Of a DNA stretch of 64,000 nucleotides, positions 1 to 64,000 are shown in pieces. This DNA comes from Devosia psychrophila (GTDB lineage: Bacteria > Pseudomonadota > Alphaproteobacteria > Rhizobiales > Devosiaceae): contig NZ_LAPV01000023.1 of the NCBI RefSeq assembly GCF_000971275.1, positions 1-64,000 of the forward strand, in the 5' to 3' direction. The notes beneath the pieces are model-generated. The model ran no database searches. It saw nothing but the letters and a program-made list of their open reading frames with translations, and had not been told where the DNA came from. How positions within the stretch are numbered: the first letter of the stretch is position 1; every line of letters starts with the position of its first letter. Position numbers and translations under genes: made by a program.

Positions 1-112
1 CTCAGGGACGAGCTCGCTTGGCTCTAAGGGGACACACGCTATCTGACCCGGAGCATCGCAAAACACGATGCCCCAAGGCCGATCATCGTCAATCACAGCC
101 TCAAAGCAAACA

Positions 113-190
113 TACAATGGGGAGGGAATGAGGGTGGGGTGATGGGAGCCGCAAAGGCTAGGTGATGATACGATCAAGGGTGAGGGTGAG
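113..190. repeat. Degenerate copy of intergenic palindromic repeat family G
   Basis: The stretch has the GGGGAGGGAATGAGGGTGGG end (about 118-138) and, further on, a GATCAAGGGTGAGGG-like end, both found in the fuller copies near 26.2 kb and 55.1 kb. The middle is rearranged, so this looks like a decayed copy. The rest of the first 294 bases shows no gene; it is the ftsK leader plus the tail of whatever lies upstream. Confidence 0.55.
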
Positions 191-294
191 CGCGGTGGCT
201 CTCCGATTGCCATGGTTAGCCTTGGGTTAACCCGATCTCGGTAGCATGCAGGCAATGTGGGCCCGGTCTCATCCGGGCAGTATTGAGTTCGCCC

Positions 295-3042
295 ATGCCC
301 AGTTCTCCCTCGCCAGTGCTTGATGAAATCCGCTCCGTGCCGCAGCGTAGCGCGCGCAGCAGTGCGACCAAGGCGCTGCCCGCCCCGCCGCCGGCCTTGG
401 CGATTCGAATTCCGGTGCGTATTGCGGGCCTCGTGCTGCTGGGCCTCGTGGCTGTCTGCCTCGTGGCCCTGGCATCCTGGTCGGTCGATGACCCGAGCTT
501 TTCCTATGCAACAGCCAAGGCGCCGGCCAATTGGTTGGGCTTTCCCGGCGCAGTGATCGCCGACACCCTGTTTCAAACCTTTGGCCTGTCGGCCTTGGCG
601 CTGCTGGTGCCGCCCGCGCTGTGGGGCTGGGCCTTCATGCGGCGCCGCATGCCGACCCACCTGGGCATGCGCCTGCTTGGCTGGATTGCCTCGACCCTGC
701 TGGTTGCGGGCGTGCTGTCGTTTGTTGTGATGCCAGCAAGCTGGCCACTGCCTACGGGTCTGGGCGGCCTGATCGGAAATGGCTTCACCGGCCTCGCAAC
801 CCTCGTTACCGGTGACCGGCCGCAGGCGGTGACCGCGGTGCTGTTTGCCATCATCATCGCCGTTCCGGCACTCGCCACCTTCTGGATCGCCATGGGTCTC
901 GGCCAGTCCGTCCCGACCGGTCCCAAGATCAAGGCTGCCGCTGCTGCAGCCGGCCGCAAGGGCGTCTCTGCCCCCGCCGATGACGACGAGCCCGAAACCA
1001 ACCCAATTTTCGACGTTGCCCTCGGCGCCATGGTGCATATGGGCTATTCGATGCGCACCGCCTTTCGTCGCGCCCGCGCCAGCCATGCCGAACGCCGCGC
1101 CGCCGATGAGGCCACCTGGCGCGACGATGTCGAACCGAGCCTGGATGGTCCTGCATCCGGCAACGAACGTTGCGAGCCGGCGATTGCCCCCAGTACCCGC
1201 CGCATCCACGCGCCGGTCGAGCCATCGTTCGACGCCCGGCCCGGCCATGGCGACGAGGCCGAAATCTCGCCGCGCATCAATGCACGGCCGAGCTATGACG
1301 ATACCGAAGTTGAATACCCCGACGAGGTCGAGGACGAAGTCCCCTTCGTGCCCGACCTGCCGGCTGCACCCGCCGTGGTCAATCACCAGCAGCGCGGCGA
1401 TTCGCGCTTCCACCCTGTCGATCCGGCCAAGCCCCGCGTCACCGCCCCCGCACCACGCCCGGCCCAGGGCCAGCGCGTACAGCGCGAAGCGCAAAGCTCG
1501 TTCTTCAGCGAACCTGGCGGCTTCGAGCTGCCGCCGCTTAGCCTTCTCTCCGAACCCAAGCATAACGGTCCGTCGCCAGAGCACGCGCCTGAGCGCCTCG
1601 AGGCCATGGCGCGCCAGCTCGAAGGCGTGCTGGAAGACTTCGGCGTCAAGGGCGACATCATCAATGTCCGTCCCGGCCCGGTGGTCACACTGTTCGAACT
1701 GGAGCCGGCGCCCGGCATCAAATCCTCGCGCGTTATCTCGCTGGCCGACGATATCGCCCGCTCGATGTCAGCCATTTCCGCCCGCGTCGCCGTGGTGCCG
1801 GGCCGCAATGCCATTGGCATCGAATTGCCCAACCACAATCGCGAAACCGTGTACTTCCGCGAAATGCTGGCCAGCTCCGATTTCGAGAAGATGAAGGGCA
1901 AGCTCCCGATTTGCCTCGGCAAGACTATCGGCGGCGAACCTGTCATCGCCGATCTCGCGCGCATGCCGCATCTGCTGATCGCCGGCACCACCGGCTCGGG
2001 CAAGTCGGTGGGTATCAATACCTTCATCCTGTCGCTGCTGTTCCAGATGACCCCGGCGCAGTGCCGCATGATCATGATCGATCCAAAAATGCTCGAGTTG
2101 AGCATCTATGACGGCATTCCCCATCTGCTGACGCCGGTCGTGACCGACCCGCAGAAGGCCGTCGTGGCGCTCAAATGGGCCGTGCGCGAGATGGAAGACC
2201 GCTATCGCAAGATGAGCAAGATCGGCGTCCGCAACATCGACGGCTTCAACCAGCGCGTTACCGAATCCAAGGCCAAGGGCGAGGTCATCACCCGCACCGT
2301 GCAGACCGGCTTCGACCGCGAAACCGGCGAGGCGATCTTTGAGAGCGAGCAGTTCGATCTTGAGCCATTGCCCTATATCGTGGTTATCGTCGACGAAATG
2401 GCCGACCTGATGATGGTCGCCGGCAAGGACATCGAAGGCGCCGTACAGCGCCTCGCCCAGATGGCGCGCGCCGCCGGCATCCACATCATCACCGCGACGC
2501 AGCGTCCGTCGGTCGACGTCATCACCGGCACCATCAAGGCCAACTTCCCGACGCGTATCTCGTTCATGGTGACCTCCAAGATCGATTCGCGGACCATTCT
2601 GGGCGAACAGGGCGCCGAGCAGCTGCTGGGCAACGGCGACATGCTCTACATGGCCTCGGGTGGCCGCGCCAAGCGCCTGCACGGCCCGTTCGTGGCCGAC
2701 AGTGAAGTCGAAGCTGTGGTGGCCCATCTCAAGGGCCAGGGCTCGCCGGATTACCTCGATTCGATCACCGAGGAAGACGATGAAGGCGGCGAAGCGGGTG
2801 GCGACAGCGCAGCAGGCGGCGACGAATACGCCGGTTCGGGCGATGAGCTTTACGACAAGGCCGTCCACATCGTGCTCACCGACAAGAAGGCTTCGACCTC
2901 CTACGTGCAGCGCCGCCTCGCCATCGGCTACAACAAGGCCGCCACCCTGATCGAACGCATGGAACGCGAAGGCGTCATCAGCCAGGCCAACCACGCCGGC
3001 AAGCGCGAGATATTGGTCGGCAATAATTCCGAGGGTTATTGA
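295..3042 (+). CDS. ftsK: DNA translocase FtsK
   Basis: Septal DNA translocase that pumps chromosome ends across the closing septum and helps resolve dimers. The protein has four hydrophobic segments in residues ~40-205, a ~250-residue acidic and proline-rich linker, then the RecA-like motor: Walker A GTTGSGKS near residue 564 and Walker B ([11 protein letters not shown]) near 695. A C-terminal winged-helix gamma domain (about 840-905) reads KOPS-type DNA signals. The linker is short, as in alphaproteobacteria. I took the ATG at 295; an in-frame TTG at 283 is possible but less likely. It stands alone, ending in its own hairpin terminator. Identification is very safe. Confidence 0.97.
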
Positions 3043-3061
3043 GGCTGTTGGATATGAAATG

Positions 3062-3094
3062 AAAAAGCCCCGGCCTTAGCGCTGGGGCTTTTTT
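3062..3094 (+). terminator. Rho-independent terminator of ftsK
   Basis: A stem AAAAGCCCC / GGGGCTTTT with a 12-base loop is followed by a T run, 20 bases after the ftsK stop codon. Confidence 0.85.
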
Positions 3095-3110
3095 CTGAGT
3101 CCGGTGCGTC

Positions 3111-3226
3111 CATCCCCACCTAGCCTCCCCTTGCAGAAGGGGAGGGACCGATCGGGTTCGGGGCACTATCTGCGACAATCAACGGCCAGATTCCTCCCCC
3201 TTTTCAGGGGGAGGCTAGGTGGGGCT
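3111..3226. repeat. Intergenic palindromic repeat family A, copy 1
   Basis: About 115 bp, with ends CCCCACCTAGCCTCCCC and its inverted counterpart GGGGAGGCTAGGTGGGG; each end carries its own small hairpin (CTCCCC..GGGGAG). Other copies are near 41.8, 47.5 and 53.1 kb. Confidence 0.85.
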
Positions 3227-3243
3227 ATCCTTGCTTTCTGCTC

Positions 3244-3558
3244 TCACTCCGCCCCCTCACAAACCGGCTCACCCAACACCAGCTTGAACTCACGCGGCCC
3301 AGCCCAGCCGGCCTCACGCTCGTTTGGCAAATCCTCGATCATCACGTCCAGCATGCAGTCTCCGCCCCGGACGATGTAGTGATCGACCCCGTTGAGCTCC
3401 ACGACCTCGATGCCGCCAAAGCCGAAGGCGTCGATGACGCCCTCATTACCGATGATTGCCAGCAGCTCCGCCTGCCGCTGGTATTGCGGCGGCAGGGCCG
3501 CGAGAACTGTGCTGCTGCCCGCAAGGGTCAAGCCGATTGCTGCGATCAGGGTCCGCAT
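3244..3558 (-). CDS. Small periplasmic protein of unknown function
   Basis: A 104-residue protein with a clean Sec signal peptide (MRTLIAAIGLTLAGSSTVLA, cut after ALA). The ATG at 3558 is chosen because GGAGG sits 5 bases upstream; longer in-frame extensions lack a ribosome site and would bury the signal peptide. The mature part is acidic, with two cysteines (GGDCML, EPVCEG) that could form one disulfide. I do not recognise the family. It diverges from the lolA-like gene. Confidence 0.75.
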   Translation of the reverse strand: MRTLIAAIGLTLAGSSTVLAALPPQYQRQAELLAIIGNEGVIDAFGFGGIEVVELNGVDHYIVRGGDCMLDVMIEDLPNEREAGWAGPREFKLVLGEPVCEGAE

Positions 3559-3689
3559 TTTATTCCTCCACTTTGTCCCATGTGAGCACGCCTGCGTGTG
3601 CGTCGCCAAGTACCGCTACGGAACCACCTGTTGCCGCAATTGCTTTCTAGGCTAGCTTTAACACCGACACCTATCCGGGGACCTTGTCC

Positions 3690-4313
3690 ATGATTCGACG
3701 CGACGCACTCCTGCTCGGCCTGTCCGCCGCCTTCGCCCTGAGCGCTCCAGCCTGGGCGCTGGACCGGGCGCTGACGCCCGAGGAGCAGCAGTTGATCGCC
3801 GATATTGGCACGCATAACTCGGCTATTCGCACCATGGTCGGCCGCTTCCTGCAGATCGATACCAATGGCGGTCGGCAGGAGGGGACGTTCTTCCTTGAGC
3901 GCCCCGACAAGATCGCGTTCCGCTATGCGCCACCCAGCCGCGAGGAAATCGTCTCCATCGGCCGCGGTTTTTATGTGCTCAACCGTCGCGACGAGACTTA
4001 TTATGCCTACCCGCAGGACTCGATCCCCCTACGCCAATTCCTCGGCGACACGATCGACCTGCTCAACGCCAATGTGGTCGATGTGACCAGCTCGGATGGC
4101 TATATTTCCATCACCGTCATCGACGAGACGGTGGCCGGCACGGTGCAGGTGTCGCTGATCTTCGATACCGACACCAAGGAACTGGCGCAGTGGAGCCTGG
4201 TCGAGCCCAGCGGCGCCGAGCTCACATTCTCGCTCTATGATGTAGAAAAAGGCCAGCAGATCCCGCGCAGCTTTTTCTCCATCCCCGCCAACTACAAAGC
4301 GCGCGAGCAGTAG
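3690..4313 (+). CDS. lolA: Outer-membrane lipoprotein carrier protein, LolA family
   Basis: Periplasmic shuttle that takes mature lipoproteins from LolCDE to the outer membrane. It is 207 residues long, with a signal peptide ending in APAWA and a mature domain of alternating strands typical of LolA (GRFLQID near 51, FFLERPDKIAFRYAPPS near 67-84, a YYAYPQDS stretch). The ATG at 3690 has GGGGAC upstream; an in-frame TTG two codons earlier is unlikely. Family assignment is by overall pattern; sequence identity to enterobacterial LolA would be low. Confidence 0.85.
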   Translation: MIRRDALLLGLSAAFALSAPAWALDRALTPEEQQLIADIGTHNSAIRTMVGRFLQIDTNGGRQEGTFFLERPDKIAFRYAPPSREEIVSIGRGFYVLNRRDETYYAYPQDSIPLRQFLGDTIDLLNANVVDVTSSDGYISITVIDETVAGTVQVSLIFDTDTKELAQWSLVEPSGAELTFSLYDVEKGQQIPRSFFSIPANYKAREQ

Positions 4314-4384
4314 GGCTTTATCTCTTCGGGACGGCCGTAACGCCGGCGGAGGGCCAGTAAACTCGCCACGCCCACCGCGCTTCT

Positions 4385-4405
4385 CCCTCGGGTCAAGCCC
4401 GAGGG
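4385..4405. repeat. Family B palindrome, single unit
   Basis: A perfect inverted repeat CCCTCGGG-TCAAG-CCCGAGGG. Here it stands alone; elsewhere two such units flank a 30-50 bp core (29.96, 34.8, 44.4 and 55.0 kb). It lies between the tail-to-tail lolA and uppP genes and could act as a transcription-end hairpin. Confidence 0.8.
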
Positions 4406-4457
4406 AAAAAAGTGGCTTTGGCCGCCCAATGCCGAAGGCATTGGTGGTTCAGGCCGC

Positions 4458-5270
4458 CTACTGCCCGAAGGCGTAGATCGCGACCAGACCCGCAATTCCC
4501 ACGGCGATGCGCCAGTAGGCAAACGGCGCGAAACCGTATTTGCTGACGAAGCCCAGCAAATACCGCACCACCAGCGCCCCGACCACGAAGGCCGCGGCGA
4601 AGCCGATGGCAACATTGAGCGCAATCGATGCGTCGATCAGGTCGCGGCTCTTGTAAAGGTCATAACCGAAAGCCCCGATCATGATCGGCAGGGCGATAAA
4701 GAAGGTGAACTCCGCCGCGGCGCGCTTGGAGGCGCCAAACAGCATGCCGCCCACCACGGTCGAACCCGAGCGCGACACGCCGGGCACAAGGCTCAACATC
4801 TGGAACAGACCGATGATTAGCGCCACATGCCATGGCAGTTGATAGATATCGTCATACTTGGGCTTGAGCGGTAGCCGATCGACGATCAGCAGGATGACGC
4901 CACCGATCAGCAGCGTCCAGCAGATCAGCGATGCCGATTCCCACAGGTCGCCCTGGATGAAATCGCGCAGCAGCACGCCCGCGATAACGGCGGGAAAACA
5001 CGCCAGGATCACCGACAGCGCGAACTGCCAGGCATAGGCCTTGCCGGTCAGCGCATCGCGGATCAGCATCCCCAGCTTGGCGAAATACACCGTGATGACG
5101 GCGAGGATTGCCCCGAGCTGGATCAGCACGATGAAGGTGGTCGGCTGGGTCAAACCGAAGAAATGACCTGCCAGCAGCAGGTGGCCGGTGGAGCTGACGG
5201 GTAGGAATTCAGTAAGCCCTTCGAGAATTCCAAGGATCAGCGGCACAAAAAGACCTTGATCGGCGTTCAT
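4458..5270 (-). CDS. uppP: Undecaprenyl-diphosphatase (UppP/BacA)
   Basis: Inner-membrane enzyme that dephosphorylates C55-PP so that the lipid carrier can be reused for peptidoglycan and O-antigen; extra copies give bacitracin resistance. At 270 residues it matches the family. Both signature motifs are present: EGLTEFLPVSSTGH at residues 17-30 and PGVSRSGS near 162-169, along with about eight hydrophobic helices. The ATG at 5270 is the only sensible start. It is monocistronic, convergent with lolA and divergent from the GST gene. Confidence 0.97.
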   Translation of the reverse strand: MNADQGLFVPLILGILEGLTEFLPVSSTGHLLLAGHFFGLTQPTTFIVLIQLGAILAVITVYFAKLGMLIRDALTGKAYAWQFALSVILACFPAVIAGVLLRDFIQGDLWESASLICWTLLIGGVILLIVDRLPLKPKYDDIYQLPWHVALIIGLFQMLSLVPGVSRSGSTVVGGMLFGASKRAAAEFTFFIALPIMIGAFGYDLYKSRDLIDASIALNVAIGFAAAFVVGALVVRYLLGFVSKYGFAPFAYWRIAVGIAGLVAIYAFGQ

Positions 5271-5386
5271 TTGATCCCCTAATTCAGTCCAATAGGCCCA
5301 TAATAATGCGGCAAGCTTCTAGCGCTGTTTGGCGGTAGCGCCAACAGCTGTGCCGCAACGGTCCTCAAAAAGAGACGAGCGTCAAA

Positions 5387-6064
5387 ATGCCGAGCCTCAT
5401 CCATCATCCGTTAGACCCGTCTTCGCGCCTGATCCGATTGATGTGCGCCGAATATGGCGTCCCCCTGGATATGGAAGAAATCAAGCCGTGGCTGCGCGAT
5501 GCGCAACTGCTCGAAATCAATCCAGCCGCCACGCTGCCGATCCTGATCGGCGAAGGCGACCAGCCCATTGTCGGCATTCTCGCGGCTATCCACACGGTCG
5601 AAGATCTCTATACGCCGAGTGTTGTCGCCGGACTGATCCCGCCCGACCCCGGCCCGCGCGCCGAAATGTGGCGGCTGATCGAATGGGTCATCGTCAAGCT
5701 CAACGACGAAGTCACGCGCTACGTGCTGGAAGAAAAAATCGTCAAGCGTGACCAGAAGGGCGCCACGCCCGATCCCGCCGTGTTGCGCGTGGCCAAGGCC
5801 AATCTCAACGAGCACATGCTGTATTTCAACTGGCTCTTCGCCACCCGTGCCTGGCTGGGCGGCGATGCGTTGACGCTGGCCGATTTCGCTCTGGCGGCCC
5901 ACCTATCGACGCTCGACTATCTCGGCGACATCGACTGGGGCAAGGCTGGCGAAACCCGCGACTGGTACTCCCGCATCAAATCCCGCCCCGCCTTCCGCAC
6001 GCTGCTCAACGACCGCGTCGTCTCCATGCCACCGCAAAAGGGCTATGCGGATCTCGATTTTTGA
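5387..6064 (+). CDS. Glutathione S-transferase family protein
   Basis: A 225-residue protein with an N-terminal thioredoxin-like half (HHPLDPSSRLIRLM, cis-proline in the ATLPILI strand) and an all-helical C-terminal half with the N-capping motif LTLADFALAAHL, as in GSTs. The first residues carry Ser-Ser-Arg where many bacterial GSTs have the catalytic Ser or Cys. The substrate cannot be told. It lies 49 bases upstream of queG in the same direction. Confidence 0.88.
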   Translation: MPSLIHHPLDPSSRLIRLMCAEYGVPLDMEEIKPWLRDAQLLEINPAATLPILIGEGDQPIVGILAAIHTVEDLYTPSVVAGLIPPDPGPRAEMWRLIEWVIVKLNDEVTRYVLEEKIVKRDQKGATPDPAVLRVAKANLNEHMLYFNWLFATRAWLGGDALTLADFALAAHLSTLDYLGDIDWGKAGETRDWYSRIKSRPAFRTLLNDRVVSMPPQKGYADLDF

Positions 6065-6113
6065 GGACGTTCTCCAGCTGCCTCACATACTGATCTGTAG
6101 GGTGGAAGTACCC

Positions 6114-7250
6114 GTGGCCAGCTCTGGCATTGCCAACACCGACAAGCTCGTCGCCGAACTGCGTACCCGCGCCACGGCGCTGGGCTTTGACAGCTTTGGT
6201 ATTGCCCCGGCCGACGCGCGGCCGGACCTGCCCGAGAAGCTCAACGCAGCGCTGGCGGCGGGGTGGCATGGCGATATGGCGTGGATGGAAGAGACCGCCG
6301 AGCGGCGTGGCAGTCCCAATGGGATGTGGCCAGAGGCGCGGTCGGTTATCCTGCTCGGGATCAACTACGGGCCGGAAAGTGATCCGTTGGCGATCCTCGG
6401 GGAGCGCTCGCTGGGCACGATTTCAGTCTACGCGCGAAATCGCGATTATCACGAGATCATCAAGGGCAAGCTCAAGGATATGGCGAGCCTGCTGGCGCGG
6501 CGTTCCGGCGCAGAGGTCAAGGTTTTCGTCGATACAGCGCCCTTAATGGAAAAGCCACTGGCGGAAGCCGCAGGGCTGGGCTGGCAGGGCAAGCATTCGG
6601 TACTGGTCAGCCGCGAGTTTGGATCGTGGCTGTTCCTCGGTGCCATTCTGACCTCGGCGGAACTCCCTGCCGATAGCCCGCACCAGGAAAGCTGCGGCAC
6701 CTGTACGCGCTGCCTCGATATTTGCCCGACCAACGCCTTCCCGGCGCCATTTCGGCTCGATGCGCGGCGGTGCCTGGCTTACCTCACCGTCGAGCATAAA
6801 GGCCCGATTCCATTGGAGTTCCGGGCGCCGATGGGCAATCGCATCTATGGCTGCGACGATTGCCTCGCGGTGTGTCCTTGGAACAAGTTCGCTTCGATCA
6901 GCCGCGAAGCCAAGCTGCGGGCGCGGCCTGAGTTCGAGCGGCCACAGCTGGCCGATCTGGTGCAACTGGATGACGATGCGTTTCGCAGTCTGTTTGCCGG
7001 CTCGCCGATCAAGCGCATCGGTCAGGCGCGGTTCCTGCGCAACGTGCTGATCGCAATCGGTAATTCACGCGATGATACGCTGATCCCGCTGGTCGAGGCG
7101 CGGCTCGGGTCCGAAGATGCGCTGGTTCGCGGCGCTGCGGTCTGGGCATTGCGCAAGCTGGCGCCGGAGCGGGCGGAGCATCTGAGACTTGCCTATGCAG
7201 CCAAGGAAAGCGATAGCTCGGTGCTGCTGGAATGGACCGGGGATATCTGA
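6114..7250 (+). CDS. queG: Epoxyqueuosine reductase QueG
   Basis: Last step of queuosine tRNA modification: cobalamin and Fe-S dependent reduction of epoxyqueuosine at the wobble base. Two 4Fe-4S binding blocks are visible, CGTCTRCLDICP near residue 194 and CDDCLAVCPW near 247, followed by a HEAT-like helical C-terminus. The GTG at 6114 with GGAAG just upstream gives 378 residues, almost exactly the E. coli length; an earlier in-frame ATG would overlap the GST gene. It overlaps the next gene by one base (TGATG). Confidence 0.95.
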   Translation: MASSGIANTDKLVAELRTRATALGFDSFGIAPADARPDLPEKLNAALAAGWHGDMAWMEETAERRGSPNGMWPEARSVILLGINYGPESDPLAILGERSLGTISVYARNRDYHEIIKGKLKDMASLLARRSGAEVKVFVDTAPLMEKPLAEAAGLGWQGKHSVLVSREFGSWLFLGAILTSAELPADSPHQESCGTCTRCLDICPTNAFPAPFRLDARRCLAYLTVEHKGPIPLEFRAPMGNRIYGCDDCLAVCPWNKFASISREAKLRARPEFERPQLADLVQLDDDAFRSLFAGSPIKRIGQARFLRNVLIAIGNSRDDTLIPLVEARLGSEDALVRGAAVWALRKLAPERAEHLRLAYAAKESDSSVLLEWTGDI

Positions 7251-8119
7251 TGCGCGCCTTTTTTTTTGGGCTGGGTTATTCGTCACTCGCGGCTGCGCAA
7301 GCCATGCGAATTGGTTCACAGACTGTTAACATCTCAGGCACCGTTCGCACCGCAGACAAGGCCAAACGGTTAGCCGATGATGGCATTTCAGCGCATGTCT
7401 TCGACGGCACCGCGCCGGGCGCCACACTGGGCCCGGACCTCAGAAGCGCCAGTCATGTGGTGCTGTCTATCGCGCCCGGCGAAGACGGCGATCCGGCGCT
7501 GGTTCATCATCGTGCCGATCTCGATGCGGCCGAAAACCTCGAGTGGCTCTGCTATTATTCCACAGTCGGCGTCTATGGGGATTTCGGTGGCGCCTGGATC
7601 GATGAGTCGGCGCCCCTGGTGCCGCGCAATGACCGCTCGGACCGCCGCGTGCTGGCCGAACAGGCCTGGCGCGACTACGCAGCCGAGCGTGGCATCAAAC
7701 TCGCCATTCTCCGGCTGGCCGGCATCTACGGTCCCGGCCGCTCGACCTTCGACAAGCTGGCCGACGGCTCAGCGCGGCGAGTGATCAAGCCGGGCCAGGT
7801 GTTCAATCGCATCCATGTCGAGGACATCGCCCGCATCACCATGCTCGCCGCCGAGGCGCGACTGGACGGCACTTTCAACATGGCCGATGACGAGCCGGCC
7901 CCGCCGCAGGATCTGGTGACCTATGCCACAGGGCTGATGGGGATCGAGCCGCCGCCAGAGATCGCTTTCGAGGATGCGCAGTTTACCCCGATGCAGCGCA
8001 GTTTTTATGCCGACAACAAGCGCGTCTCCAATGCGGCTATCAAGACCGCGCTGGGTGTCGAACTGCTGCATCCAAATTATCGTGAAAGCCTGACCGCCAT
8101 CTGGGAGATCATGAAGTGA
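7250..8119 (+). CDS. NAD(P)-dependent epimerase-like SDR protein
   Basis: Extended SDR of 289 residues. The start is the ATG sharing a base with the queG stop. The N-terminal nucleotide loop is FGLGYSS, a variant of GxxGxxG as in the YeeZ-like subgroup; YYSTVGVYGD near residue 105 holds the likely Tyr, without the classical YxxxK. RLAGIYGPGRS and NRIHVEDIA are typical of the family. A run of nine T residues follows the start codon by five bases (7259-7267). The substrate is unknown; coupling to queG suggests co-transcription only. Confidence 0.85.
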   Translation: MRAFFFGLGYSSLAAAQAMRIGSQTVNISGTVRTADKAKRLADDGISAHVFDGTAPGATLGPDLRSASHVVLSIAPGEDGDPALVHHRADLDAAENLEWLCYYSTVGVYGDFGGAWIDESAPLVPRNDRSDRRVLAEQAWRDYAAERGIKLAILRLAGIYGPGRSTFDKLADGSARRVIKPGQVFNRIHVEDIARITMLAAEARLDGTFNMADDEPAPPQDLVTYATGLMGIEPPPEIAFEDAQFTPMQRSFYADNKRVSNAAIKTALGVELLHPNYRESLTAIWEIMK

Positions 8120-8772
8120 GCGCGCCAATCCCCGCCAAGTCCGCGCCCGAGCGCATCGTGCTGGAAGGCCGCTATGTGCGGCTGGAGCCGCTTGCTGCCA
8201 ATCATGCGGCCGACATTTTCGAAATTTCCAGCATGCCGGGCGGCGCCGAGCGCTATCGCTGGCTGTTCAGCACCGCGCCCGAAACCCTGGCCGAGGTCGA
8301 AGCGCGCATCGCCGACACCACCTGGGGCGAGAACCGCTACGTCGCGGTGGTCGATCAGGCCAGCGGCAAGGTGGTGGGCCAGCAGGGCTGGATGCGCATC
8401 CGCCCCGAACATGGCTCGATCGAAATCGGCGGGGTCTATTGGGGCCTGCCGATGGCCCGCACGCCGCTGGCCACCGAAGCCCTGTATCTGTTTGCCCGCC
8501 ACGCTTTCGACGACCTCGGCTATCGGCGCTTCGAGTGGAAATGCAACGACCGCAACGAGCCGTCCAAAGCCGCCGCCACGCGCTTCGGCTTTCAATATGA
8601 GGGCCTGTTCCGCCAGGACATGATCCTCAAGGGCGAAAGCCGCGACACCGCCTGGTTCTCGATGATCGACAAGGACTGGCCGGCCTTACGGGCGGAATAT
8701 GAGCGCTGGTTGAGCCCGGATAATTTCGGACCGGACGGGATGCAGAGGACCAAGCTGGTGACGCGGGGCTAG
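8116..8772 (+). CDS. GNAT family N-acetyltransferase (RimL-like)
   Basis: Acetyl-CoA dependent N-acyltransferase of 218 residues. It starts at GTG within a GTGA overlap with the preceding SDR gene, so it is translationally coupled. It has the RimJ/RimL layout: VLEGRYVRLEPL at the N-terminus, a GxxEIGGVYW strand, and NDRNEPSKAAATRFGFQYEG (the acetyl-CoA loop and C-terminal motif) near residue 154. The target (protein or small amine) is not deducible. Its stop overlaps that of the convergent hydrolase. Confidence 0.9.
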   Translation: MSAPIPAKSAPERIVLEGRYVRLEPLAANHAADIFEISSMPGGAERYRWLFSTAPETLAEVEARIADTTWGENRYVAVVDQASGKVVGQQGWMRIRPEHGSIEIGGVYWGLPMARTPLATEALYLFARHAFDDLGYRRFEWKCNDRNEPSKAAATRFGFQYEGLFRQDMILKGESRDTAWFSMIDKDWPALRAEYERWLSPDNFGPDGMQRTKLVTRG

Positions 8773-9542
8773 CCCACCAGCCTGATCACCGCGTCCTTCA
8801 ACCGCGCCAGGTCCTCGTCGCGGCTGAGCCGATGGTCGCCATCGGGGATCAGCGTCAGCGTCACCGCGTCATGCAGCATATGGGTCACCAGCTTGATCGC
8901 ATGCGCCTGCGGCACGTCCACATCCTTGCCGCCTTGCAGGATGGTCACCGGGCAGCCGGTCTCGATAACGCCGCCAAACAACAGGTGCTGCTTGCCGTCT
9001 TCGATCAGCGCGCGGGTGATGCGATAGGGCGTATCGGAATATTCGCTGGGCTGGTCGACATAGCCATTGTTCTGCAGGCTGTCGTGCTCTTGCGGGGTAA
9101 ACCCCGGCAGCATCAGCTCATGCGTCATGTCCGGAGCAGGCGCGATCAGCACCATGCCATGGGCGGGCGTGCCCTTGGCGAGCAGGCGCCGCGCCAGCAG
9201 CAGCGCGATCCAGCCGCCCATCGAGGAGCCGATGATGATCTGCGGACCGGAGGTCAGCGCAAACACCGCCTCGGCCTCTTCGAGCCAGCGGCTGATCGTG
9301 CCATGGTTGAAGTCGCCGCCGGAAACCCCGTGGCCGGAATAATCGAAGCGCGTGACCATGAGCCCGCGCTCGGCCCCCAGCGCGTCGAGCGCCATGGCCT
9401 TGCTGCCCATCATGTCCGAGCGAAAGCCGCCCAGCCAGAACAGGCCGGGTGCCTTGCCGGCGCGGCGTTCGACGGCGATTTCGCGGTTTTGGCCCCCCTC
9501 GCCGACAGTGATGCGGACGGCGGCTTTCTGTGTTATGGTCAT
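8769..9542 (-). CDS. Alpha/beta-fold hydrolase
   Basis: A 257-residue serine hydrolase fold. The nucleophile elbow is GSSMGG (near residue 109), with a likely acid in GGKDVDVP and the catalytic His in DGDHRLS near the C-terminus. FDYSGHGVSGG matches the oxyanion-side strand and loop of lipase or thioesterase-like enzymes such as the ABHD10 group. The ATG at 9542 has GGGAAG seven bases upstream; an ATG seven codons earlier has no such site. The substrate is unknown. Confidence 0.88.
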   Translation of the reverse strand: MTITQKAAVRITVGEGGQNREIAVERRAGKAPGLFWLGGFRSDMMGSKAMALDALGAERGLMVTRFDYSGHGVSGGDFNHGTISRWLEEAEAVFALTSGPQIIIGSSMGGWIALLLARRLLAKGTPAHGMVLIAPAPDMTHELMLPGFTPQEHDSLQNNGYVDQPSEYSDTPYRITRALIEDGKQHLLFGGVIETGCPVTILQGGKDVDVPQAHAIKLVTHMLHDAVTLTLIPDGDHRLSRDEDLARLKDAVIRLVG

Positions 9543-9646
9543 GTTCTGCTTCCCAAGGCGCATACGTTGCGTTAGTCACGCCGCAGGAGATTGTCGATCG
9601 CGGCGCTTCAATGGCGCAAACTGCCCGATTTATGGCCGTTTGCCTG

Positions 9647-9676
9647 TTGACTTATCGTCCGCGTAACACGATTTTA
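9647..9676 (+). promoter_or_regulatory. Possible infC promoter
   Basis: TTGACT is followed after 17-18 bases by an AT-rich GATTTTA. The -35 is good and the -10 is weak. It lies about 45-75 bases upstream of the infC start codon. Confidence 0.35.
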
Positions 9677-9721
9677 CGGCTGAATTCACCACTTGGCTAA
9701 ATTACACAAGGATCCTTTGCC

Positions 9722-10258
9722 ATTCGTCGTCCAATGAGACCAGTCGCGCCCCAGAAAGATGGGCCGCTCTCGAACGAAGATATCACCAGCGCCGATGTTC
9801 AGCTCATCGACGCTGAAGGCGAGAACCGCGGTATCGTGAACACCCGCGCCGCAATGACCGAAGCGCAGGAACAGGGGCTCGACCTCGTCCTGATCTCTCC
9901 CAACGCTGTGCCGCCAGTCGCCAAGATGCTCGACCTCGGCCGCTTCAAGTATGCCGCGCAGAAAAAAGCTGCCGAGGCCCGCAAGAAGCAGAAGGTGATC
10001 GAGGTCAAGGAAGTCCAGCTGCGTCCCAATATCGACACGCATGACTACGAGACCAAGATGAAGGCCGTCGAACGCTTTCTCGAGGATGGCGACCGCGTCA
10101 AGGTCACCATGCGCTTCCGTGGTCGCGAAATGGCCCACCAGGAACTCGGCATGCTGCTGCTCGTCAAGGTCAAGGACCAGTTCGAGCCCGTAGCCAAAGT
10201 CGAAAGCCAGCCCCGCTCCGAAGGCCGCCAAATGGTCATGGTCTTGGCGCCCAAGTAA
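9722..10258 (+). CDS. infC: Translation initiation factor IF-3 (non-AUG, ATT start)
   Basis: IF-3 binds the 30S subunit, blocks 50S joining and checks the start codon. N-domain ([12 protein letters not shown]), basic linker helix ([18 protein letters not shown]) and C-domain ([14 protein letters not shown]) are all present. I place the start at ATT 9722: AAGGA at 9708-9712 is nine bases upstream, and the N-terminus (RRPMRP, then VAPQKDGP) resembles rhizobial IF-3. The ATG at 9734 is 21 bases from that site, too far. An AUU start is the classical basis of IF-3 autoregulation. Length is 178 residues. Confidence 0.93.
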
Positions 10259-10286
10259 GGCGACGGTGGTTTTGAGAATTTTGAAG

Positions 10287-10313
10287 AGGCCCGCACAATG
10301 CGGGCCTTTTTGT
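10287..10313 (+). terminator. infC terminator (T1)
   Basis: Stem AGGCCCGCA / TGCGGGCCT with loop CAA, then TTTTTGTTT. A diverged duplicate occurs at 11481 next to an rbsK fragment. Confidence 0.88.
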
Positions 10314-10452
10314 TTGTGGTAATGGGTAGGGCCGCTTGCGTCCCCTTCGGACTATTTAAGCAGAGATTAAGCGGGGCCAGACTTTGCGAGACTTGGCCGC
10401 GAAGATGTCACTGCTGTGTGGCGGGGCTGCGGTCGGGTGGCCATGGCAGAAG

Positions 10453-11148
10453 CTATTCTGGCTGCGGAGGTTTAACCGGGTGTTCGTGAGTTTCGGGGCC
10501 AGCGTCCCCCAGTGCGTCGTCTGGGGCTGCCCACCATGGAGCCGTTGCGGCAAGGTCCGCCTTGGGTACACGATGCCACAGGAAGCCATCGGACTGAATT
10601 CGCTCATCAGGCATAAAGCCTCCCAAGCGCACGGTTTCTTCAAGGTAATCTTTCAACCATTGTGATGCTTCATCTGCCACGTCTAACGCTAACCTTCCGT
10701 CATAGAGGCCACCTTTGAGCCGGAGTTCCCGCTCTGCCATCATGCTTGAGAAGAGGGTAGGAAGGTCTTTTCCGTCGTTGTCAGGATCAGCGATAGCCTC
10801 CGCATAGGCGGAGAATTGATACTCTTTGAGAATGTTATGTCTCTCGCGGTCGATGAACTGCCAAAAAATCGGATACGATGATTTGTGCTCTCCTAATAGG
10901 CGGAATCGCGCTTTTAAACTGTCACGAAGTTCGGTGGAGAAGCATCTTTTGGCGTCCACCAACATCACATGAACAGAAGATTTCATGATTGCGCAGATGC
11001 CGGCCCACTGCACACGCCAGTCGGTGTAAGAGATTTTTTGGCCACGGAGGGTTTGTATGGCTCGGTCGGCATCTTCCCAAGCACGGTAGCAGCTGAGATA
11101 ATACTTCACCTCGATTGTGAAGTTTCGCGTTCCGTTCGGGAGCACCAT
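10453..11148 (-). CDS. Hypothetical protein, accessory cargo gene
   Basis: An unrecognised, probably cytosolic protein of 231 residues counted from the ATG at 11148 (GGAG just upstream). A start at 11226 would add 26 basic residues and is less likely. It has a mixed helical composition, several Trp and Tyr residues, no signal peptide or membrane segment, and a low-complexity C-terminus. Its base composition is visibly less GC-rich than neighbouring genes. It sits between the infC terminator and a truncated rbsK copy, so it looks like acquired cargo. No function is proposed. Confidence 0.6.
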   Translation of the reverse strand: MVLPNGTRNFTIEVKYYLSCYRAWEDADRAIQTLRGQKISYTDWRVQWAGICAIMKSSVHVMLVDAKRCFSTELRDSLKARFRLLGEHKSSYPIFWQFIDRERHNILKEYQFSAYAEAIADPDNDGKDLPTLFSSMMAERELRLKGGLYDGRLALDVADEASQWLKDYLEETVRLGGFMPDERIQSDGFLWHRVPKADLAATAPWWAAPDDALGDAGPETHEHPVKPPQPE

Positions 11149-11284
11149 TTTTCTCCGGCTAATACCAGAGCGCAATGTTCGCTTTATTTGTCTGCTACGC
11201 AATAACGCGAACAACCCTGTACACATGCACCTCAGAATTTCCTACTTCAGTGGACTGTCCATAATCAACCAACGCGATGATGCG

Positions 11285-11459
11285 CTAAGCCGGCGTCGCC
11301 GCTTCGACCTCGGCCGCCATTGGAATGGCCGGCTGCGCCCCCGGCTTGAGGCAGGCCAGACTTGCCGCCACTGCAGCGCGCTGCATTGCGGCTTCGAGCT
11401 CCAGTCCCGCATCCAGCCCGGCGGCGAGGTAGCCGCAAAATGTATCGCCGGCGCCGAGC
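11285..11459 (-). pseudogene. Truncated second copy of the rbsK 3' end
   Basis: About 175 bases match the last part of the intact rbsK (from 11809) at roughly 87% by eye, including the stop codon and the reading frame for the last ~57 codons. It stops abruptly at GCCGGCGCCGA and continues straight into a copy of the infC terminator. It cannot make a kinase. The divergence suggests that it came from a related strain or is an old duplication. Confidence 0.85.
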
Positions 11460-11506
11460 GTGGTTTTGAGAATTAGAAAAGGCCCGCACGATGCGGACCT
11501 TTTTGT
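11460..11506 (+). terminator. Duplicate of the infC terminator (T2)
   Basis: GTGGTTTTGAGAATT plus a hairpin GGCCCGCA-CGA-TGCGGACC and a T run repeats the sequence immediately after infC (10266-10313) with a few changes. No intact gene runs into it from the left on the + strand, consistent with its being a duplication scar. Confidence 0.8.
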
Positions 11507-11559
11507 TTTATGGAGCCAGCTGCACTTGTTTGCGTTGTTTTAAAAACAGCGAGGTTGAA

Positions 11560-11793
11560 ATGAGCGCGTCCGAAGAGAATTTTACCGGTAAGTGGCTTCA
11601 CACCGGCGACTGGCAGGGAAAAGATTTTAGCCACGAACTGCCTACTTATGACCACGACGAACATCCCGGAGGTTCTGGCGCGACCAAAATGCGCCACGCG
11701 ACGGTCGATCAAGAGGGTCGCAAGGTCGGACTTTGGGTGCCTGCCGACTGGACAGACGAACAAGTTCAAACTGCGCTAACCACCAATTGGTGA
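11560..11793 (+). CDS. Small hypothetical acidic protein
   Basis: A 77-residue soluble protein from the ATG at 11560; an upstream in-frame ATG lies inside the terminator hairpin and is rejected. A weak GAGG is nearby. It is rich in Asp, Glu, His and Trp (GKWLHTGDWQGKDF, LWVPADWTDEQV), without signal peptide or cysteines. I recognise no family. It occupies the place between the duplicated terminator and intact rbsK that the 10453-11148 gene holds in the first copy. Confidence 0.55.
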   Translation: MSASEENFTGKWLHTGDWQGKDFSHELPTYDHDEHPGGSGATKMRHATVDQEGRKVGLWVPADWTDEQVQTALTTNW

Positions 11794-11808
11794 CGTCCTA
11801 GATACGCA

Positions 11809-12705
11809 CTAGCCCCGCATCGCCGCTTCAACCTCATCCGCCATCGGAATCGCCGGCTGCGCGCCCGGCTTGAGGCACGCCAGACTTGCGGCCACCGCGG
11901 CGCGCTGCATTGCGGCTTCGAGCTCCAGCCCCGCATCCAGTCCCGCAGCCAAATAGCCGCAAAATGTGTCGCCGGCGCCGACGGTGTCGATGGGGGTGAC
12001 TTTGAGGGCGGGAACCGAGATGGTCTTGCCGTCGGCGGTGGCGGCCCGGGCGCCGTCGCCGCCGAGGGTCACGATGACGGTCTGGTCATGCGCCTTGGCC
12101 CAGTCGGCCATGGCGGCGTCGAGTTCGTCGATGCCGCGACCTGTAAGAAGGGCGAATTCGGTTTCGTTGGCGATCAGGATATCTGCCTTGGGGGCGAGCG
12201 CTTTGGTGGTGTCGAGGAACGGCGCGGTGTTGAGAATGGCGGTGATGCCGTTCTGCCTGGCGAGGTCCAGCGCCCGCTCGGTTGCCGCCTGCGGGATTTC
12301 CTGCTGCAGCAGCAGGATGCCGCCATTGACCTGGGCCAGCGCGGCGTCCGCATCGGCGGCGGTCATCGTGCCATTGGCGCCGGGCAGTACGGCGATGACA
12401 TTCTCGCCATGGCCATCGACGAAAATCATCGCAATGCCGGTCGGGCCGTCGACATGCTTGAGGGCGGACAGATCGACGCCGTCCTTTTCCAGCAGGTCCA
12501 GCGCCAGCGCGGCAAAGGCATCCTTGCCCACGGCCGACACATGGCGCACCTCGGCTCCGGCGCGACGCGCGGCCAGCGCCTGATTGGCGCCCTTGCCACC
12601 GGCCGCCATCGAAAACGTGCCGCCGGCAACGGTTTCGCCGGGCTTGGGCAGGCGACTAACAGTGCCGACCTGATCGAGATTGGTGGAGCCGAAAACCGTG
12701 ATCAT
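11809..12705 (-). CDS. rbsK: Ribokinase, PfkB family
   Basis: ATP-dependent phosphorylation of ribose to ribose-5-phosphate, or of a related sugar or nucleoside. It is 298 residues long. GSTNLDQVGTV opens the sugar-binding site, GGKGANQALAA is PfkB signature 1 (residues ~36-46), and DTVGAGDTFCGYLAAG near residue 242 is signature 2 with the catalytic Asp. The ATG overlaps the upstream DUF1697 stop (ATGA). It is the last gene of a leftward operon. No ribose transporter is adjacent, so the exact substrate is open. Confidence 0.92.
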   Translation of the reverse strand: MITVFGSTNLDQVGTVSRLPKPGETVAGGTFSMAAGGKGANQALAARRAGAEVRHVSAVGKDAFAALALDLLEKDGVDLSALKHVDGPTGIAMIFVDGHGENVIAVLPGANGTMTAADADAALAQVNGGILLLQQEIPQAATERALDLARQNGITAILNTAPFLDTTKALAPKADILIANETEFALLTGRGIDELDAAMADWAKAHDQTVIVTLGGDGARAATADGKTISVPALKVTPIDTVGAGDTFCGYLAAGLDAGLELEAAMQRAAVAASLACLKPGAQPAIPMADEVEAAMRG

Positions 12706-13241
12706 GCCAGCATCTTCTCTATGGTGTTCCAGTTGCGCGCCGTGTCGAGCACGCCCTTGCCCAGTCTGGCATAAAGCGGTTTCAGCACGTCATCGACGCC
12801 TTCCGTATAGCGTCCGTTCGGTTGGCGATAGCCGACGAAATAGATCTCGCGCGGATCGATGCGCAGGATTTCGGTGTGACCGGGCAGCCCATCCAGCGCA
12901 GTGCCGTCCGGCAGGGGCGTGTCAAACATCAGCACATGCCGGGTGAAATCGGCCGTGGGATCGAGGCTGTCGAAGGGATGCGTGTCGAGCATGCTGGCAA
13001 GTTCGGCCTCGGAGCGCAGCACCACGCCGACCTCGAACCCAAACCGCGCCTCGATCAGCTTTTCGAGTTTGCTCTTGATCGCCTCTGCCGTGCCCTCGGC
13101 GACGAAACGCACATTGCCGCTGGCCAGCATGGTCTTTGTTTCGGCAAAGCCCGCTTCTGCCATGGCGTCACGCAGTTCGGCCATCTTGACCTGGCGCTTG
13201 CCGAGGTTGATACCGCGCAGGAATGCGAACCACAGTGCCAT
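12702..13241 (-). CDS. DUF1697 domain protein
   Basis: A 179-residue protein with the family opening (WFAFLRGINLGKRQVKMAEL, then ASGNVRFVAEG and VVLRSEAELA). DUF1697 proteins are small cytosolic proteins with no settled function. It overlaps the preceding YdeI-like gene by one base and rbsK by four, so the genes are surely co-translated in part. Confidence 0.9.
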   Translation of the reverse strand: MALWFAFLRGINLGKRQVKMAELRDAMAEAGFAETKTMLASGNVRFVAEGTAEAIKSKLEKLIEARFGFEVGVVLRSEAELASMLDTHPFDSLDPTADFTRHVLMFDTPLPDGTALDGLPGHTEILRIDPREIYFVGYRQPNGRYTEGVDDVLKPLYARLGKGVLDTARNWNTIEKMLA

Positions 13242-13840
13242 CAGGCTTTCCCCTTGCCCTGCGGATAGATCGTCTCGCCACGCTCCAGCATATCGACGAA
13301 GCCTACAATTTTGCGGGCGCGGGCGGCCGGGGTCTTGAGGTTTATGGTCCGGAAAATCAGCGCGAAGCGGTTTTGTGCGCTCAGCGTCCGATAAAACTCA
13401 ATGGCCTTCGGACTGGCTTCGATAGCCGCCAGCAAGTCCTCGGGCGGGTCCATGGTCGTGCCATAGCTCGCCTCCCAGCGGCCGTCCGCCTTGGCCAGAT
13501 CGACATGGCGCAGCCCGTGGCCGGTCATGTTGCCCTCCTCGACGAGGCGGGCCACATTGTCCTTGTTGATCTGGCTCCACAGGCTCTTCTTGCCGCGATG
13601 GGTATAGCGCTGGACGAAGCTTTCTTCGTCCCATGACTTGCGGATGGCGTCTATCCAGCCCCAGCACAGCACAACGTCGATGGCTTCAACCGGCGTGATA
13701 GTGGCCTTGCCGCTGGCCTTCTTGAAGATGCGGATCCACACCTCGTCGGCCGTGTCGTGATTGACCTTGAGCCAGTCGTAGAACGCCTGCCGGGTGGCAA
13801 ATTCCATCACCTTGTCGGGGTCGACCACGACGGGCGCCAC
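13241..13840 (-). CDS. YdeI/OmpD-associated family protein
   Basis: A 199-residue protein with the conserved core VWIRIFKKASG, EAIDVVLCWGWIDAIRKSWD and RYTHRGKKSLWSQINKDNV, and a basic C-terminus, as in the YdeI family (linked to bacteriocin or peptide resistance in enterics; the biochemical role is unclear). It starts at GTG two bases after the stop of the arylamine acetyltransferase. Second gene of the four-gene operon. Confidence 0.88.
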   Translation of the reverse strand: MAPVVVDPDKVMEFATRQAFYDWLKVNHDTADEVWIRIFKKASGKATITPVEAIDVVLCWGWIDAIRKSWDEESFVQRYTHRGKKSLWSQINKDNVARLVEEGNMTGHGLRHVDLAKADGRWEASYGTTMDPPEDLLAAIEASPKAIEFYRTLSAQNRFALIFRTINLKTPAARARKIVGFVDMLERGETIYPQGKGKA

Positions 13841-13842
13841 GA

Positions 13843-14679
13843 TCAGGCGTCCGGCGCTGGGGGCGCAGTGTCGATCACCCGCTGCAGCGCGGGATCGAGC
13901 AAGTCGAGCGCCAATGGCAGGGTGATGCGAAACACCTCCACCAGCATCGCTTTGAGCGCATCGACATCCCCGGCATAGCGCCGTTCGGGCTCTTCGCCCG
14001 GTCGATAGATGCTGAGCCGGTTGCCCGACAGCCGGCTGCGCACATCGCCTTCGGCCCGTGCCGCATGCAACTGCCCGCGGTTGAAATATTCGGCCTCGAC
14101 GGCGCTATTGAGGGCCGCAATATCGCTTTCGCTCTGCTCGACCAAATCGAACTGGAACACGCCGCGCCAGTCGTCGTCGACTTTCACCTCGAGCCGCCAG
14201 CCCTCGGCGGTCTTGCTCAGGCGGTACAGTTCCTTGCCCACCTGTTGCTCGACGCCGTCGCGCAGCCTGAGAGGGGCGGTGAGCATGAACCTGCTGGAGC
14301 CGACGTCGCACAGGTAACTGCCGCCGGCGATATCGACCAACAGCACCATATGGCTGATGATCGGCGCGCCGCCTTCGGGATGGCCCCACAGCATGCGGGC
14401 GGCATGGGCGCGGACCGTGAAATCGAGGTCGCGCAACACGTTCATCAGCAGCGTATTATGCTCGAAGCAATAACCGCCACGCCCCTTGTGCAGCAGCTTT
14501 TGCTCAAGGCTCGCCTGATCGAGCAGCACCGGCCGGCCCATCAGCGGGTCAATATTTTCAAAGGGGATCGCTGCGGGGTGCAGCGCATGGATCGCTTCGA
14601 GAGTCGCCAAGGTCGGGGCGATCGATCCGGCAAAGCCGATTCGCTCGAAATACGCGTTCAGATTGACCTTTTGGCTCAT
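13843..14679 (-). CDS. nat: Arylamine N-acetyltransferase
   Basis: Transfers acetyl from acetyl-CoA to arylamines or hydrazines through a Cys-His-Asp triad. Cys is in KGRGGYCFEHN (about residue 72), His in ISHMVLLVD and Asp in YLCDVGSS. It has 278 residues from the ATG at 14679 (AAGGGTGG just upstream); an ATG 12 codons earlier is unsupported. It leads the nat-ydeI-DUF1697-rbsK operon. The physiological substrate is unknown. Confidence 0.93.
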   Translation of the reverse strand: MSQKVNLNAYFERIGFAGSIAPTLATLEAIHALHPAAIPFENIDPLMGRPVLLDQASLEQKLLHKGRGGYCFEHNTLLMNVLRDLDFTVRAHAARMLWGHPEGGAPIISHMVLLVDIAGGSYLCDVGSSRFMLTAPLRLRDGVEQQVGKELYRLSKTAEGWRLEVKVDDDWRGVFQFDLVEQSESDIAALNSAVEAEYFNRGQLHAARAEGDVRSRLSGNRLSIYRPGEEPERRYAGDVDALKAMLVEVFRITLPLALDLLDPALQRVIDTAPPAPDA

Positions 14680-14812
14680 TGGCCACCCTTGCGGCTGTTT
14701 ATAGACGACCTGCAATATGGGTTATCGGACCGCCCATGTCACCGGCACCCCGAGCGATTTCGCTGCGCGCGGGGGCTGGACAAAGGCTTGGTGGCACATA
14801 GTGCCAGCAATC

Positions 14813-15259
14813 TTACCCCTGCGCCTTGCGGACGCGGATGACGACGTCGACGTGGCTGACCTTCATGCCCTTGGGGGCGTCGGGCAGGGCGGCGAATTCG
14901 ACGGAGGAGGCCGGGATGTCGATCATCCGTTGCTCGTCTTCGACGTAGAAGTGATGGTGGTCCGAGGTGTCGGTATCGAAATACGAGCGCGAGGCATCGA
15001 CGGCCACTTCGCGCAGCAGGCCCGCTTGATGGAACTGGTGCAGCGTATTGTAGATAGTAGCCAGCGACACGCCGACCTTGGCATCGGTGGCCTCGCCATG
15101 CAGTTGCTCGGCGCTGACGTGGCGGTGCGGTCCGCCGAACAGCAACTCGGCCAAAGCGACGCGCTGACGGGTCGGGCGGAGATTGGCCATGCGCAGGACT
15201 GCGGTGAGGCAAGGCTTGTGCGAAGGCAGCGAACGGGCGGTTTGGATACGATCGGTCAT
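14813..15259 (-). CDS. irr: Iron response regulator Irr, Fur family
   Basis: Rhizobial heme-responsive repressor/activator of iron and heme genes; unlike Fur, it is controlled through heme binding and protein stability. It has 148 residues from the ATG at 15259. A winged helix lies at residues ~25-85 (LRPTRQRVALAELLF, VSLATIYNTLHQF). The HHHFY cluster typical of Irr is at ~100. The lack of the C-terminal CxxC motifs of zinc-type Fur/PerR fits Irr. Divergence from fabA is the usual Hyphomicrobiales arrangement. It could be a plain Fur homologue, but the context argues for Irr. Confidence 0.9.
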   Translation of the reverse strand: MTDRIQTARSLPSHKPCLTAVLRMANLRPTRQRVALAELLFGGPHRHVSAEQLHGEATDAKVGVSLATIYNTLHQFHQAGLLREVAVDASRSYFDTDTSDHHHFYVEDEQRMIDIPASSVEFAALPDAPKGMKVSHVDVVIRVRKAQG

Positions 15260-15297
15260 TGAGTCCTGGAGACGGAAGGGCCGCAATTGTTGGCTTC

Positions 15298-15326
15298 CTT
15301 ATAACTATCGCATAAATTTCACACAA
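15298..15326 (-). promoter_or_regulatory. Promoter of irr
   Basis: On the minus strand TTGTGT is followed after exactly 17 bases by TATAAG, about 40 bases upstream of the irr start. Confidence 0.6.
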
Positions 15327-15380
15327 GCGGCACCCGCGCCGCAGGCCCGTCTTTGCCCACAAAGGCCAATAGCGCCTGAC

Positions 15381-15409
15381 TTGACCCTCATTGTGTGCGC
15401 CTGTACGAG
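15381..15409 (+). promoter_or_regulatory. Promoter of fabA
   Basis: TTGACC, a 17-base spacer, then TACGAG, 33 bases before the fabA start codon. The -35 is good and the -10 mediocre. Confidence 0.5.
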
Positions 15410-15441
15410 ACCAGACATAAGGTTAACCGGGGTTATCGAGC

Positions 15442-15972
15442 ATGGCCGAGCGGCAAAACGCATTTGGGTATGAAGAACTGCTGGCCCATGGCCGTGGCGA
15501 ATTGCCGGGCCAGGGCGACGCCCGCCTGCCGGCACCCCCGATGCTGATGTTTGATCGCATCACCACGATTTCCGAGACCGGCGGCGCTCACGGCAAGGGC
15601 GAAGTCCGCGCCGAGCTCGACGTCAATCCGGACCTCTGGTTCTTCAAGTGCCACTTCATCGGCGACCCGGTAATGCCAGGCTGCCTCGGCCTCGACGCCG
15701 TCTGGCAGATGACCGGCTTTTTCCTGAGCTGGATCGGCCAGCCCGGCCGTGGTCGCGCGCTCGGCGGTGAAATCAAGTTCACCGGCCAGGTGACCACCGA
15801 CGTCAAGCTGGTGGAATACGGCATCGACCTCAAGCGCGTGATGAGGGGTCGCCTGACCCTCGGTATCGCCGATGGCTGGGTCAAGGCTGACGGCAAGGTG
15901 ATCTACGAAGCCGCCAATCTGCGCGTCGGCCTGTTTACCGATGCACAAATGAGTGAGCAGAAGAGTGCCTGA
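15442..15972 (+). CDS. fabA: 3-hydroxydecanoyl-ACP dehydratase/isomerase FabA
   Basis: Makes the cis-3-decenoyl intermediate that starts unsaturated fatty acid synthesis. It has 176 residues, with a hot-dog fold; the active-site stretch [19 protein letters not shown] (residues ~69-88) carries the catalytic His and the Asp follows at LGLDAVWQM. Together with the next gene it forms the anaerobic-type unsaturated fatty acid pair. Promoter and context are shared with irr. Confidence 0.97.
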
Positions 15973-16057
15973 TCGGCCATAATCCGGTCCGATCCGAACC
16001 ATAAAGAGGCGCCGCTGCAAAGCGCCCGTAAGAGACTTGAGAAGGAGCGAGGCCACG

Positions 16058-17284
16058 ATGAGACGAGTTGTCGTCACCGGCATGGGTATCATTTCCTCGA
16101 TCGGCAATTCGCTGGACGAGGTCACCGCGAGCCTGCGCGCCGCCAAGCCCGGCATCATCGCCGCACCCGATTACGCCGAGCTGGGGTTCCGCAGCCAGGT
16201 CAAGGGCGACCCGATCCTCGATCCGTTTGAAATCCTCGACCGCCGCGTCACCCGCTTCATGGGCAAAGGCGCGGCCTGGAACTACCTCGCCATGCAGCAG
16301 GCTATCGCAGATGCGGGCCTCGAGCAGAGGGACATTTCAAACCCGATGACCGGCATCGTCATGGGCTCGGGCGGCGCGTCTACCCGCACCATCGTCGAAG
16401 CGGCGGACATTACCCGCAGGAACAACAGCCCCAAGCGTATCGGGCCGCTGGCCGTGCCCAAAGCCATGGGTTCGACTGCCTCGGCGACGCTGGCCACGCC
16501 CTTTGGCATCAAGGGCATCAATTACACCATCACCGCCGCCTGCGCGACCTCCAAGCATTGCATCGGCAATGCCATGGAGCAGATCATCATGGGTAAGCAG
16601 GACATTGTGTTCGCGGGTGGCCACGAAGACCTCGACTGGACCCTGAGCGACCTGTTCGACGCCATGGGCGCCATGAGTTCGGACTTCAACGACACGCCAT
16701 CCAAGGCCAGCCGATGCTATGACGCAGCGCGCGACGGCTTCGTCATTTCAGGCGGCGCCGGCGTGCTGGTGCTGGAAGAATACGAACACGCCAAGGCACG
16801 CGGCGCCAAAATCTGGGCCGAACTGGTTGGCTATGGCGCGACCTCCGATGGCCTCGACATGGTCGCGCCTTCGGGTGAAGGCGCCGAGCGCTGCATGCGC
16901 ATGGCACTGAAAAACGTCAGGCAGAAGGTCGACTACATCAACCCGCATGCCACCTCGACGCCGGTGGGCGACCTGCGCGAAATCGAAGCGATCCGCGCGC
17001 TGTTCGGCAACGAGGACAATTGCCCGCCCATCTCCGCCACCAAATCCTTGACCGGCCACAGCCAGGGCGCCACCGGCGTGCATGAATCGATCTATTCGAT
17101 CCTGATGATGAAGCACCGCTTCATCGCCGAAAGCGCCAATATCGAAGTGCTCGACCCGGCCTTCGAAGACATGAACATCCTCCGCCAGCGGCGGGATGAT
17201 GTTGATCTGGGCGTGGTGCTGAGCAATTCCTTCGGTTTCGGCGGCACCAATGCGGCACTGGTGTTCAAGCATCCGGATGCCTAG
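16058..17284 (+). CDS. fabB: Beta-ketoacyl-ACP synthase I FabB
   Basis: Elongates the FabA product. Cys-His-His active site: Cys in [10 protein letters not shown] (~162), His in [11 protein letters not shown] (~297) and His in [13 protein letters not shown] (~334). It has 408 residues from the ATG at 16058, AAGGAG about 11 bases upstream. In many Hyphomicrobiales fabI follows directly; here the space after fabB holds a repeat and a convergent operon instead, so the enoyl reductase must be encoded elsewhere. Confidence 0.97.
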
Positions 17285-17348
17285 GGCTAGTTAGCTCCTG
17301 TCTGTCCCGGCGCTTATTCTGCCCACCATTGTAACCCCATCCACGATG

Positions 17349-17458
17349 CCATCCCGGCCTTGAGCCGGGACCCATCCTGAGATGTGGGTTCATACCCGAT
17401 CGACCTTGCGGCAGTTGCGTGATCTCGGGATGGGCCCCGGCTCAAGGCCGGGGTGACA
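17349..17458. repeat. Intergenic palindromic repeat family C, copy 1
   Basis: About 110 bp bounded by ATCCCGGCCTTGAGCCGGG and its inverted counterpart CCCCGGCTCAAGGCCGGGG, each side including CCCATCC / GGATGGG. A second copy is near 50.4 kb. It lies between convergent fabB and the E1-like gene. Confidence 0.85.
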
Positions 17459-17510
17459 CGGTGGGTGTGGGGGCGATGTGCCGAACCCCAACTTCCAAAA
17501 CTGCCCGCCT

Positions 17511-18227
17511 CTAATACTCAAACTCGCTGAACCGGCCGCCCTTGCCGTCGTACGTCAGCACCCGTCCTACAAGCGGCTCGCCGATCCCCGTAATCAGCTT
17601 GACCGCTTCCATGGCCATCAACGTGCCGATGACCCCGGTCAGTGGGCCCAAAATGCCGGTGGCTTCGCAGCTGGGTAGATCGGCATCGTCAGCCTCGGCC
17701 GGATAGAGATCGTCAAAACAAGTGCCGCCGGGGGCGAATACGGTAACCTGTCCGTCGAACATCGAGACCGCGCCGGAGACGAGTGGCAGGTTGAGGGCTT
17801 CGGCGGCGGCTGCCACGAGACGTCTGGTAAGCAAATTGTCGGTGCCATCGAGCACCAGGTCATATCCCGACACTATCGCGGTCACATTGCCTGCATCGAG
17901 CCGCTCGCCATGCACCACCACATTTATATGCGGGTTGAGCGCCCGCGCAAACTGCCCAGCGCTCTCGGCCTTGTTGGCGCCGATCTGCGTATGGATTACC
18001 TGCCGATGCAGGTTGCTCACCGACACCGCGTCATGATCCACGATGCCCAGCGTACCGACGCCCGCCCCCGCCAGATAGGCCACGACCGGGCTGCCCAATC
18101 CCCCCGCTCCAACTACCAGCACCCGCGCCCGCTTCAGCGCCTGCTGGCCCGCGCCGCCCATGCCCTTGAGGGTCAGGTGGCGAGCGTAGCGCCGGGTTTC
18201 TTCGGGGGAGAGTGGATCAGAGCCCAA
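17511..18227 (-). CDS. ThiF/MoeB/HesA-type E1-like adenylating protein
   Basis: Adenylates the C-terminus of a ubiquitin-like sulfur carrier (MoaD- or ThiS-like). It has 238 residues. The ATP loop is VVGAGGLGSPV (~37-47), followed by LHRQVIHT, LVLDGTDNLLTRRLV and SCEATGILGP, which holds the likely catalytic Cys. The paired CxxC zinc motifs usual for MoeB/ThiF are not visible, and there is no rhodanese tail. It starts at TTG overlapping the DUF2259 stop by 11 bases, the last gene of the ubiE operon. MoeB and ThiF roles cannot be separated. Confidence 0.85.
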   Translation of the reverse strand: MGSDPLSPEETRRYARHLTLKGMGGAGQQALKRARVLVVGAGGLGSPVVAYLAGAGVGTLGIVDHDAVSVSNLHRQVIHTQIGANKAESAGQFARALNPHINVVVHGERLDAGNVTAIVSGYDLVLDGTDNLLTRRLVAAAAEALNLPLVSGAVSMFDGQVTVFAPGGTCFDDLYPAEADDADLPSCEATGILGPLTGVIGTLMAMEAVKLITGIGEPLVGRVLTYDGKGGRFSEFEY

Positions 18228-18933
18228 GCGGCACCGCGATGAAGCGCCGGTCCGGCCCCTCGAAGCCGCCGGGATAAACCGAAATCAGGGCCACGGCATG
18301 CTCACTAGACTGCGCCATGAACGGCAGCGCCACGCCATACAGTCGATAGGCGGTGGGGCAGCCGCGCGAGCGGGGCAGGGCGCCGTCGCGATGTATCACC
18401 CGCTCATTGTCGCCGTCTGTGAGGGACAGTTCATAGCCCAGCGGGTCGATGGAAAACCACTCGCCGCAGGGCGCCAGAGCCGTGGTGACAAATGTGGAAA
18501 GACGCAGTTCGGAATTACCGTTGACGGCTCCCGGATCATATCCGGGCGCGCCGAAACGGAGGCTCGTCGCATCACTGTCCGGCACGCCTTCGCCCACCAT
18601 GGCAACCATTTCGGCTGGCACATCGATGCCGAATTCCTCGATCGACTGGGTGGCATCGACCAGCACGGCGGCGCGGATCTGCTGCAGCGTCCGGCTGTCG
18701 TCCCCACCCACCAGCTGAAACGGGGTGCCGACCACCCAGGAATCGGTACTGAGGTCGATGATGTAGATTGAGGAATAGGGAAATCCCGAGCCATCCTGGA
18801 TGCCAAATTCCTCGAAGGCAAAATAGCGCGCATCTTCGGAATAGCCGATCACCTCGAGCAAAGCCCGATCGCCGGCCATGGCAGGAAAAACTCCGGCCAG
18901 TAGAGCAAAAAAACTAACGACCAGTCGAACCAT
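18217..18933 (-). CDS. Secreted DUF2259 protein
   Basis: A 238-residue predicted periplasmic protein with signal peptide [20 protein letters not shown]. The mature part shows [24 protein letters not shown] and a C-terminal [18 protein letters not shown], both features of the alphaproteobacterial DUF2259 family, whose function is unknown. Two cysteines may pair. The ATG at 18933 lies inside the end of dut (20-base overlap), so it is coupled to it; a GTG four codons earlier is also possible. Confidence 0.85.
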
Positions 18934-19366
18934 GCCCGCCCTCACCCCGTGTCGTCTCGTCCAACGCGTGGACCTCGACCAACGTCACCGCGCTGACCGG
19001 CGCGATAACCATCTGCGCGATGCGCTCGCCCCGGCGCACCGGGAAGCTCTGTTTGCCATGGTTGATCAACAGAACCATGACTTCACCGCGATAATCGGCA
19101 TCCACCGTGCCCGGACTGTTGAGGACCGTGACGCCATGCTTGGCCGCCAGCCCGGACCGTGGCCGCACTTGCGCCTCGTAGCCCTCGGGCAGGGCAAGAG
19201 CGAGCCCGGTCGGGATCTTGGCGTAATCGCCGGGCAAAATCTCGATCACCTCATCCGGCCCCAGCGCCGCCGCCAGGTCCAGTCCGGCGGCACCCGCGCT
19301 CTGCTGGCGCGGCAGCGGCAGGCCGATACCGTGCGGTAGCCAGCGCAGCTGAACGGAGACAGTCAT
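18914..19366 (-). CDS. dut: dUTP diphosphatase (dUTPase)
   Basis: Hydrolyses dUTP to dUMP, keeping uracil out of DNA and feeding thymidylate synthesis. It is 150 residues long, homotrimeric family. Motifs in order: [10 protein letters not shown] (1), [12 protein letters not shown] (2), [15 protein letters not shown] (3, catalytic Asp), [13 protein letters not shown] (4) and the C-terminal [11 protein letters not shown] lid (5). Overlaps the upstream lipoprotein gene by four bases. coaBC, often next to dut in this group, is absent here. Confidence 0.97.
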
Positions 19367-20079
19367 GGCGCCCGCACCACGGCGTAGAGTTCGGCGGGTA
19401 GGTCAGCCTTGCCGGAGATCAGCTCGAGGATAGGGATGTCCCGGCTTGCCGACTTTGCGTCTTTGGCCACGGTCATGTTGCTCTCGGTGACCTCCATGCC
19501 GGAAAACCGGATGACGATCTTGCGGCCTGAAAACAGTGCCGGGATGCTCTGTTCGATCTCGGGACTGAGCGCCAGATCGGGGCGGACGGCATCGAGAAGC
19601 TGCTGCGTCGACAGGACGATGCGGACAAGGCCGTCACCTTGGGGCGTGAAGCTCAACTGCTGCTGCAGCGGACCCAGGGCGATTTCGTCGAATGCGGCCT
19701 CGCTGGCATCGATACAGCTTGCACCGCCATCGACCCGCTTGAGCAAACCGCCAGTGCTGCAGAAATTGGCTGCCAGCGCCTGATAGAAGGGTGGCAGCAG
19801 CGGTATGACGATCGTCGAAGCATCCTTGCCCGCCGCTTCGGCTTCGGACTTGGCCAAAGTGGCGTCGCCGACAGCCTTCACTTTGGCCTGCCAATCCGCC
19901 TCGCCCAACGTATCGGCGAGTGTAACTGCGGTAAAAGAGTCCGGCCGCATCTCCTGCAACAGCGTGGCCTTGGCGCTGGTGTCGCTGGTCAGCGCGACCT
20001 CCAGATTTGCATCGACACAGGCGCTGAGGCCAAGCGCCAGCAGCGCCGCCACGGCGATCTGTCCGATCGGCTTTTTCAT
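19363..20079 (-). CDS. Putative lipoprotein of unknown function
   Basis: A 238-residue protein starting at ATG 20079, which overlaps the ubiB stop (ATGA). A type II signal peptide is visible, with lipobox LGLSAC and Cys at about residue 21; Asp is at +3 of the mature protein (CVD), so outer-membrane sorting is likely by the enteric rule. The mature part is an alternating alpha/beta sequence with one further Cys pair (NFCSTGG, GASCID). Family not recognised. It is held inside the ubiE-ubiB-dut operon. Confidence 0.8.
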
Positions 20080-21620
20080 AGCGTCAACATGCGCCACAGG
20101 GCGACCAGGAGGGTCACGCCGGCAATCGCCATCAGCGCCAGCATGGCGCCGCGCATCAGCCTGTCGCGCGGTTCCATCTTGCCGGCGTGATAATCGGCCA
20201 ACGCCAGTTCGGCCTGTGCCGCGATGATCGGCAGCCGGCCGGCAGCCTCCGCGATAGTATCGAAATGCCCCTTGAGGTCCTGTAGGCGCCCCAGCGGCCC
20301 CGCTTCCTTGCGCAGCCAGTCGCCCACGACGGGCTCGGCCACGGTCCAGATGTCGAGGTTCGGATCGAGCGCCCGCGATACGCCTTCCACCAGCACCATG
20401 CTTTTTTGCAGCAGCACCAGTTCGGGCCGCGTCTGCATCGAGAACAGGTCGGTGATGGTGAACAACTGGCCCAGCACCTTGGCCATGGAAATGTCGCTGG
20501 CGGTGCGGCCGTGCAGCGGCTCGCCGATGGAGCGGATCGCCAGCGCGAAGTCGTCGACCGACTGGTCCTTGGGCACATAGCCGATCTCGAAATGACGCTC
20601 GGCCACCAGGCGATAATTGCGGGTTATGAAGCCGTAGAGGATATCGGCGAGGAAGCGCCGTTCCTTGCGATTGATCCGGCCCATGATGCCGAAATCCACC
20701 GCGATCACATCGCCAGTTCGCGGATCGGCGAACAGGTTGCCCGGATGCATGTCGGCGTGGAAGAAGCCGTCACGAATGGCGTGCTTCAAAAAGCTCTGCA
20801 ACAGGTTCGAAGCCAGCGCCCTGCGATCGACCCCGGCCGCATCGAGCGCCGCATGGTCGCGGATCGGTATGCCATCGACCCAGGTGGTGGTCAGCACATT
20901 CTGCGCCACCTGGTCCCAGCTGACGCTGGGGATGACGAAGCCGGTATCGTCCTTGATATTCTCGGCCATTTCCGAAATGGCAGCAGCTTCCAGCCGCAGA
21001 TCGAGCTCCAGCCGGGCCGAGCGATCCAGCGTTTCAACGATCTCGACGGGGCGCAGCCGCTTGGTGGATTTGACGAAACGTTCGGCCAGCCGGGCCACGG
21101 CGTAAAAGCTCTCGATATCGGCCATGAAACGCGCTTCGACGCCGGGCCGCAGCACCTTGACGGCCACGGTCTTGGGCAAGCCACCGGCGGGCTTCAGCCG
21201 AGCGCGATGCACCTGGGCAATCGACGCCGCAGCAATCGGCGCACTGAGCTCGGTCAGCTCCGCGGCCTTGTCGCCCAGCGCCGCCAGCAAAATCCCCGGC
21301 ACCAGCGCCGGATCGAACGGCTCCATCTTGTCCTGCAGGCCTGCCAGGTCATTGGCAACCTGCGGTCCAACCACATCGGGGCGGGTCGCCAGCGTCTGGC
21401 CGAACTTCACATAGGTCGGCCCCAGCCGGTTCAGCGCCTTGTTCAGCCGCTCGACATGCCCCGTCTTGCGCACACTGGGTCGTTCGACCAGCCGGCCCAA
21501 CCATATGCCAAAGCGCAGTGGCGCAAGCGCCGGCGGCAGCTCCTGCACCAGGGACAGCGCACCCTCGCGCGCCAGCACATACCCGGCCCGGATCAGGCGA
21601 AAATAGGCACCGAGGATCAT
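20076..21620 (-). CDS. ubiB: Ubiquinone biosynthesis accessory factor UbiB (ABC1/ADCK kinase-like)
   Basis: Atypical kinase-like ATPase needed for coenzyme Q biosynthesis. At 514 residues it matches the family. It shows the KxGQ motif (YVKFGQTLATRPD, ~70-82), the Ala-rich loop AAASIAQVHRA, the catalytic DMHPGN loop (~283-288) and the metal-binding DFG, and ends in one or two hydrophobic helices that anchor it to the membrane. It lies three bases after ubiE, the usual alphaproteobacterial arrangement. Confidence 0.96.
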   Translation of the reverse strand: MILGAYFRLIRAGYVLAREGALSLVQELPPALAPLRFGIWLGRLVERPSVRKTGHVERLNKALNRLGPTYVKFGQTLATRPDVVGPQVANDLAGLQDKMEPFDPALVPGILLAALGDKAAELTELSAPIAAASIAQVHRARLKPAGGLPKTVAVKVLRPGVEARFMADIESFYAVARLAERFVKSTKRLRPVEIVETLDRSARLELDLRLEAAAISEMAENIKDDTGFVIPSVSWDQVAQNVLTTTWVDGIPIRDHAALDAAGVDRRALASNLLQSFLKHAIRDGFFHADMHPGNLFADPRTGDVIAVDFGIMGRINRKERRFLADILYGFITRNYRLVAERHFEIGYVPKDQSVDDFALAIRSIGEPLHGRTASDISMAKVLGQLFTITDLFSMQTRPELVLLQKSMVLVEGVSRALDPNLDIWTVAEPVVGDWLRKEAGPLGRLQDLKGHFDTIAEAAGRLPIIAAQAELALADYHAGKMEPRDRLMRGAMLALMAIAGVTLLVALWRMLTL

Positions 21621-21623
21621 GGG

Positions 21624-22388
21624 TTAGATCTTCCACCCGGAAAACAGCGTGGCGATGTTGCCGGTGTAGCTGGTGTGTTTCACACGGCTGAAGCCAGCCT
21701 CGGTCAGCATGCCGGAGAAGGCTGCTGGCGCCGGGAACTTGCGGATCGATTCGATGAAATACTGATACGGCTGCGCGTCGCCGGTGACGAGCCTACCCAT
21801 CGGCGGGATCAGCCGGTTCGAATACATTTTATAGAAGGCATCGAGGCCCGGCACGTCGACCTGGCTGAATTCGAGCACGAGGATGCGCCCGCCGCGCTTC
21901 AACACGCGATGGGCTTCGTTCAGCGCCTTTTGCACGCGCGGCACGTTGCGAATGCCAAAGGCGATCGTATAGGCGTCGAACGAATTGTCCTCGAACGGCA
22001 GCTCTTCGGCATTGGCCTCGACAAAGCTCGCCTGCGCCGGATAGCGCCAGCTCTTGGCCCGGTCGGCGCCGACCCGCAGCATGTCGCTGTTGATGTCCGA
22101 TACGACGACTTCGGCATAACCCACCGAGGCATTGATGATGCGCTCGCCGATATCGCCAGTGCCGCCCGCCATGTCGAGCACGCGAAATGGCCGCGATCCG
22201 GTCTTGGGCGGCGCCAGCTCGTTGACCATGCCATCTTTCCAGATGCGGTGAACCCCGGCGCTCATCAGGTCGTTCATCAGGTCGTAGCGGTCGGCGACAT
22301 TGTGGAACACCGCATCGACCATGCCCTGCTTGTCACCCATCGCTACGGTCTGCTCGCCGAAATGAGTGGTTTCCTGCGCCTCGGTCAT
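21624..22388 (-). CDS. ubiE: Demethylmenaquinol/2-polyprenyl benzoquinol C-methyltransferase UbiE
   Basis: SAM-dependent C-methylation step of ubiquinone synthesis. It has 254 residues from the ATG at 22388. [15 protein letters not shown] is the SAM loop, followed by [17 protein letters not shown] and [15 protein letters not shown], the UbiE signatures, and the terminal FSGWKI. The open frame continues upstream through the mutM leader but that part has no methyltransferase similarity. First gene of the leftward six-gene operon; divergent from mutM. Confidence 0.96.
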
Positions 22389-22475
22389 GGCATTGCTCGT
22401 TTCATGGATCTGTTGTCGCGCACCATAAGCAACCCAATCCGGCTTTGCCATGGCACAAAGGAGCACAGGTAAAAC

Positions 22476-23363
22476 ATGCCCGAACTGCCCGAGGTCGAAA
22501 CCGTCAGGCGTGGACTTGAGCCCTGGCTGGTCGGCGCGCGCATCGACAAGGTGACGCTCAACCGCCCCAATCTGCGCTTTCCCTTTCCTGACGGCTTGGC
22601 CAAGGCCATCGAGGGCACCACGGTAGTCTCGGTCGGCCGCCGCGCCAAATACCTGCTGCTCCTGCTCGACAACGGCAAGACAGTGCTCAGCCACCTGGGC
22701 ATGACCGGTTCCTGGCGCTTTGCCGAACACGGCATCGACAAGCCGCCGCGCTATTACGAGCCAGGCGAGGAGCCCAAGCACGATCATATGGTCTGGGAGA
22801 TTTCCCACCCCAAGCACGGCCACAGCCACCTGATCTACGCCGATCCGCGCCGCTTCGGATTCATCGATCTCTATGACGACATTGCCGATAGCCCGTACCT
22901 CAAAGACCTCGGCCCCGAGCCGCTGGGCAATGACTTCAACGCCGCCGAAATGGCCGAGAAGTTCACCGGCAAGAAGACCCCGATCAAGTCGGCACTTCTA
23001 GATCAGCGCGTCGTGGCGGGCCTTGGCAATATCTATGTGGCGGAAGCTTTGCACCGCAGCCATATCCTGCCCACCATACTAGCCGGCACGCTGGTTACCG
23101 CCAAGGGCAAGCCCAAGGCTGCGCTGGAAGATCTCGCCCACGCCGTGCGGCAGGTACTGATCGAGGCCATTGAGGTCGGCGGCTCCACGCTGCGCGATTT
23201 CCGCAATGCCCAGGGCGGTTCGGGCTATTTCCAGCATCGGTTTGCTGTATATGATCGGGAAGGCGAGCCGTGCCCGACGCCGCTGTGTAGCGGCACGGTT
23301 CAGCGTATCGTCCAATCGGGGCGCTCTACCTTCTTCTGCCCGGTGTGCCAGAAGAAACCCTGA
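22476..23363 (+). CDS. mutM: Formamidopyrimidine-DNA glycosylase MutM (Fpg)
   Basis: Removes 8-oxoguanine and ring-opened purines, with AP lyase activity. It has 295 residues; the mature N-terminus [13 protein letters not shown] carries the catalytic Pro and Glu, a conserved Lys is in VGRRAKYLL, a helix-two-turns-helix runs near [13 protein letters not shown], and the C-terminal zinc finger is C-x4-C-x16-C-x2-C (CPTPLC ... FFCPVCQ), the spacing usual in alphaproteobacteria. It stands in the conserved ubiE-mutM-rpsT-dnaA order. Confidence 0.97.
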
Positions 23364-23384
23364 CCTGCGCGGGCTACAATCCAG

Positions 23385-23413
23385 TTGACGCTTACCCTGT
23401 CATCCCCTATAGA
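23385..23413 (+). promoter_or_regulatory. Promoter of rpsT
   Basis: TTGACG, exactly 17 bases, then TATAGA preceded by C (CTATAG), the alphaproteobacterial housekeeping form. It gives a leader of about 95 bases before the rpsT start. Confidence 0.75.
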
Positions 23414-23514
23414 CCGCCCAACTTGGCGGCAGTCGATGTGCCGCCGATCTCATTTTATCTCCGGACGCCTGCGACTCGTGCGCTATCGGCCGGTTGGACG
23501 CCAAGAGGACCGTT

Positions 23515-23781
23515 ATGGCCAATACGCCTTCAGCCAAAAAGGCTACCCGCAAGATCGAAGCCCGCACCGCGGTCAACAAGTCGCGCCGTTCGCGCGTTCG
23601 CACCTTCATCCGCAAAGTTGAAGAGGCTATTGTTGCCGGTGACCACAAGGTTGCCATGGAAGCGCTGAATGCAGCCGCTCCCGAGATCAACCGTGCTTCC
23701 ACCCGCGGCATCGTTCATGCCAATCTGGCAGCCCGCAAGATTTCGCGCCTCAACAGCCGCGTCAAGGCGCTGAGCGTTTGA
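23515..23781 (+). CDS. rpsT: Small ribosomal subunit protein bS20
   Basis: An 88-residue basic primary 16S rRNA binding protein. [18 protein letters not shown] opens it, with [20 protein letters not shown] and [17 protein letters not shown] following, all standard S20. The ATG at 23515 has GAGG upstream; seven extra in-frame codons before it are not part of the gene. Own promoter and terminator. Confidence 0.97.
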
Positions 23782-23829
23782 TCCATCCGTAACGGCGCCG
23801 CTAGCAGGCAGCCGCAGATATTTGAATTT

Positions 23830-23852
23830 GGGCTCCGCGAGGAGCCCTTTTT
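23830..23852 (+). terminator. rpsT terminator
   Basis: GGGCTCC-GCGA-GGAGCCC stem-loop followed by TTTTTCTTT. Confidence 0.9.
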
Positions 23853-23856
23853 CTTT

Positions 23857-24683
23857 GTATGGTAGCGCCGCAAGGTTTTTCCGATTTGACAGTTTTGTGT
23901 CGGCTACGTGACACTGCGGACTTCCACAGTGCCAATCGGCCCGATGCGGTTTTTAGAGTGTCATCAATGCTTTGCGAGAATGTCTGACATTCCGTGCCAG
24001 AGCATGCCGCCGCGGACCGTCATAAAAAACGGGCTCTCCGGAAATAATATTTTTACCCAGCCGCAGGGCTTCATGACGCGATTCTATGTTGAGTCACAGG
24101 CCCTTGCTTCGCCAGATATTTCCTGGGGCTGCAGGGCAAAAAAGACTACCTCGGAGTCAAGCCCCCATTTTAAAGATTCCACGGTTGCGGGCCTAAAACC
24201 GACCCTCTAAAGTGATCTGGTCAGCGGCGGAAAGGACACCAGACTAGAGTGTCCTACCAAGCTGTCGGGGTCGTATTCGGGGCGTAGTTTTTTGGCTTCT
24301 CGGCAGCAGTGTTGAGGTGTTGTACCGGTAAGGGTCGTATTGGCTGCATGTTTGGCAGCCGGTTCGATCAGGGCCGTTAAGGTATAGTTCAAAGCCTTCG
24401 GCCAGCTCGGCCGGGTTCACGACAAGACTAGGTTTGATGCCGGTGGGTTGCCGCCGGAAAGGAGAAGTACGCCTGCTTGCGGCGGGCGTACCGGCGAAGC
24501 TCTGACCGGGACCAGAATGGTTTCGGGTAGATGAAACAAACTGCCGTGCGGCTTTGCGGGCCATGCGGAACTGAAGAAAATTGGGGCACAATAATGATGC
24601 GACAGGCAACCTCCGGAGGAGACGATTGGGTTCAATCCAATCCCTCTCCCTCTCTTCCGACCATCAAAGGTGAAACACCTGTC
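23857..24683. other. Long gene-free region between rpsT and dnaA
   Basis: About 830 bases without a credible gene: the short open frames lack ribosome sites and recognisable protein. It contains small hairpins (GGCTGC..GCAGCC near 24342-24362, and GTACGCC..GGCGTAC at 24467-24491) and an A/T-rich patch near 24023-24055. I looked for DnaA boxes (TTATCCACA-like) and found only a 6-of-9 match near 23921. It is more likely a regulated dnaA leader than an origin. Confidence 0.5.
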
Positions 24684-26138
24684 ATGAGCATCTCCGACAC
24701 ATCCGAAGGCCAGCGCGATCTCTGGAACCGGGTGCGTGCTCGTCTCAAGGCCGGTGTCGGCGAGGATGTGTTTTCCTCCTGGTTCGCCCGCCTCGAGCTT
24801 GAAGAGCTGGTCGAGGACGTTGTGCATCTGTCTGCCCCGACGCGCTTCCTGTGCTCTTGGGTGCAGTCCAATTATTCCGACCGCATTCTCGAGGCATTCC
24901 GTCTCGACACTGAAGATGTTGCCCGCCTCCAGGTAACGCTGCGCGTCAATGGTCAGGCCCGCCCGCGCCTGAACCCCGCCGCCACCGAGTCGACTGCGAT
25001 CACCGAACAATCGGCGCCCGCCGCTGCGCCCGCTCCGGTGCAATTGGCCCAGCCGCGCCTGGTGCGCGACAATTCTGCCGCCAAGGGCGACGCCCTGGCC
25101 GGTAGCGCCATCGACCCGCGCATGACCTTCGATACGTTTGTGCCGGGCGAAGCCAATGAAATGGCACTTGGTGTGGCCAAGCAGATCGCTGCCGCGGCCG
25201 CCAACAACACCGTGACCTTCAACCCGGTCTACATTCATTCCACCGTCGGGCTTGGCAAGAGCCACCTGCTCAATGCCATCGCCCATGCGGTGCAGTCGGC
25301 CGATCCGACCAAGAACATCGTCTATCTGACCGCCGACCATTTCATGTACCACTTCATTGCTGCCGTGCAGCGCCAGTCGGCGCTCGGCTTCAAGGATTGG
25401 CTGCGTCGCGTTGACCTGCTGCTGATCGACGACATGCAGTTCCTGCAGGGCAAGTCGGCCACCGAATTCGGCCATACGCTGGGCACGCTGCTCACTGGCG
25501 CCAAGCAGGTCGTGGTGGCTGGCGACGCGCCGCCGCGCGATCTCGAAATGATCGACGAGCGCATCCGCTCGCGGCTTTCCGGCGGCCTCGTGGTCCCGAT
25601 CTCGGGTTTCGACCTCGAGCTGCGCCGCTCCATCGTGCAGCGCCGCGCCGATCAGGCCACCGCCCGCTTTGGCATGCATTTCCCGACGCCGGTGATCGAC
25701 TATATTTCGCGCGCCGTTATCAGCCACGGCCGCGATCTCGATGGCGCCGTCAACCGTCTGGTCGCGGCAAACCAGCTGACCGGCGAATTGATCACCGTGC
25801 CTTTGGCTGAGAAAACTTTGGGCGACCTGATCCGTGCGCGCGAAGCCCGTCGCGTCCGTATCGAAGATATCCTCAAGATGGTCAGCCGCCACTATAAAGT
25901 GCCGCGCAACGAACTGCTCTCGGCGCGTCGTTCTCGGGACGTCGTCCGCCCGCGCCAGATCGCCATGTTCCTCGCCAAGGCTCTGACCTCGCGCTCGCTG
26001 CCCGAAATCGGCCGACGCTTCGGCGGCCGCGATCACACCACGGTTCTCCACTCGGTCCGCAAGGTCGAACAGATGATCAAGGACGACGTGGAACTGGCCC
26101 AGGAAATCGAGCTGCTCAAGCGTATGCTGGAGGAGTAG
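24684..26138 (+). CDS. dnaA: Chromosomal replication initiator DnaA
   Basis: ATP-dependent origin-melting protein. It has 484 residues from the ATG at 24684. Domain I (LWNRVRARLKAGVGEDVFSSWF) is at the N-terminus, then a variable linker; AAA+ Walker A VGLGKSHLLNA is near residue 188, with Ser where most DnaA have Thr; Walker B LLLIDDMQFL near 243; domain IV box-recognition signature GGRDHTTVLHSVRKVE near 446. Upstream in-frame ATGs at 24531, 24594 and 24597 would add 29-51 residues of no family similarity; an AGGTG lies before 24684. Start confidence is moderate, identity certain. Confidence 0.95.
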   Translation: MSISDTSEGQRDLWNRVRARLKAGVGEDVFSSWFARLELEELVEDVVHLSAPTRFLCSWVQSNYSDRILEAFRLDTEDVARLQVTLRVNGQARPRLNPAATESTAITEQSAPAAAPAPVQLAQPRLVRDNSAAKGDALAGSAIDPRMTFDTFVPGEANEMALGVAKQIAAAAANNTVTFNPVYIHSTVGLGKSHLLNAIAHAVQSADPTKNIVYLTADHFMYHFIAAVQRQSALGFKDWLRRVDLLLIDDMQFLQGKSATEFGHTLGTLLTGAKQVVVAGDAPPRDLEMIDERIRSRLSGGLVVPISGFDLELRRSIVQRRADQATARFGMHFPTPVIDYISRAVISHGRDLDGAVNRLVAANQLTGELITVPLAEKTLGDLIRAREARRVRIEDILKMVSRHYKVPRNELLSARRSRDVVRPRQIAMFLAKALTSRSLPEIGRRFGGRDHTTVLHSVRKVEQMIKDDVELAQEIELLKRMLEE

Positions 26139-26191
26139 GGGCGGACTTGGGCTCAAGAGCCCTATCTATATCCCCAGCTCTGCCTTTGTGG

Positions 26192-26310
26192 CTCCCATCA
26201 CCCCACTCTCATTCCCTCCCCATTCAGGGGAGGGAGGCGCAGGCTGCGGTGCCAGTGTTCATCGTATCGCTCCCACCCGTGGGGAGCGATCAAGGGTGGG
26301 GGTCGTTTGG
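26192..26310. repeat. Intergenic palindromic repeat family G, full copy 1
   Basis: About 118 bp: CCCATCACCCCACTCTCATT with a CTCCCC-ATTCA-GGGGAG hairpin, a core with GTGTTCATCGTA, then a CTCCCACCCGTGGGGAG hairpin and GATCAAGGGTGGGGGTCGTT. The same parts recur inverted at 55.1 kb. It lies just after dnaA, between convergent genes. Confidence 0.82.
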
Positions 26311-26340
26311 CCACGTTGCCAATAATCTGGAATAGCGCGC

Positions 26341-27177
26341 CTAATCCCGCGCCATGAACGCCGCAAACCGCTCTTTCCACTCCGGATGCCAGCGTGACAA
26401 TGCGGGGCGGCTCTCGATGATGTCCAGCGCGTTCCACAATATCCGCTTGTGGTCCGTCTCGTTGGGCGTCTCCTCGTCCGGACACAGAATGAAAAATTCT
26501 TCCCGCCCGATCGCCGCTTCCATGTAAGCCACCACCTGCTCGGCCAGCCACGCGCCTTTGCGATGCTCGGCCTCGCCCGTCGTGGTCCAGCCGGGGATCA
26601 GCAGATGCGCACTGACTTTGCTGCCTTGGCGCTCGCGCAGGTCGCGCGCCAGATTCTGCGTATAGGCATTCACCGCCGCCTTGCTGGTATTATAGGCGGG
26701 ATTGCCGGGCGGATTGGTCAGCCCCTGCTTGGAGCCGGTGTTGACGATGACACTTGGACGATCCGTCTCCAGCATGCCGGGCAAGAAGGCCTGCACGCCA
26801 TTGACCGGCCCCAGCACATTGACCGCGAAGGTACGTTGCCAGTTCTCGATTGGATCGAGAATGCCGCCGGCGCCGCCCGAAACGAAGAACGCCGCATTGT
26901 TCATCAGCAGCGTCGGACTGCCCCATTGGCTCTCGACCGACCGCGCCAGCGCCACCATCGCCGCGGCATCGGCAACATCGAGCGTTTCCGCCCGCACATT
27001 CCCGGCGCCGACCACCTGAACCAGCTCGGAAGCCGTCGCCGCCAGCTTGGTCTCGTTCACATCGGCCAGCACAATCCGCATCCCGGCCTGCGCTGCCCGC
27101 CGCGCCGCAGCGCGCCCAATGCCGCTGGCGCCGCCGGTGATCACGGCCACGCCGCCTGCTGCAAAACTCTCGACCAT
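26341..27177 (-). CDS. Short-chain dehydrogenase/reductase (classical SDR)
   Basis: NAD(P)-dependent oxidoreductase, 278 residues. TGGASGIG (residues 14-21) binds the cofactor, MNNAAFF follows, and the active site is NTGSKQG plus YNTSK with catalytic Tyr and Lys. ADVNE after the second strand suggests NAD(H) preference. The C-terminal ~60 residues extend beyond the minimal fold. The substrate is unknown. It is oriented against dnaA and dnaN and separates them, unlike the common dnaA-dnaN pair. Confidence 0.9.
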   Translation of the reverse strand: MVESFAAGGVAVITGGASGIGRAAARRAAQAGMRIVLADVNETKLAATASELVQVVGAGNVRAETLDVADAAAMVALARSVESQWGSPTLLMNNAAFFVSGGAGGILDPIENWQRTFAVNVLGPVNGVQAFLPGMLETDRPSVIVNTGSKQGLTNPPGNPAYNTSKAAVNAYTQNLARDLRERQGSKVSAHLLIPGWTTTGEAEHRKGAWLAEQVVAYMEAAIGREEFFILCPDEETPNETDHKRILWNALDIIESRPALSRWHPEWKERFAAFMARD

Positions 27178-27410
27178 GATCGACTATCCCGTGTCATTGC
27201 GTTGCTTGTGAGCTTAGACTAGTCCGCGTGGCGATAACATGTCCCCTAGGGCCGCCCGCACAATGATCCACCCGCTAAAGTCGGGGAATTCCATGTGCGC
27301 AAGCGGCTCGCGCCCTTGCTAATTCCTTACGAAATTGTAAATGTCCAACCCCCGGCCTGCCGGGAGATTTGCTGCCACAGTGCAGCGCGTAGTGCCAGGA
27401 AAGATGCCGT

Positions 27411-28532
27411 ATGAAAGTCACGCTCGAACGCAATCATCTGCTCAAGTCGCTGAGCCATGTGCACCGGGTTGTGGAGCGGCGGAATACCTATCCAATTCTC
27501 GCCAACGTGCTGTTCAAGGCCGCTGATGACAAGGTTGAATTGCGCGCCACCGATCTCGATATCGAGGTCACCGAGAGCGTGCCGGCCATGGTTTCGACCC
27601 CCGGAACCACTACGGTTCCAGCCCATACGCTATATGAAATCGTGCGCAAGCTCAGCGACGGCGCCGAAGTGCGCCTCGAGACCGATGGCGGCGAGAACAT
27701 GGTTCTGACCTCCGGCCGTTCGCGTTTCAACCTCGCCTGCCTTTCGCCCGACAGCTTCCCCGATCTCAAGTCCGGCGCCTTCGGCCACGAGTTCACCATG
27801 CCTGCTTCGGCGCTGCGCGAGCTGATCGAGCGCACCCAGTTTGCCATCTCCAACGAAGAGACGCGCTACTACCTCAACGGCATCTATTTCCACACCGTGG
27901 ATATCACCGGCACGGGCACCGTGCTGCGCGCCGTGGCGACCGATGGTCACCGCATGGCCCGCGCCGAAATCGACGCGCCGGAAGGCGCCAAGGGCATGCC
28001 CGGCATCATCGTGCCGAAAAAGACCGTTGGCGAAGTCCAGAAGCTGCTCGATGGCGCCGATGGCGACGTCAGCGTCGAAGTCTCCGACACCAAGATCCGC
28101 TTCACCGTGGGCTCGGTCGTGCTGCTGAGTAAGCTGATCGAGGGCACCTTCCCCGATTACGATCGCGTGACGCCCAAGAACAACGACAAGCAGATGAATG
28201 TCGACCGCGCCAGCTTCGCCATCGCCGTTGATCGCGTCTCCACCATTGCCTCAGATCGCGGTGGCAAGGCCGTCAAGCTGCAGGCCAAGGATGGACTGCT
28301 CGAACTTTCGGTGACCAATCCGGACCACGGTACGGCCAGCGAAGAACTGGCGGTGGAATTTGACACCGACGGCTTCGAGATCGGCTTCAATGCCCGCTAC
28401 CTGCTCGATATCATCGGCCAGATCCGCAGCGAAAGCGCCGTCTTCATGTTCAACGACGCCGGCTCGCCCACGCTGGTGAAAGACGATGGCGAAACCCGCG
28501 CGCTGTACGTGCTGATGCCGATGCGTGTCTAG
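27411..28532 (+). CDS. dnaN: DNA polymerase III sliding clamp (beta subunit)
   Basis: Ring-shaped processivity clamp, 373 residues, three repeated domains: MKVTLERNHLLKSLSHVHRV at the start, NGIYFHTV at the beginning of domain 2, and FNARYLLDI with the terminal LYVLMPMRV that forms the client-binding pocket. AGGAAAG lies 8 bases before the ATG. Upstream, TTGCTA and an A-rich AAATGT at 17 bases may be the promoter (weak). Confidence 0.97.
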   Translation: MKVTLERNHLLKSLSHVHRVVERRNTYPILANVLFKAADDKVELRATDLDIEVTESVPAMVSTPGTTTVPAHTLYEIVRKLSDGAEVRLETDGGENMVLTSGRSRFNLACLSPDSFPDLKSGAFGHEFTMPASALRELIERTQFAISNEETRYYLNGIYFHTVDITGTGTVLRAVATDGHRMARAEIDAPEGAKGMPGIIVPKKTVGEVQKLLDGADGDVSVEVSDTKIRFTVGSVVLLSKLIEGTFPDYDRVTPKNNDKQMNVDRASFAIAVDRVSTIASDRGGKAVKLQAKDGLLELSVTNPDHGTASEELAVEFDTDGFEIGFNARYLLDIIGQIRSESAVFMFNDAGSPTLVKDDGETRALYVLMPMRV

Positions 28533-28649
28533 GCGACGTCCCGAAGGGGAAATCGTTCCAGTGGAGCAATTTAAGCCGACTAGGCCCGAAGAGCTAGGCT
28601 CGCAGGGCCCGGATGTGCCGCATATGCGATTTTCTGTCTCCTCTTTGGG

Positions 28650-28780
28650 AAGGCCCCCTCACCCGGCGCTGCGTGCCGACCTCTCCCCCCAAGGGAAAGG
28701 TGAAGAGGGCGTCGCGTTCGCCGTAGCATCACCTCTCCCCCAGGGGGAGAGGTCGCCCGTAGGGCGGCTGAGGGGGCCTT
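28650..28780. repeat. Intergenic palindromic repeat family D, full copy
   Basis: About 130 bp bounded by AAGGCCCCCTCACCCG and the inverted AGGGGGCCTT; within it CCTCTCCCC / GGGGAGAGG arms. A half copy lies near 44.5 kb. It fills the dnaN-recF gap and ends 20 bases before recF. Confidence 0.8.
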
Positions 28781-28799
28781 TCTCAGACGCCATGTTCAA

Positions 28800-29912
28800 A
28801 TGACCCGCCACCTCTCCCGACTGCGCCTCACCGCCTTCCGCAACTACACGGCGGCGGCGCTCGACCTGGATTCCCGCCATGTCGTGCTGACCGGCCCCAA
28901 TGGCGCCGGCAAGACCAACCTGCTCGAAGCCGTATCCGTGCTGTCGCCCGGCCGCGGCCTGCGTGGGGCGAGCTTTGACACACTGCAAAGCCAGGGCAGC
29001 GACCTGCCCTGGGCGGTGGCTGCAACGGTGGAAACCGACGATGGCCCCTCCGATATCGGCACTGGCGCTTCGCCCGATGGTGGCCGCCGCGTCCGCATCA
29101 ATGGTGCCAATGCACGCTCCATCGAGGCGATGAGCGACTATCTGCGCGTGCTCTGGCTGACGCCCAGCATGGATGGCCTGTTCTCCGGCCCGGCGGGCGA
29201 TCGGCGGCGCTTTCTCGACCGGCTGGTGACGACGCTGATCCCGTCCCACTCCGCCTCGGTCGGCGACTACGAAAAAGCCATGCGCCAGCGCAATCGCTTG
29301 CTCGAAGACAATGGCGACGCCGCCTGGCTCACTGCCATCGAGTCCCAGATGGCTGAGCTTGGCGCCTCGATCCACCTGGCACGCACCGATAGCCTGACCC
29401 ACCTGCAGGCGCTGATCGAACAGAGCCTCGATGACCAGAGCTTTCCGGCCGCCCATCTGGCGCTGACGCCGCTATTCGAGCAGGGGGAGGAACCAGCCTC
29501 CTCGGCGGCCCTCGAAGCCGCCCTCGCGACCCTCTGGCGCGCCTCGCGCGGGGTTGATCGGGCCGCAGGACGCACCATATCAGGTGCTCACCGCGTCGAC
29601 CTCGAAGTCACCTACGCCCAGAAGGCCATGCCGGCGGCACTAGGGTCGACAGGCGAACAAAAGGCCCTGCTGATCGGGCTCATTCTGGCCCACGCTCGCC
29701 TCGTCAAGCAGCGCAGCGGAATCACGCCGTTCCTGCTGCTCGACGAAATCGCCGCCCACCTTGATCCCGACCGCCGCCGCGCCCTGTTCCTGGCTTTGGA
29801 CGGGCTCGGCACACAGTGCTTCCTCACCGGCACCGACCGCGTGCTTTTCGAGGCCCTGGGTGAGCGGGCACAGATGATCACGGTCAGGGACGGCCGGGTC
29901 TATAACGACTGA
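28800..29912 (+). CDS. recF: DNA replication and repair protein RecF
   Basis: SMC-like ATPase that loads RecA at gaps with RecO and RecR. It has 370 residues. TGPNGAGKTNLLEA is Walker A (~32-45), RRRFLDRLV the family motif (~140), STGEQKALLIGL the ABC-type signature (~285) and FLLLDEIAAHLD Walker B (~312). The start ATG follows the repeat directly, with no strong ribosome site, so translation is probably weak, as usual for recF. Confidence 0.96.
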   Translation: MTRHLSRLRLTAFRNYTAAALDLDSRHVVLTGPNGAGKTNLLEAVSVLSPGRGLRGASFDTLQSQGSDLPWAVAATVETDDGPSDIGTGASPDGGRRVRINGANARSIEAMSDYLRVLWLTPSMDGLFSGPAGDRRRFLDRLVTTLIPSHSASVGDYEKAMRQRNRLLEDNGDAAWLTAIESQMAELGASIHLARTDSLTHLQALIEQSLDDQSFPAAHLALTPLFEQGEEPASSAALEAALATLWRASRGVDRAAGRTISGAHRVDLEVTYAQKAMPAALGSTGEQKALLIGLILAHARLVKQRSGITPFLLLDEIAAHLDPDRRRALFLALDGLGTQCFLTGTDRVLFEALGERAQMITVRDGRVYND

Positions 29913-29960
29913 GAGTTTGCCGTCTTCACTATTTATCCTTCCACCCACTTTCTTTTACCT

Positions 29961-30032
29961 AGGTCTTGACCCGAGGGTCATTTCCAGCCCGGCACAAAGC
30001 GGCGAATGGTGCTCGGATCAAGTCCGAGGAAG
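29961..30032. repeat. Family B repeat, degenerate two-unit copy
   Basis: GGTCTTGACCCGAGGGTCA on one side and CTCGGATCAAGTCCGAGG on the other, around a core containing GCCCGGCACAAAGCGGCG. More decayed than the copies at 34.8 and 44.4 kb. The remaining recF-gyrB spacer shows no gene. Confidence 0.65.
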
Positions 30033-30150
30033 GGGCGGTGGCTGGGGTAGTCGAGCAGATCATCCCGCAGGTGGCAGAAGGGGCAAGGAATCCCCGCCAA
30101 ACCGCCCTCAAAAGCCCATTTTGCTTGGGGATATACCCTCTATCCGCTAG

Positions 30151-32640
<2,490 letters not shown>

Positions 32641-32711
32641 AGTCGTGTGCATGTGCATATCCGTCGTTACCCAAATAATCGTGTAGGAACATTGCCGCTG
32701 AGCCTTCGTTG

Positions 32712-32738
32712 ATTGGTGCCCTGTCCGGGCGTACCAAT
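32712..32738. promoter_or_regulatory. Imperfect inverted repeat upstream of the hydrolase gene
   Basis: ATTGGTGCCC and GGGCGTACCAAT face each other across five bases, two bases before the AAGGAG ribosome site. It could be an operator or an mRNA hairpin. Confidence 0.45.
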
Positions 32739-32752
32739 TAAGGAGAGGCCTC

Positions 32753-33565
32753 GTGGCTTCCGAACTCATCAAGATTTTTACCGAAGACACCGGCGGCGAT
32801 GGCCGTCCCGTCATTCTGATCCATGGCTGGCCCCTATCGGGCGCAGCTTGGGAGAAACAGGTTCCCGCGCTCCAGCAAGCCGGTTATCGGGTCATCACCT
32901 ATGACCGCCGCGGCTTTGGCCAGTCCGACAAGCCAGCATCCGGCTATGAATACGACACACTGACCGCCGACCTGGCTGGCCTGATCGATGATCGCAACCT
33001 CTCCGATGTTACTCTCGTCGGCTTTTCCATGGGCGGCGGCGAAGTTGCCCGCTACATCGCAACCTATGGCGAGAGCAAGCTGCATTCGGTGGTCTTTGCC
33101 TCGGCAGTGCCGCCCTACCTGATCCAGACGCCTGACAATCCCGAAGGTCCTCTCACCAAGGCGAAGGCCGACGAGATGGAAAGCGGCTTGCGCGCCGACC
33201 GCGAAGCTTTCTTTGACCAGTTCACCAAGGACTTCTTTTCGGCCAAGGGCCAGCTCAAGTTGACCGAGCAGGAACGCCAGGACGCGCTCACAGTCTGCCT
33301 GCAGTCCGACCAGACGGCGGCTCTCGGTTGCATGAAGGCTTTCGCCACCACCGACTTCCGCAACGACCTGGCCAAGGTAACTGTACCGACGCTAGTGATC
33401 CACGGCGATTCTGACGGGATCGTGCCATTCGAAGGCTCTGGCAAGCGGACCCACGCCGCTATCGCCGGCAGCACGCTGGTCGTGGTGCCCGATGCCCCGC
33501 ATGGCGTCAATGTCAGCCATCCCGAAGTCTTCAATGCCGAGCTGTTGAAATTTCTGGCACGCTAG
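32753..33565 (+). CDS. Alpha/beta hydrolase, non-heme (cofactor-free) haloperoxidase-like
   Basis: A 270-residue serine-hydrolase fold. VILIHGWPLSGAAWEKQ holds the oxyanion loop, VGFSMGGGEVARY the nucleophile Ser (~93), IHGDSDGIVPF the Asp and DAPHGVNVSHPE the His. The sequence style is that of bacterial chloro- or bromoperoxidase-like esterases; true function is usually an esterase or perhydrolase. GTG start with a strong AAGGAG seven bases before. Monocistronic. Confidence 0.9.
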   Translation: MASELIKIFTEDTGGDGRPVILIHGWPLSGAAWEKQVPALQQAGYRVITYDRRGFGQSDKPASGYEYDTLTADLAGLIDDRNLSDVTLVGFSMGGGEVARYIATYGESKLHSVVFASAVPPYLIQTPDNPEGPLTKAKADEMESGLRADREAFFDQFTKDFFSAKGQLKLTEQERQDALTVCLQSDQTAALGCMKAFATTDFRNDLAKVTVPTLVIHGDSDGIVPFEGSGKRTHAAIAGSTLVVVPDAPHGVNVSHPEVFNAELLKFLAR

Positions 33566-33744
33566 CCATCACTCTCCACCAGACCTGCCAATGAGCCTGG
33601 CCATCCGGTCAGGCTCCTCTGACGTGGCGAGGTGATTGTTCGTCGATCCGGATCACTCCGTTCAGGCGCTGGCTTTCCAGCGCCCGAGGCCGATATAGGA
33701 AGGCAACAGGCGGTGACACTCATCGCGCCAACCGGACGGCTCCC

Positions 33745-34767
33745 ATGAAAAAGATCGGATTTCTTTCCTTCGGCCACTGGTCGCCCTCGGCCCAGTCGGG
33801 CACGCGCTCGGCCGGCGACGCGCTGCTGCAATCGATCGACCTGGCCGTGGCGGCCGAGGAACTGGGCGCCGACGGCGCCTATTTCCGGGTGCATCACTTT
33901 GCCCGCCAATTGGCCTCGCCCTTTCCGCTTTTGGCGGCTGCCGGTGCCAAGACCAAAAAAATTGAACTGGGCACCGCCGTCATCGACATGCGCTACGAAA
34001 ACCCGCTCTACATGGCCGAGGATGCCGGCGCGGCTGATCTGATCTCTGGGGGCCGCCTGCAGCTCGGCATCAGCCGCGGTTCTCCAGAGCAGGTCGTCGA
34101 TGGCTACCGCTATTTCGGCTATGCGCCGGCCGACGGCAAGACCGACGCCGACATGGCGCGTGACCAGACCGAGGTGTTCCTCGAAGTGCTCAAGGGCAAT
34201 GGCTTTGCCGAGCCCAGCCCGCGCCCGATGTTCCCCAATCCGCCCGGCAAGCTGCGACTGGAGCCCCATTCGCCCGGCCTGCGCGAGCGCATCTGGTGGG
34301 GAGCCGCCAGCGATGCCACGGCCATCTGGGCGGCAAAGCTCGGCATGAACCTGCAGAGCTCGACGCTGAAATTCGACGAGAGCGGCAAGCCGTTCCACAT
34401 CCAGCAGGCCGAGCAAATCCGCGCCTATCGGACTGCCTGGAAGCAAGCCGGCCACGCCCATGAGCCGCGCGTCTCCGTCAGCCGGTCGATCTTTGCCCTG
34501 GTCAACGACATGGACCGGGCCTATTTTGGCACCGGTCGCGCCGAGGAAGATCAGTTTGGATATATCGAACCTGAAAAGCGCGCCGTGTTCGGCCGCGGCT
34601 ACACCGCCGAGCCCGAAGCGCTGATCAAGATGCTGGCCGAAGACCAGGCCATCGCCGAGGCCGATACGCTGCTGCTCACCGTGCCAAACCAGCTGGGCGT
34701 CGAGTATAACGCCCATGTCATCGAAAGCATTTTAACGCTGGTGGCGCCGGCATTGAGCTGGCGCTAA
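33745..34767 (+). CDS. LLM-class flavin-dependent oxidoreductase
   Basis: Luciferase-like monooxygenase or dehydrogenase using FMN or F420, 340 residues. The TIM-barrel signatures are visible: AVAAEELGADGAYFRVHHF near residue 35, KTKKIELGTAVIDMRYENPLY (strand 4 region), LISGGRLQLGISRGSPEQ and RIWWGAASDATAIWAAKLG. Substrate and cofactor are not deducible. There is no strong ribosome site near the ATG. A long open frame on the opposite strand is a high-GC artefact. Confidence 0.9.
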   Translation: MKKIGFLSFGHWSPSAQSGTRSAGDALLQSIDLAVAAEELGADGAYFRVHHFARQLASPFPLLAAAGAKTKKIELGTAVIDMRYENPLYMAEDAGAADLISGGRLQLGISRGSPEQVVDGYRYFGYAPADGKTDADMARDQTEVFLEVLKGNGFAEPSPRPMFPNPPGKLRLEPHSPGLRERIWWGAASDATAIWAAKLGMNLQSSTLKFDESGKPFHIQQAEQIRAYRTAWKQAGHAHEPRVSVSRSIFALVNDMDRAYFGTGRAEEDQFGYIEPEKRAVFGRGYTAEPEALIKMLAEDQAIAEADTLLLTVPNQLGVEYNAHVIESILTLVAPALSWR

Positions 34768-34806
34768 TCGCCTCGGGATCGTTGAGCCCTCCCACCCTCA
34801 CTTTCT

Positions 34807-34880
34807 CCCTCGGGCTTGACCCCGAGGGCCACTCGTCGCTTGTGCCGTGGTGATAGTGACCCTCGGGTCAAGCCCGAGGG
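34807..34880. repeat. Family B repeat, two-unit copy
   Basis: CCCTCGGGCTTGACCCCGAGGG and CCCTCGGGTCAAGCCCGAGGG flank a 30-base core (CACTCGTCGCTTGTGCCG...). Convergent genes lie on either side. Confidence 0.88.
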
Positions 34881-34952
34881 AAAAGCCGGTGGTTGTTTGA
34901 AGCGCTGCGTTCCGCTTTGAAAGCCGCCGGGAGGCGCCGGAGACTCTCAACC

Positions 34953-35483
34953 TCAGCTCGGCAAGCTATACCTCGACGCCTCACACCCACTCGACCGCCA
35001 ATAGGCATCCACCGACGTAAACGCACCCGTCGCCGCCATTTGCGCCGTGGCGGCGAACGCCATCGCTCGGCATTCATCCGCTCCAGCCACCACATGCACC
35101 ATTTCATGCAGCATGGTCAGTTCGCGCAGCGCATCGGCCCCCGGCGTGAAGAACTGTAGGCACAGCACGAGCCGCACCGTGCCATTCTCGGGCGGTATCA
35201 CCACGAAGGCCGCAAAGCTGCTGCAAGAGCCGGTAGCCCCCTCGCGCCTCTCGATATCGAGCGTGATCGTGCCACCCCAGTAGGCCGAGTGAAACGGCTG
35301 CAGGCCCAGCGCATTGCGATAGGCGGCGACGTCCACGCCGAACTCGGTTTCGCCGAGCTCGGGCAGGGCTTTTTCGAACGTCTCGACCGCTGCATCGAGT
35401 GCCGCGTCAAGCGCACTGGCCGCATTGGCAGGGGTCGGAATGGCCAGCAGGAATATACAGATAGCAACAATACAGCGGATCAT
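34953..35483 (-). CDS. Secreted protein with an HExxH (HEMVH) motif
   Basis: A 176-residue protein from the ATG at 35483, with signal peptide MIRCIVAICIFLLAIPTPANA. The mature part has LTMLHEMVHVVAGADECRA near residue 125: an HExxH zinc-metalloprotease motif with a downstream Glu (DECRA), spaced like a short gluzincin or SprT-like site. Three further Cys could form disulfides. I do not recognise the family. It is divergent from the class A PBP, so an envelope role is plausible but unproven. Confidence 0.72.
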   Translation of the reverse strand: MIRCIVAICIFLLAIPTPANAASALDAALDAAVETFEKALPELGETEFGVDVAAYRNALGLQPFHSAYWGGTITLDIERREGATGSCSSFAAFVVIPPENGTVRLVLCLQFFTPGADALRELTMLHEMVHVVAGADECRAMAFAATAQMAATGAFTSVDAYWRSSGCEASRYSLPS

Positions 35484-35758
35484 CTGCGCAGATAACTCAG
35501 CTTTTGTGCCGGCAGCAAGGCAATCGTCTCGCTGTGACACCCCCGCAACACCGCGGTCCTGCTCGGAAAACCCCACATAAACCGGCCACAATTGACCCTG
35601 AGAAGAAGAGTGTGATCGCGCGGAAAGCGCCTCGGCAGGGATGCCGCGCCCGCGAGACGATCAGGATCAGCCTTAACCACTCGCTAACCTGTTGTTTCCC
35701 GACGCAGCGGAACAGCGTAGAAGCGGGCAAAAGGCACCAGTTTTCTAAGGTCTGCTTG

Positions 35759-38422
35759 ATGGATTTTCGCATTTCCGCCGATGATCGCGTAGGCAATCAG
35801 CCATCGAAGGGCCCCAAGCCCAAGGCACAGCCACGCGCCAAGGCCGGAGACCGGGTCGAGCCCAGCATGGGCAAGTCCATGGGCTTTTCCGTCGCCGGCG
35901 AGCGTTCGGGCGGCTCGGGCAACGGCGGCAAGCCACCGAAACCCCCGCGTCGCGGCAAAGCTCAGCCTGCCAAGAAGAAGCGCTCGCGTTCGGGCGGTTT
36001 CCTCATGGGCCTGCTCTGGTGGGGCTTTGTTGCCTGCATCTGGGGCGGCATAGCGGTCATCGGCGTGGTGGTCTACTACGGCGCGCAATTGCCGTCGGCC
36101 AACACCTGGGCCATTCCCGATCGCCCGCCCAATATCCGCATTCTCGCGGCCGATGGCAGCCTGATTTCCAATCGCGGCGCCACCGGCGGCGAGGCCATCA
36201 CCTATCGCGAACTGCCCTATTATGTGCCCGCGGCCATCATCGCCTCGGAAGACCGTCGCTTCATGAGCCATTTTGGCGTCGATCCGCTCGGCCTGATCTC
36301 GGTCGCCATCGAATCGGTGCAGGCGCGCGGCGTCACCCGTGGTGCGTCCACCATCACCCAGCAGGTCGCCAAGAACCTGTTCCTGACGCCCGACCAGACC
36401 CTCGGCCGCAAGGTGCAGGAAGCTATTCTGGCCGTCTGGCTGGAGCAGAATTACACCAAGGAAGAAATCCTCGAACTTTATATGAACCGCGTCTATTTTG
36501 GCGCCGGTGCGACGGGTATCGAGGCCGCTGCGCAGACTTATTTCGGCGTCTCGGCGCGTAATTTGTCGCTCGGCCAGGCCGCCATGCTGGCCGGCATCCT
36601 GCCCGCGCCGTCGGCCTATAATCCCAAGTCCAACCCGGAACGCGCCATCGAGCGCCAGCGCCTGTCGCTCAACGCCATGGCACGCGACGGCTTCATCACC
36701 CCGGAAGAAGCCGCGGCTGCCCAGATCGACCCGAGCCAGACCGTGCGAACCCGCGTCGCCGGCTCTGAATCCTACGTCGCCGACTGGGTCGAGTCGCTGA
36801 TGACCGCCTATATCGGCGATATCAAATCCGACGTGGTCGTGCAGACCACCATCGATTTCAAGATGCAGAAGGACGCCGAGTTCATCGTCAAGGAACTGGT
36901 GGCCTCCGAAGGCCCCAAGCGCGGCTTCAAGCAGGGCGCGCTGGTTGCAATGGATGTCGATGGCACCGTGCGCGCCATGGTTGGTGGCGTCGATTACCAG
37001 GCCAGCCAGTATAACCGCGCCGTCACAGCAAAGCGCCAGCCCGGCTCGACCTTCAAGCCCTTCGTTTATCTCGCCGCCATGGAAAAGGGCTACACGCCCG
37101 ACACTCTGGCCGAAGACGCCCAGTTCGAATATCAGGGCTGGAGCCCGCGCAATGCCTCGGGCAAATATGCCGGCACCGTGACGCTGCGCCAGGGGCTGGC
37201 CTATTCGCTCAATACCATCGCGGCGCGCCTCGCCATCGACGTCACCCCGCAGGCGGTGATCGACGTCGCGACCCGCATGGGCATTTCCTCCCCGCTTACC
37301 GCCGTGCCCTCGATCGCCCTTGGCACCCAGGAAGTGAATCTCCTCGAGCTGACCTCGGCCTATGCCCCCTTCGCCAATGGCGGCATGGGCGTCATTCCAA
37401 ACGTCGTCACCTCGATCCAGGCCAAGGATGGGACGCAGCTCTATCAGTCTTCCGATGCCGGTCCCGGTCGCGTCATCGCGCCCAATATCCTGGCCGAAAT
37501 GAACGACATGCTGGAAACCGCCGTCGAAGTCGGCACTGGCAAGGGCGCCAATCTCGGTGGTTGGGAATTTGGCGGAAAGACCGGTACCTCGCAGAACGCC
37601 CGCGACGCGCTCTTTGTCGGCTACACCTCGGCCATGGTCACAGGCGTCTGGCTCGGCAACGACAACGACACCAAGACCACCCTGTCGGGCGGCAATGTCC
37701 CTGCAGCGATCTGGTCGCAGTTCATGACCAAGGCGCATGAGGGCAAGACCATCGCCCCCATTCCGGGTGGCAATTATGACGGCCAGATCGTCGCCCAGCA
37801 GGTGGTCGATCCGGCCACCGGCCAGCCCGTGACCCAATATGTCGATCCCAACACCGGCGCACCGGTCCAGACCATGACAGACCTGGCAACGGGTCAGTTG
37901 ATGCAGCTTGATCCGGCCACCGGCCAGTATGTTCCGGCCACCGCCGTGTCGGCCAACCAGCCGATCCAGACCGGCCAGATGGTCGATCCGACCACCGGCA
38001 TGCCGGCCGGCGACCAGCAGATCGATCCCAGTACCGGCATGCCCATTGCCAATGGCGGCGGCATGCTGGTCGATGCCAATGGCAACCAGATCGATCCGAC
38101 CACCGGTCAGGTCGTTGGCCAGGTCGTCGGTGGCAATCAGGTGATCCAGCCGCAAGCGATCGATCCGGTTACCGGCTTTCCGTTGCAGGACCAGAACACC
38201 GGCGCTGGCCAGGCGCCGATCGACCCCAGCACCGGCCTGCCGATGATCCTCGTCGTCGATCCAGCTACTGGCCAGCAGGTCTGGGTGCCCAGCGCCCCGG
38301 CTCAGCAACAGCAGCCGCAGCAGATCCAGCCTCCCGCCGACCTCGGCCAGCCGGTCCCAATCCAGAACGAGCGCAGCCAGCGCACCCTGATGGACCTGAT
38401 CTTCGGCGGCGACCAGAACTAA
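35759..38422 (+). CDS. Class A penicillin-binding protein (PBP1a type) with DPxTG repeat tail
   Basis: Bifunctional peptidoglycan synthase, 887 residues from ATG 35759 (AAGG upstream; the frame continues upstream but without homology). A basic cytoplasmic tail of ~80 residues precedes one membrane helix (~83-107). GT51 glycosyltransferase: ASEDRRFMSHFGVD (~162) and GASTITQQVAKNLFL. Transpeptidase: SxxK as STFK (~430), SxN as SLN (~483) and KTG as KTGTS (~607). The last ~200 residues are a Pro/Gln-rich tail built from about ten (V/I)DPxTGxP units, unlike ordinary PBP1a. Confidence 0.95.
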   Translation: MDFRISADDRVGNQPSKGPKPKAQPRAKAGDRVEPSMGKSMGFSVAGERSGGSGNGGKPPKPPRRGKAQPAKKKRSRSGGFLMGLLWWGFVACIWGGIAVIGVVVYYGAQLPSANTWAIPDRPPNIRILAADGSLISNRGATGGEAITYRELPYYVPAAIIASEDRRFMSHFGVDPLGLISVAIESVQARGVTRGASTITQQVAKNLFLTPDQTLGRKVQEAILAVWLEQNYTKEEILELYMNRVYFGAGATGIEAAAQTYFGVSARNLSLGQAAMLAGILPAPSAYNPKSNPERAIERQRLSLNAMARDGFITPEEAAAAQIDPSQTVRTRVAGSESYVADWVESLMTAYIGDIKSDVVVQTTIDFKMQKDAEFIVKELVASEGPKRGFKQGALVAMDVDGTVRAMVGGVDYQASQYNRAVTAKRQPGSTFKPFVYLAAMEKGYTPDTLAEDAQFEYQGWSPRNASGKYAGTVTLRQGLAYSLNTIAARLAIDVTPQAVIDVATRMGISSPLTAVPSIALGTQEVNLLELTSAYAPFANGGMGVIPNVVTSIQAKDGTQLYQSSDAGPGRVIAPNILAEMNDMLETAVEVGTGKGANLGGWEFGGKTGTSQNARDALFVGYTSAMVTGVWLGNDNDTKTTLSGGNVPAAIWSQFMTKAHEGKTIAPIPGGNYDGQIVAQQVVDPATGQPVTQYVDPNTGAPVQTMTDLATGQLMQLDPATGQYVPATAVSANQPIQTGQMVDPTTGMPAGDQQIDPSTGMPIANGGGMLVDANGNQIDPTTGQVVGQVVGGNQVIQPQAIDPVTGFPLQDQNTGAGQAPIDPSTGLPMILVVDPATGQQVWVPSAPAQQQQPQQIQPPADLGQPVPIQNERSQRTLMDLIFGGDQN
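37795..38290 (+). repeat. In-frame repeat array encoding (V/I)DPxTG units
   Basis: The 3' part of the PBP gene repeats a degenerate GTCGATCCGACCACCGGC-type block. Protein units seen in order include VDPATGQPV, VDPNTGAPV, LDPATGQYV, VDPTTGMPA, IDPSTGMPI, IDPTTGQVV, IDPVTGFPL, IDPSTGLPM and VDPATGQQV, with 5-20 residue spacers. Confidence 0.88.
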
Positions 38423-38431
38423 GGGGCTGCG

Positions 38432-38854
38432 ATGCGGCAGCCTGTTGAATGGAGTTGGGCGGCCGCATCGGCCGCCTTTTTCATTCACAACGCCGAGGAG
38501 GTGCTCTTCGGCCTGCCGGACTGGGCCGCGGCCCACCCTCAGGTCGGCTGGATCGCTACCGCCATGCCCCAACAACGCTTCGGAGCGATGGTCATCCTTT
38601 TGAGCGTAATCGTGGTTGCGCTGGCCGTGATTGGAACGCTTCGCCCGTTATGCTGGACCCGTTTCGTCCTGCGTCTTTTTGCGGGTATCATGCTGCTTAA
38701 TGCTGCCAGCCATATCGAGCTAAGCCTCTTGACCGGCTCGATCATGCCCGGCTTGTGGACAGCTGTTGTTCTGCTGCTGCCGATGATGGGCTGGATCGCT
38801 GTTCGCCCGGCACCTATCCCCCATGCGCCATCAACTGCCGGCCATGTGCCTTGA
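38432..38854 (+). CDS. HXXEE domain membrane protein
   Basis: A 140-residue inner-membrane protein with four hydrophobic segments. FFIHNAEEVLFGLPDW near residue 17 is the HxxEE signature and a second ASHIELSLLTG repeats the His/Glu theme. HXXEE proteins have no established function. The ATG lies ten bases after the PBP stop with AAGGGG before it, so it may be co-transcribed. Its last 41 bases overlap the 3' end of the convergent YgjP-type gene. Confidence 0.85.
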   Translation: MRQPVEWSWAAASAAFFIHNAEEVLFGLPDWAAAHPQVGWIATAMPQQRFGAMVILLSVIVVALAVIGTLRPLCWTRFVLRLFAGIMLLNAASHIELSLLTGSIMPGLWTAVVLLLPMMGWIAVRPAPIPHAPSTAGHVP

Positions 38855-39551
38855 GCCAAGCGCGGCCTTTTTCCATTTCGGGCAAAGTCCGCTGCACCGT
38901 CGCCCAGAACGCCGCCGAGTGGTTCATCTCCACCAGATGCGCCACTTCATGGGCGGCCACATAATCCAGCACAAACGGCGGCGCCAGCACCAGCCGCCAG
39001 TTATAATTGATCGTGCCGGTTGATGAACAGGAGCCCCAGCGGCTCGCCTGGCTGCGCATCTTCACGGTCTTGACCACCACGCCCAGCCGCTCGGCATGAA
39101 ACGCGCTGCGCACGACCAGATCGGCCTGCGCCTCGTCCTTGAACCAGTCGACCAGCCGCCGCGCCCGATGCGCCGCATCGCCCGGCACCAGCAGCACCTT
39201 CTCTCCATCCAGTTCGGCCACCTCAACCCGCCCGCGCACCCGCCCGGTGGCAATGATCCGATGATCCACTCCGCGCAACGGCACAACACCACCATCGGCA
39301 AAGCTTGCCGCTTCGGGCGCTCGCTTGATCCGCGCCGCCAGCCAATTGTGGTGACGCAGCAAGAACGCCTCGGCCTCCGCCCATTTGCCATGCGGCGGCA
39401 GCGTCAGCAGCGGTCCGCCGCTATGGGGGATCGACAGCCGATAGCTCTTGGCCCGCGCATTGACCCGCACCGTGACGGTAACGGCCACGCCATCGATCTC
39501 GACGAGGGTACTCGGGGGAATTTTAGTTTTGGCGCGAAAAAACAGGTTCAT
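38814..39551 (-). CDS. YgjP/DUF45-type zinc metallopeptidase-like protein
   Basis: A 245-residue protein from the ATG at 39551. Family features: TVRVNARAKSYRLSIP at the start, RWGSCSSTGTINYNWRL near ~195, and DYVAAHEVAHLVEMNHSAAFW, the HExxH...H zinc site. The E. coli homologue YgjP is reported as a UTP-hydrolysing enzyme and others are called WLM/M48-like. Exact activity is open. Convergent overlap of 41 bases with the HXXEE gene. Confidence 0.9.
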   Translation of the reverse strand: MNLFFRAKTKIPPSTLVEIDGVAVTVTVRVNARAKSYRLSIPHSGGPLLTLPPHGKWAEAEAFLLRHHNWLAARIKRAPEAASFADGGVVPLRGVDHRIIATGRVRGRVEVAELDGEKVLLVPGDAAHRARRLVDWFKDEAQADLVVRSAFHAERLGVVVKTVKMRSQASRWGSCSSTGTINYNWRLVLAPPFVLDYVAAHEVAHLVEMNHSAAFWATVQRTLPEMEKGRAWLKAHGRQLMAHGG

Positions 39552-39600
39552 GGCGTCTCGGGAATCGCTGCACAGATCATAGCGTGAAATTGCCCCGCCG

Positions 39601-39712
39601 ACTCCCCCCTCCCAACCTCCCCCGTCGAGGGGGAGGTTGGGAGGGAGTGCGGCTGGCCCCGATATTTGGGCCGAACTTCCCCTTGATCCCTCCCCGCAAG
39701 GGGAGGGTGTGA
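39601..39712. repeat. Composite palindrome related to families A and G
   Basis: CTCCCAACCTCCCCC-GTCGA-GGGGGAGGTTGGGAG is a perfect 15-base-arm palindrome (39609-39643). It is followed by CTTGATCCCTCCCCGCAAGGGGAGGG (about 39682-39708), which matches the end of family G. It looks like a hybrid or rearranged unit. Confidence 0.75.
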
Positions 39713-39726
39713 CTGAACACCTCCAC

Positions 39727-39755
39727 AAAAAAAAAGACGCCCCTCGCGGGGCGTC
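39727..39755 (-). terminator. Terminator of the DUF2852 gene
   Basis: On the minus strand GACGCCCC-GCGA-GGGGCGTC is followed by nine T residues. Confidence 0.92.
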
Positions 39756-39835
39756 AGTTCAGTCGTTGGGACGACCGGCTCAGGAGGGGAAGTGGCGAGC
39801 GGCGCTATCGCTACTCGCCTGGAAGGCAACCGGCC

Positions 39836-40318
39836 TTAGCCGTTGTTGCCCCAGTTGTTGTTCTGCTCGCCATTGTCGGTTGGCTTGGGCTGGTCATAGC
39901 CTTGGCGCGAACCGCGGCGCTCGTTCATGAAGCGATCGAATTCTTCGCGATCCTTGGCCTTGTTGAGATTGGCCATATAGTCGTGGAAGGCGTCGATTTC
40001 GGCGTCGAGCCGGGCGCGTTCTTCGTCGAGGCGCTTGAGCTGTTCGGCGCGATAGTCGTCAAAGGCTGCATTGCCGCTCGTGTTCATGCCGTAGCTCCGC
40101 TGCTTGTTCCAGTTGCGATGGTTGCCCTTGTTGGAGCTGACCCAGGACCGGCCCTTGTTCCAATAGGCCTGTGCCTTTTCCTGCGAGCCGCCAAACTTTT
40201 CACCCCACAGGATATAGCCGAGCACGATAAAGCCCAGCGGCGGGAAGGTGATAAAGCCCAGGACCATGAGGGCGATGGTCAAAGGAGACCATTGAGGTTT
40301 GATGATTGCTGTGTTCAT
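39836..40318 (-). CDS. DUF2852 membrane protein
   Basis: A 160-residue protein from the ATG at 40318. One or two hydrophobic segments (PLTIALMVLGFITFPPLGFIV) are followed by LGYILWGEKFGG, a charged helical stretch likely to form a coiled coil (RAEQLKRLDEERARLDAEID) and a Gln/Asn-rich tail ending NNNWGNNG. This layout is that of alphaproteobacterial DUF2852, of unknown function. Divergent from actS; own terminator. Confidence 0.88.
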   Translation of the reverse strand: MNTAIIKPQWSPLTIALMVLGFITFPPLGFIVLGYILWGEKFGGSQEKAQAYWNKGRSWVSSNKGNHRNWNKQRSYGMNTSGNAAFDDYRAEQLKRLDEERARLDAEIDAFHDYMANLNKAKDREEFDRFMNERRGSRQGYDQPKPTDNGEQNNNWGNNG

Positions 40319-40463
40319 TTCGGTTTCGTTCTCCCAGTCACGATGAGCAATACGTGGCCCGTGCCGGGGTAGGATCAATGCTGTGCCTGTGATTTTTTGG
40401 TCTTGAAATGCAGTTTTCCCCTCACTATGGCGAGACCGAATTTGCCCCTGAAAGCATTCTGAA

Positions 40464-41819
40464 ATGAGCATGACTCAAGCCGATGGCCTGCCTTTGCCCT
40501 CGACGTGGCGGCCCTTGCGCCTGCAAACCCTGGTCCTGCTGCGCTGGCTGGCGGTTGGCGGGCAGACTATCGGCGTGCTGTTCGTGGCGTTTGGCCTCGG
40601 TTTTCCGCTGCCGCTGCTGCAATGTTTCGCGCTGATTGCCCTCTCCGCCGGGGTCAATCTCTGGCTGGTGCTCAGGCTCGGCAATTCGCATCGTCCCACG
40701 TCGCGCTCGGCCGCCAGCCAAGTTGCCTTCGACCTGTGCCAGCTCGGTGGCCTGCTGGCGCTGACCGGGGGGCTGCAAAACCCCTTCTCGCTGCTGCTGC
40801 TGGCGCCCGTATCGGTCTCGGCGACGACGCTGCCGCAGCGCGCCACAATCTTCATCGCGCTGCTCGCCGCCGTCATCGCCTCGGCGCTATCGGTTTGGCA
40901 CCTGCCGCTGCCCTGGGACCCGGTCGAGCGCATCGTCTTTAACCGCATCTACGTCATCGGCATTTGGGTTTCCATCATCTGTGGCGTGGTTTTCATCTCG
41001 GCCTATACCATGCGCGTCGCCCACGATGCCCGCCAGATTGCCGATGCGCTTGCGGCCACCGAACTGGCCCTGTCGCGCCGGGAGCGTCTGTCGGCGCTCG
41101 ATGGTTTGGCCGCAGCCGCCGCCCATGAACTGGGCACGCCGCTGTCGACCATCGCTCTTGCCGCCAAGGAAATGCGCGCCGAAGTCCAGCCCGGCAGCGA
41201 CCTTGCCGAGGACGTCGAGCTGATCATCGCGCAATCGGCGCGCTGCCGCGCCATCCTCGCCAAGCTGCGCAATCTCGGCAGCGATGGCGGTGACCCCTTC
41301 GCGGCTGTGCCGTTGACCGACCTGCTGGCCGAAGTGGCCCGCCCGCACGAAGGGCACGGCAAGGCGATCCTGTTTTATTCCGAGAAATCCGCCGGTCCGC
41401 CACCCGTGTTCCAGCGCGGCGTCGGCCTGCTCTATGGCCTCGGCAACCTGATCGAAAATGCCAGCGATTTCGCGCGCAGCACGGTCCGCGTCGAATCGGC
41501 CTGGGATCTCGAAGCGATCTCGGTAACCATCACCGATGACGGCCCCGGCTTTGCTCCCGAACTGATCGCGCGCCTGGGCGAGCCTTACCTCACCAGCCGT
41601 CCGCGCGATCCCCATGGTCCCGATGCCAACAAGCCTGGCGGCCTCGGCCTTGGCGTCTTTATCGCCAAAACCCTGCTGGAACGCACCGGCGCCCGCCTCG
41701 CCTTCGAGAACATCGGCCCCGAGGGCCATGCCAGGGTCCGCATTGTCTGGCCGCGCGATGCGGTGGAAGTGGGCGAGGGGACTGTAAAGTTGCGGGGCAG
41801 GAAGAATACCCCCACCTAG
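40464..41819 (+). CDS. actS: Redox-sensing histidine kinase ActS (RegB/PrrB family)
   Basis: Membrane sensor kinase of the RegB/ActS type, 451 residues. Six hydrophobic helices occupy residues ~20-185. GGLQNPF (~102-108) is the quinone-binding loop, AAAHELGTPLSTIAL (~217-231) holds the phosphorylated His (H-box), and Cys ~261 in SARCRAIL corresponds to the redox-active Cys of RegB. DDGPGFAPEL and GGLGLGVFIAKTLLE are the ATP lid boxes. The last codons and stop fall inside a family A repeat. It pairs with actR, 171 bases downstream. Confidence 0.94.
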   Translation: MSMTQADGLPLPSTWRPLRLQTLVLLRWLAVGGQTIGVLFVAFGLGFPLPLLQCFALIALSAGVNLWLVLRLGNSHRPTSRSAASQVAFDLCQLGGLLALTGGLQNPFSLLLLAPVSVSATTLPQRATIFIALLAAVIASALSVWHLPLPWDPVERIVFNRIYVIGIWVSIICGVVFISAYTMRVAHDARQIADALAATELALSRRERLSALDGLAAAAAHELGTPLSTIALAAKEMRAEVQPGSDLAEDVELIIAQSARCRAILAKLRNLGSDGGDPFAAVPLTDLLAEVARPHEGHGKAILFYSEKSAGPPPVFQRGVGLLYGLGNLIENASDFARSTVRVESAWDLEAISVTITDDGPGFAPELIARLGEPYLTSRPRDPHGPDANKPGGLGLGVFIAKTLLERTGARLAFENIGPEGHARVRIVWPRDAVEVGEGTVKLRGRKNTPT

Positions 41820-41926
41820 CCTCCCCCTGAAAAGGGGGAGGAATCTGAACTGCGAAGCGGGCAAGATCGTACCAAACACATCGGCCGTATTCCTCCCACT
41901 ATCAGGGGGAGGCAAGGTGGGGGTAC
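41808..41926. repeat. Intergenic palindromic repeat family A, copy 2
   Basis: TACCCCCACCTAGCCTCCCC opens it and GGGGGAGGCAAGGTGGGGGT closes it, each with a CTCCCCCTGAAAAGGGGGAG-type hairpin. Its first 12 bases are the last codons and stop of actS. The core (GCGAAGCGGGCAAGATCGTA..) resembles copy 4. Confidence 0.88.
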
Positions 41927-41990
41927 CCGGCAAGAAACCGCTACTTCCAAATCCACCCAAAGTTTTGACCTTTCCCCCGCAAAGCCCTAA

Positions 41991-42551
41991 ATGACACCCA
42001 TGAGCACGATCGAAGACCTTCTAGCCACCGACCCAAGCTTGCTGCTTGTGGATGACGACACAGCGTTTTTACAGCGTCTCGAGCGCGCCATGGTGCGCCG
42101 TGGCTTTGATGTGCGCATCGCAAGCTCGGTCGCCGAAGGCCTTGCAGCCGTTGCGGAAAAGCCGCCGGCCTATGCCGTGGTCGATCTGCGCCTCGAAGAT
42201 GGCAATGGTCTGGAAGTGGTGTCGGCCCTGCACACCAAGCGGCCCGATGCGCGCGCCGTGGTGTTGACCGGTTATGGCAACATCGCCACCGCTGTTACCG
42301 CCGTTAAGCTGGGCGCCGTGGATTACCTCAGCAAGCCTGCCGATGCCGATGATGTGATCAATGCCCTGCTCGCCACCGGTGGTGAAAAGCCGGAGCCGCC
42401 GGAAAATCCGATGTCGGCCGACCGGGTGCGCTGGGAGCATATCCAGCGCGTCTATGAGCTGTGCGACCGCAATGTATCCGAAACGGCGCGGCGACTCAGT
42501 ATGCATCGGCGCACGCTGCAGCGAATTCTCGCCAAGCGCGCGCCGAGGTAG
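41991..42551 (+). CDS. actR: Response regulator ActR (RegA/PrrA family)
   Basis: Partner of ActS; global redox regulator in alphaproteobacteria. It has 186 residues. Receiver domain: LLLVDDDTAF, phosphoacceptor Asp in AVVDLRLEDGNGLEVV (~65), VVLTGYGNIATAV and the Lys in YLSKPAD. The C-terminal Fis-type helix-turn-helix NVSETARRLSMHRRTLQRIL binds DNA, exactly the compact RegA layout. An ATG three codons later is an alternative start. Confidence 0.95.
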   Translation: MTPMSTIEDLLATDPSLLLVDDDTAFLQRLERAMVRRGFDVRIASSVAEGLAAVAEKPPAYAVVDLRLEDGNGLEVVSALHTKRPDARAVVLTGYGNIATAVTAVKLGAVDYLSKPADADDVINALLATGGEKPEPPENPMSADRVRWEHIQRVYELCDRNVSETARRLSMHRRTLQRILAKRAPR

Positions 42552-42556
42552 TTCCA

Positions 42557-42605
42557 AAGCGTTTCCAGCAAAAGTGCGACGCGGTTTTTGCGTCCCGGAA
42601 ACGCG
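42557..42605. repeat. Intergenic palindromic repeat family F, copy 1
   Basis: AGCGTTTCCAGCAAAAGTGC ... TTTTTGCGTCCCGGAAACGCG: outer arms GCGTTTCC / GGAAACGC and inner GCAAAA / TTTTGC. This kind of element is widely scattered in Hyphomicrobiales genomes. Another copy is at 55463. Confidence 0.78.
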
Positions 42606-42621
42606 ATTAAGAGCTCAAGTC

Positions 42622-43017
42622 TTAGCTGCGGGTATAGGTCAGAGTCTGGCACAGGATTGCCGCGCGGCAGCCCTGGATGTCGATGGTGTCGGCGCTGGTC
42701 TGGGTCACGGTCGCATCGGCGCTGATGCCGCCGGCGGAGAGCGCGCCCTTCCATTCATTCGGGCCAGTTGCCTTGGCCTGCATTACCTGCTTGCCGACAA
42801 AGGCCAGGTTTTCTTCGGTGGCCGATTTGCCTTCAAGCGTATTCAGCGTGCCGCACAGATCTGTCCCTTCGCCACACAGCGAAAAGGTGAACGAGGTGCC
42901 GAAGCTGTCGACAAACGTGCCATTGGTGTCAAAAGCCGCTGCGTCCTGGGCAAAAGCTGGCATTGCAGTGGTGGCGCAGAGGGCGGCGACGGCGAATGTG
43001 GTCTTCAAGATATGCAT
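42622..43017 (-). CDS. Small secreted protein of unknown function
   Basis: A 131-residue protein from the ATG at 43017 (GGAG six bases before) with signal peptide MHILKTTFAVAALCATTAMPAFA. The mature part has two pairs of Cys (SLCGEGTDLCGTL and GCRAAILCQTL) and a beta-rich pattern resembling DUF2147-like or lipocalin-like secreted proteins (inference, weak). It lies alone between actR and the methyltransferase gene. Confidence 0.75.
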   Translation of the reverse strand: MHILKTTFAVAALCATTAMPAFAQDAAAFDTNGTFVDSFGTSFTFSLCGEGTDLCGTLNTLEGKSATEENLAFVGKQVMQAKATGPNEWKGALSAGGISADATVTQTSADTIDIQGCRAAILCQTLTYTRS

Positions 43018-43127
43018 GGTTTTCTCCAAGCAACAACGTCCGCCCCACGCAGTCGCTATTTGTTTGATTTACGGACATGGCAACGCGCTTAGGTCGCTGC
43101 CGGTTGCGTAGTCCGAGTAAACTCTGA

Positions 43128-44321
43128 CTACCGCCTGAATGTGGCGGCAATCTCGATGTGGGTTGATTGGGTAAACTGGTCCACCGCCACGAGGTCGCTC
43201 ATCGTGTAGCCCCCGGCGATCAGGAGTGCGGCGTCACGGGCAAAATTGCGCGCATCGCAGGCCACCATCACCACCGTTTTGATTTTCGACTTGGCCAGTT
43301 CGCGCACCTGCGCCTCGGCGCCTGCCCTTGGTGGATCCATCACCACGGCCTCGAACGGCAGTTCGAACTGGGTCATCGGATCGCGGAACAGGTCGCGTGC
43401 CTTGGCCGTCACTTCGCGAATGCCCTTGGTAAACCGCCACGCCTTGTCGAGTGCCGCAATAGCCGCCTTGTCGTTGTCAAATGCCGAGACCGGCCGCGTC
43501 TCGGCCAGCCGCAGCGCAAACGGACCGACGCCGCAGAACAAGTCGGCGACCGTCTTGGCCTTGCCCACGGCATTGACCACATAGTCGGCCAGCGCGTTTT
43601 CCGCCGCAGCCGTGGCCTGCAAAAAGCTGGCGATCGGAATTTCCACCCGCGCCTTGGCCATTTCCATGGTGGGCGCCTGCGCCTGCAGCACCATCTCGCC
43701 ATTCATCGACAGCCGCGCCAGCTTGAACCGTCCGACCAGCGGCGACACGCGATCATGCCGCGCCTGTTTCTTCTCAGTGCGAATGGATACATCCAGCCCG
43801 GTCAGCGTCGCGGTAAAGCTGACATCGCTTTCCCCGACCGCCTGCATCACCGCACGGGCAATTTCCGGCGCCCGCGCCAGCCCCGGCACGAGGATCGGGC
43901 AGACGTCGATGTCATGCACCTGGTGGCTGCGCAGCCGCATATAGCCGGCGCCCTCCTTGCGCGCATGCAGCGTCGCCCTGCGTCGGCCATCGCCCGCAGC
44001 ATCGATAAAGCGACTGACCTTCACGTCGATTCCGGCAAAATGCAGCGGCGTCTCGATCAGCGCGATCTTGAACGCCTCATAGCTCGGCCGATCCATATGC
44101 TGCAGCTGGCAGCCACCACAGGCACCAAAATGCGGACAAAACGGCTCGATGCGGTTTTCGGCCGGGCTGATCACGCCCAGCAGCGTACCGCGCTCGCCAT
44201 CGGCCTCGATCTCGACCTTCTCGCCCGGCAGCGCGAGCGGAATGAAGACCTTCTTGCCGTCAATCTCTGCAACACCCTCGCCCTTATGGCCGAGGCTGGA
44301 AATGGTAGTGGTAATGGTCAT
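43128..44321 (-). CDS. RumA/TrmA-family RNA (uracil-5-)-methyltransferase
   Basis: SAM-dependent m5U methyltransferase of rRNA or tRNA, 397 residues from the ATG at 44321. An N-terminal TRAM-like beta segment (ISSLGHKGEGVAEIDGKKVF) is followed by an Fe-S motif (FCPHFGACGGCQLQH; the fourth Cys in DIDVCPIL). The Rossmann part has ADLFCGVGPFALRLAE, VVMDPPRAGAE and the catalytic Cys in VMVACDARNFARD. RlmD-like and RlmC-like substrates cannot be separated by eye. Confidence 0.92.
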   Translation of the reverse strand: MTITTTISSLGHKGEGVAEIDGKKVFIPLALPGEKVEIEADGERGTLLGVISPAENRIEPFCPHFGACGGCQLQHMDRPSYEAFKIALIETPLHFAGIDVKVSRFIDAAGDGRRRATLHARKEGAGYMRLRSHQVHDIDVCPILVPGLARAPEIARAVMQAVGESDVSFTATLTGLDVSIRTEKKQARHDRVSPLVGRFKLARLSMNGEMVLQAQAPTMEMAKARVEIPIASFLQATAAAENALADYVVNAVGKAKTVADLFCGVGPFALRLAETRPVSAFDNDKAAIAALDKAWRFTKGIREVTAKARDLFRDPMTQFELPFEAVVMDPPRAGAEAQVRELAKSKIKTVVMVACDARNFARDAALLIAGGYTMSDLVAVDQFTQSTHIEIAATFRR

Positions 44322-44390
44322 GACGATCCGGAGCTTGCTGAAGGGTGCACTACCGCGTTTCCGCCCGGGCGTCACCCCACCCCGGATCGT

Positions 44391-44474
44391 CACCCTCGGG
44401 CTTGACCCGAGGGCTCTGCACATAGCGGTCGCGTTTCAAAGTATAGTCCCCTCGGGTCAGGCCCGAGGGTGACG
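44391..44474. repeat. Family B repeat, two-unit copy
   Basis: TCACCCTCGGGCTTGACCCGAGGG on the left and CCCTCGGGTCAGGCCCGAGGGTGA on the right; core contains ATAGCGGTCGCGTTT. Confidence 0.88.
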
Positions 44475-44493
44475 CTCATGGGTGTTGCTTTCT

Positions 44494-44545
44494 TCACCTC
44501 TCCTTTTGGGGGAGAGGTCGCCCGAAGGGCGGGTGAGGGGGCCTT
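44494..44545. repeat. Family D repeat, half copy
   Basis: CACCTCTCCTTTTGGGGGAGAGGTCG, then CCCGAAGGGCGGGTGAGGGGGCCTT, matching the right half of the 28.7 kb element. It runs almost to the stop codon of the next gene. Confidence 0.8.
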
Positions 44546-44550
44546 ACTGA

Positions 44551-47475
44551 TTACTCCAGCGGCCGGCTCGCCCACTCCAGCAGGCTCGCCAATCCCACGA
44601 ACGGCACCCCTGCGTGTTCGCTCAGCCCCGATGCACAAGTGCTCACCGTCGACACCCCGAGCGTGCATCCGGCCGGAATGTCCTGCTTCACGAACCGCGT
44701 CGCATGCGCGTTGAGTTCGGGAAGAAACAGCCCCTTGTCGCCGGCATAGCCGCAGCAGGTCACCGATGCCAGCACCGCGATCTCATCGGCACAGGCCCGC
44801 GCGATTGCCTCGGTCATCGGCTGCTCGGCAAGCCGCTGCGCCGAACAGTTGTGATGCACCGCCACCACCGGCAGCTTCTGCGTGATCGTCAATCTCGGCA
44901 GCACCTGGCTCAGCAGGAACTGGCTTGAATCCAGCACTGGCGCATCGCCGGGAAATTCCCGCAGATGCTTGGCGCAGGTCGAGGCATCTGTCACGACACT
45001 CAGCCGTCCGGCATTCGACAATGCTGAAAGCTGCTTTTTCAGCGCCCCGCCAACCTCTGCAGCCTGTTGGGGAAACCCCTTGGACTGGAACGGCTGCCCG
45101 CAGCATTGCCCGTTCAGGTTCTCCGGCACCACCACGTCGAACTCCGCCCGCTGCAATAGAGCCAGCATCGCGTCGGGCGTCGCCAACAGGTCATGCTGAC
45201 TCTCCGGCGCCCCGAACATCCGCGTCGCGCAGCTCGGGAAATATACTACCGACTGCCGCCCGCTTTGCGTGATCGGCACCGGAAATCCGGTCTTGCGCGG
45301 GTCCTGCCGCGACGGCACCACCTGCGGCGCCCCTGGCCCCTGCACCAGCGCCCGCGACACGCGCGGCACCCGTTGCCCCGTCAGCCGCCGCGCCGTCTCG
45401 GTTATCACCTCCACCGCCGCCGCGGGAACGATAGCGCGGGAAAGATCGGCAAGCCCGACGCCGCCCCGCACTATCGTCTCCACCGCCCCGCGATGGTCCG
45501 CCACAAACCCCGCCACGCCACGCGCCATGCTGCCACGACGTCGCTCACGCTGGCCGATAATCATCGTTCCGGTCTCGATACCCACCGGGCACCGAATGGA
45601 ACAGAGATTGCACACCGCGCAGGTATCAAGCCCCGGATATTGGAAATCTTCGTCCAGCCGCTTGAGCCGCACCGGATCCTCGCCCGATGCCCGCAGCCGC
45701 TCCCGTTCGCGCGTCACGGCAATGCGCTGGCGCGGCGACAGCGTCATCTGGTGGCTCGGACAGGCCGGCTCGCAAAAGCCGCATTCGATGCACAGGTCGA
45801 CCAGCTCGTCGGCCGGCGGCATCACCTTCAAATTCTTGATATGCACCTTGTCGTCGGCATTCAGCAGCACGCCCGGATTGAGCAGTCCCTCCGGATCGAA
45901 CAACTGCTTGATCCGCCACATCAGCCCATAGGCCTTGGCGCCCCATTCCGCCTCGACGAAGGGCGCAATCGCCCGCCCGGTGCCATGCTCGGCCTTCAGC
46001 GAGCCGCCATATTGCACCGACACCAGATCGCTCAGCGCCTTGGAAAAACTATCGAATTTCTCCGCCGAACCGGGCTTGGAAAAATCATCGCTCATCTGGA
46101 AATGCAGGTTTCCCGCCAGCGCGTGCCCGAAGATGATCGCATCCTGATAGCCATGGCCGTCGAGCAGCGCCCGCATATCGGCCACGAATTCCGCCAGCCG
46201 CTCGATCGGCGCCGCCACGTCCTCGGTTAGCATTGAGGTGCCCTTGGGTCGCGCAGCGCCACCCGAGGCAAAAAACCCCTTCCGAATGTCCCAAAGCGCA
46301 TGGCTGCGCGCCTCGTCGGTCGAAAAATCCACATGCGTCGCGCCATGCCGCGCCAGCAAAGCCTCAGCCTTTGCCACCTCGGAATGCAGCGTAGCTAAGT
46401 CAGGAGCCGTTACGTCGATCAGCACCGCCGGTGAATTATCCGTCAGCCAAGGCAGCAGCGGCGCCATCGGCGCCAGATGCTCCACCGTCGCAAGCGCCCG
46501 CCGCTCGATATACTCGGCCGCGGTGACACCCGTTGTCACCTGCACGCCCCCGTTCGCCATCTCGATGATCGCCCGCCCGGCCGCCTGCGGATCAGGAAAC
46601 GGCACCAGCGCCGTCGACTTGAACGGATGCTCCGGCACCGTGTTGTAAGTCACTTCCGAGACGAACCCGAGCGTGCCTTCCGAACCCACCATCAGGTGGA
46701 TCAAAATATCCAGCGGGTCGTGATAATCCACCAGGGCATTCAGCGAATAGCCGACCGTATTCTTGATCCGGTATTTTTTGCGGATCAGCGTCACGAGATC
46801 GGGATCTTCCATCACCGCGTGATGCAACTGCTGCAGGCCCTCAAGCATCGCTGCATGGCTCACCCGAAACGCCTCACGGCTCGCCGCCTCGCCACTGTCC
46901 AGCATGGTGCCGTCTGTCAGCACGATCCGAAGTCGCGCCATGGTATAATAGGTGTTCTGCGCCACGCCGCAGCACATGCCACTCGAGTTGTTGTTGACCA
47001 CGCCACCGATCTTGCAGGTCGCCTGGCTCGCCGGATCGGGTCCGATTTTCCTGTCGAATTTTTTCAGCGCCGCATTGGCCTGCGCCACAATCACCGCCGG
47101 CCCCAGCGTGATCTGCCCGGCACCCGGATGGATTTCCAGCTTGCGCCAGCCATCGCCGAGGACCGCCAGCACTCCGTCAGTCACCGCCTGTCCCGACAGC
47201 GACGTCCCTGCCGCCCTGAACGTGATCGGCAGCCCCTCGGCCCGCGCCGCCGCCATCACCGCCCGCACCTCGTCCTCGGAATTGACAAACACCACCACGG
47301 CCGGGATCAGCCGATACGAACTGGCGTCGCCACTCCAGGCATAAGTCATCAGCGGATCGGTATGCGTCCGGCCGCGCACCTTGCCCTTGAGCCGCGCCGC
47401 AACGCGTTCACCCGCCGCCTGTCGATCAAGCGCGGGTTGGACAGTGGATTGGGGGAGGGTGGTGGTTTGCTGCAT
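44551..47475 (-). CDS. FAD-linked 2-hydroxyacid (D-lactate type) dehydrogenase fused to Fe-S and CCG domains
   Basis: A 974-residue membrane-associated respiratory dehydrogenase of the YdiJ/Dld-II style. The FAD-binding PCMH domain lies at ~40-290 (FRAAGTSLSGQAV, GGVVNNNSSGMCCG, GSEGTLGFVSEVTYN) and the FAD-oxidase C-terminal domain at ~290-540 (FGHALAGNLHF, EHGTGRAIAPFVE). Two 4Fe-4S blocks follow, CIECGFCEPACPS (~556) and CAVCNLCSIRCPVG (~622), then two CCG domains (NGQCCGQPF, TCCGYAGD). It likely oxidises D-lactate or D-2-hydroxyglutarate with quinone as acceptor; the substrate is inferred. Confidence 0.9.
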   Translation of the reverse strand: MQQTTTLPQSTVQPALDRQAAGERVAARLKGKVRGRTHTDPLMTYAWSGDASSYRLIPAVVVFVNSEDEVRAVMAAARAEGLPITFRAAGTSLSGQAVTDGVLAVLGDGWRKLEIHPGAGQITLGPAVIVAQANAALKKFDRKIGPDPASQATCKIGGVVNNNSSGMCCGVAQNTYYTMARLRIVLTDGTMLDSGEAASREAFRVSHAAMLEGLQQLHHAVMEDPDLVTLIRKKYRIKNTVGYSLNALVDYHDPLDILIHLMVGSEGTLGFVSEVTYNTVPEHPFKSTALVPFPDPQAAGRAIIEMANGGVQVTTGVTAAEYIERRALATVEHLAPMAPLLPWLTDNSPAVLIDVTAPDLATLHSEVAKAEALLARHGATHVDFSTDEARSHALWDIRKGFFASGGAARPKGTSMLTEDVAAPIERLAEFVADMRALLDGHGYQDAIIFGHALAGNLHFQMSDDFSKPGSAEKFDSFSKALSDLVSVQYGGSLKAEHGTGRAIAPFVEAEWGAKAYGLMWRIKQLFDPEGLLNPGVLLNADDKVHIKNLKVMPPADELVDLCIECGFCEPACPSHQMTLSPRQRIAVTRERERLRASGEDPVRLKRLDEDFQYPGLDTCAVCNLCSIRCPVGIETGTMIIGQRERRRGSMARGVAGFVADHRGAVETIVRGGVGLADLSRAIVPAAAVEVITETARRLTGQRVPRVSRALVQGPGAPQVVPSRQDPRKTGFPVPITQSGRQSVVYFPSCATRMFGAPESQHDLLATPDAMLALLQRAEFDVVVPENLNGQCCGQPFQSKGFPQQAAEVGGALKKQLSALSNAGRLSVVTDASTCAKHLREFPGDAPVLDSSQFLLSQVLPRLTITQKLPVVAVHHNCSAQRLAEQPMTEAIARACADEIAVLASVTCCGYAGDKGLFLPELNAHATRFVKQDIPAGCTLGVSTVSTCASGLSEHAGVPFVGLASLLEWASRPLE

Positions 47476-47540
47476 GGCAGCGAAGCTAACATGTCAGTCA
47501 GGAGCGCGGAAGCCGGGCGCAGGATAGTAAAAGCAACAAT

Positions 47541-47652
47541 TCCCCACCCAACCTCCCCCTGAAAAGGGGAAGGAGCCGATCGTGTTTGCCCCCGATCTAG
47601 CCGAACACGCCGCACTGTACCTCCCCTAGACGGGGGAGACTAGGCGGGGGTG
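47541..47652. repeat. Intergenic palindromic repeat family A, copy 3
   Basis: TTCCCCACCCAACCTCCCCC opens and GGGGGAGACTAGGCGGGGGTG closes; the core includes GCCGATCGTGTTTGCCCCCG and CCGAACACGCCGCACTGTAC. Confidence 0.82.
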
Positions 47653-47669
47653 CGAGAGCCACGATATCG

Positions 47670-47712
47670 CGGCCAAAACGCTTCTCCCTTGATCCCTCCC
47701 CTCAAGGGGGAG
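47670..47712. repeat. Partial family G unit
   Basis: CCAAAACGCTTCTCCCTTGATCCCTCCCCTCAAGGGGGAGGGTGT: the hairpin end of family G without its partner, next to repeat A copy 3. Confidence 0.65.
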
Positions 47713-47727
47713 GGTGTCGACTGCTAA

Positions 47728-48465
47728 CTAGATATCGACCTCGTCATCGCCAAGTCCCTCGATCTCGGCCGCCGCGCGCTTCAAAATCTCAGCCGCATGC
47801 CGCTGCTGATCTTCCGTCCCATGCTTGGCCTTCTTGATCGATTCCTTAAGCGCCCGCCGCGCATCGTTCAGCTCCGGCACCACATCCTTCATGTCGCGGT
47901 CGGCATCCGGGCGCGGACCCCAGCCCGGCCCATGGCCACGATGCGGCGGGCGATTGCCGGCCTCTGGCCCATGACCCTCGTCACGGCCAAACGGCCAGTC
48001 GGCCTTGGCGAATTCGCGAAACCGGTTCATCTGCTCGCCGGCCTTGGCCAGGAAAGCCAGCGTCGATTCGATCGCCTCGCGATTGTTGCTGAGGTGGGCG
48101 CGCCCCTCGTCGGTGATCGTATAGAGCTTCTTGTTGGCGTCGGCCTGCGACGTCACATAGCCGGCCTCTTCAAGGAAGGTCAGCGCCGGATAGACAATGC
48201 CGGGGCTCGGCGTGTAAAAGCCGCCCGACTTTTCCTCGATCGCCTTGATCAGGTCATAGCCATGACGCGGCTGCTGCTCGATCAGGAACAGCGCCACCAG
48301 CCGCAGGTCGCCCGAGGCCAGCATCCGTCCGATGCGGAAATTGCCGCCCATATTACCCCAGCCCTCGCCGCTTTCCATGCCGGCCTGCAGCCGGCCCCAG
48401 CCGCGGCGCGCCATTTCTTCCATGCGGCGCCAGTTGGGTTCGCCGTCTCTCCAATTATTAGCCAT
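47728..48465 (-). CDS. PadR-family transcriptional regulator
   Basis: A 245-residue protein from the ATG at 48465. Residues ~48-125 are a PadR winged helix: DLRLVALFLIEQQPRHGYDL, FYTPSPGIVYPALTFLEEAGYV and KKLYTITDEGRAHL. A Trp/Gly/Arg-rich N-terminal lead and a long helical C-terminus (coiled coil, dimerisation) flank it. A matching operator pair lies in its promoter region, so it is probably autoregulated. There is no obvious transporter target nearby. Confidence 0.93.
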   Translation of the reverse strand: MANNWRDGEPNWRRMEEMARRGWGRLQAGMESGEGWGNMGGNFRIGRMLASGDLRLVALFLIEQQPRHGYDLIKAIEEKSGGFYTPSPGIVYPALTFLEEAGYVTSQADANKKLYTITDEGRAHLSNNREAIESTLAFLAKAGEQMNRFREFAKADWPFGRDEGHGPEAGNRPPHRGHGPGWGPRPDADRDMKDVVPELNDARRALKESIKKAKHGTEDQQRHAAEILKRAAAEIEGLGDDEVDI

Positions 48466-48475
48466 GATAGGTCTC

Positions 48476-48543
48476 CGATATATCTTCGATTCACTGGAAC
48501 AAGAGATCGGCGCGGCTCCCGGCGATTTCAAGATATATCTTGA
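48476..48543. promoter_or_regulatory. Candidate PadR operator pair
   Basis: TCAAGATATATCTTGA (48528-48543) is a perfect 16-base palindrome. A second GATATATCTTCGA (from 48477) lies 51 bases away, just upstream of the padR start. ATAT-containing palindromes are typical PadR operators. Confidence 0.75.
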
Positions 48544-48571
48544 GATAGTTTTCGGAGGGGCTGCCCTACAA

Positions 48572-48602
48572 AAAAAATCCCGCCCGGTTGCCCGGACGGG
48601 AT
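48572..48602 (-). terminator. Terminator of the NDUFA9-like gene
   Basis: On the minus strand ATCCCGTCCGGGCAACCGGG closes into CCCGGTT-type pairing with GCGGGAT, followed by at least seven T residues. Confidence 0.85.
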
Positions 48603-48625
48603 CGTCAATTCAGCTTGGATTGGTA

Positions 48626-49615
48626 CTACAGTATCGGCGCCGGTGCGTTGTCGCGGTCATACTGGCCGCGCTTGCGGAAGCGATACATGTAGCTCGGCAG
48701 GATCGCATCCATCTCGGTCGGCGTGATGCCGAAGGCGGCGAAGGTGCGCTTTTCCCTGATCGCCGCATCGGAGACGACATTGTCCACGCCCAGCAGTTCG
48801 ACCTGGTCGGCGGTCAACAGCGGCGGGAAGGGCAGGAAGGACATTGGCAGCGCCAGCAACTTGGCAATGCCGGACGGTATCGGCAGCATCGGCCGCTTGC
48901 GGCCCGCTTCGCGCTGGATGCGGGCCATCAGGTCGCGATACGTCTCGATCTGCGGTCCACCCAGCTCATAAATCTTGCCAGCCTTGACCTGGCCTTCTGC
49001 CGCCATGGCAAAAGCCTCGGCAACATCGCCCACATAGGCCGGCTGGAAGCGCGTGTCCCCGCCGATCAGTGGCAGCACCGGCAGCATTCGCGCCAGCATG
49101 CCCATCAGGTTGAAGAAGCCGTCGCCCGGACCGAACAGGATCGAGGGTCGCAAGATGATCGCGGTGGGAAACGCCTTGAGCACGGCGACTTCGCCATCCA
49201 GCTTGCTGGCAGCATAGTCGCTGACCCCGGCTGCCATATCGACGCCCAGCGCCGACATATGCACCAGCGTCGTCACGCCGGCAGCCTTGGCAGCCTCGGC
49301 GATGTGGCGCGCGCCATCGGTATGCACCGCGACAAAGCTCTGCACGCCGCGCGACTGCCCGACACCGACGAGGTTGATCACGATATCGGCGCCGCGCACC
49401 GCGTGCTGCACCGAAGCGGCATTGCGGATATTGGCCTGAATCGGCTGGATTTGCCCGACGCTACCGAACATCTTGACGTGCCCGGCAAGGCCCGGCCGGC
49501 GCACGGCGACCCGGATGCGGTGGCCACTCTTGGCCAGCGCTTGCACGATCTGGGTGCCGACAAAGCCCGCGCCGCCAAAAATGGTGACGAGTTTGGGTTC
49601 GATACGGTCCATCAT
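48626..49615 (-). CDS. NAD(P)-binding protein of the complex I NDUFA9 type
   Basis: Atypical SDR of 329 residues related to mitochondrial complex I accessory subunit NDUFA9. TIFGGAGFVGTQIVQAL is the dinucleotide loop, followed by VINLVGVGQSRGVQSF, HMSALGVD, DYAASKLDGEVAV (YxxxK), ILRPSILFGPGDGFFN and YELGGPQIETYRDLM. The C-terminal segment SFLPFPPLLTADQVELL is family-specific. In alphaproteobacteria the gene is scattered; a role in complex I assembly is inferred from the family. Confidence 0.92.
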   Translation of the reverse strand: MMDRIEPKLVTIFGGAGFVGTQIVQALAKSGHRIRVAVRRPGLAGHVKMFGSVGQIQPIQANIRNAASVQHAVRGADIVINLVGVGQSRGVQSFVAVHTDGARHIAEAAKAAGVTTLVHMSALGVDMAAGVSDYAASKLDGEVAVLKAFPTAIILRPSILFGPGDGFFNLMGMLARMLPVLPLIGGDTRFQPAYVGDVAEAFAMAAEGQVKAGKIYELGGPQIETYRDLMARIQREAGRKRPMLPIPSGIAKLLALPMSFLPFPPLLTADQVELLGVDNVVSDAAIREKRTFAAFGITPTEMDAILPSYMYRFRKRGQYDRDNAPAPIL

Positions 49616-49755
49616 GATGCTCCGGCAAAAGGCTGTATTTAGCCCCGCTTCTACCCCAGGCAGCCCGCCGCTGTCGAGGCCCGCAGCCAGGAATCGGCTT
49701 GACTCCGACAGCAGTTTGTTCTTGATTTGTTCGAGAGCATTGAAGGAGTTTTGCC

Positions 49756-50118
49756 ATGTCCGAAGCCCACACCTACCATGGCCAGTGTCACTGCGGCGCC
49801 GTACAATATGATGTCAGCACGGCGCTCGATGGCATGGGCGACTGCAATTGTTCGCGCTGCCGCCGCGTCGGCTGGGTGCTGCAATCGGCCCCCGCCGGTC
49901 AGTTCACTTTGCTCAGCGGCGCCGATAACCTCACCAGCTATCGCTTCAACACCGAAAATATCGAACATCTGTTCTGCAAGACCTGCGGCATCGAGAGCTT
50001 TGCCCGCGGTGGCGACGGCAAGGGCAATGCCATGGTTATGATCAACGTCAACTGCCTCGAGCCCGCCATCGCGGTCGATCGCAGCATGATCAAGCACTGG
50101 GATGGCGCCAACTGGTAA
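49756..50118 (+). CDS. GFA-family (Mss4-like fold) zinc protein
   Basis: A 120-residue protein with the family's zinc ligands: CHCGAVQYDV, CNCSRCRRVG and FCKTCGIESF. The fold was named after glutathione-dependent formaldehyde-activating enzyme, but most members have unknown substrates. AAGGAG lies 9 bases before the ATG. Divergent from the NDUFA9-like gene. Confidence 0.92.
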   Translation: MSEAHTYHGQCHCGAVQYDVSTALDGMGDCNCSRCRRVGWVLQSAPAGQFTLLSGADNLTSYRFNTENIEHLFCKTCGIESFARGGDGKGNAMVMINVNCLEPAIAVDRSMIKHWDGANW

Positions 50119-50156
50119 GCCCATGTTGGCAAAATGACAAACTCGCAACAAGCGCA

Positions 50157-50185
50157 TTGACATGGGCCTGCGCCACCCCTAGTTA
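50157..50185 (+). promoter_or_regulatory. Promoter of tRNA-Leu
   Basis: TTGACA (perfect), 17 bases, TAGTTA; transcription would start 3-6 bases before the mature tRNA. Confidence 0.7.
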
Positions 50186-50196
50186 CACCCCCGCTA

Positions 50197-50281
50197 GCCC
50201 AGATGGCGGAATTGGTAGACGCGCACGGTTCAGGTCCGTGTACCGCAAGGTGTGGAGGTTCGAGTCCTCTTCTGGGCACCA
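50197..50281 (+). tRNA. tRNA-Leu (anticodon CAG), CCA encoded
   Basis: An 85-base cloverleaf: acceptor GCCCAGA / TCTGGGC, D-arm GCGGAATTGGTAGACGC, anticodon stem CACGG / CCGTG with loop TTCAGGT (CAG at 50231-50233), long class II variable arm, T-loop GGTTCGAGTCC, discriminator A and genomic CCA. It reads CUG, the main Leu codon at this GC content. Confidence 0.98.
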
Positions 50282-50286
50282 ATTTT

Positions 50287-50329
50287 CAAAACCCCGGTCT
50301 CGACGCAAGTCGCGGCCGGGGTTTTGCTT
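50287..50329 (+). terminator. Terminator after tRNA-Leu
   Basis: CAAAACCCCGG / CCGGGGTTTTG stem with an inner GCGAC-type arm, then CTTTTTC. Confidence 0.88.
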
Positions 50330-50374
50330 TTTCGGCTTGTTATTGCGTTTTCACGATCGTACCCACCCAGGGTG

Positions 50375-50477
50375 TTACTTCGGCCTTGAGCCGAGGCCCA
50401 TCCCAGATCCGCGCGGCAGCCCCAAGGTGGCGCATAAACCACCTCAGGATGGATCCTGGCTCAAAGGCCGGGATGAC
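50375..50477. repeat. Intergenic palindromic repeat family C, copy 2
   Basis: TTACTTCGGCCTTGAGCCGAGGCCCATCCC on one side and GGATGGATCCTGGCTCAAAGG on the other, same layout as the 17.35 kb copy. It fills most of the tRNA-RNase D gap. Confidence 0.82.
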
Positions 50478-50574
50478 ATCGATTATTGAGGCAGCATCGG
50501 CAACACGTCCCTTGCCTTTCCATTGCCCCGATGCTGTGTCATCACGAATACGACTGATTTCTCGAGAGCATCCC

Positions 50575-51189
50575 ATGGCCATCCGACTCCACCGCGGCGA
50601 CCTGCCGGACCTTTCCCGTTATGGCCGCGATGTGGCGATCGATACCGAGACCATGGGGCTTGATCCGCATCGCGATCGCCTCTGCGTTATCCAGCTGTCG
50701 CCCGGCGACGGCAGTGCCGACGTGATCCAGCTTCCCCAGGGCGTCAACGAGGCCCCCAACCTGGTCAAGCTGCTCGGCGATCCGGCCGTCACCAAGATTT
50801 TCCATTATGCCCGTTTCGACGTGGCGGCCCTCAAGAACCGCTTTGGGGTCGTCACCGGCCCGATCTATTGCACCAAGATCGCCAGCAAGCTGGTGCGCAC
50901 CTATACCGACCGCCACGGCCTCAAGGATCTGGCGCGCGAATTGCTCAATGTCGACCTGTCCAAGCAGCAGCAGAGCTCCGACTGGGGTGCCGAAAAGCTC
51001 AGTGATGCGCAGCTCGACTATGCCGCTTCCGATGTGCTCTACCTGCACGATCTCAAGCGCCATCTCGATCGCATGCTGAAGCGCGAAGGCCGCATGGAAC
51101 TGGCACAGGCCTGTTTCGATTTCCTCAAAACGCGCTGCGAGCTTGATCTGCTAGGTTGGGAAGAAACCGATATCTTCGCCCACAGCTGA
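50575..51189 (+). CDS. RNase D-like 3'-5' exonuclease
   Basis: A 204-residue DEDDy exonuclease domain: AIDTETMGL (D-x-E), FHYARFDVAAL (second Asp) and DYAASDVLYLHDL (YxxxD). It lacks the C-terminal HRDC domains of enteric RNase D; the short form is usual in alphaproteobacteria. The family trims tRNA 3' ends and other structured RNA. The ATG at 50575 is chosen; the frame runs on upstream through the tRNA without meaning. It leads into lptCAB, with 13 bases to lptC. Confidence 0.93.
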   Translation: MAIRLHRGDLPDLSRYGRDVAIDTETMGLDPHRDRLCVIQLSPGDGSADVIQLPQGVNEAPNLVKLLGDPAVTKIFHYARFDVAALKNRFGVVTGPIYCTKIASKLVRTYTDRHGLKDLARELLNVDLSKQQQSSDWGAEKLSDAQLDYAASDVLYLHDLKRHLDRMLKREGRMELAQACFDFLKTRCELDLLGWEETDIFAHS

Positions 51190-51202
51190 AGGCGGAGGAT
51201 GA

Positions 51203-51886
51203 ATGAATCTGCACGCCGACGCGGCTCAACGCCTTAAAATCTACCAGGGTCTGCAGGCCCGCAATCGCGTTGTTGCCGTTTTGCGCCTTGGCGTGCCGGC
51301 CATGGGTGCGGTGGCGCTGGCGCTGCTGGTCGGCCAGATTTATCTGTCCAGCCTCGGCAGCCGCTTCGGCGTCGGCAAGATCACCGTGACCCGCGAGAGC
51401 GTCAGCGTCGATGCTCCCCAATATGCCGGCCTGCTCGATGATGGCACCGCATATCGCGTTTCGGCTACATCGGCGCAGGCGGCAACCGGTGCGACCGACC
51501 AGATAGCGCTGACTCATTCGCGGCTGGTGATGACCCGCCCCACTGGCGTTGCCACCACGGTCGAGGCCGAGGCGGCCCTGCTGGATACCACCCGTGAACT
51601 GGTGGTGATCAAGGATATCGCCCATGTCTCGACCTCCGAGGGAACCAAGGGCGTCGTCGCCGATTCCATCTTCGATTATAAAACGCAGTCGCTGGTCGGC
51701 CAGGGTCCGGTCACCATCGATTATGCCGATGGCACCCATCTGGTTGCCGAAGGCCTGACCTACAATGCGATCACGATGATCTGGACATTCACCCGCTCCA
51801 CGGTCACCTTGCCCGATACGCCAGGCGCCGATCCTGAAGCTGCCGATCCTGAAGCCGCAAAGACAACCGAGATGACCGTCCCATGA
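51203..51886 (+). CDS. lptC: LPS export protein LptC
   Basis: Bitopic inner-membrane protein of the Lpt bridge that passes LPS from LptBFG to LptA. It has 227 residues with a single membrane helix (~27-48), then a periplasmic beta-jellyroll. The C-terminal tail repeats ADPEA twice. GGAGG six bases before the ATG. Sequence conservation is low, as usual for LptC; position just before lptA and lptB supports the call. Confidence 0.88.
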   Translation: MNLHADAAQRLKIYQGLQARNRVVAVLRLGVPAMGAVALALLVGQIYLSSLGSRFGVGKITVTRESVSVDAPQYAGLLDDGTAYRVSATSAQAATGATDQIALTHSRLVMTRPTGVATTVEAEAALLDTTRELVVIKDIAHVSTSEGTKGVVADSIFDYKTQSLVGQGPVTIDYADGTHLVAEGLTYNAITMIWTFTRSTVTLPDTPGADPEAADPEAAKTTEMTVP

Positions 51887-52335
51887 TCAAGCGCTTGTTG
51901 CTGATTGCTGCCCTGGCCCTGCTCGCGCTGCCCGTTGCCGCCCAGCAACCGGTAAAAATCACCGCGGATCTGTTCACCGTCGACGAGACCACCCGCGAAG
52001 CCGTGTTCACCGGCAGTGTCGTGGTCGTCCATCCATCGGTAAAGGTCTGGGCCGAAAAGGTCGTCGCCATTTATGGCGAAGGCGGCACTACCGATATCGA
52101 GAGCTTTGTCGCTACCGGCTCGGTGCGCCTGGTTACCCCCGAGCAGGACGCGACCGGCGATAAGGCCGTTTTCACCCCCGGCGACCAGATGTTACGCCTC
52201 ACCGGCAATGTGAATGTGGTCAACAGTGGCGGTACCGTTGCGGCCAATGAATTGGTGGTCAATCTCGAGACCAACGTATCGACCTTTACCAGCACCGGCG
52301 GTGGCCGCGTCACCGGGGTATTCACCTCGCAATGA
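51883..52335 (+). CDS. lptA: Periplasmic LPS transport protein LptA (OstA-like)
   Basis: Periplasmic bridge component, 150 residues, signal peptide MIKRLLLIAALALLALPVAA. The mature jellyroll shows VKITADLFTVDETTREAVFTG, VWAEKVVAIYGEG, DKAVFTPGDQMLRLTGNV and VAANELVVNLET, the OstA pattern. Overlaps lptC and lptB by four bases each, so the three are co-translated. Confidence 0.93.
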   Translation: MIKRLLLIAALALLALPVAAQQPVKITADLFTVDETTREAVFTGSVVVVHPSVKVWAEKVVAIYGEGGTTDIESFVATGSVRLVTPEQDATGDKAVFTPGDQMLRLTGNVNVVNSGGTVAANELVVNLETNVSTFTSTGGGRVTGVFTSQ

Positions 52336-53090
52336 CCGCTCAAACCGACAAGCCGCGCGTCGACCAGACCGGCTGGCTGGTTGCCCATGGACTCGCCAAG
52401 AGTTTTGGCAAGCGCATCGTCGTGCGTGACGTGTCCATCGCCGTGCGGCGTGGCGAAGCGGTGGGCCTGCTTGGCCCCAATGGCGCCGGCAAGACCACGG
52501 TTTTCACCATGATCATGGGTCTGCTCAAGCCCGACAGCGGCTTGATCAGCCTCGATGGCCGCGACATCACCCGGCTGCCGCTGTTCCAGCGCGGCCGGCT
52601 CGGCATCGGCTATTTGCCGCAGGAGCCCTCGATTTTCCGCGGCCTCACGGTCGCCGGCAACATCATGGCGGTGCTCGAAAACCACGTAAAAAATCGCGAC
52701 GAGCGCCACGCTCGGCTCGAAGCCCTGCTGGAAGAATTCTCAATCCGTCACCTCGCCAAATCCAATGCGCTGGCCCTGTCCGGTGGTGAACGCCGCCGCG
52801 TTGAGATCGCCCGCGCCCTCGCTGCCGATCCGGTGTTCATGCTGCTCGACGAGCCGTTCGCCGGCGTCGACCCCATCGCCGTTATCGAGGTCAAGGGCCT
52901 TGTCCACCAGCTCACTCGCCGCGGCATCGGCGTGCTGATCACCGACCACGCCGTGCGCGAAACCCTGGGCCTGGTCGATCGCGCCTACGTCATCCACGGC
53001 GGCAAGGTGATGATCCAGGGCAAACCCGAAACCATCAGCGCCGACCCGGACGCGCGCCGGGTGTATCTTGGCGAGGGATTCGAGCTTTAA
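52332..53090 (+). CDS. lptB: LPS export ABC transporter ATP-binding protein LptB
   Basis: Cytoplasmic ATPase of LptB2FG. It has 252 residues: Walker A LLGPNGAGKTT (~52-62), Q-loop YLPQEPSIF, signature LSGGERRRVEIARAL (~150), Walker B MLLDEPFAGVDPIA and the switch His in ITDHAVRETL. lptFG are not in the window. Confidence 0.97.
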   Translation: MTAQTDKPRVDQTGWLVAHGLAKSFGKRIVVRDVSIAVRRGEAVGLLGPNGAGKTTVFTMIMGLLKPDSGLISLDGRDITRLPLFQRGRLGIGYLPQEPSIFRGLTVAGNIMAVLENHVKNRDERHARLEALLEEFSIRHLAKSNALALSGGERRRVEIARALAADPVFMLLDEPFAGVDPIAVIEVKGLVHQLTRRGIGVLITDHAVRETLGLVDRAYVIHGGKVMIQGKPETISADPDARRVYLGEGFEL

Positions 53091-53106
53091 AGCCGAACCA
53101 TCCCAG

Positions 53107-53222
53107 TACCCCCACCCAACCTCCCCCTGATGGGGGAGGTGTCGCGTCCGGTGTCCGGCACAGACCGTACCAAACACGCGATCTGTCCCTCCCCCTTTTC
53201 AGGGGGAGGCTAGGTGGGGGTA
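53107..53222. repeat. Intergenic palindromic repeat family A, copy 4
   Basis: TACCCCCACCCAACCTCCCC to GGGGGAGGCTAGGTGGGGGTA, with CCCCCTGATGGGGG and CCCCCTTTTCAGGGGG hairpins. It separates lptB from the rpoN promoter. Confidence 0.88.
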
Positions 53223-53260
53223 TTCTTCCTTCCTGACTACTCTTCGCTGAGTTAATCACT

Positions 53261-53275
53261 TGGCACAGAACTTGC
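53261..53275 (+). promoter_or_regulatory. Sigma-54 (-24/-12) promoter of rpoN
   Basis: TGGCACAGAACTTGC matches the RpoN consensus TGGCAC-N5-TTGC exactly, with the required GG-N10-GC spacing. Transcription would start near 53287, about 80 bases before the rpoN ATG. Confidence 0.8.
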
Positions 53276-53367
53276 CCTCACTCTTGCCCGCTGCCAAAAA
53301 ATCAGTCATGGTCCGCCCGGGAAGTCGCCGGAAGCGGCAATGGTTTTGCACTAAGGGTCTGGACTTA

Positions 53368-54906
53368 ATGGCACTTTCGCCGCGTCTTGAATTCCGTCAG
53401 GCCCAGAGCCTGACACTGACGCCGCAACTGATGCAGTCGATTAGGCTGCTGCAGTTGAGCCATCTTGAGCTCAATGATTTCGTCGATGCCGAACTGTTGC
53501 GCAATCCGCTGTTGGAGCGCGAAGACGGCTCCGAACCCGGCGATGCCGAGCCCGCCGAAATTCCCGAACGTAGCCAGGAAATCAACGCCTACGAAGACAC
53601 CGTCGATCGCGGCGACCGCATCCAGGACGCCGATTCCATCGCCGATGGCTATGATACCGCCGTCGAAAACGTCTTCCCTGACCAGACCGCGCAGGACCAG
53701 CTCAACCCGCAGAGTCGGCTCGACCGTAACGGCAGTAGCGAAGGCGGCGAAGCGCCCGACATCGACCAGTTCGTTGCCTCAAAACCCTTGCTCAGCGAGC
53801 ATCTCGAAAACCAGTCCAACATGATCCTGCGTACGGCGGCCGACCGGCTGATCGCGCGCCACCTGATCGATGGGCTGAACGAAGCCGGCTATCTCACCAC
53901 CGACCTTGATGCGCTGGCCGAACAGCTTGGCGCCGAACTCGCCGATATCGTCGCCGTGCTGGAGGCGCTGCAGGGCTGCGACCCGGTCGGCGTATTTGCC
54001 CGTTCGGTGCCCGAATGCCTCGCCATTCAACTGCGCGATCGTGACCGTCTCGACCCGATGATGATGGATTTGCTGAACAATATCGGCATGCTGGCCGAGC
54101 ACGATATGGCCGGCCTGATGCGCGCCGTCGGCTGCGACCGCGAAGACCTCAAGGACATGCTGGCCGAGATCCGCCAGCTCGACCCCAAGCCGGGCCTGGC
54201 CTTTGATTCCGGCCCGGTCGAATCGGTGGTGCCGGATGTATTCGTGCGCCGGGGCAATGATGGTGCCTGGCAGATCGAGCTCAATTCCGAGACCCTGCCG
54301 CGCGTGCTGGTCAACCGGGTCTATTACGCCACAGTGACCAAGAAGGCCCGCGGCCCCGGCGAAAAGAGCTTCCTCAGCGATTGCCTCGCCACCGCAAACT
54401 GGCTGACCAAGAGTCTGGACCAGCGGGCCCAGACCATCCTCAAGGTTGCCGCCGAAATCACCCGCCAGCAGGATGGTTTTCTCACCCACGGCATCGCCCA
54501 TCTCAGGCCGATGACGCTCAAGATGGTCGCCGAAACCATCAACATGCATGAATCGACAGTGAGCCGCGTTACCTCCAACAAATACATGGCGACGCCGCGA
54601 GGCCTCTACGAGATGAAATATTTCTTCACCACCGCCATCTCGTCCAGCGACGGCGGCAGCGACCATTCCGCCGAAGCCGTGCGCCATCGCATCCGCCAGC
54701 TGATCGATGCCGAAATTATGATCGATGTCCTCTCCGACGACACCATCGCCGAAATGCTCAAAAAAGAACAAGGCATCGACGTCGCCCGCCGCACCGTCGC
54801 CAAATACCGCGAAGGCATGAACATCCCGTCGTCGGTGATCAGAAGGCGACAGAAGAAGAACTTCGAAGCGGCCGAAGGCAAATTCGCCCCAGTGCGGCGA
54901 ACGTAG
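53368..54906 (+). CDS. rpoN: RNA polymerase sigma-54 factor RpoN
   Basis: Directs RNA polymerase to -24/-12 promoters; needs AAA+ activators. It has 512 residues from the ATG at 53368. The Gln/Leu-rich activator-interacting region I is LEFRQAQSLTLTPQLMQSIRLLQL, followed by an acidic region II, the core-binding domain, a helix-turn-helix (LKMVAETINMHESTVSRVTSNKY) and the RpoN box VARRTVAKYRE (~472-482). A perfect sigma-54 promoter lies upstream, implying autoregulation. Confidence 0.97.
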   Translation: MALSPRLEFRQAQSLTLTPQLMQSIRLLQLSHLELNDFVDAELLRNPLLEREDGSEPGDAEPAEIPERSQEINAYEDTVDRGDRIQDADSIADGYDTAVENVFPDQTAQDQLNPQSRLDRNGSSEGGEAPDIDQFVASKPLLSEHLENQSNMILRTAADRLIARHLIDGLNEAGYLTTDLDALAEQLGAELADIVAVLEALQGCDPVGVFARSVPECLAIQLRDRDRLDPMMMDLLNNIGMLAEHDMAGLMRAVGCDREDLKDMLAEIRQLDPKPGLAFDSGPVESVVPDVFVRRGNDGAWQIELNSETLPRVLVNRVYYATVTKKARGPGEKSFLSDCLATANWLTKSLDQRAQTILKVAAEITRQQDGFLTHGIAHLRPMTLKMVAETINMHESTVSRVTSNKYMATPRGLYEMKYFFTTAISSSDGGSDHSAEAVRHRIRQLIDAEIMIDVLSDDTIAEMLKKEQGIDVARRTVAKYREGMNIPSSVIRRRQKKNFEAAEGKFAPVRRT

Positions 54907-54964
54907 CTGAGAAGGTCATGAGGGCTATGCCCGAATGGCACGAACGCTCCGCCCCCCTTCCTTC

Positions 54965-55041
54965 TCCCTCGGGCTCGATCCAAGGGCCACTCACCGCTTG
55001 CGCCGAATTGAGAACGCCCCTCGGGTCAAGCCCGAGGGAAA
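54965..55041. repeat. Family B repeat, two-unit copy
   Basis: CCCTCGGGCTCGATCCAAGGG (decayed) and CCCTCGGGTCAAGCCCGAGGG; core CACTCACCGCTTGCGCCG resembles the 34.8 kb copy. Confidence 0.8.
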
Positions 55042-55072
55042 ATCAGCGCGGTGAATTGAACCTCTATTGGGG

Positions 55073-55188
55073 CCAAACGACCCCCACCCTTGATCCCTCC
55101 CCACAGGTGGGAGGGAGACGATGAACACGGGCTTCAGCGCTGGCGCTTCCCTCCCCTGAATGGGGAGGGAATGAGGGTGGGGTGATGG
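55073..55188. repeat. Intergenic palindromic repeat family G, full copy 2
   Basis: Inverse orientation to the 26.2 kb copy: AAACGACCCCCACCCTTGAT, a CTCCCCACAGGTGGGAG hairpin, a core with ACGATGAACAC, then CTCCCCTGAATGGGGAG and GGAATGAGGGTGGGGTGATGG. The rest of the rpoN-hpf gap (55189-55462) shows no gene. Confidence 0.85.
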
Positions 55189-55462
55189 TTAAACGCGAAT
55201 CCATGCCGCATGGTGACCGACCGCGGGATTGAGGCGTTGCCCACCCCCAACAAATCACCCGATCTGCCTTAACCGCTCGCGAAGGCTAAGGCCATTGTGA
55301 GGCGAAGTCCAAGCGATAAACGAACCCCGAAGGGCACTTGCGCATTGCGTCACTGGCGCAGGCGGGTCTAGCATTGCGCCTGTCACATACCCAGATCGAG
55401 TGTGTGACAGACGTGATCCCGAAAACCCGGGAACCGGCTTTTCGAGACCTCGCGTCGACTGG

Positions 55463-55509
55463 CGCGTTTCCAGCAAAAGTGCTTGCCATTTTTGCGGTTT
55501 GGAAACGTG
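55463..55509. repeat. Intergenic palindromic repeat family F, copy 2
   Basis: GCGCGTTTCCAGCAAAAGTGC ... TTTTTGCGGTTTGGAAACGTG, the same arms as the 42557 copy. Confidence 0.75.
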
Positions 55510-55574
55510 ACCGGAAGCACTGGAGCCTGCCCATAGCGGGAAGGCTTCTCCAACGACAAAAGGAAGAGGAAGCC

Positions 55575-56150
55575 ATGACTTTACGCGTTTCGGGAAAGAA
55601 CATGGACGTAGGCGACGCCTTGCGTGGCAAGGCGGAAGATCATTTCGCTGCGGTTGTCGGCAAGTATTTTGATGGCGGCTATGACGGACATCTCACTCTC
55701 ACCCCCGACGGCATCGGCTTTCGCGCCGATTGCGTAGTCCACCTCGACTCCGGCGCCACGCTACAGGCCAATGCCCAGGGCGGCGACGCCACCAGCGCCT
55801 ATGAATTGATGGCGCTCAACATCGAAAAGCGCCTGCGTCGATACAATCGCCGCCTTAAGCAGCGCCCGCGCGGCATCAATGGCGCCGAGGACAGCCTCAC
55901 CGCGCAATACACGGTTTTCGGAACCTCGGACGACGTCGAGGACTTGGCCGAGGACTACGCACCTCCAGTGATCGCCGAGACCACCAAGAACCTGCGTCAG
56001 CTCTCCGTCGAGGAGGCCGTTATGGAGCTAGATCTGACTGGTGGACAGGTTGTGATGTTCCGCCATGCTGGACATGGCGGGCTGAATGTGGTTTACCGCC
56101 GCTCCGACGGCAATATTGGCTGGATCGATCCAGCCCTCGGGACCAATTGA
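55575..56150 (+). CDS. hpf: Ribosome hibernation promoting factor, long form
   Basis: Binds idle 30S subunits and drives 100S dimer formation in stationary phase. It has 191 residues from the ATG at 55575 (AGGAAGAGGA upstream). N-terminal HPF/YfiA domain: MTLRVSGKNMDVGDALRGKA and ALNIEKRLRRYNRRLKQR. The linker is acidic and the C-terminal dimerisation domain has EEAVMELDLTGGQVVMFRHAG and NVVYRRSDGNIGWIDP. Conserved place between rpoN and ptsN. Confidence 0.96.
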   Translation: MTLRVSGKNMDVGDALRGKAEDHFAAVVGKYFDGGYDGHLTLTPDGIGFRADCVVHLDSGATLQANAQGGDATSAYELMALNIEKRLRRYNRRLKQRPRGINGAEDSLTAQYTVFGTSDDVEDLAEDYAPPVIAETTKNLRQLSVEEAVMELDLTGGQVVMFRHAGHGGLNVVYRRSDGNIGWIDPALGTN

Positions 56151-56197
56151 TCTCTTCCCGACGCCACAGTAAGCAAAGTTGATCCAAGGCAGATTTT

Positions 56198-56665
56198 ATG
56201 GAATTGGCCGATATCCTGGCTGAACGCGCGGTGCTTTGTTGCGCTGGCGTGAACACAAAACGCCAGTTGTTTGAAGCGCTAGCCGCTCGTGCGTCAGAAA
56301 TCAGCGGACAGAGTGCTGCTGACATCCTTTCGTCGATTACCAGCCGTGAAGAGCTTGGCTCGACGGGACTGGGCAATGGCATTGCCATTCCCCATGGCAA
56401 GATCGCCGGTCTCAAGGAGGTCGTGGCTTTGTTTGCCCGGCTCGACAAGCCGATCGAATTCGATGCGGTGGATGACCAGCCGGTCGATCTGGTGGTTATG
56501 CTGCTGGCGCCCGCGGGCGCTGGTGCGGATCATCTCAAGGCCCTCTCCCGCGTGGCGCGCCTGCTGCGCACCGAGGCAGTGGTGGACCACCTGCGCCAGA
56601 CCGACGACCCTGTCGAACTCCGCGCCATCCTCACGGCTCCCTTCGAAGCCAACTACGCGGCCTGA
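56198..56665 (+). CDS. ptsN: Nitrogen-PTS regulatory protein EIIA-Ntr
   Basis: Phosphoacceptor of the nitrogen PTS that regulates potassium, carbon and nitrogen pathways by protein contacts. It has 155 residues. The phosphorylated His is in GNGIAIPHGKIAGL (~68), and PVDLVVMLLAPAGAGADHLKAL is the typical core. Last gene of the rpoN-hpf-ptsN cluster; a strong hairpin follows. Confidence 0.96.
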   Translation: MELADILAERAVLCCAGVNTKRQLFEALAARASEISGQSAADILSSITSREELGSTGLGNGIAIPHGKIAGLKEVVALFARLDKPIEFDAVDDQPVDLVVMLLAPAGAGADHLKALSRVARLLRTEAVVDHLRQTDDPVELRAILTAPFEANYAA

Positions 56666-56681
56666 TTCTGCTGATGAAACA

Positions 56682-56715
56682 AAAAGACCCCGGACAGCGA
56701 TGTCCGGGGTCTTTT
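56682..56715. terminator. Bidirectional terminator between ptsN and DUF1150
   Basis: AAAAGACCCCGGACA-GCGA-TGTCCGGGGTCTTTT: 15-base arms with A tract and T tract on either side, serving the convergent ptsN and DUF1150 genes. Confidence 0.93.
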
Positions 56716-56737
56716 GCTATTGGGTGGTACCGGCGCG

Positions 56738-57025
56738 CTAGTGCAGCGTCGCCAACCCGAGATTCTTGTCGCCCAGCCAGTCCAGCACGCCGTCTTCGGT
56801 ATCCGTTACCAGCAGGGGCGTCCCGTCGGCGGACATCACCAACTGATAATCGCTCTCGGCCTCGAATTCGGCATCGTGGATCATGGTGGCAAGGATTGCC
56901 CCACTCACCGGGCGGACATAGGCCACGGCATCGCCACCCAGCGCTGCAAACTGCGCGGTGGTCAGCAATTTGAGCGGATGGTTCAGCGCCTCGGCCGCGG
57001 CATCTTCGTTGCGTTTCTCATACAT
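56738..57025 (-). CDS. DUF1150 family protein
   Basis: A 95-residue soluble protein with the family core LTTAQFAALGGDAVAYVRPV and QLVMSADGTPLLVTD. DUF1150 genes in alphaproteobacteria commonly follow a small heat shock gene, as here (15 bases after hsp20). Function unknown; co-expression with hsp20 under heat stress is the best hint. Confidence 0.9.
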   Translation of the reverse strand: MYEKRNEDAAAEALNHPLKLLTTAQFAALGGDAVAYVRPVSGAILATMIHDAEFEAESDYQLVMSADGTPLLVTDTEDGVLDWLGDKNLGLATLH

Positions 57026-57040
57026 TTTGTCGGCCCTTTC

Positions 57041-57460
57041 TCAGACTGAGCGAATATCGATACGTCGGGCGATCTTGGGCGTCTGGGGACGCTCCACAGC
57101 AACAACGAGCATACCATGCCCTAAAGTTGCATCCTTCACGATCATGCCATCGGCTAAAAGGAAACTGCGCTGAAATTGCCGCGCCGCGATACCGCGGTGC
57201 AGGAACTCCTTGCCCGGCTCATCCTTCTGCTTGCCGCGGACCAGAATGGTATCGTCCTCGGCAATCACATCGAGTTCGCTAGCGCCAAAGCCGGCTACGG
57301 CGATGGAGATCAGGAACTGTTCCGTGCCGTTGGCATCGGTCATGCGCTCGATATTATAGGGCGGGTAGCCGTCGGCGGACTTGGTAAGCCGGTCGACTCG
57401 CTCCTCGAAACTGTCGAAGCCGAGGAGAAATGGGGCGGAAAACACCGAAATACGCGACAT
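57041..57460 (-). CDS. Small heat shock protein, Hsp20/alpha-crystallin family
   Basis: ATP-independent holdase, 139 residues, forming large oligomers. Crystallin domain ~35-125: YPPYNIERM, LISIAVAGFGASELDVIAED, ILVRGKQ, FLHRGIAARQFQRSFLLADGM and GMLVVAVERP, as in IbpA-like rhizobial sHsps. Its 5' region carries a sigma-32 type promoter and a ROSE-like hairpin hiding the ribosome site (see separate entries). Operon with DUF1150. Confidence 0.96.
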   Translation of the reverse strand: MSRISVFSAPFLLGFDSFEERVDRLTKSADGYPPYNIERMTDANGTEQFLISIAVAGFGASELDVIAEDDTILVRGKQKDEPGKEFLHRGIAARQFQRSFLLADGMIVKDATLGHGMLVVAVERPQTPKIARRIDIRSV

Positions 57461-57467
57461 CCACGCC

Positions 57468-57525
57468 GTCCTTGATTATCAAGCAACGTATCGGCGCGGA
57501 CCCGGTAAGAATGGCATCGCGCGCC
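57468..57525 (-). promoter_or_regulatory. ROSE-like RNA thermometer in the hsp20 leader
   Basis: In the mRNA, GUUGCUUG pairs with CAAGGAC across loop AUAAU, leaving one G bulged opposite the ribosome site AAGGA (57469-57473), eight bases before the AUG. UUGCU facing AGGA with a bulged G is the hallmark of ROSE elements. A further GGCGCG/CGCGCC hairpin lies upstream (57493-57525). Confidence 0.7.
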
Positions 57526-57534
57526 TTGACAAGC

Positions 57535-57563
57535 ATATGGGACCGAGCTCCGTCCCATTCAAG
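57535..57563 (-). promoter_or_regulatory. Sigma-32 (RpoH) promoter of hsp20
   Basis: On the minus strand CTTGAA (57563-57558), 16 bases, CCCATAT (57541-57535), close to the heat-shock consensus CTTGAA-N13-16-CCCCATNT. Transcription would start near 57528. Confidence 0.72.
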
Positions 57564-57577
57564 AGCGGGATCGACGC

Positions 57578-58429
57578 ATGGACCACGCCGTCGCCATCAT
57601 AACCCCGGCCTGGAATGCCCAGCCGACCATTGTCACCACCGTACAGAGCGTCCTCGCCCAGACCCATGCCGACTGGCAACTCTGGTTGATCGCCGATGAC
57701 GGCGTCGATTACGAGGCGTTCCTCGCGGACGCCGGCATCCGTGACCCCCGTATCCGCTTTTCCTCCAGCGGTGGCATCGGCCGCGGCGCCTCAGTTACCC
57801 GCAACGTTGCCCTCGACCAGATCTCCACGGCCTACGCCGCCATTCTCGACGCCGACGACCGCCTCAAGCCGCAAAAACTGGAACTCGCGGTCAAAGGGCT
57901 CGAGGACCACGCTATCGTCACCACGGCTCTCGATGTGATGACAGATGATTTTGCTCATGTGCGCTTCGTCGGGCAGGGCGCCGACCGCGTCCTTACCCCC
58001 GGCACCCACAAATGGGTCAGCCTCTCGATGGACTCGATGCTCGTCTGGGATCGCCGCCGCGCCGATGCTCGCTTCGACCCGACCATGAGCAACATGACCG
58101 ATCTCGAGTTTCTCGCCCAACTCTACCGTACCGCGCCCGCCTCGCTGCATCTGGGCACGCCGTTGCATGACTATATCAAGCGCGCCAGCTCAATGAGCAA
58201 TGGCAAGGACGTCGCGGCCGGAATGATCGCATCGAAAACCGAAATCCTGCGCCGCCTGCAGACCGGTCACTATGCCCTGCCCGCCCAAGACGTTGACGGC
58301 CTCACCGCCTTCCTCACCATCTCGCTGCAAGCGGAGGCGCTCTATGGCGCCGCCCTGGCCGGCAAGCCGAGCCTGCTGTTCGAGGACCATCTCGAACCCA
58401 TGCTCAAACAGAAACGGCCGACCCCTTAG
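57578..58429 (+). CDS. Family 2 glycosyltransferase
   Basis: A 283-residue GT-A fold enzyme: VAIITPAWNAQPTIVTTVQSVLAQTHADWQLWLIADDG is the nucleotide-binding start, RNVALDQISTAYAAILDADDRLKP carries the DxD metal site (~94). No membrane segment. Sugar and acceptor are unknown; there is no polysaccharide cluster around it. It diverges from hsp20, the heat-shock -35 being only 15 bases before its start. Confidence 0.88.
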   Translation: MDHAVAIITPAWNAQPTIVTTVQSVLAQTHADWQLWLIADDGVDYEAFLADAGIRDPRIRFSSSGGIGRGASVTRNVALDQISTAYAAILDADDRLKPQKLELAVKGLEDHAIVTTALDVMTDDFAHVRFVGQGADRVLTPGTHKWVSLSMDSMLVWDRRRADARFDPTMSNMTDLEFLAQLYRTAPASLHLGTPLHDYIKRASSMSNGKDVAAGMIASKTEILRRLQTGHYALPAQDVDGLTAFLTISLQAEALYGAALAGKPSLLFEDHLEPMLKQKRPTP

Positions 58430-58461
58430 GGCCGGCCGCTTGGATAGGCGAGACTGACGAA

Positions 58462-58770
58462 TTACAGTGCGTAAAGCGTCAGGTCGTTTTCGCCGCCGGA
58501 GAAGCCGACGATCTGTTCAACGCTGAAGCCCTGGCGTTCAATGTTCTGAACCAGCCACTGATTGCCCTGAACGCGAGCACGGACCGACTGGACGTCATTG
58601 TCATACGACAGCAGATTGGCTTCATTGGTCGTCACGGTCTGGACAGTCGCATTGGTAGCCAGCGAAATGTCGCTGAAGGCGCCCGTCTGCATGTTGAACA
58701 CGCTGGCATTGGCAGCAGTTGCACCGGCAACGAGGATAGCGGCGGTAGCGATGATCTGAACGAATTTCAT
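58462..58770 (-). CDS. Small secreted protein of unknown function
   Basis: A 102-residue protein with signal peptide MKFVQIIATAAILVAGATAANA and a mature part rich in Asn, Thr, Ser and Gln, no Cys (FNMQTGAFSDISL, QGFSVEQIVGFSGGENDLTLYAL). AAAGGAAAA precedes the ATG. Not recognised; probably periplasmic or exported. Confidence 0.78.
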   Translation of the reverse strand: MKFVQIIATAAILVAGATAANASVFNMQTGAFSDISLATNATVQTVTTNEANLLSYDNDVQSVRARVQGNQWLVQNIERQGFSVEQIVGFSGGENDLTLYAL

Positions 58771-58969
58771 AATGTTTTCCTTTGGTTAACGCTTGCTTGG
58801 TTCGTCTCAAGCTCGGTAGGAAATACGCATTGGCCCCTGCAATGGTTTCACTCATTGTTGCGATTTATCGAACACCCTAAAGTGAGTGGTCAGTATCAGC
58901 GACCGATCGCCACGGCTACCAAACTCCGAACACCCCCATAGGCAACGCTCCACAACCGCCAGCTGGGGC
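58771..58969. other. Gene-free spacer upstream of rpmI
   Basis: Together with the promoter and leader to 59094 this is a 320-base gap. It holds the promoter region of the leftward secreted protein and the rightward rpmI promoter; I see no gene, repeat or ribosomal-protein-like leader structure that I can support. Confidence 0.5.
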
Positions 58970-58998
58970 TTGCCTCCTCACCTGTTTCCCCCTATAGA
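58970..58998 (+). promoter_or_regulatory. Promoter of rpmI-rplT
   Basis: TTGCCT (as CTTGCC), 17 bases, TATAGA (as CTATAG): the same -10 form as the rpsT promoter. The leader is ~90 bases. Confidence 0.7.
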
Positions 58999-59094
58999 GC
59001 CGACTTCTCCGGATCGCCCGGCCAAAAGGCATGCCGTGGCGATCTCTGAATGCGATGGGCCCAAATCCATCCTAACTGTCTAAGGACCCGCAAA

Positions 59095-59295
59095 ATGCCC
59101 AAGATGAAGACGAAGTCAGGCGCTAAAAAGCGCTTCACTTTCACAGCGACCGGTCGTGTTAAGGCAGGCGTCGCCGGCAAGCGCCACCGCCTGATCAACC
59201 ACAACGCCAAGTACATCCGCACCAACCGCGGCACCAAGATCCTGTCCAAGGGCGACGAGGGTCTGGTCAAGTGGTACATGCCGTACAACCGCTAA
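59095..59295 (+). CDS. rpmI: Large ribosomal subunit protein bL35
   Basis: A 66-residue basic protein: [34 protein letters not shown] and a terminal [10 protein letters not shown], all standard L35. The ATG at 59095 has AAGGA upstream. Operon with rplT; infC is not here but at 9.7 kb, so the classical infC-rpmI-rplT operon is split. Confidence 0.97.
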
Positions 59296-59315
59296 CGCTG
59301 AAAGGAAGCTGACAC

Positions 59316-59720
59316 ATGTCACGCGTTAAAAGAGGCGTTACCAATCACGCCCGTCATAAGAAGGTTCTCAAGGCTGCAGAAGGCTATTATGGCCGCCGCA
59401 AGTCTACGATCCGTATCGCCAAGCAGGCCGTCGAAAAGGCTGGCCAGTATGCTTACCGCGATCGTCGCAACAAAAAGCGCAATTTCCGCGCTCTCTGGAT
59501 TCAGCGTATCAACGCAGCGGTGCGTGACTACGGACTGACCTACGGTCGATTTATCGACGGCCTCAGCAAGGCTGAGGTTGCCGTTGACCGTAAGGTGCTG
59601 AGCGATCTCGCGATCACCCAGCCCGAAGCGTTCGGCGTGCTGGTCGAAAAGGCCAAGGCAGCACTGCAGTATCTCGAAGGCGTCGACAAGACGACCCACG
59701 AGCGCATCTTCGCCGCCTGA
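59316..59720 (+). CDS. rplT: Large ribosomal subunit protein bL20
   Basis: A 134-residue early assembly protein that binds 23S r[71 protein letters not shown] upstream, 20 bases after rpmI. In enterics L20 represses its own operon; no such site is evident here. Confidence 0.97.
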
Positions 59721-59747
59721 TCTCCCCAGCTCTGCTGAGGTCAAATT

Positions 59748-59793
59748 GACGCCTTGCGCCGCCTGTAAAGGCTGGCGCGGGGCGTTTTGTTTT
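59748..59793 (+). terminator. Terminator of rpmI-rplT
   Basis: ACGCCTTGCGCCGCC / GGCTGGCGCGGGGCGT stem, loop TGTAAA, then TTTTGTTTTGG. Confidence 0.82.
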
Positions 59794-59827
59794 GGTCTAA
59801 CCGCCGCACCATATTCCGTAAGACCTC

Positions 59828-59906
59828 ATGGTGAGCCTGTCGAACCACGAGGTCGGTCACACCGAGCCTGCCACGGCCTCGTCCTTCGACAGGCTCAGGA
59901 TGAGGC
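59828..59906. repeat. Intergenic palindromic repeat family E
   Basis: CATGGTGAGCCTGTCGAACCACGAGG and the facing CCTCGTCCTTCGACAGGCTCAGGATGAGG: arms AGCCTGTCGAA / TTCGACAGGCT. Only one copy in the window; elements of this kind are common in alphaproteobacteria. Confidence 0.75.
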
Positions 59907-59922
59907 CTACTGAGAGTTTCCG

Positions 59923-61053
59923 ATGTCCCTGCAAAGCCAGATCGACACCCTCCGCGCCAAGCTTTCGGCTGCCATTGCCGCCGCTACCGATGACGCGGCG
60001 CTCGACGCCGTGCGTGTCGCGGCCCTCGGCAAGAAGGGTAGCGTCTCGGCGCTCCTCGCCTCGCTCGGCAGCATGGCCCCCGAGGATCGCAAGAGCGCCG
60101 GTCCCGCCATTAACGGCCTCAAGATCGAGATCGCCGGCCTGATCGAGGCGAAGAGCACAGAGCTGAAATCCGCTGCCCTCGACGCTCGCCTCAAAGCTGA
60201 AACCGTCGATATAACTCTGCCCTTGCAATCCGCGCCAACCGCGCGCGGCCGCATTCACCCCATCTCCCAGACCATCGACGAAATCACCGCAATCTTTTCG
60301 GACATGGGTTTCTCGATCGCCGAAGGTCCCGATATCGAGACCGATTATTTCAACTTCACCGCGCTGAATTTCCCCGAAGGCCACCCGGCCCGCGAAATGC
60401 ACGACACCTTCTTCATGAAGCCCGGCGCCGATGGCGTGAAGAAGGTTCTGCGTACCCACACCTCGCCGGTACAGATGCGCGTTATGCAAAAGAGCAACGA
60501 AAAGCCCGCCGCGGCCTATCTCACCCCCGCCATGGATCCGCCGATCCGCGTAGTCATGCCCGGCCGCACCTATCGCAACGACAGTGATCAGACCCACACC
60601 CCGATGTTCCATCAGGTCGAAGGTCTCGTCATCGACAAGGAAAGCCACATCGGCCAGTTGCGCTGGGTGCTCGAGGAATTCCTCAAGGCCTACTTCGAAG
60701 TGCCCAACGTCACCCTGCGGTTCCGCCCCAGCTTCTTCCCCTTCACCGAGCCATCGATGGAAGTCGACGTGCAATGCGATCGCTCGGGTAACGAGGTCAA
60801 GATCGGCGAAGGCAGCGACTGGCTCGAAATCCTCGGCTGCGGCATGGTCCACCCCAACGTCATCCGCAACGCCGGCCTCGACCCCGACATCTACCAAGGC
60901 TTCGCCTGGGGCATGGGCATCGACCGCATCGCCATGCTCAAATACGGCATGCCCGACCTCCGCGCGTTTTTCGACGCCGACCAGCGGTGGCTGGATCACT
61001 ACGGGTTCCGGCCACTCGATTTGCCGACGCTGTTTGGCGGCTTGAGCTCTTGA
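59923..61053 (+). CDS. pheS: Phenylalanyl-tRNA synthetase alpha subunit
   Basis: Catalytic subunit of the alpha2beta2 enzyme, 376 residues. N-terminal coiled coil binds tRNA (1-85). Class II motifs: [45 protein letters not shown] split around ~145-165, motif 2 around [21 protein letters not shown] and motif 3 [14 protein letters not shown] (~328). Normally followed directly by pheT; here three genes intervene. Confidence 0.97.
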
Positions 61054-61075
61054 TTTAATCGTGGCCACAATTAAA
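61054..61075. promoter_or_regulatory. Near-perfect 22-bp palindrome, candidate BrnTA operator
   Basis: TTTAAT-C-GTGGCCAC-A-ATTAAA has 10 of 11 arm positions paired. It begins on the base after the pheS stop and ends 12 bases before brnT, the right place for autorepression by the ribbon-helix-helix antitoxin. Confidence 0.72.
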
Positions 61076-61087
61076 TGGATGTGGTAG

Positions 61088-61372
61088 ATGGAGCTGGAAT
61101 GGGACAAGGATAAGCGACAGGACGCGCTCAACGAGCGAGGTCTGGACTTCGCCGATTTCGAGCGCATTGAAGCCGATACGCTGCGAACCTGGCAGGACTT
61201 TCGCAACAGCTACGGTGAGCCTCGCTTCATGTCCTATGCCTATCTGGACGACAGGCTGCATGCGTTTTGTTGGACGCAAGGTGGCTCCAAAATCCGGATC
61301 ATCTCAATGAGGAAAGCCAATGGGCGCGAGTGCACGAGATATCAAGCCGGCGAGGATCCCAGGCACGCTTGA
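61088..61372 (+). CDS. brnT: BrnT-family toxin (DUF497 ribonuclease)
   Basis: A 94-residue RelE-fold RNase toxin: MELEWDKDKRQDALNERGLDF, an F..A-type helix region, LDDRLHAFCWTQGGSKIRIISMRKANGRE containing the conserved RIISxRxA motif. BrnT cleaves RNA and inhibits translation; BrnA neutralises it. It lies 34 bases after pheS and overlaps brnA by 53 bases. Confidence 0.92.
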   Translation: MELEWDKDKRQDALNERGLDFADFERIEADTLRTWQDFRNSYGEPRFMSYAYLDDRLHAFCWTQGGSKIRIISMRKANGRECTRYQAGEDPRHA

Positions 61373-61670
61373 GGGGCGTTTGCCAGGCGAGTCGCTTGAC
61401 GATTTTGAAAAGCGAGTCGGCGACGACATCCCCGAAGCGACGGATGCAGATTTCGCCCGCGCCCGACCGATCTCGGATTTTCCGGACCTTCTGGAAGCCC
61501 TCAACAATGCCCGCGCCCGCGGCCAGCGCGGCGCCCAAAAATCTGAGGTGAAAGATCGCATCGGCCTGCGTCTCGACCACACCATTGTGGAACACTTCCG
61601 CGCCACCGGTCCCGGCTGGCAGAGTCGCATCAATGACGTTCTAGCCGAGCACATAAAGAAGCATTCGTGA
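61320..61670 (+). CDS. brnA: BrnA-family antitoxin
   Basis: A 116-residue protein starting inside brnT in another frame (GGAAAG before the ATG). The N-terminal ~75 residues are acidic and probably wrap the toxin; the C-terminus VKDRIGLRLDHTIVEHFRATGPGWQSRINDVLAEH is the ribbon-helix-helix DNA-binding end typical of BrnA (DUF4415). It ends in a GTGA overlap with the next gene. Confidence 0.9.
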   Translation: MGASARDIKPARIPGTLEGRLPGESLDDFEKRVGDDIPEATDADFARARPISDFPDLLEALNNARARGQRGAQKSEVKDRIGLRLDHTIVEHFRATGPGWQSRINDVLAEHIKKHS

Positions 61671-62710
61671 CCACCCTCCCACCCCAATACGCCAATTCCA
61701 TCCAGTTCAGCTTCGGCGACTCCCCCGAGCTCGCCGACGAACTGCTGGCCCTGCTCCTCGCCGGGAAAAAGACCGGGACCTGTGGCGCGCTGAGTGATCA
61801 TGGCCCCGGCAAGCAACCGCTGCCGCAGGTGCATCGCCGCGATGTCGTGCTCAACGGCCAAGGCCAACCAGCTTGCGTCATCCAAACCCAGTCCGTCGAG
61901 ATCAAGCGTTTCGACGATATCGACCCGGCTTTCACCGCCCGCGAAGGCGAGGGCGATTACGCCCAATGGCGCGCCGGCCATGAGGCCTACTTCGCCCGCA
62001 ACGGCGGCTTCTCGCCCGACATGGACGTGGTCTGCGAGACTTTCCGCCTCGTCGAAGTGCTGCCCGCCGGCCGCCCGGTCTATAATCAGGTCGCCTCGCC
62101 GATTTTCATCGTCACCGATATCGAGAGCGACGGCCCGACGCCGCTGCACAATTCCATGCTGAGCTTCGCCTCGGTCGCCATCGAGGCCGATGGCACCCCC
62201 CATGGCAGCTTTGAGGCCCAGCTGCTGCAGCGCCCCGATCGCACCACCAACGAAACCACCATGGCCTGGTGGGCCACGCAGCCCGAAGCCTGGGCAGCGA
62301 CAACCGCCAATGCCGAGCCTGCCGAAGTGGTCATGCCGCGCTTTGCCGACTGGGTGGAATCGCTGCCTGGCCCAAAAGTCTTCGTCGCCGCGCCGATGAT
62401 CTTCGACGGCTTGTGGATGGATCATTATCTCGACGAATTCGCTGATACCCGTGCCCTCAGCGGTCCCTTCAAGGGCCGCCAGATTTTCCGTGGCGGTGGC
62501 ATTTGCCTCTACACCATGGCCGGCACCCTGCGCGGCGCACCCTATCTCGATTGGGGCATGAGCAAGCTGCCGGCCGAATTTTACGGCCACATCGCCCACA
62601 CCCACCTCGCCATCGACGACGCTATGGGCTTTGCCAATGTGCTCGTCGAACTGCTCAAGATTTCCCGCTCCCTGGCGCCGATCACCGGCAGCGCCAGCGA
62701 CTTCCGTTAA
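61667..62710 (+). CDS. ASCH domain - DEDDh exonuclease fusion protein
   Basis: A 347-residue protein starting at GTG that overlaps the brnA stop. Residues ~10-130 are an ASCH domain (PUA-like RNA-binding fold; AGKKTGTCGAL is the signature). Residues ~146-335 look like a 3'-5' exonuclease of the DEDDh type: FIVTDIESDGPTP (D-x-E ~150), MIFDGLWMDHYL (second Asp) and HTHLAIDDAMGFANVL (His and final Asp). There is no internal start or frame break at the joint. RNA-targeting nuclease activity is inferred. Confidence 0.82.
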   Translation: MTTLPPQYANSIQFSFGDSPELADELLALLLAGKKTGTCGALSDHGPGKQPLPQVHRRDVVLNGQGQPACVIQTQSVEIKRFDDIDPAFTAREGEGDYAQWRAGHEAYFARNGGFSPDMDVVCETFRLVEVLPAGRPVYNQVASPIFIVTDIESDGPTPLHNSMLSFASVAIEADGTPHGSFEAQLLQRPDRTTNETTMAWWATQPEAWAATTANAEPAEVVMPRFADWVESLPGPKVFVAAPMIFDGLWMDHYLDEFADTRALSGPFKGRQIFRGGGICLYTMAGTLRGAPYLDWGMSKLPAEFYGHIAHTHLAIDDAMGFANVLVELLKISRSLAPITGSASDFR

Positions 62711-62722
62711 AGGCCAAAACCC

Positions 62723-64000
62723 ATGAAATTCACCCTCGAATGGCTCCAGGACCACCTCGACACCGATGCATCGGTCGATGAGATTTCCACGACCCTCACC
62801 ACGGTCGGCCTTGAGGTCGAAAGCGTCGAAAACCAGGGCGCGGCGCTCGCAGCCTTCGTCACCGCGCATATTGTTTCAGCCGAACAGCATCCCAATGCCG
62901 ACAAGCTGCGCGTCTGCAAGGTTGACGCCGGCACCGGCGAATTGATCGACGTGGTCTGCGGCGCCCCCAATGCCCGCGCCGGTCTCAAGACCGTGTTCGC
63001 CTTCCCCGGCACCTACATCCCGGGCAAGGACATGACCATCGGCAAGGGCAATATTCGCGGCCAGGTCAGCAACGGCATGCTCTGCTCCAATGCCGAGCTC
63101 GAACTCTCCAACGACCACGACGGCATCATCGAATTGCCTGCCGACGCCCCTGTCGGCGTCAAATATGTCGACTATGCCCAGATCAACGGCGTGGTCTTCG
63201 ACATCTCGATCACCCCCAATCGCGGCGACGCCACCGGCGTCTATGGCGTGGCGCGCGATCTCGCAGCCTTTGGCCTCGGCACGCTGAAGCAGACCGATAT
63301 GACCCCGGTCCCTTCCGTCGGTCTCAGCCCCATCGCGCCACTGCCGCAGCTTTTCGCCGCCGATGAGCCCAAGGCGATCCGCAAGTTCGCCGGCCGCTAT
63401 ATCAAGGGCATCAAGAACGGTCCGTCCCCGGCCTGGCTGCAGCAGCGCCTGCGCGCCGTCGGTCTCCGCCCCATCAACACCATCGTCGATATCACCAATC
63501 TGGTGTCGCTCGGCTGGGGTCGTCCGCTGCATGCCTATGATGCCGACAAGCTCGACGGCCAACCGGTTCTGCGCAACGCGCGCAACGAGGCCTTCGACGC
63601 GCTCGACAACAAGGTCTACACCCTCGACGAGACCATGACGGTCATTGCCGACGATACTGGCCCGCTCTGCCTCGGCGGCGTCATGGGCGGCATCCGCTCG
63701 GGCGTCACCGAAGCGACAACCAACGTCTTCATGGAATGCGCCTCTTGGGATCCCGACCTGATCGCCCGCACCGGCCGCAAGACCGGCATCGTCTCCGACG
63801 CGCGCTATCGCCTTGAGCGCAATGTCGATCCGGCGCTGACCGAATCCGGCCTTGAACTCGCCACCCGCATCGTCATGGAACTCTGCGGCGGCGAGCCGAT
63901 GCAGCCCGCCATTTCCGGCGAAGATGTCTTCCCCAATACCGTGGTCGAATTCCCGCTCGGCGAAGTGAAGCGCCTCACTGGTCTCACCGTTGAGCCGATG
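62723..64000 (+). CDS. pheT: Phenylalanyl-tRNA synthetase beta subunit, 5' part
   Basis: The first 426 residues; the frame is open at the window edge (full length is usually ~800). MKFTLEWLQDHLDT opens it. Residues ~40-150 are the tRNA-binding EMAPII-like domain (AHIVSAEQHPNADKLRVCKV, VCGAPNARAG), then B3/B4 editing domain (RPINTIVDITNLV, GRPLHAYDADKL) and part of B5. GGCC-rich leader without strong ribosome site, 12 bases after the ASCH fusion gene, so it is presumably translated from the same mRNA as pheS. Confidence 0.96.
   Translation, partial: MKFTLEWLQDHLDTDASVDEISTTLTTVGLEVESVENQGAALAAFVTAHIVSAEQHPNADKLRVCKVDAGTGELIDVVCGAPNARAGLKTVFAFPGTYIPGKDMTIGKGNIRGQVSNGMLCSNAELELSNDHDGIIELPADAPVGVKYVDYAQINGVVFDISITPNRGDATGVYGVARDLAAFGLGTLKQTDMTPVPSVGLSPIAPLPQLFAADEPKAIRKFAGRYIKGIKNGPSPAWLQQRLRAVGLRPINTIVDITNLVSLGWGRPLHAYDADKLDGQPVLRNARNEAFDALDNKVYTLDETMTVIADDTGPLCLGGVMGGIRSGVTEATTNVFMECASWDPDLIARTGRKTGIVSDARYRLERNVDPALTESGLELATRIVMELCGGEPMQPAISGEDVFPNTVVEFPLGEVKRLTGLTVEPM

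What the first reader, a model, noticed from the sequence alone, without database searches (positions are those of the whole stretch)
10260..11990. Duplicated infC-terminator/rbsK-end junction carrying two different cargo genes
The order is T1 - gene 10453-11148 - rbsK 3' fragment - T2 - gene 11560-11793 - intact rbsK. T2 is a diverged copy of the infC terminator and the fragment is ~87% identical (by eye) to the last ~175 bases of rbsK. The fragment breaks off within a short stretch that is nearly the same in both parents (CGACGGTG next to infC and inside rbsK), so the joint looks like recombination at microhomology. Two alternative versions of the same infC-rbsK interval, each with its own cargo, seem to have been stacked in tandem. 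That would make this gap a small swap site for accessory genes.
Basis: partly seen in the sequence, partly recalled or inferred. Interest (0 to 1): 0.6.

Follow-up and report, generated by a model that had tools for sequence, protein, structure and literature searches.

The report
Stacked foreign alleles after infC
In this Devosia genome a stretch of DNA from a related bacterium appears to have been spliced in beside the resident version of the same gap instead of replacing it, so two versions, each with its own small unknown gene, now stand in a row.

Summary
The window (genus Devosia) carries infC - T1 - cargo A - rbsK 3' fragment - T2 - cargo B - intact rbsK. The fragment is 181 nt, 86% identical to the resident rbsK end; T1 and T2 match at 89%. 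New evidence: (1) polarised on ten relatives, the changes on the fragment's own lineage are 8 of 10 at third codon positions, so it diverged inside another working rbsK: a foreign allele, not a decayed local copy. (2) The closest relative by rbsK (G056) keeps T2 - cargo B - rbsK but has an SH3 gene and an infC 3' remnant left of T2. (3) G003 has the same kind of joint, rbsK fragment to infC fragment, with other cargo. (4) Such copies lie behind 0 of 448 other gene ends tested. No recombinase among the 11 cargo proteins scanned. Best mechanism: import by homology in infC, far end closed by illegitimate joining (HFIR-like). "Swap site" is partly supported: the gap is unstable while its neighbours are not, but its states cluster on the tree. 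Known kind of event; cargo function unknown.

The parts
9734..10258 (+). infC (translation initiation factor IF-3), left anchor
   Evidence: Pfam IF3_N and IF3_C
10280..10316 (.). T1, two-way terminator hairpin after infC
   Evidence: stretch 10276-10316 folds at -21.8 (+) and -17.6 (-) kcal/mol, z -5.5 and -5.8
10453..11148 (-). cargo A, 231 aa, function unknown, 53% G+C against 62% in the window
   Evidence: matches in 3 other of 75 genus genomes, not seen in this gap; 3 other of 297 order genomes; G+C; no family match beyond chance
11285..11462 (-). rbsK 3' fragment: end and stop codon of a foreign rbsK allele
   Evidence: 86% over 181 nt; 18 of 24 differences at third codon positions; polarised changes
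11455..11462 (.). joint between the rbsK fragment and the infC-downstream copy
   Evidence: sequence; repeats D1 and D9 overlap here
11473..11508 (.). T2, second copy of the infC terminator, counterpart of the one in G056
   Evidence: stretch 11470-11510 folds at -14.2 (+) and -17.6 (-) kcal/mol
11560..11793 (+). cargo B, 77 aa, small protein family of unknown function, 55% G+C
   Evidence: matches in 14 of 75 genus genomes, G000 included; of the hit loci read, beside rbsK only in G000 and G056
11809..12705 (-). intact rbsK (PfkB family kinase), right anchor
   Evidence: Pfam PfkB 5.6e-64

Best explanation
The gap holds two alleles of the infC-rbsK interval in a row. The T2 - cargo B - rbsK part is resident (shared with G056). 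The T1 - cargo A - rbsK fragment part came on a piece of DNA from another, unsampled Devosia lineage. Inferred steps: the piece paired with the recipient through infC, where a normal crossover kept infC whole; its other end, which lay about 180 nt inside the donor's rbsK, was not paired with the recipient rbsK but joined at a few matching bases just before a resident infC-terminator copy. This is homology-facilitated illegitimate recombination (HFIR) or a near relative. If the recipient looked like G056, the event also deleted the older cargo and infC remnant left of T2, the insertion-plus-deletion outcome usual for HFIR. Shown: the tandem structure, the foreign-allele signature, the different left side in G056, a second joint of the same type in G003. 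Inferred: route of entry, order of events, and what closed the joint (Ku end joining, slippage or other).
For: Structure. Foreign allele: 24 differences in 177 nt, [2,4,18] by codon position, 17 of them in synonymous codons; by majority of ten relatives chosen from 47 available, fragment lineage [1,1,8], resident lineage [1,0,9], ambiguous [0,3,1]; 8 of 10 against 1/3 gives p 0.003; mean identity to the 47 other rbsK ends is alike for fragment and resident, 0.743 and 0.738. Both cargos are low in G+C. G056: T2 - cargo B - rbsK with an SH3 gene end and infC remnant to the left. G003: rbsK fragment joined to an infC fragment at GCCAG, then a terminator, a dehydrogenase/LysR pair found in this gap in several Devosia, and rbsK. 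Control: 0 of 448 other ORF ends against 2 of 40 rbsK and 1 of 56 infC ends, or 2 of 70 infC ends with exact coordinates. No recombinase among 11 cargo proteins scanned. Means at hand: two Ku matches and ComEC in this genome; a gene-transfer-agent marker in 61 of 75 genus genomes.
Against: No donor genome was found: outside this genome the best match of the fragment is 85%. The joint has two bases that fit neither stand-in parent. HFIR products generally lose about as much as they gain (PMC3240628, passages); the loss here is assumed, from one G056 contig. In the four E. coli HFIR clones of that paper three had no homology at the joint, so microhomology is not a sharp test. G056 is a 77% complete assembly whose contig ends 362 bases left of cargo B, so its infC side is unseen. 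The gene-transfer-agent marker was not found in G000 itself. G003 and G040 probably descend from one event, so clear independent rbsK-fragment joints number two. The control covers genes near infC and the window only, not whole genomes. The window's genome is a draft of 239 contigs; reads were not available.
Confidence: 0.65

Rival explanations
1. Local tandem duplication of the interval by microhomology between rbsK and the infC terminator region, followed by independent replacement of the cargo and drift of the fragment.
For: The joint has the form expected of a tandem duplication (repeats D1, D2 and D9 in one order), and the resident rbsK is the fragment's closest match in the 75 genomes searched (87%).
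Against: A useless fragment should drift at all codon positions; its lineage shows [1,1,8]. The two cargos are unrelated in size and family, and G056 has the T2 side without cargo A and the rbsK fragment in the part that can be read.
Confidence: 0.15
2. Site-specific integration into the infC 3' end or terminator by an element whose recombinase has been lost; the repeats are old attachment sites.
For: Copies of the infC end lie behind other DNA in G003, G040, G005 and G056, and G003 and G040 share the left edge of the copy.
Against: Left edges differ: about 48 nt before the end of infC in G003/G040, 27 nt in G005, about 48 nt (by eye perhaps 60, with an indel) in G056, and after the stop codon in the window. 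An rbsK fragment at the joint is not expected of an attachment site. No integrase in what was scanned: 5 proteins from G003, G040, G005 and G056 and 4 from G018, of 80 ORFs collected from such gaps.
Confidence: 0.1
3. Assembly artefact: two related strains or a contaminant joined in one contig.
For: Draft of 239 contigs; the two rbsK ends share an exact run of 29 nt.
Against: The longest shared run is short for a false join; contamination is listed as 0.25%; the T2 - cargo B - rbsK side is confirmed by G056; a like structure exists in a contig of 1.15 Mb in G003.
Confidence: 0.05

Closest known systems
Homology-facilitated illegitimate recombination (HFIR) in Acinetobacter, Streptococcus pneumoniae, Pseudomonas stutzeri, and in E. 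coli conjugation (PMC3240628 and PMC2884548, passages only)
   Same: One end by homology, other end at a short match or none; adds foreign DNA next to a conserved anchor; 3 to 10 bp micro-homology in most joints of the transformable species.
   Different: Here inferred from natural genomes, with the donor carrying an allele of the same interval, so that fragments of both anchors are left as traces; loss of recipient DNA not shown. In the E. coli clones 3 of 4 joints had no homology.
Orphan immunity-gene arrays in Vibrio cholerae T6SS clusters, for which HFIR is proposed (PMC5361080, passages only)
   Same: New module added beside the older one, anchored on a conserved upstream stretch; part of the older module kept downstream; stacking by repeated imports.
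   Different: No effector or immunity genes recognised here; anchors are convergent housekeeping genes with a terminator; gene fragments rather than orphan genes mark the joints.
Hotspots of gene transfer without recognisable mobile elements and with recombining flanking core genes (PMC5635113, passages only)
   Same: Variable cargo between conserved genes, no recombinase seen.
   Different: Hotspots there are defined by counts of transferred genes against a simulated background in 80 clades; no such count was made here, and only one genome per species was available.
Merodiploids made by transformation in S. pneumoniae (PMC3784515, passages only)
   Same: Tandem partial duplication set off by an incoming fragment; one small duplication of 3,276 bp without flanking repeats is also reported there, mechanism unclear.
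   Different: The main cases are about 100-900 kb, rest on long repeats, and the one studied was unstable; here about 1.2 kb with differing copies.

Membership tests
HFIR product | Foreign DNA adjoining a region of homology to the recipient on one side | tested here: met
   infC intact, then T1 and low-G+C cargo A, then an rbsK fragment that diverged in another lineage; the crossover inside infC itself was not located
HFIR product | Non-homologous joint on the other side, often with 3-10 bp microhomology | tested here: inconclusive
   rbsK fragment joined to the infC-downstream copy; 8 shared bases in the stand-in parents, two of them altered in the joint
HFIR product | Deletion of recipient DNA of similar size | tested here: inconclusive
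   G056 has an SH3 gene end and infC remnant where G000 has cargo A and the rbsK fragment, but its contig ends there
HFIR product | Dependence on RecA | not testable with these tools
   needs experiment
Site-specific integrative element | Own integrase or transposase | tested here: not met
   none among cargo A, cargo B and 9 cargo proteins from G003, G040, G005, G018 and G056; most other ORFs of such gaps were not scanned, and the left part of the G056 gap is unseen
Site-specific integrative element | Constant crossover point | tested here: not met
   edges about 48 nt, 27 nt and about 48-60 nt before the infC end, and after the stop codon in the window
Gene-transfer hotspot | Excess of transferred genes against the genome background within a clade | not tested
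   one genome per species; genus-level instability only
Integron cassette array | attC sites and IntI integrase | not tested
   no integrase family matched by the cargo scanned; attC sites not searched

The most novel reading that the evidence does not exclude
The infC-rbsK gap in Devosia is a recombinase-free stacking site: imported pieces (of gene-transfer-agent size, a few kb, as I recall it) anchor on the strongly conserved infC end and pile up beside older versions, each unit bounded by a copy of the two-way infC terminator, so cargo is added without disturbing infC or rbsK. A natural, integron-like effect produced by plain recombination plus end joining.
Probability: 0.12. Interest if true: 0.6.

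Novelty: new member of a known kind. Interest (0 to 1): 0.38.

Why it matters
HFIR is rare in laboratory tests (passages) and hard to recognise in genomes because its joints leave little signature. Here the donor carried an allele of the same interval, so a fragment of the second anchor gene marks the joint, and its codon-position pattern places its divergence in a working gene before the import. That suggests a simple way to look for such events genome-wide: a gene-end fragment of one neighbour lying in front of a second copy of the other neighbour's end. If confirmed within species it would show how small accessory genes enter safe gaps without a mobile element.

Tried and rejected
Cargo function: no match for cargo A or B beyond chance scores in Pfam, NCBIfam, PADLOC (26) or PHROGs, nor among solved-structure sequences (best E 0.11 and 0.35). 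AlphaFold models: cargo B mean pLDDT 78.5, mostly strands; cargo A 68.4, helical, from only 5 sequences. Foldseek against PDB gave no match with E at or below 0.001 for either. Cargo A had one weak plasmid match and no phage match; cargo B one Devosia plasmid, partial match. The neighbours of the cargo A homologue in G016 gave no PHROGs match. Function left open.

Considered and dropped: hairpin similarity as proof of a terminator copy, because a similar hairpin stands elsewhere in the genome and terminator-only matches occur in G018 and G065. Terminator-like matches near rbsK in G004 and G027 were not counted. A match of 34 nt to an rbsK end in G040 with one of 48 queries was taken as chance, as were other single-query or weak matches. 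Outside the genus no rbsK in the expected orientation was found behind infC in the 34 loci tested (two of them the same place), so the site could not be compared there; G100 has one terminator-like copy and one Mesorhizobium locus has inverted copies, not pursued. The idea that the infC copies share one left edge was dropped.

Limits of the control: one search uses ORFs of at least 150 aa in the window and in Devosia-family loci around infC, so it is a local control. There the ORF finder recognised only 56 infC genes and missed the G040 case; with exact coordinates infC gives 2 of 70. The G005 copy (27 nt of infC and 26 nt downstream, E 1e-15) does not pass the control's criterion and is left out of those counts. 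Of the three hits two belong to G003, so its Fisher value of 0.005 overstates independence. In one search, 107 further ORF ends in named Devosia loci and one other locus gave 2 hits, both in L113, which is the same place as G003. The tree rests on two proteins and a short search.

Literature: searches. The search for Devosia with infC gave one paper, unrelated by title and abstract start. I did not meet this joint described, in those listings only.

Full report
What is there. The window belongs to a Devosia genome (G000, 4.5 Mb, 239 contigs). Between infC (+, 9734-10258) and rbsK (-, 11809-12705) lie T1, cargo A (-, 10453-11148), an rbsK 3' fragment (-, 11285-11462), T2 and cargo B (+, 11560-11793). 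The repeats are real: 181 nt at 86%, 36 nt at 89%, 20 nt at 90%. Of 51 ORF ends tested in the window, only that of rbsK has a same-strand copy within 7 kb downstream.

The fragment is a foreign allele. In 177 aligned nt it differs from the resident rbsK at 24 positions: 2, 4 and 18 at first, second and third codon positions; 17 of the 24 lie in synonymous codons. Polarised by majority on ten other Devosia rbsK ends (chosen by me from 47), the changes on the fragment's lineage are 1, 1, 8 and on the resident's 1, 0, 9, with 4 ambiguous. The seven differences in changed amino acids lie at the joint and in the last ten codons, where the protein end varies anyway. A gene fragment left to drift would not do that (8 of 10 against one third, p 0.003). 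The fragment is on average as far from the other 47 rbsK ends as the resident is (0.743 against 0.738 identity). Its best match outside this genome is 85% (G056 and G058), so the donor is an unsampled lineage. Cargo A has 53% and cargo B 55% G+C in a window of 62%.

The resident side. G056, the closest by rbsK among those compared (92.4% of the gene's nt; 96.6% aa), has T2 - cargo B - rbsK in the same order, with cargo B 94% identical in protein. Left of T2 stand the end of an SH3-domain gene (Pfam SH3_3) and a remnant of the infC 3' end. So T2 is of infC origin, was already a second copy in that lineage, and the left neighbour differs between the two genomes. The G056 contig (4509 bases) ends there, and its infC was not found.

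The same kind of event elsewhere. In G003 an rbsK fragment of 60-73 nt runs straight into an infC fragment at GCCAG; then follow a terminator, a dehydrogenase/LysR gene pair that fills the gap in several other Devosia (L052, L074, L077, L079, L083, L086), and rbsK. The inserted part carries a chemotaxis receptor gene. G040, its sister on the tree, shares the infC copy but has other DNA directly left of it, with HxlR and flavodoxin-type genes in the inserted part. G005 has a short infC copy (27 nt of infC and 26 nt downstream) at +252. With one criterion (last 120 nt, same strand, within 7 kb, E at most 1e-6) copies were seen for 2 of 40 rbsK ends, 1 of 56 infC ends and 0 of 448 other ORF ends; with exact coordinates for 2 of 70 infC ends.

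How unstable is the gap? Of 71 loci with infC (window included), 70 keep the upstream hydrolase within 321 bp; 38 of 41 rbsK with enough sequence keep DUF1697 next door; but rbsK lies within 300 bp of infC in 18, at 301-7000 bp in 26, and is not seen in the sequence held in 27, some of which are cut short by contig ends. On a tree of 70 rows the label 'empty' (at most 300 bp) needs 8 changes (at least 5 forced by well-supported branches) against 16.1 in shuffles, none of 500 as low. So the gap turns over, but its states are clustered. The rows are species, not strains.

Mechanism. The layout is what one gets if an incoming piece pairs through infC, and its far end, inside the donor's rbsK, is joined to the recipient just before an infC terminator copy. 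In the genome's own sequences the two parents share CGACGGTG there, and the joint reads CGAGCGTG. HFIR joints have 3-10 bp of micro-homology in most cases and generally a deletion of similar size (PMC3240628, passages), though 3 of 4 E. coli clones in that paper had none. A G056-like recipient would supply the deletion. This genome has two Ku matches and ComEC; a gene-transfer-agent marker is found in 61 of 75 genus genomes but not in G000. These make the route possible and no more. The hairpins T1 and T2 fold well on both strands, so cargo sits between insulated ends, a plausible reason why insertions here are tolerated (inference).

Comparison. For T6SS immunity arrays in Vibrio the same one-sided insertion was proposed (PMC5361080, passages); hotspots without mobile elements and with recombining flanks are described in many species (PMC5635113, passages); small variable segments in E. 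coli were ascribed in large part to illegitimate recombination, possibly helped by homology (PMC2884548, passages). The present case is a new example with unusually clear traces, not a new kind. Cargo A and B have no assigned function; cargo A homologues are rare (3 other of 75 genus genomes; 3 other of 297 order genomes), cargo B is scattered in the genus (14 of 75 with G000).

Verdict. Observation confirmed; stacking of two versions supported; microhomology joining likely; swap site partly supported at genus level and untested within species.

Noticed in passing
L033, L034, L052, L074, L077, L079, L083, L086: A dehydrogenase-like gene and a LysR-type regulator form a pair that recurs in the infC-rbsK gap of several Devosia (the dehydrogenase is named by eye, not by a family search).
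   Followed up: partly
L096:1854-2093: In G056 an SH3-domain gene end and an infC 3' remnant lie directly left of T2.
   Followed up: yes
G000:C80:60050-61671 (L213, L214): Two Ku-family matches, pointing towards each other by the strands given, in the window's genome.
   Followed up: no
75 genus genomes: The gene-transfer-agent marker PF13547 matches in 61 of 75 Devosia genomes but not in G000; some of the matches are partial.
   Followed up: no
window 11809-11985 and L096: The last 177 nt of the resident rbsK are less like G056 (87.6%) than the whole gene is (92.4%), which could mean recombination inside rbsK too; not tested.
   Followed up: no
L087, about 1774-1826 in infC orientation: G005 has a 27-nt remnant of infC with 26 nt of downstream sequence, 252 nt behind infC.
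   Followed up: partly
L033 and L034, behind infC; L034 also before rbsK: A G+C-rich imperfect palindrome stands behind infC in both genomes and again before rbsK in G040, a possible repeat element.
   Followed up: no
L122: In a Mesorhizobium locus three inverted, 82-89% alike copies of about 50-56 nt from behind infC lie within 6.2 kb.
   Followed up: no
window 11560-11793 and alignment A2: Cargo B belongs to a small protein family of about 77 aa, seen here in Devosia genomes, with invariant tryptophans and glycines and no known domain.
   Followed up: partly
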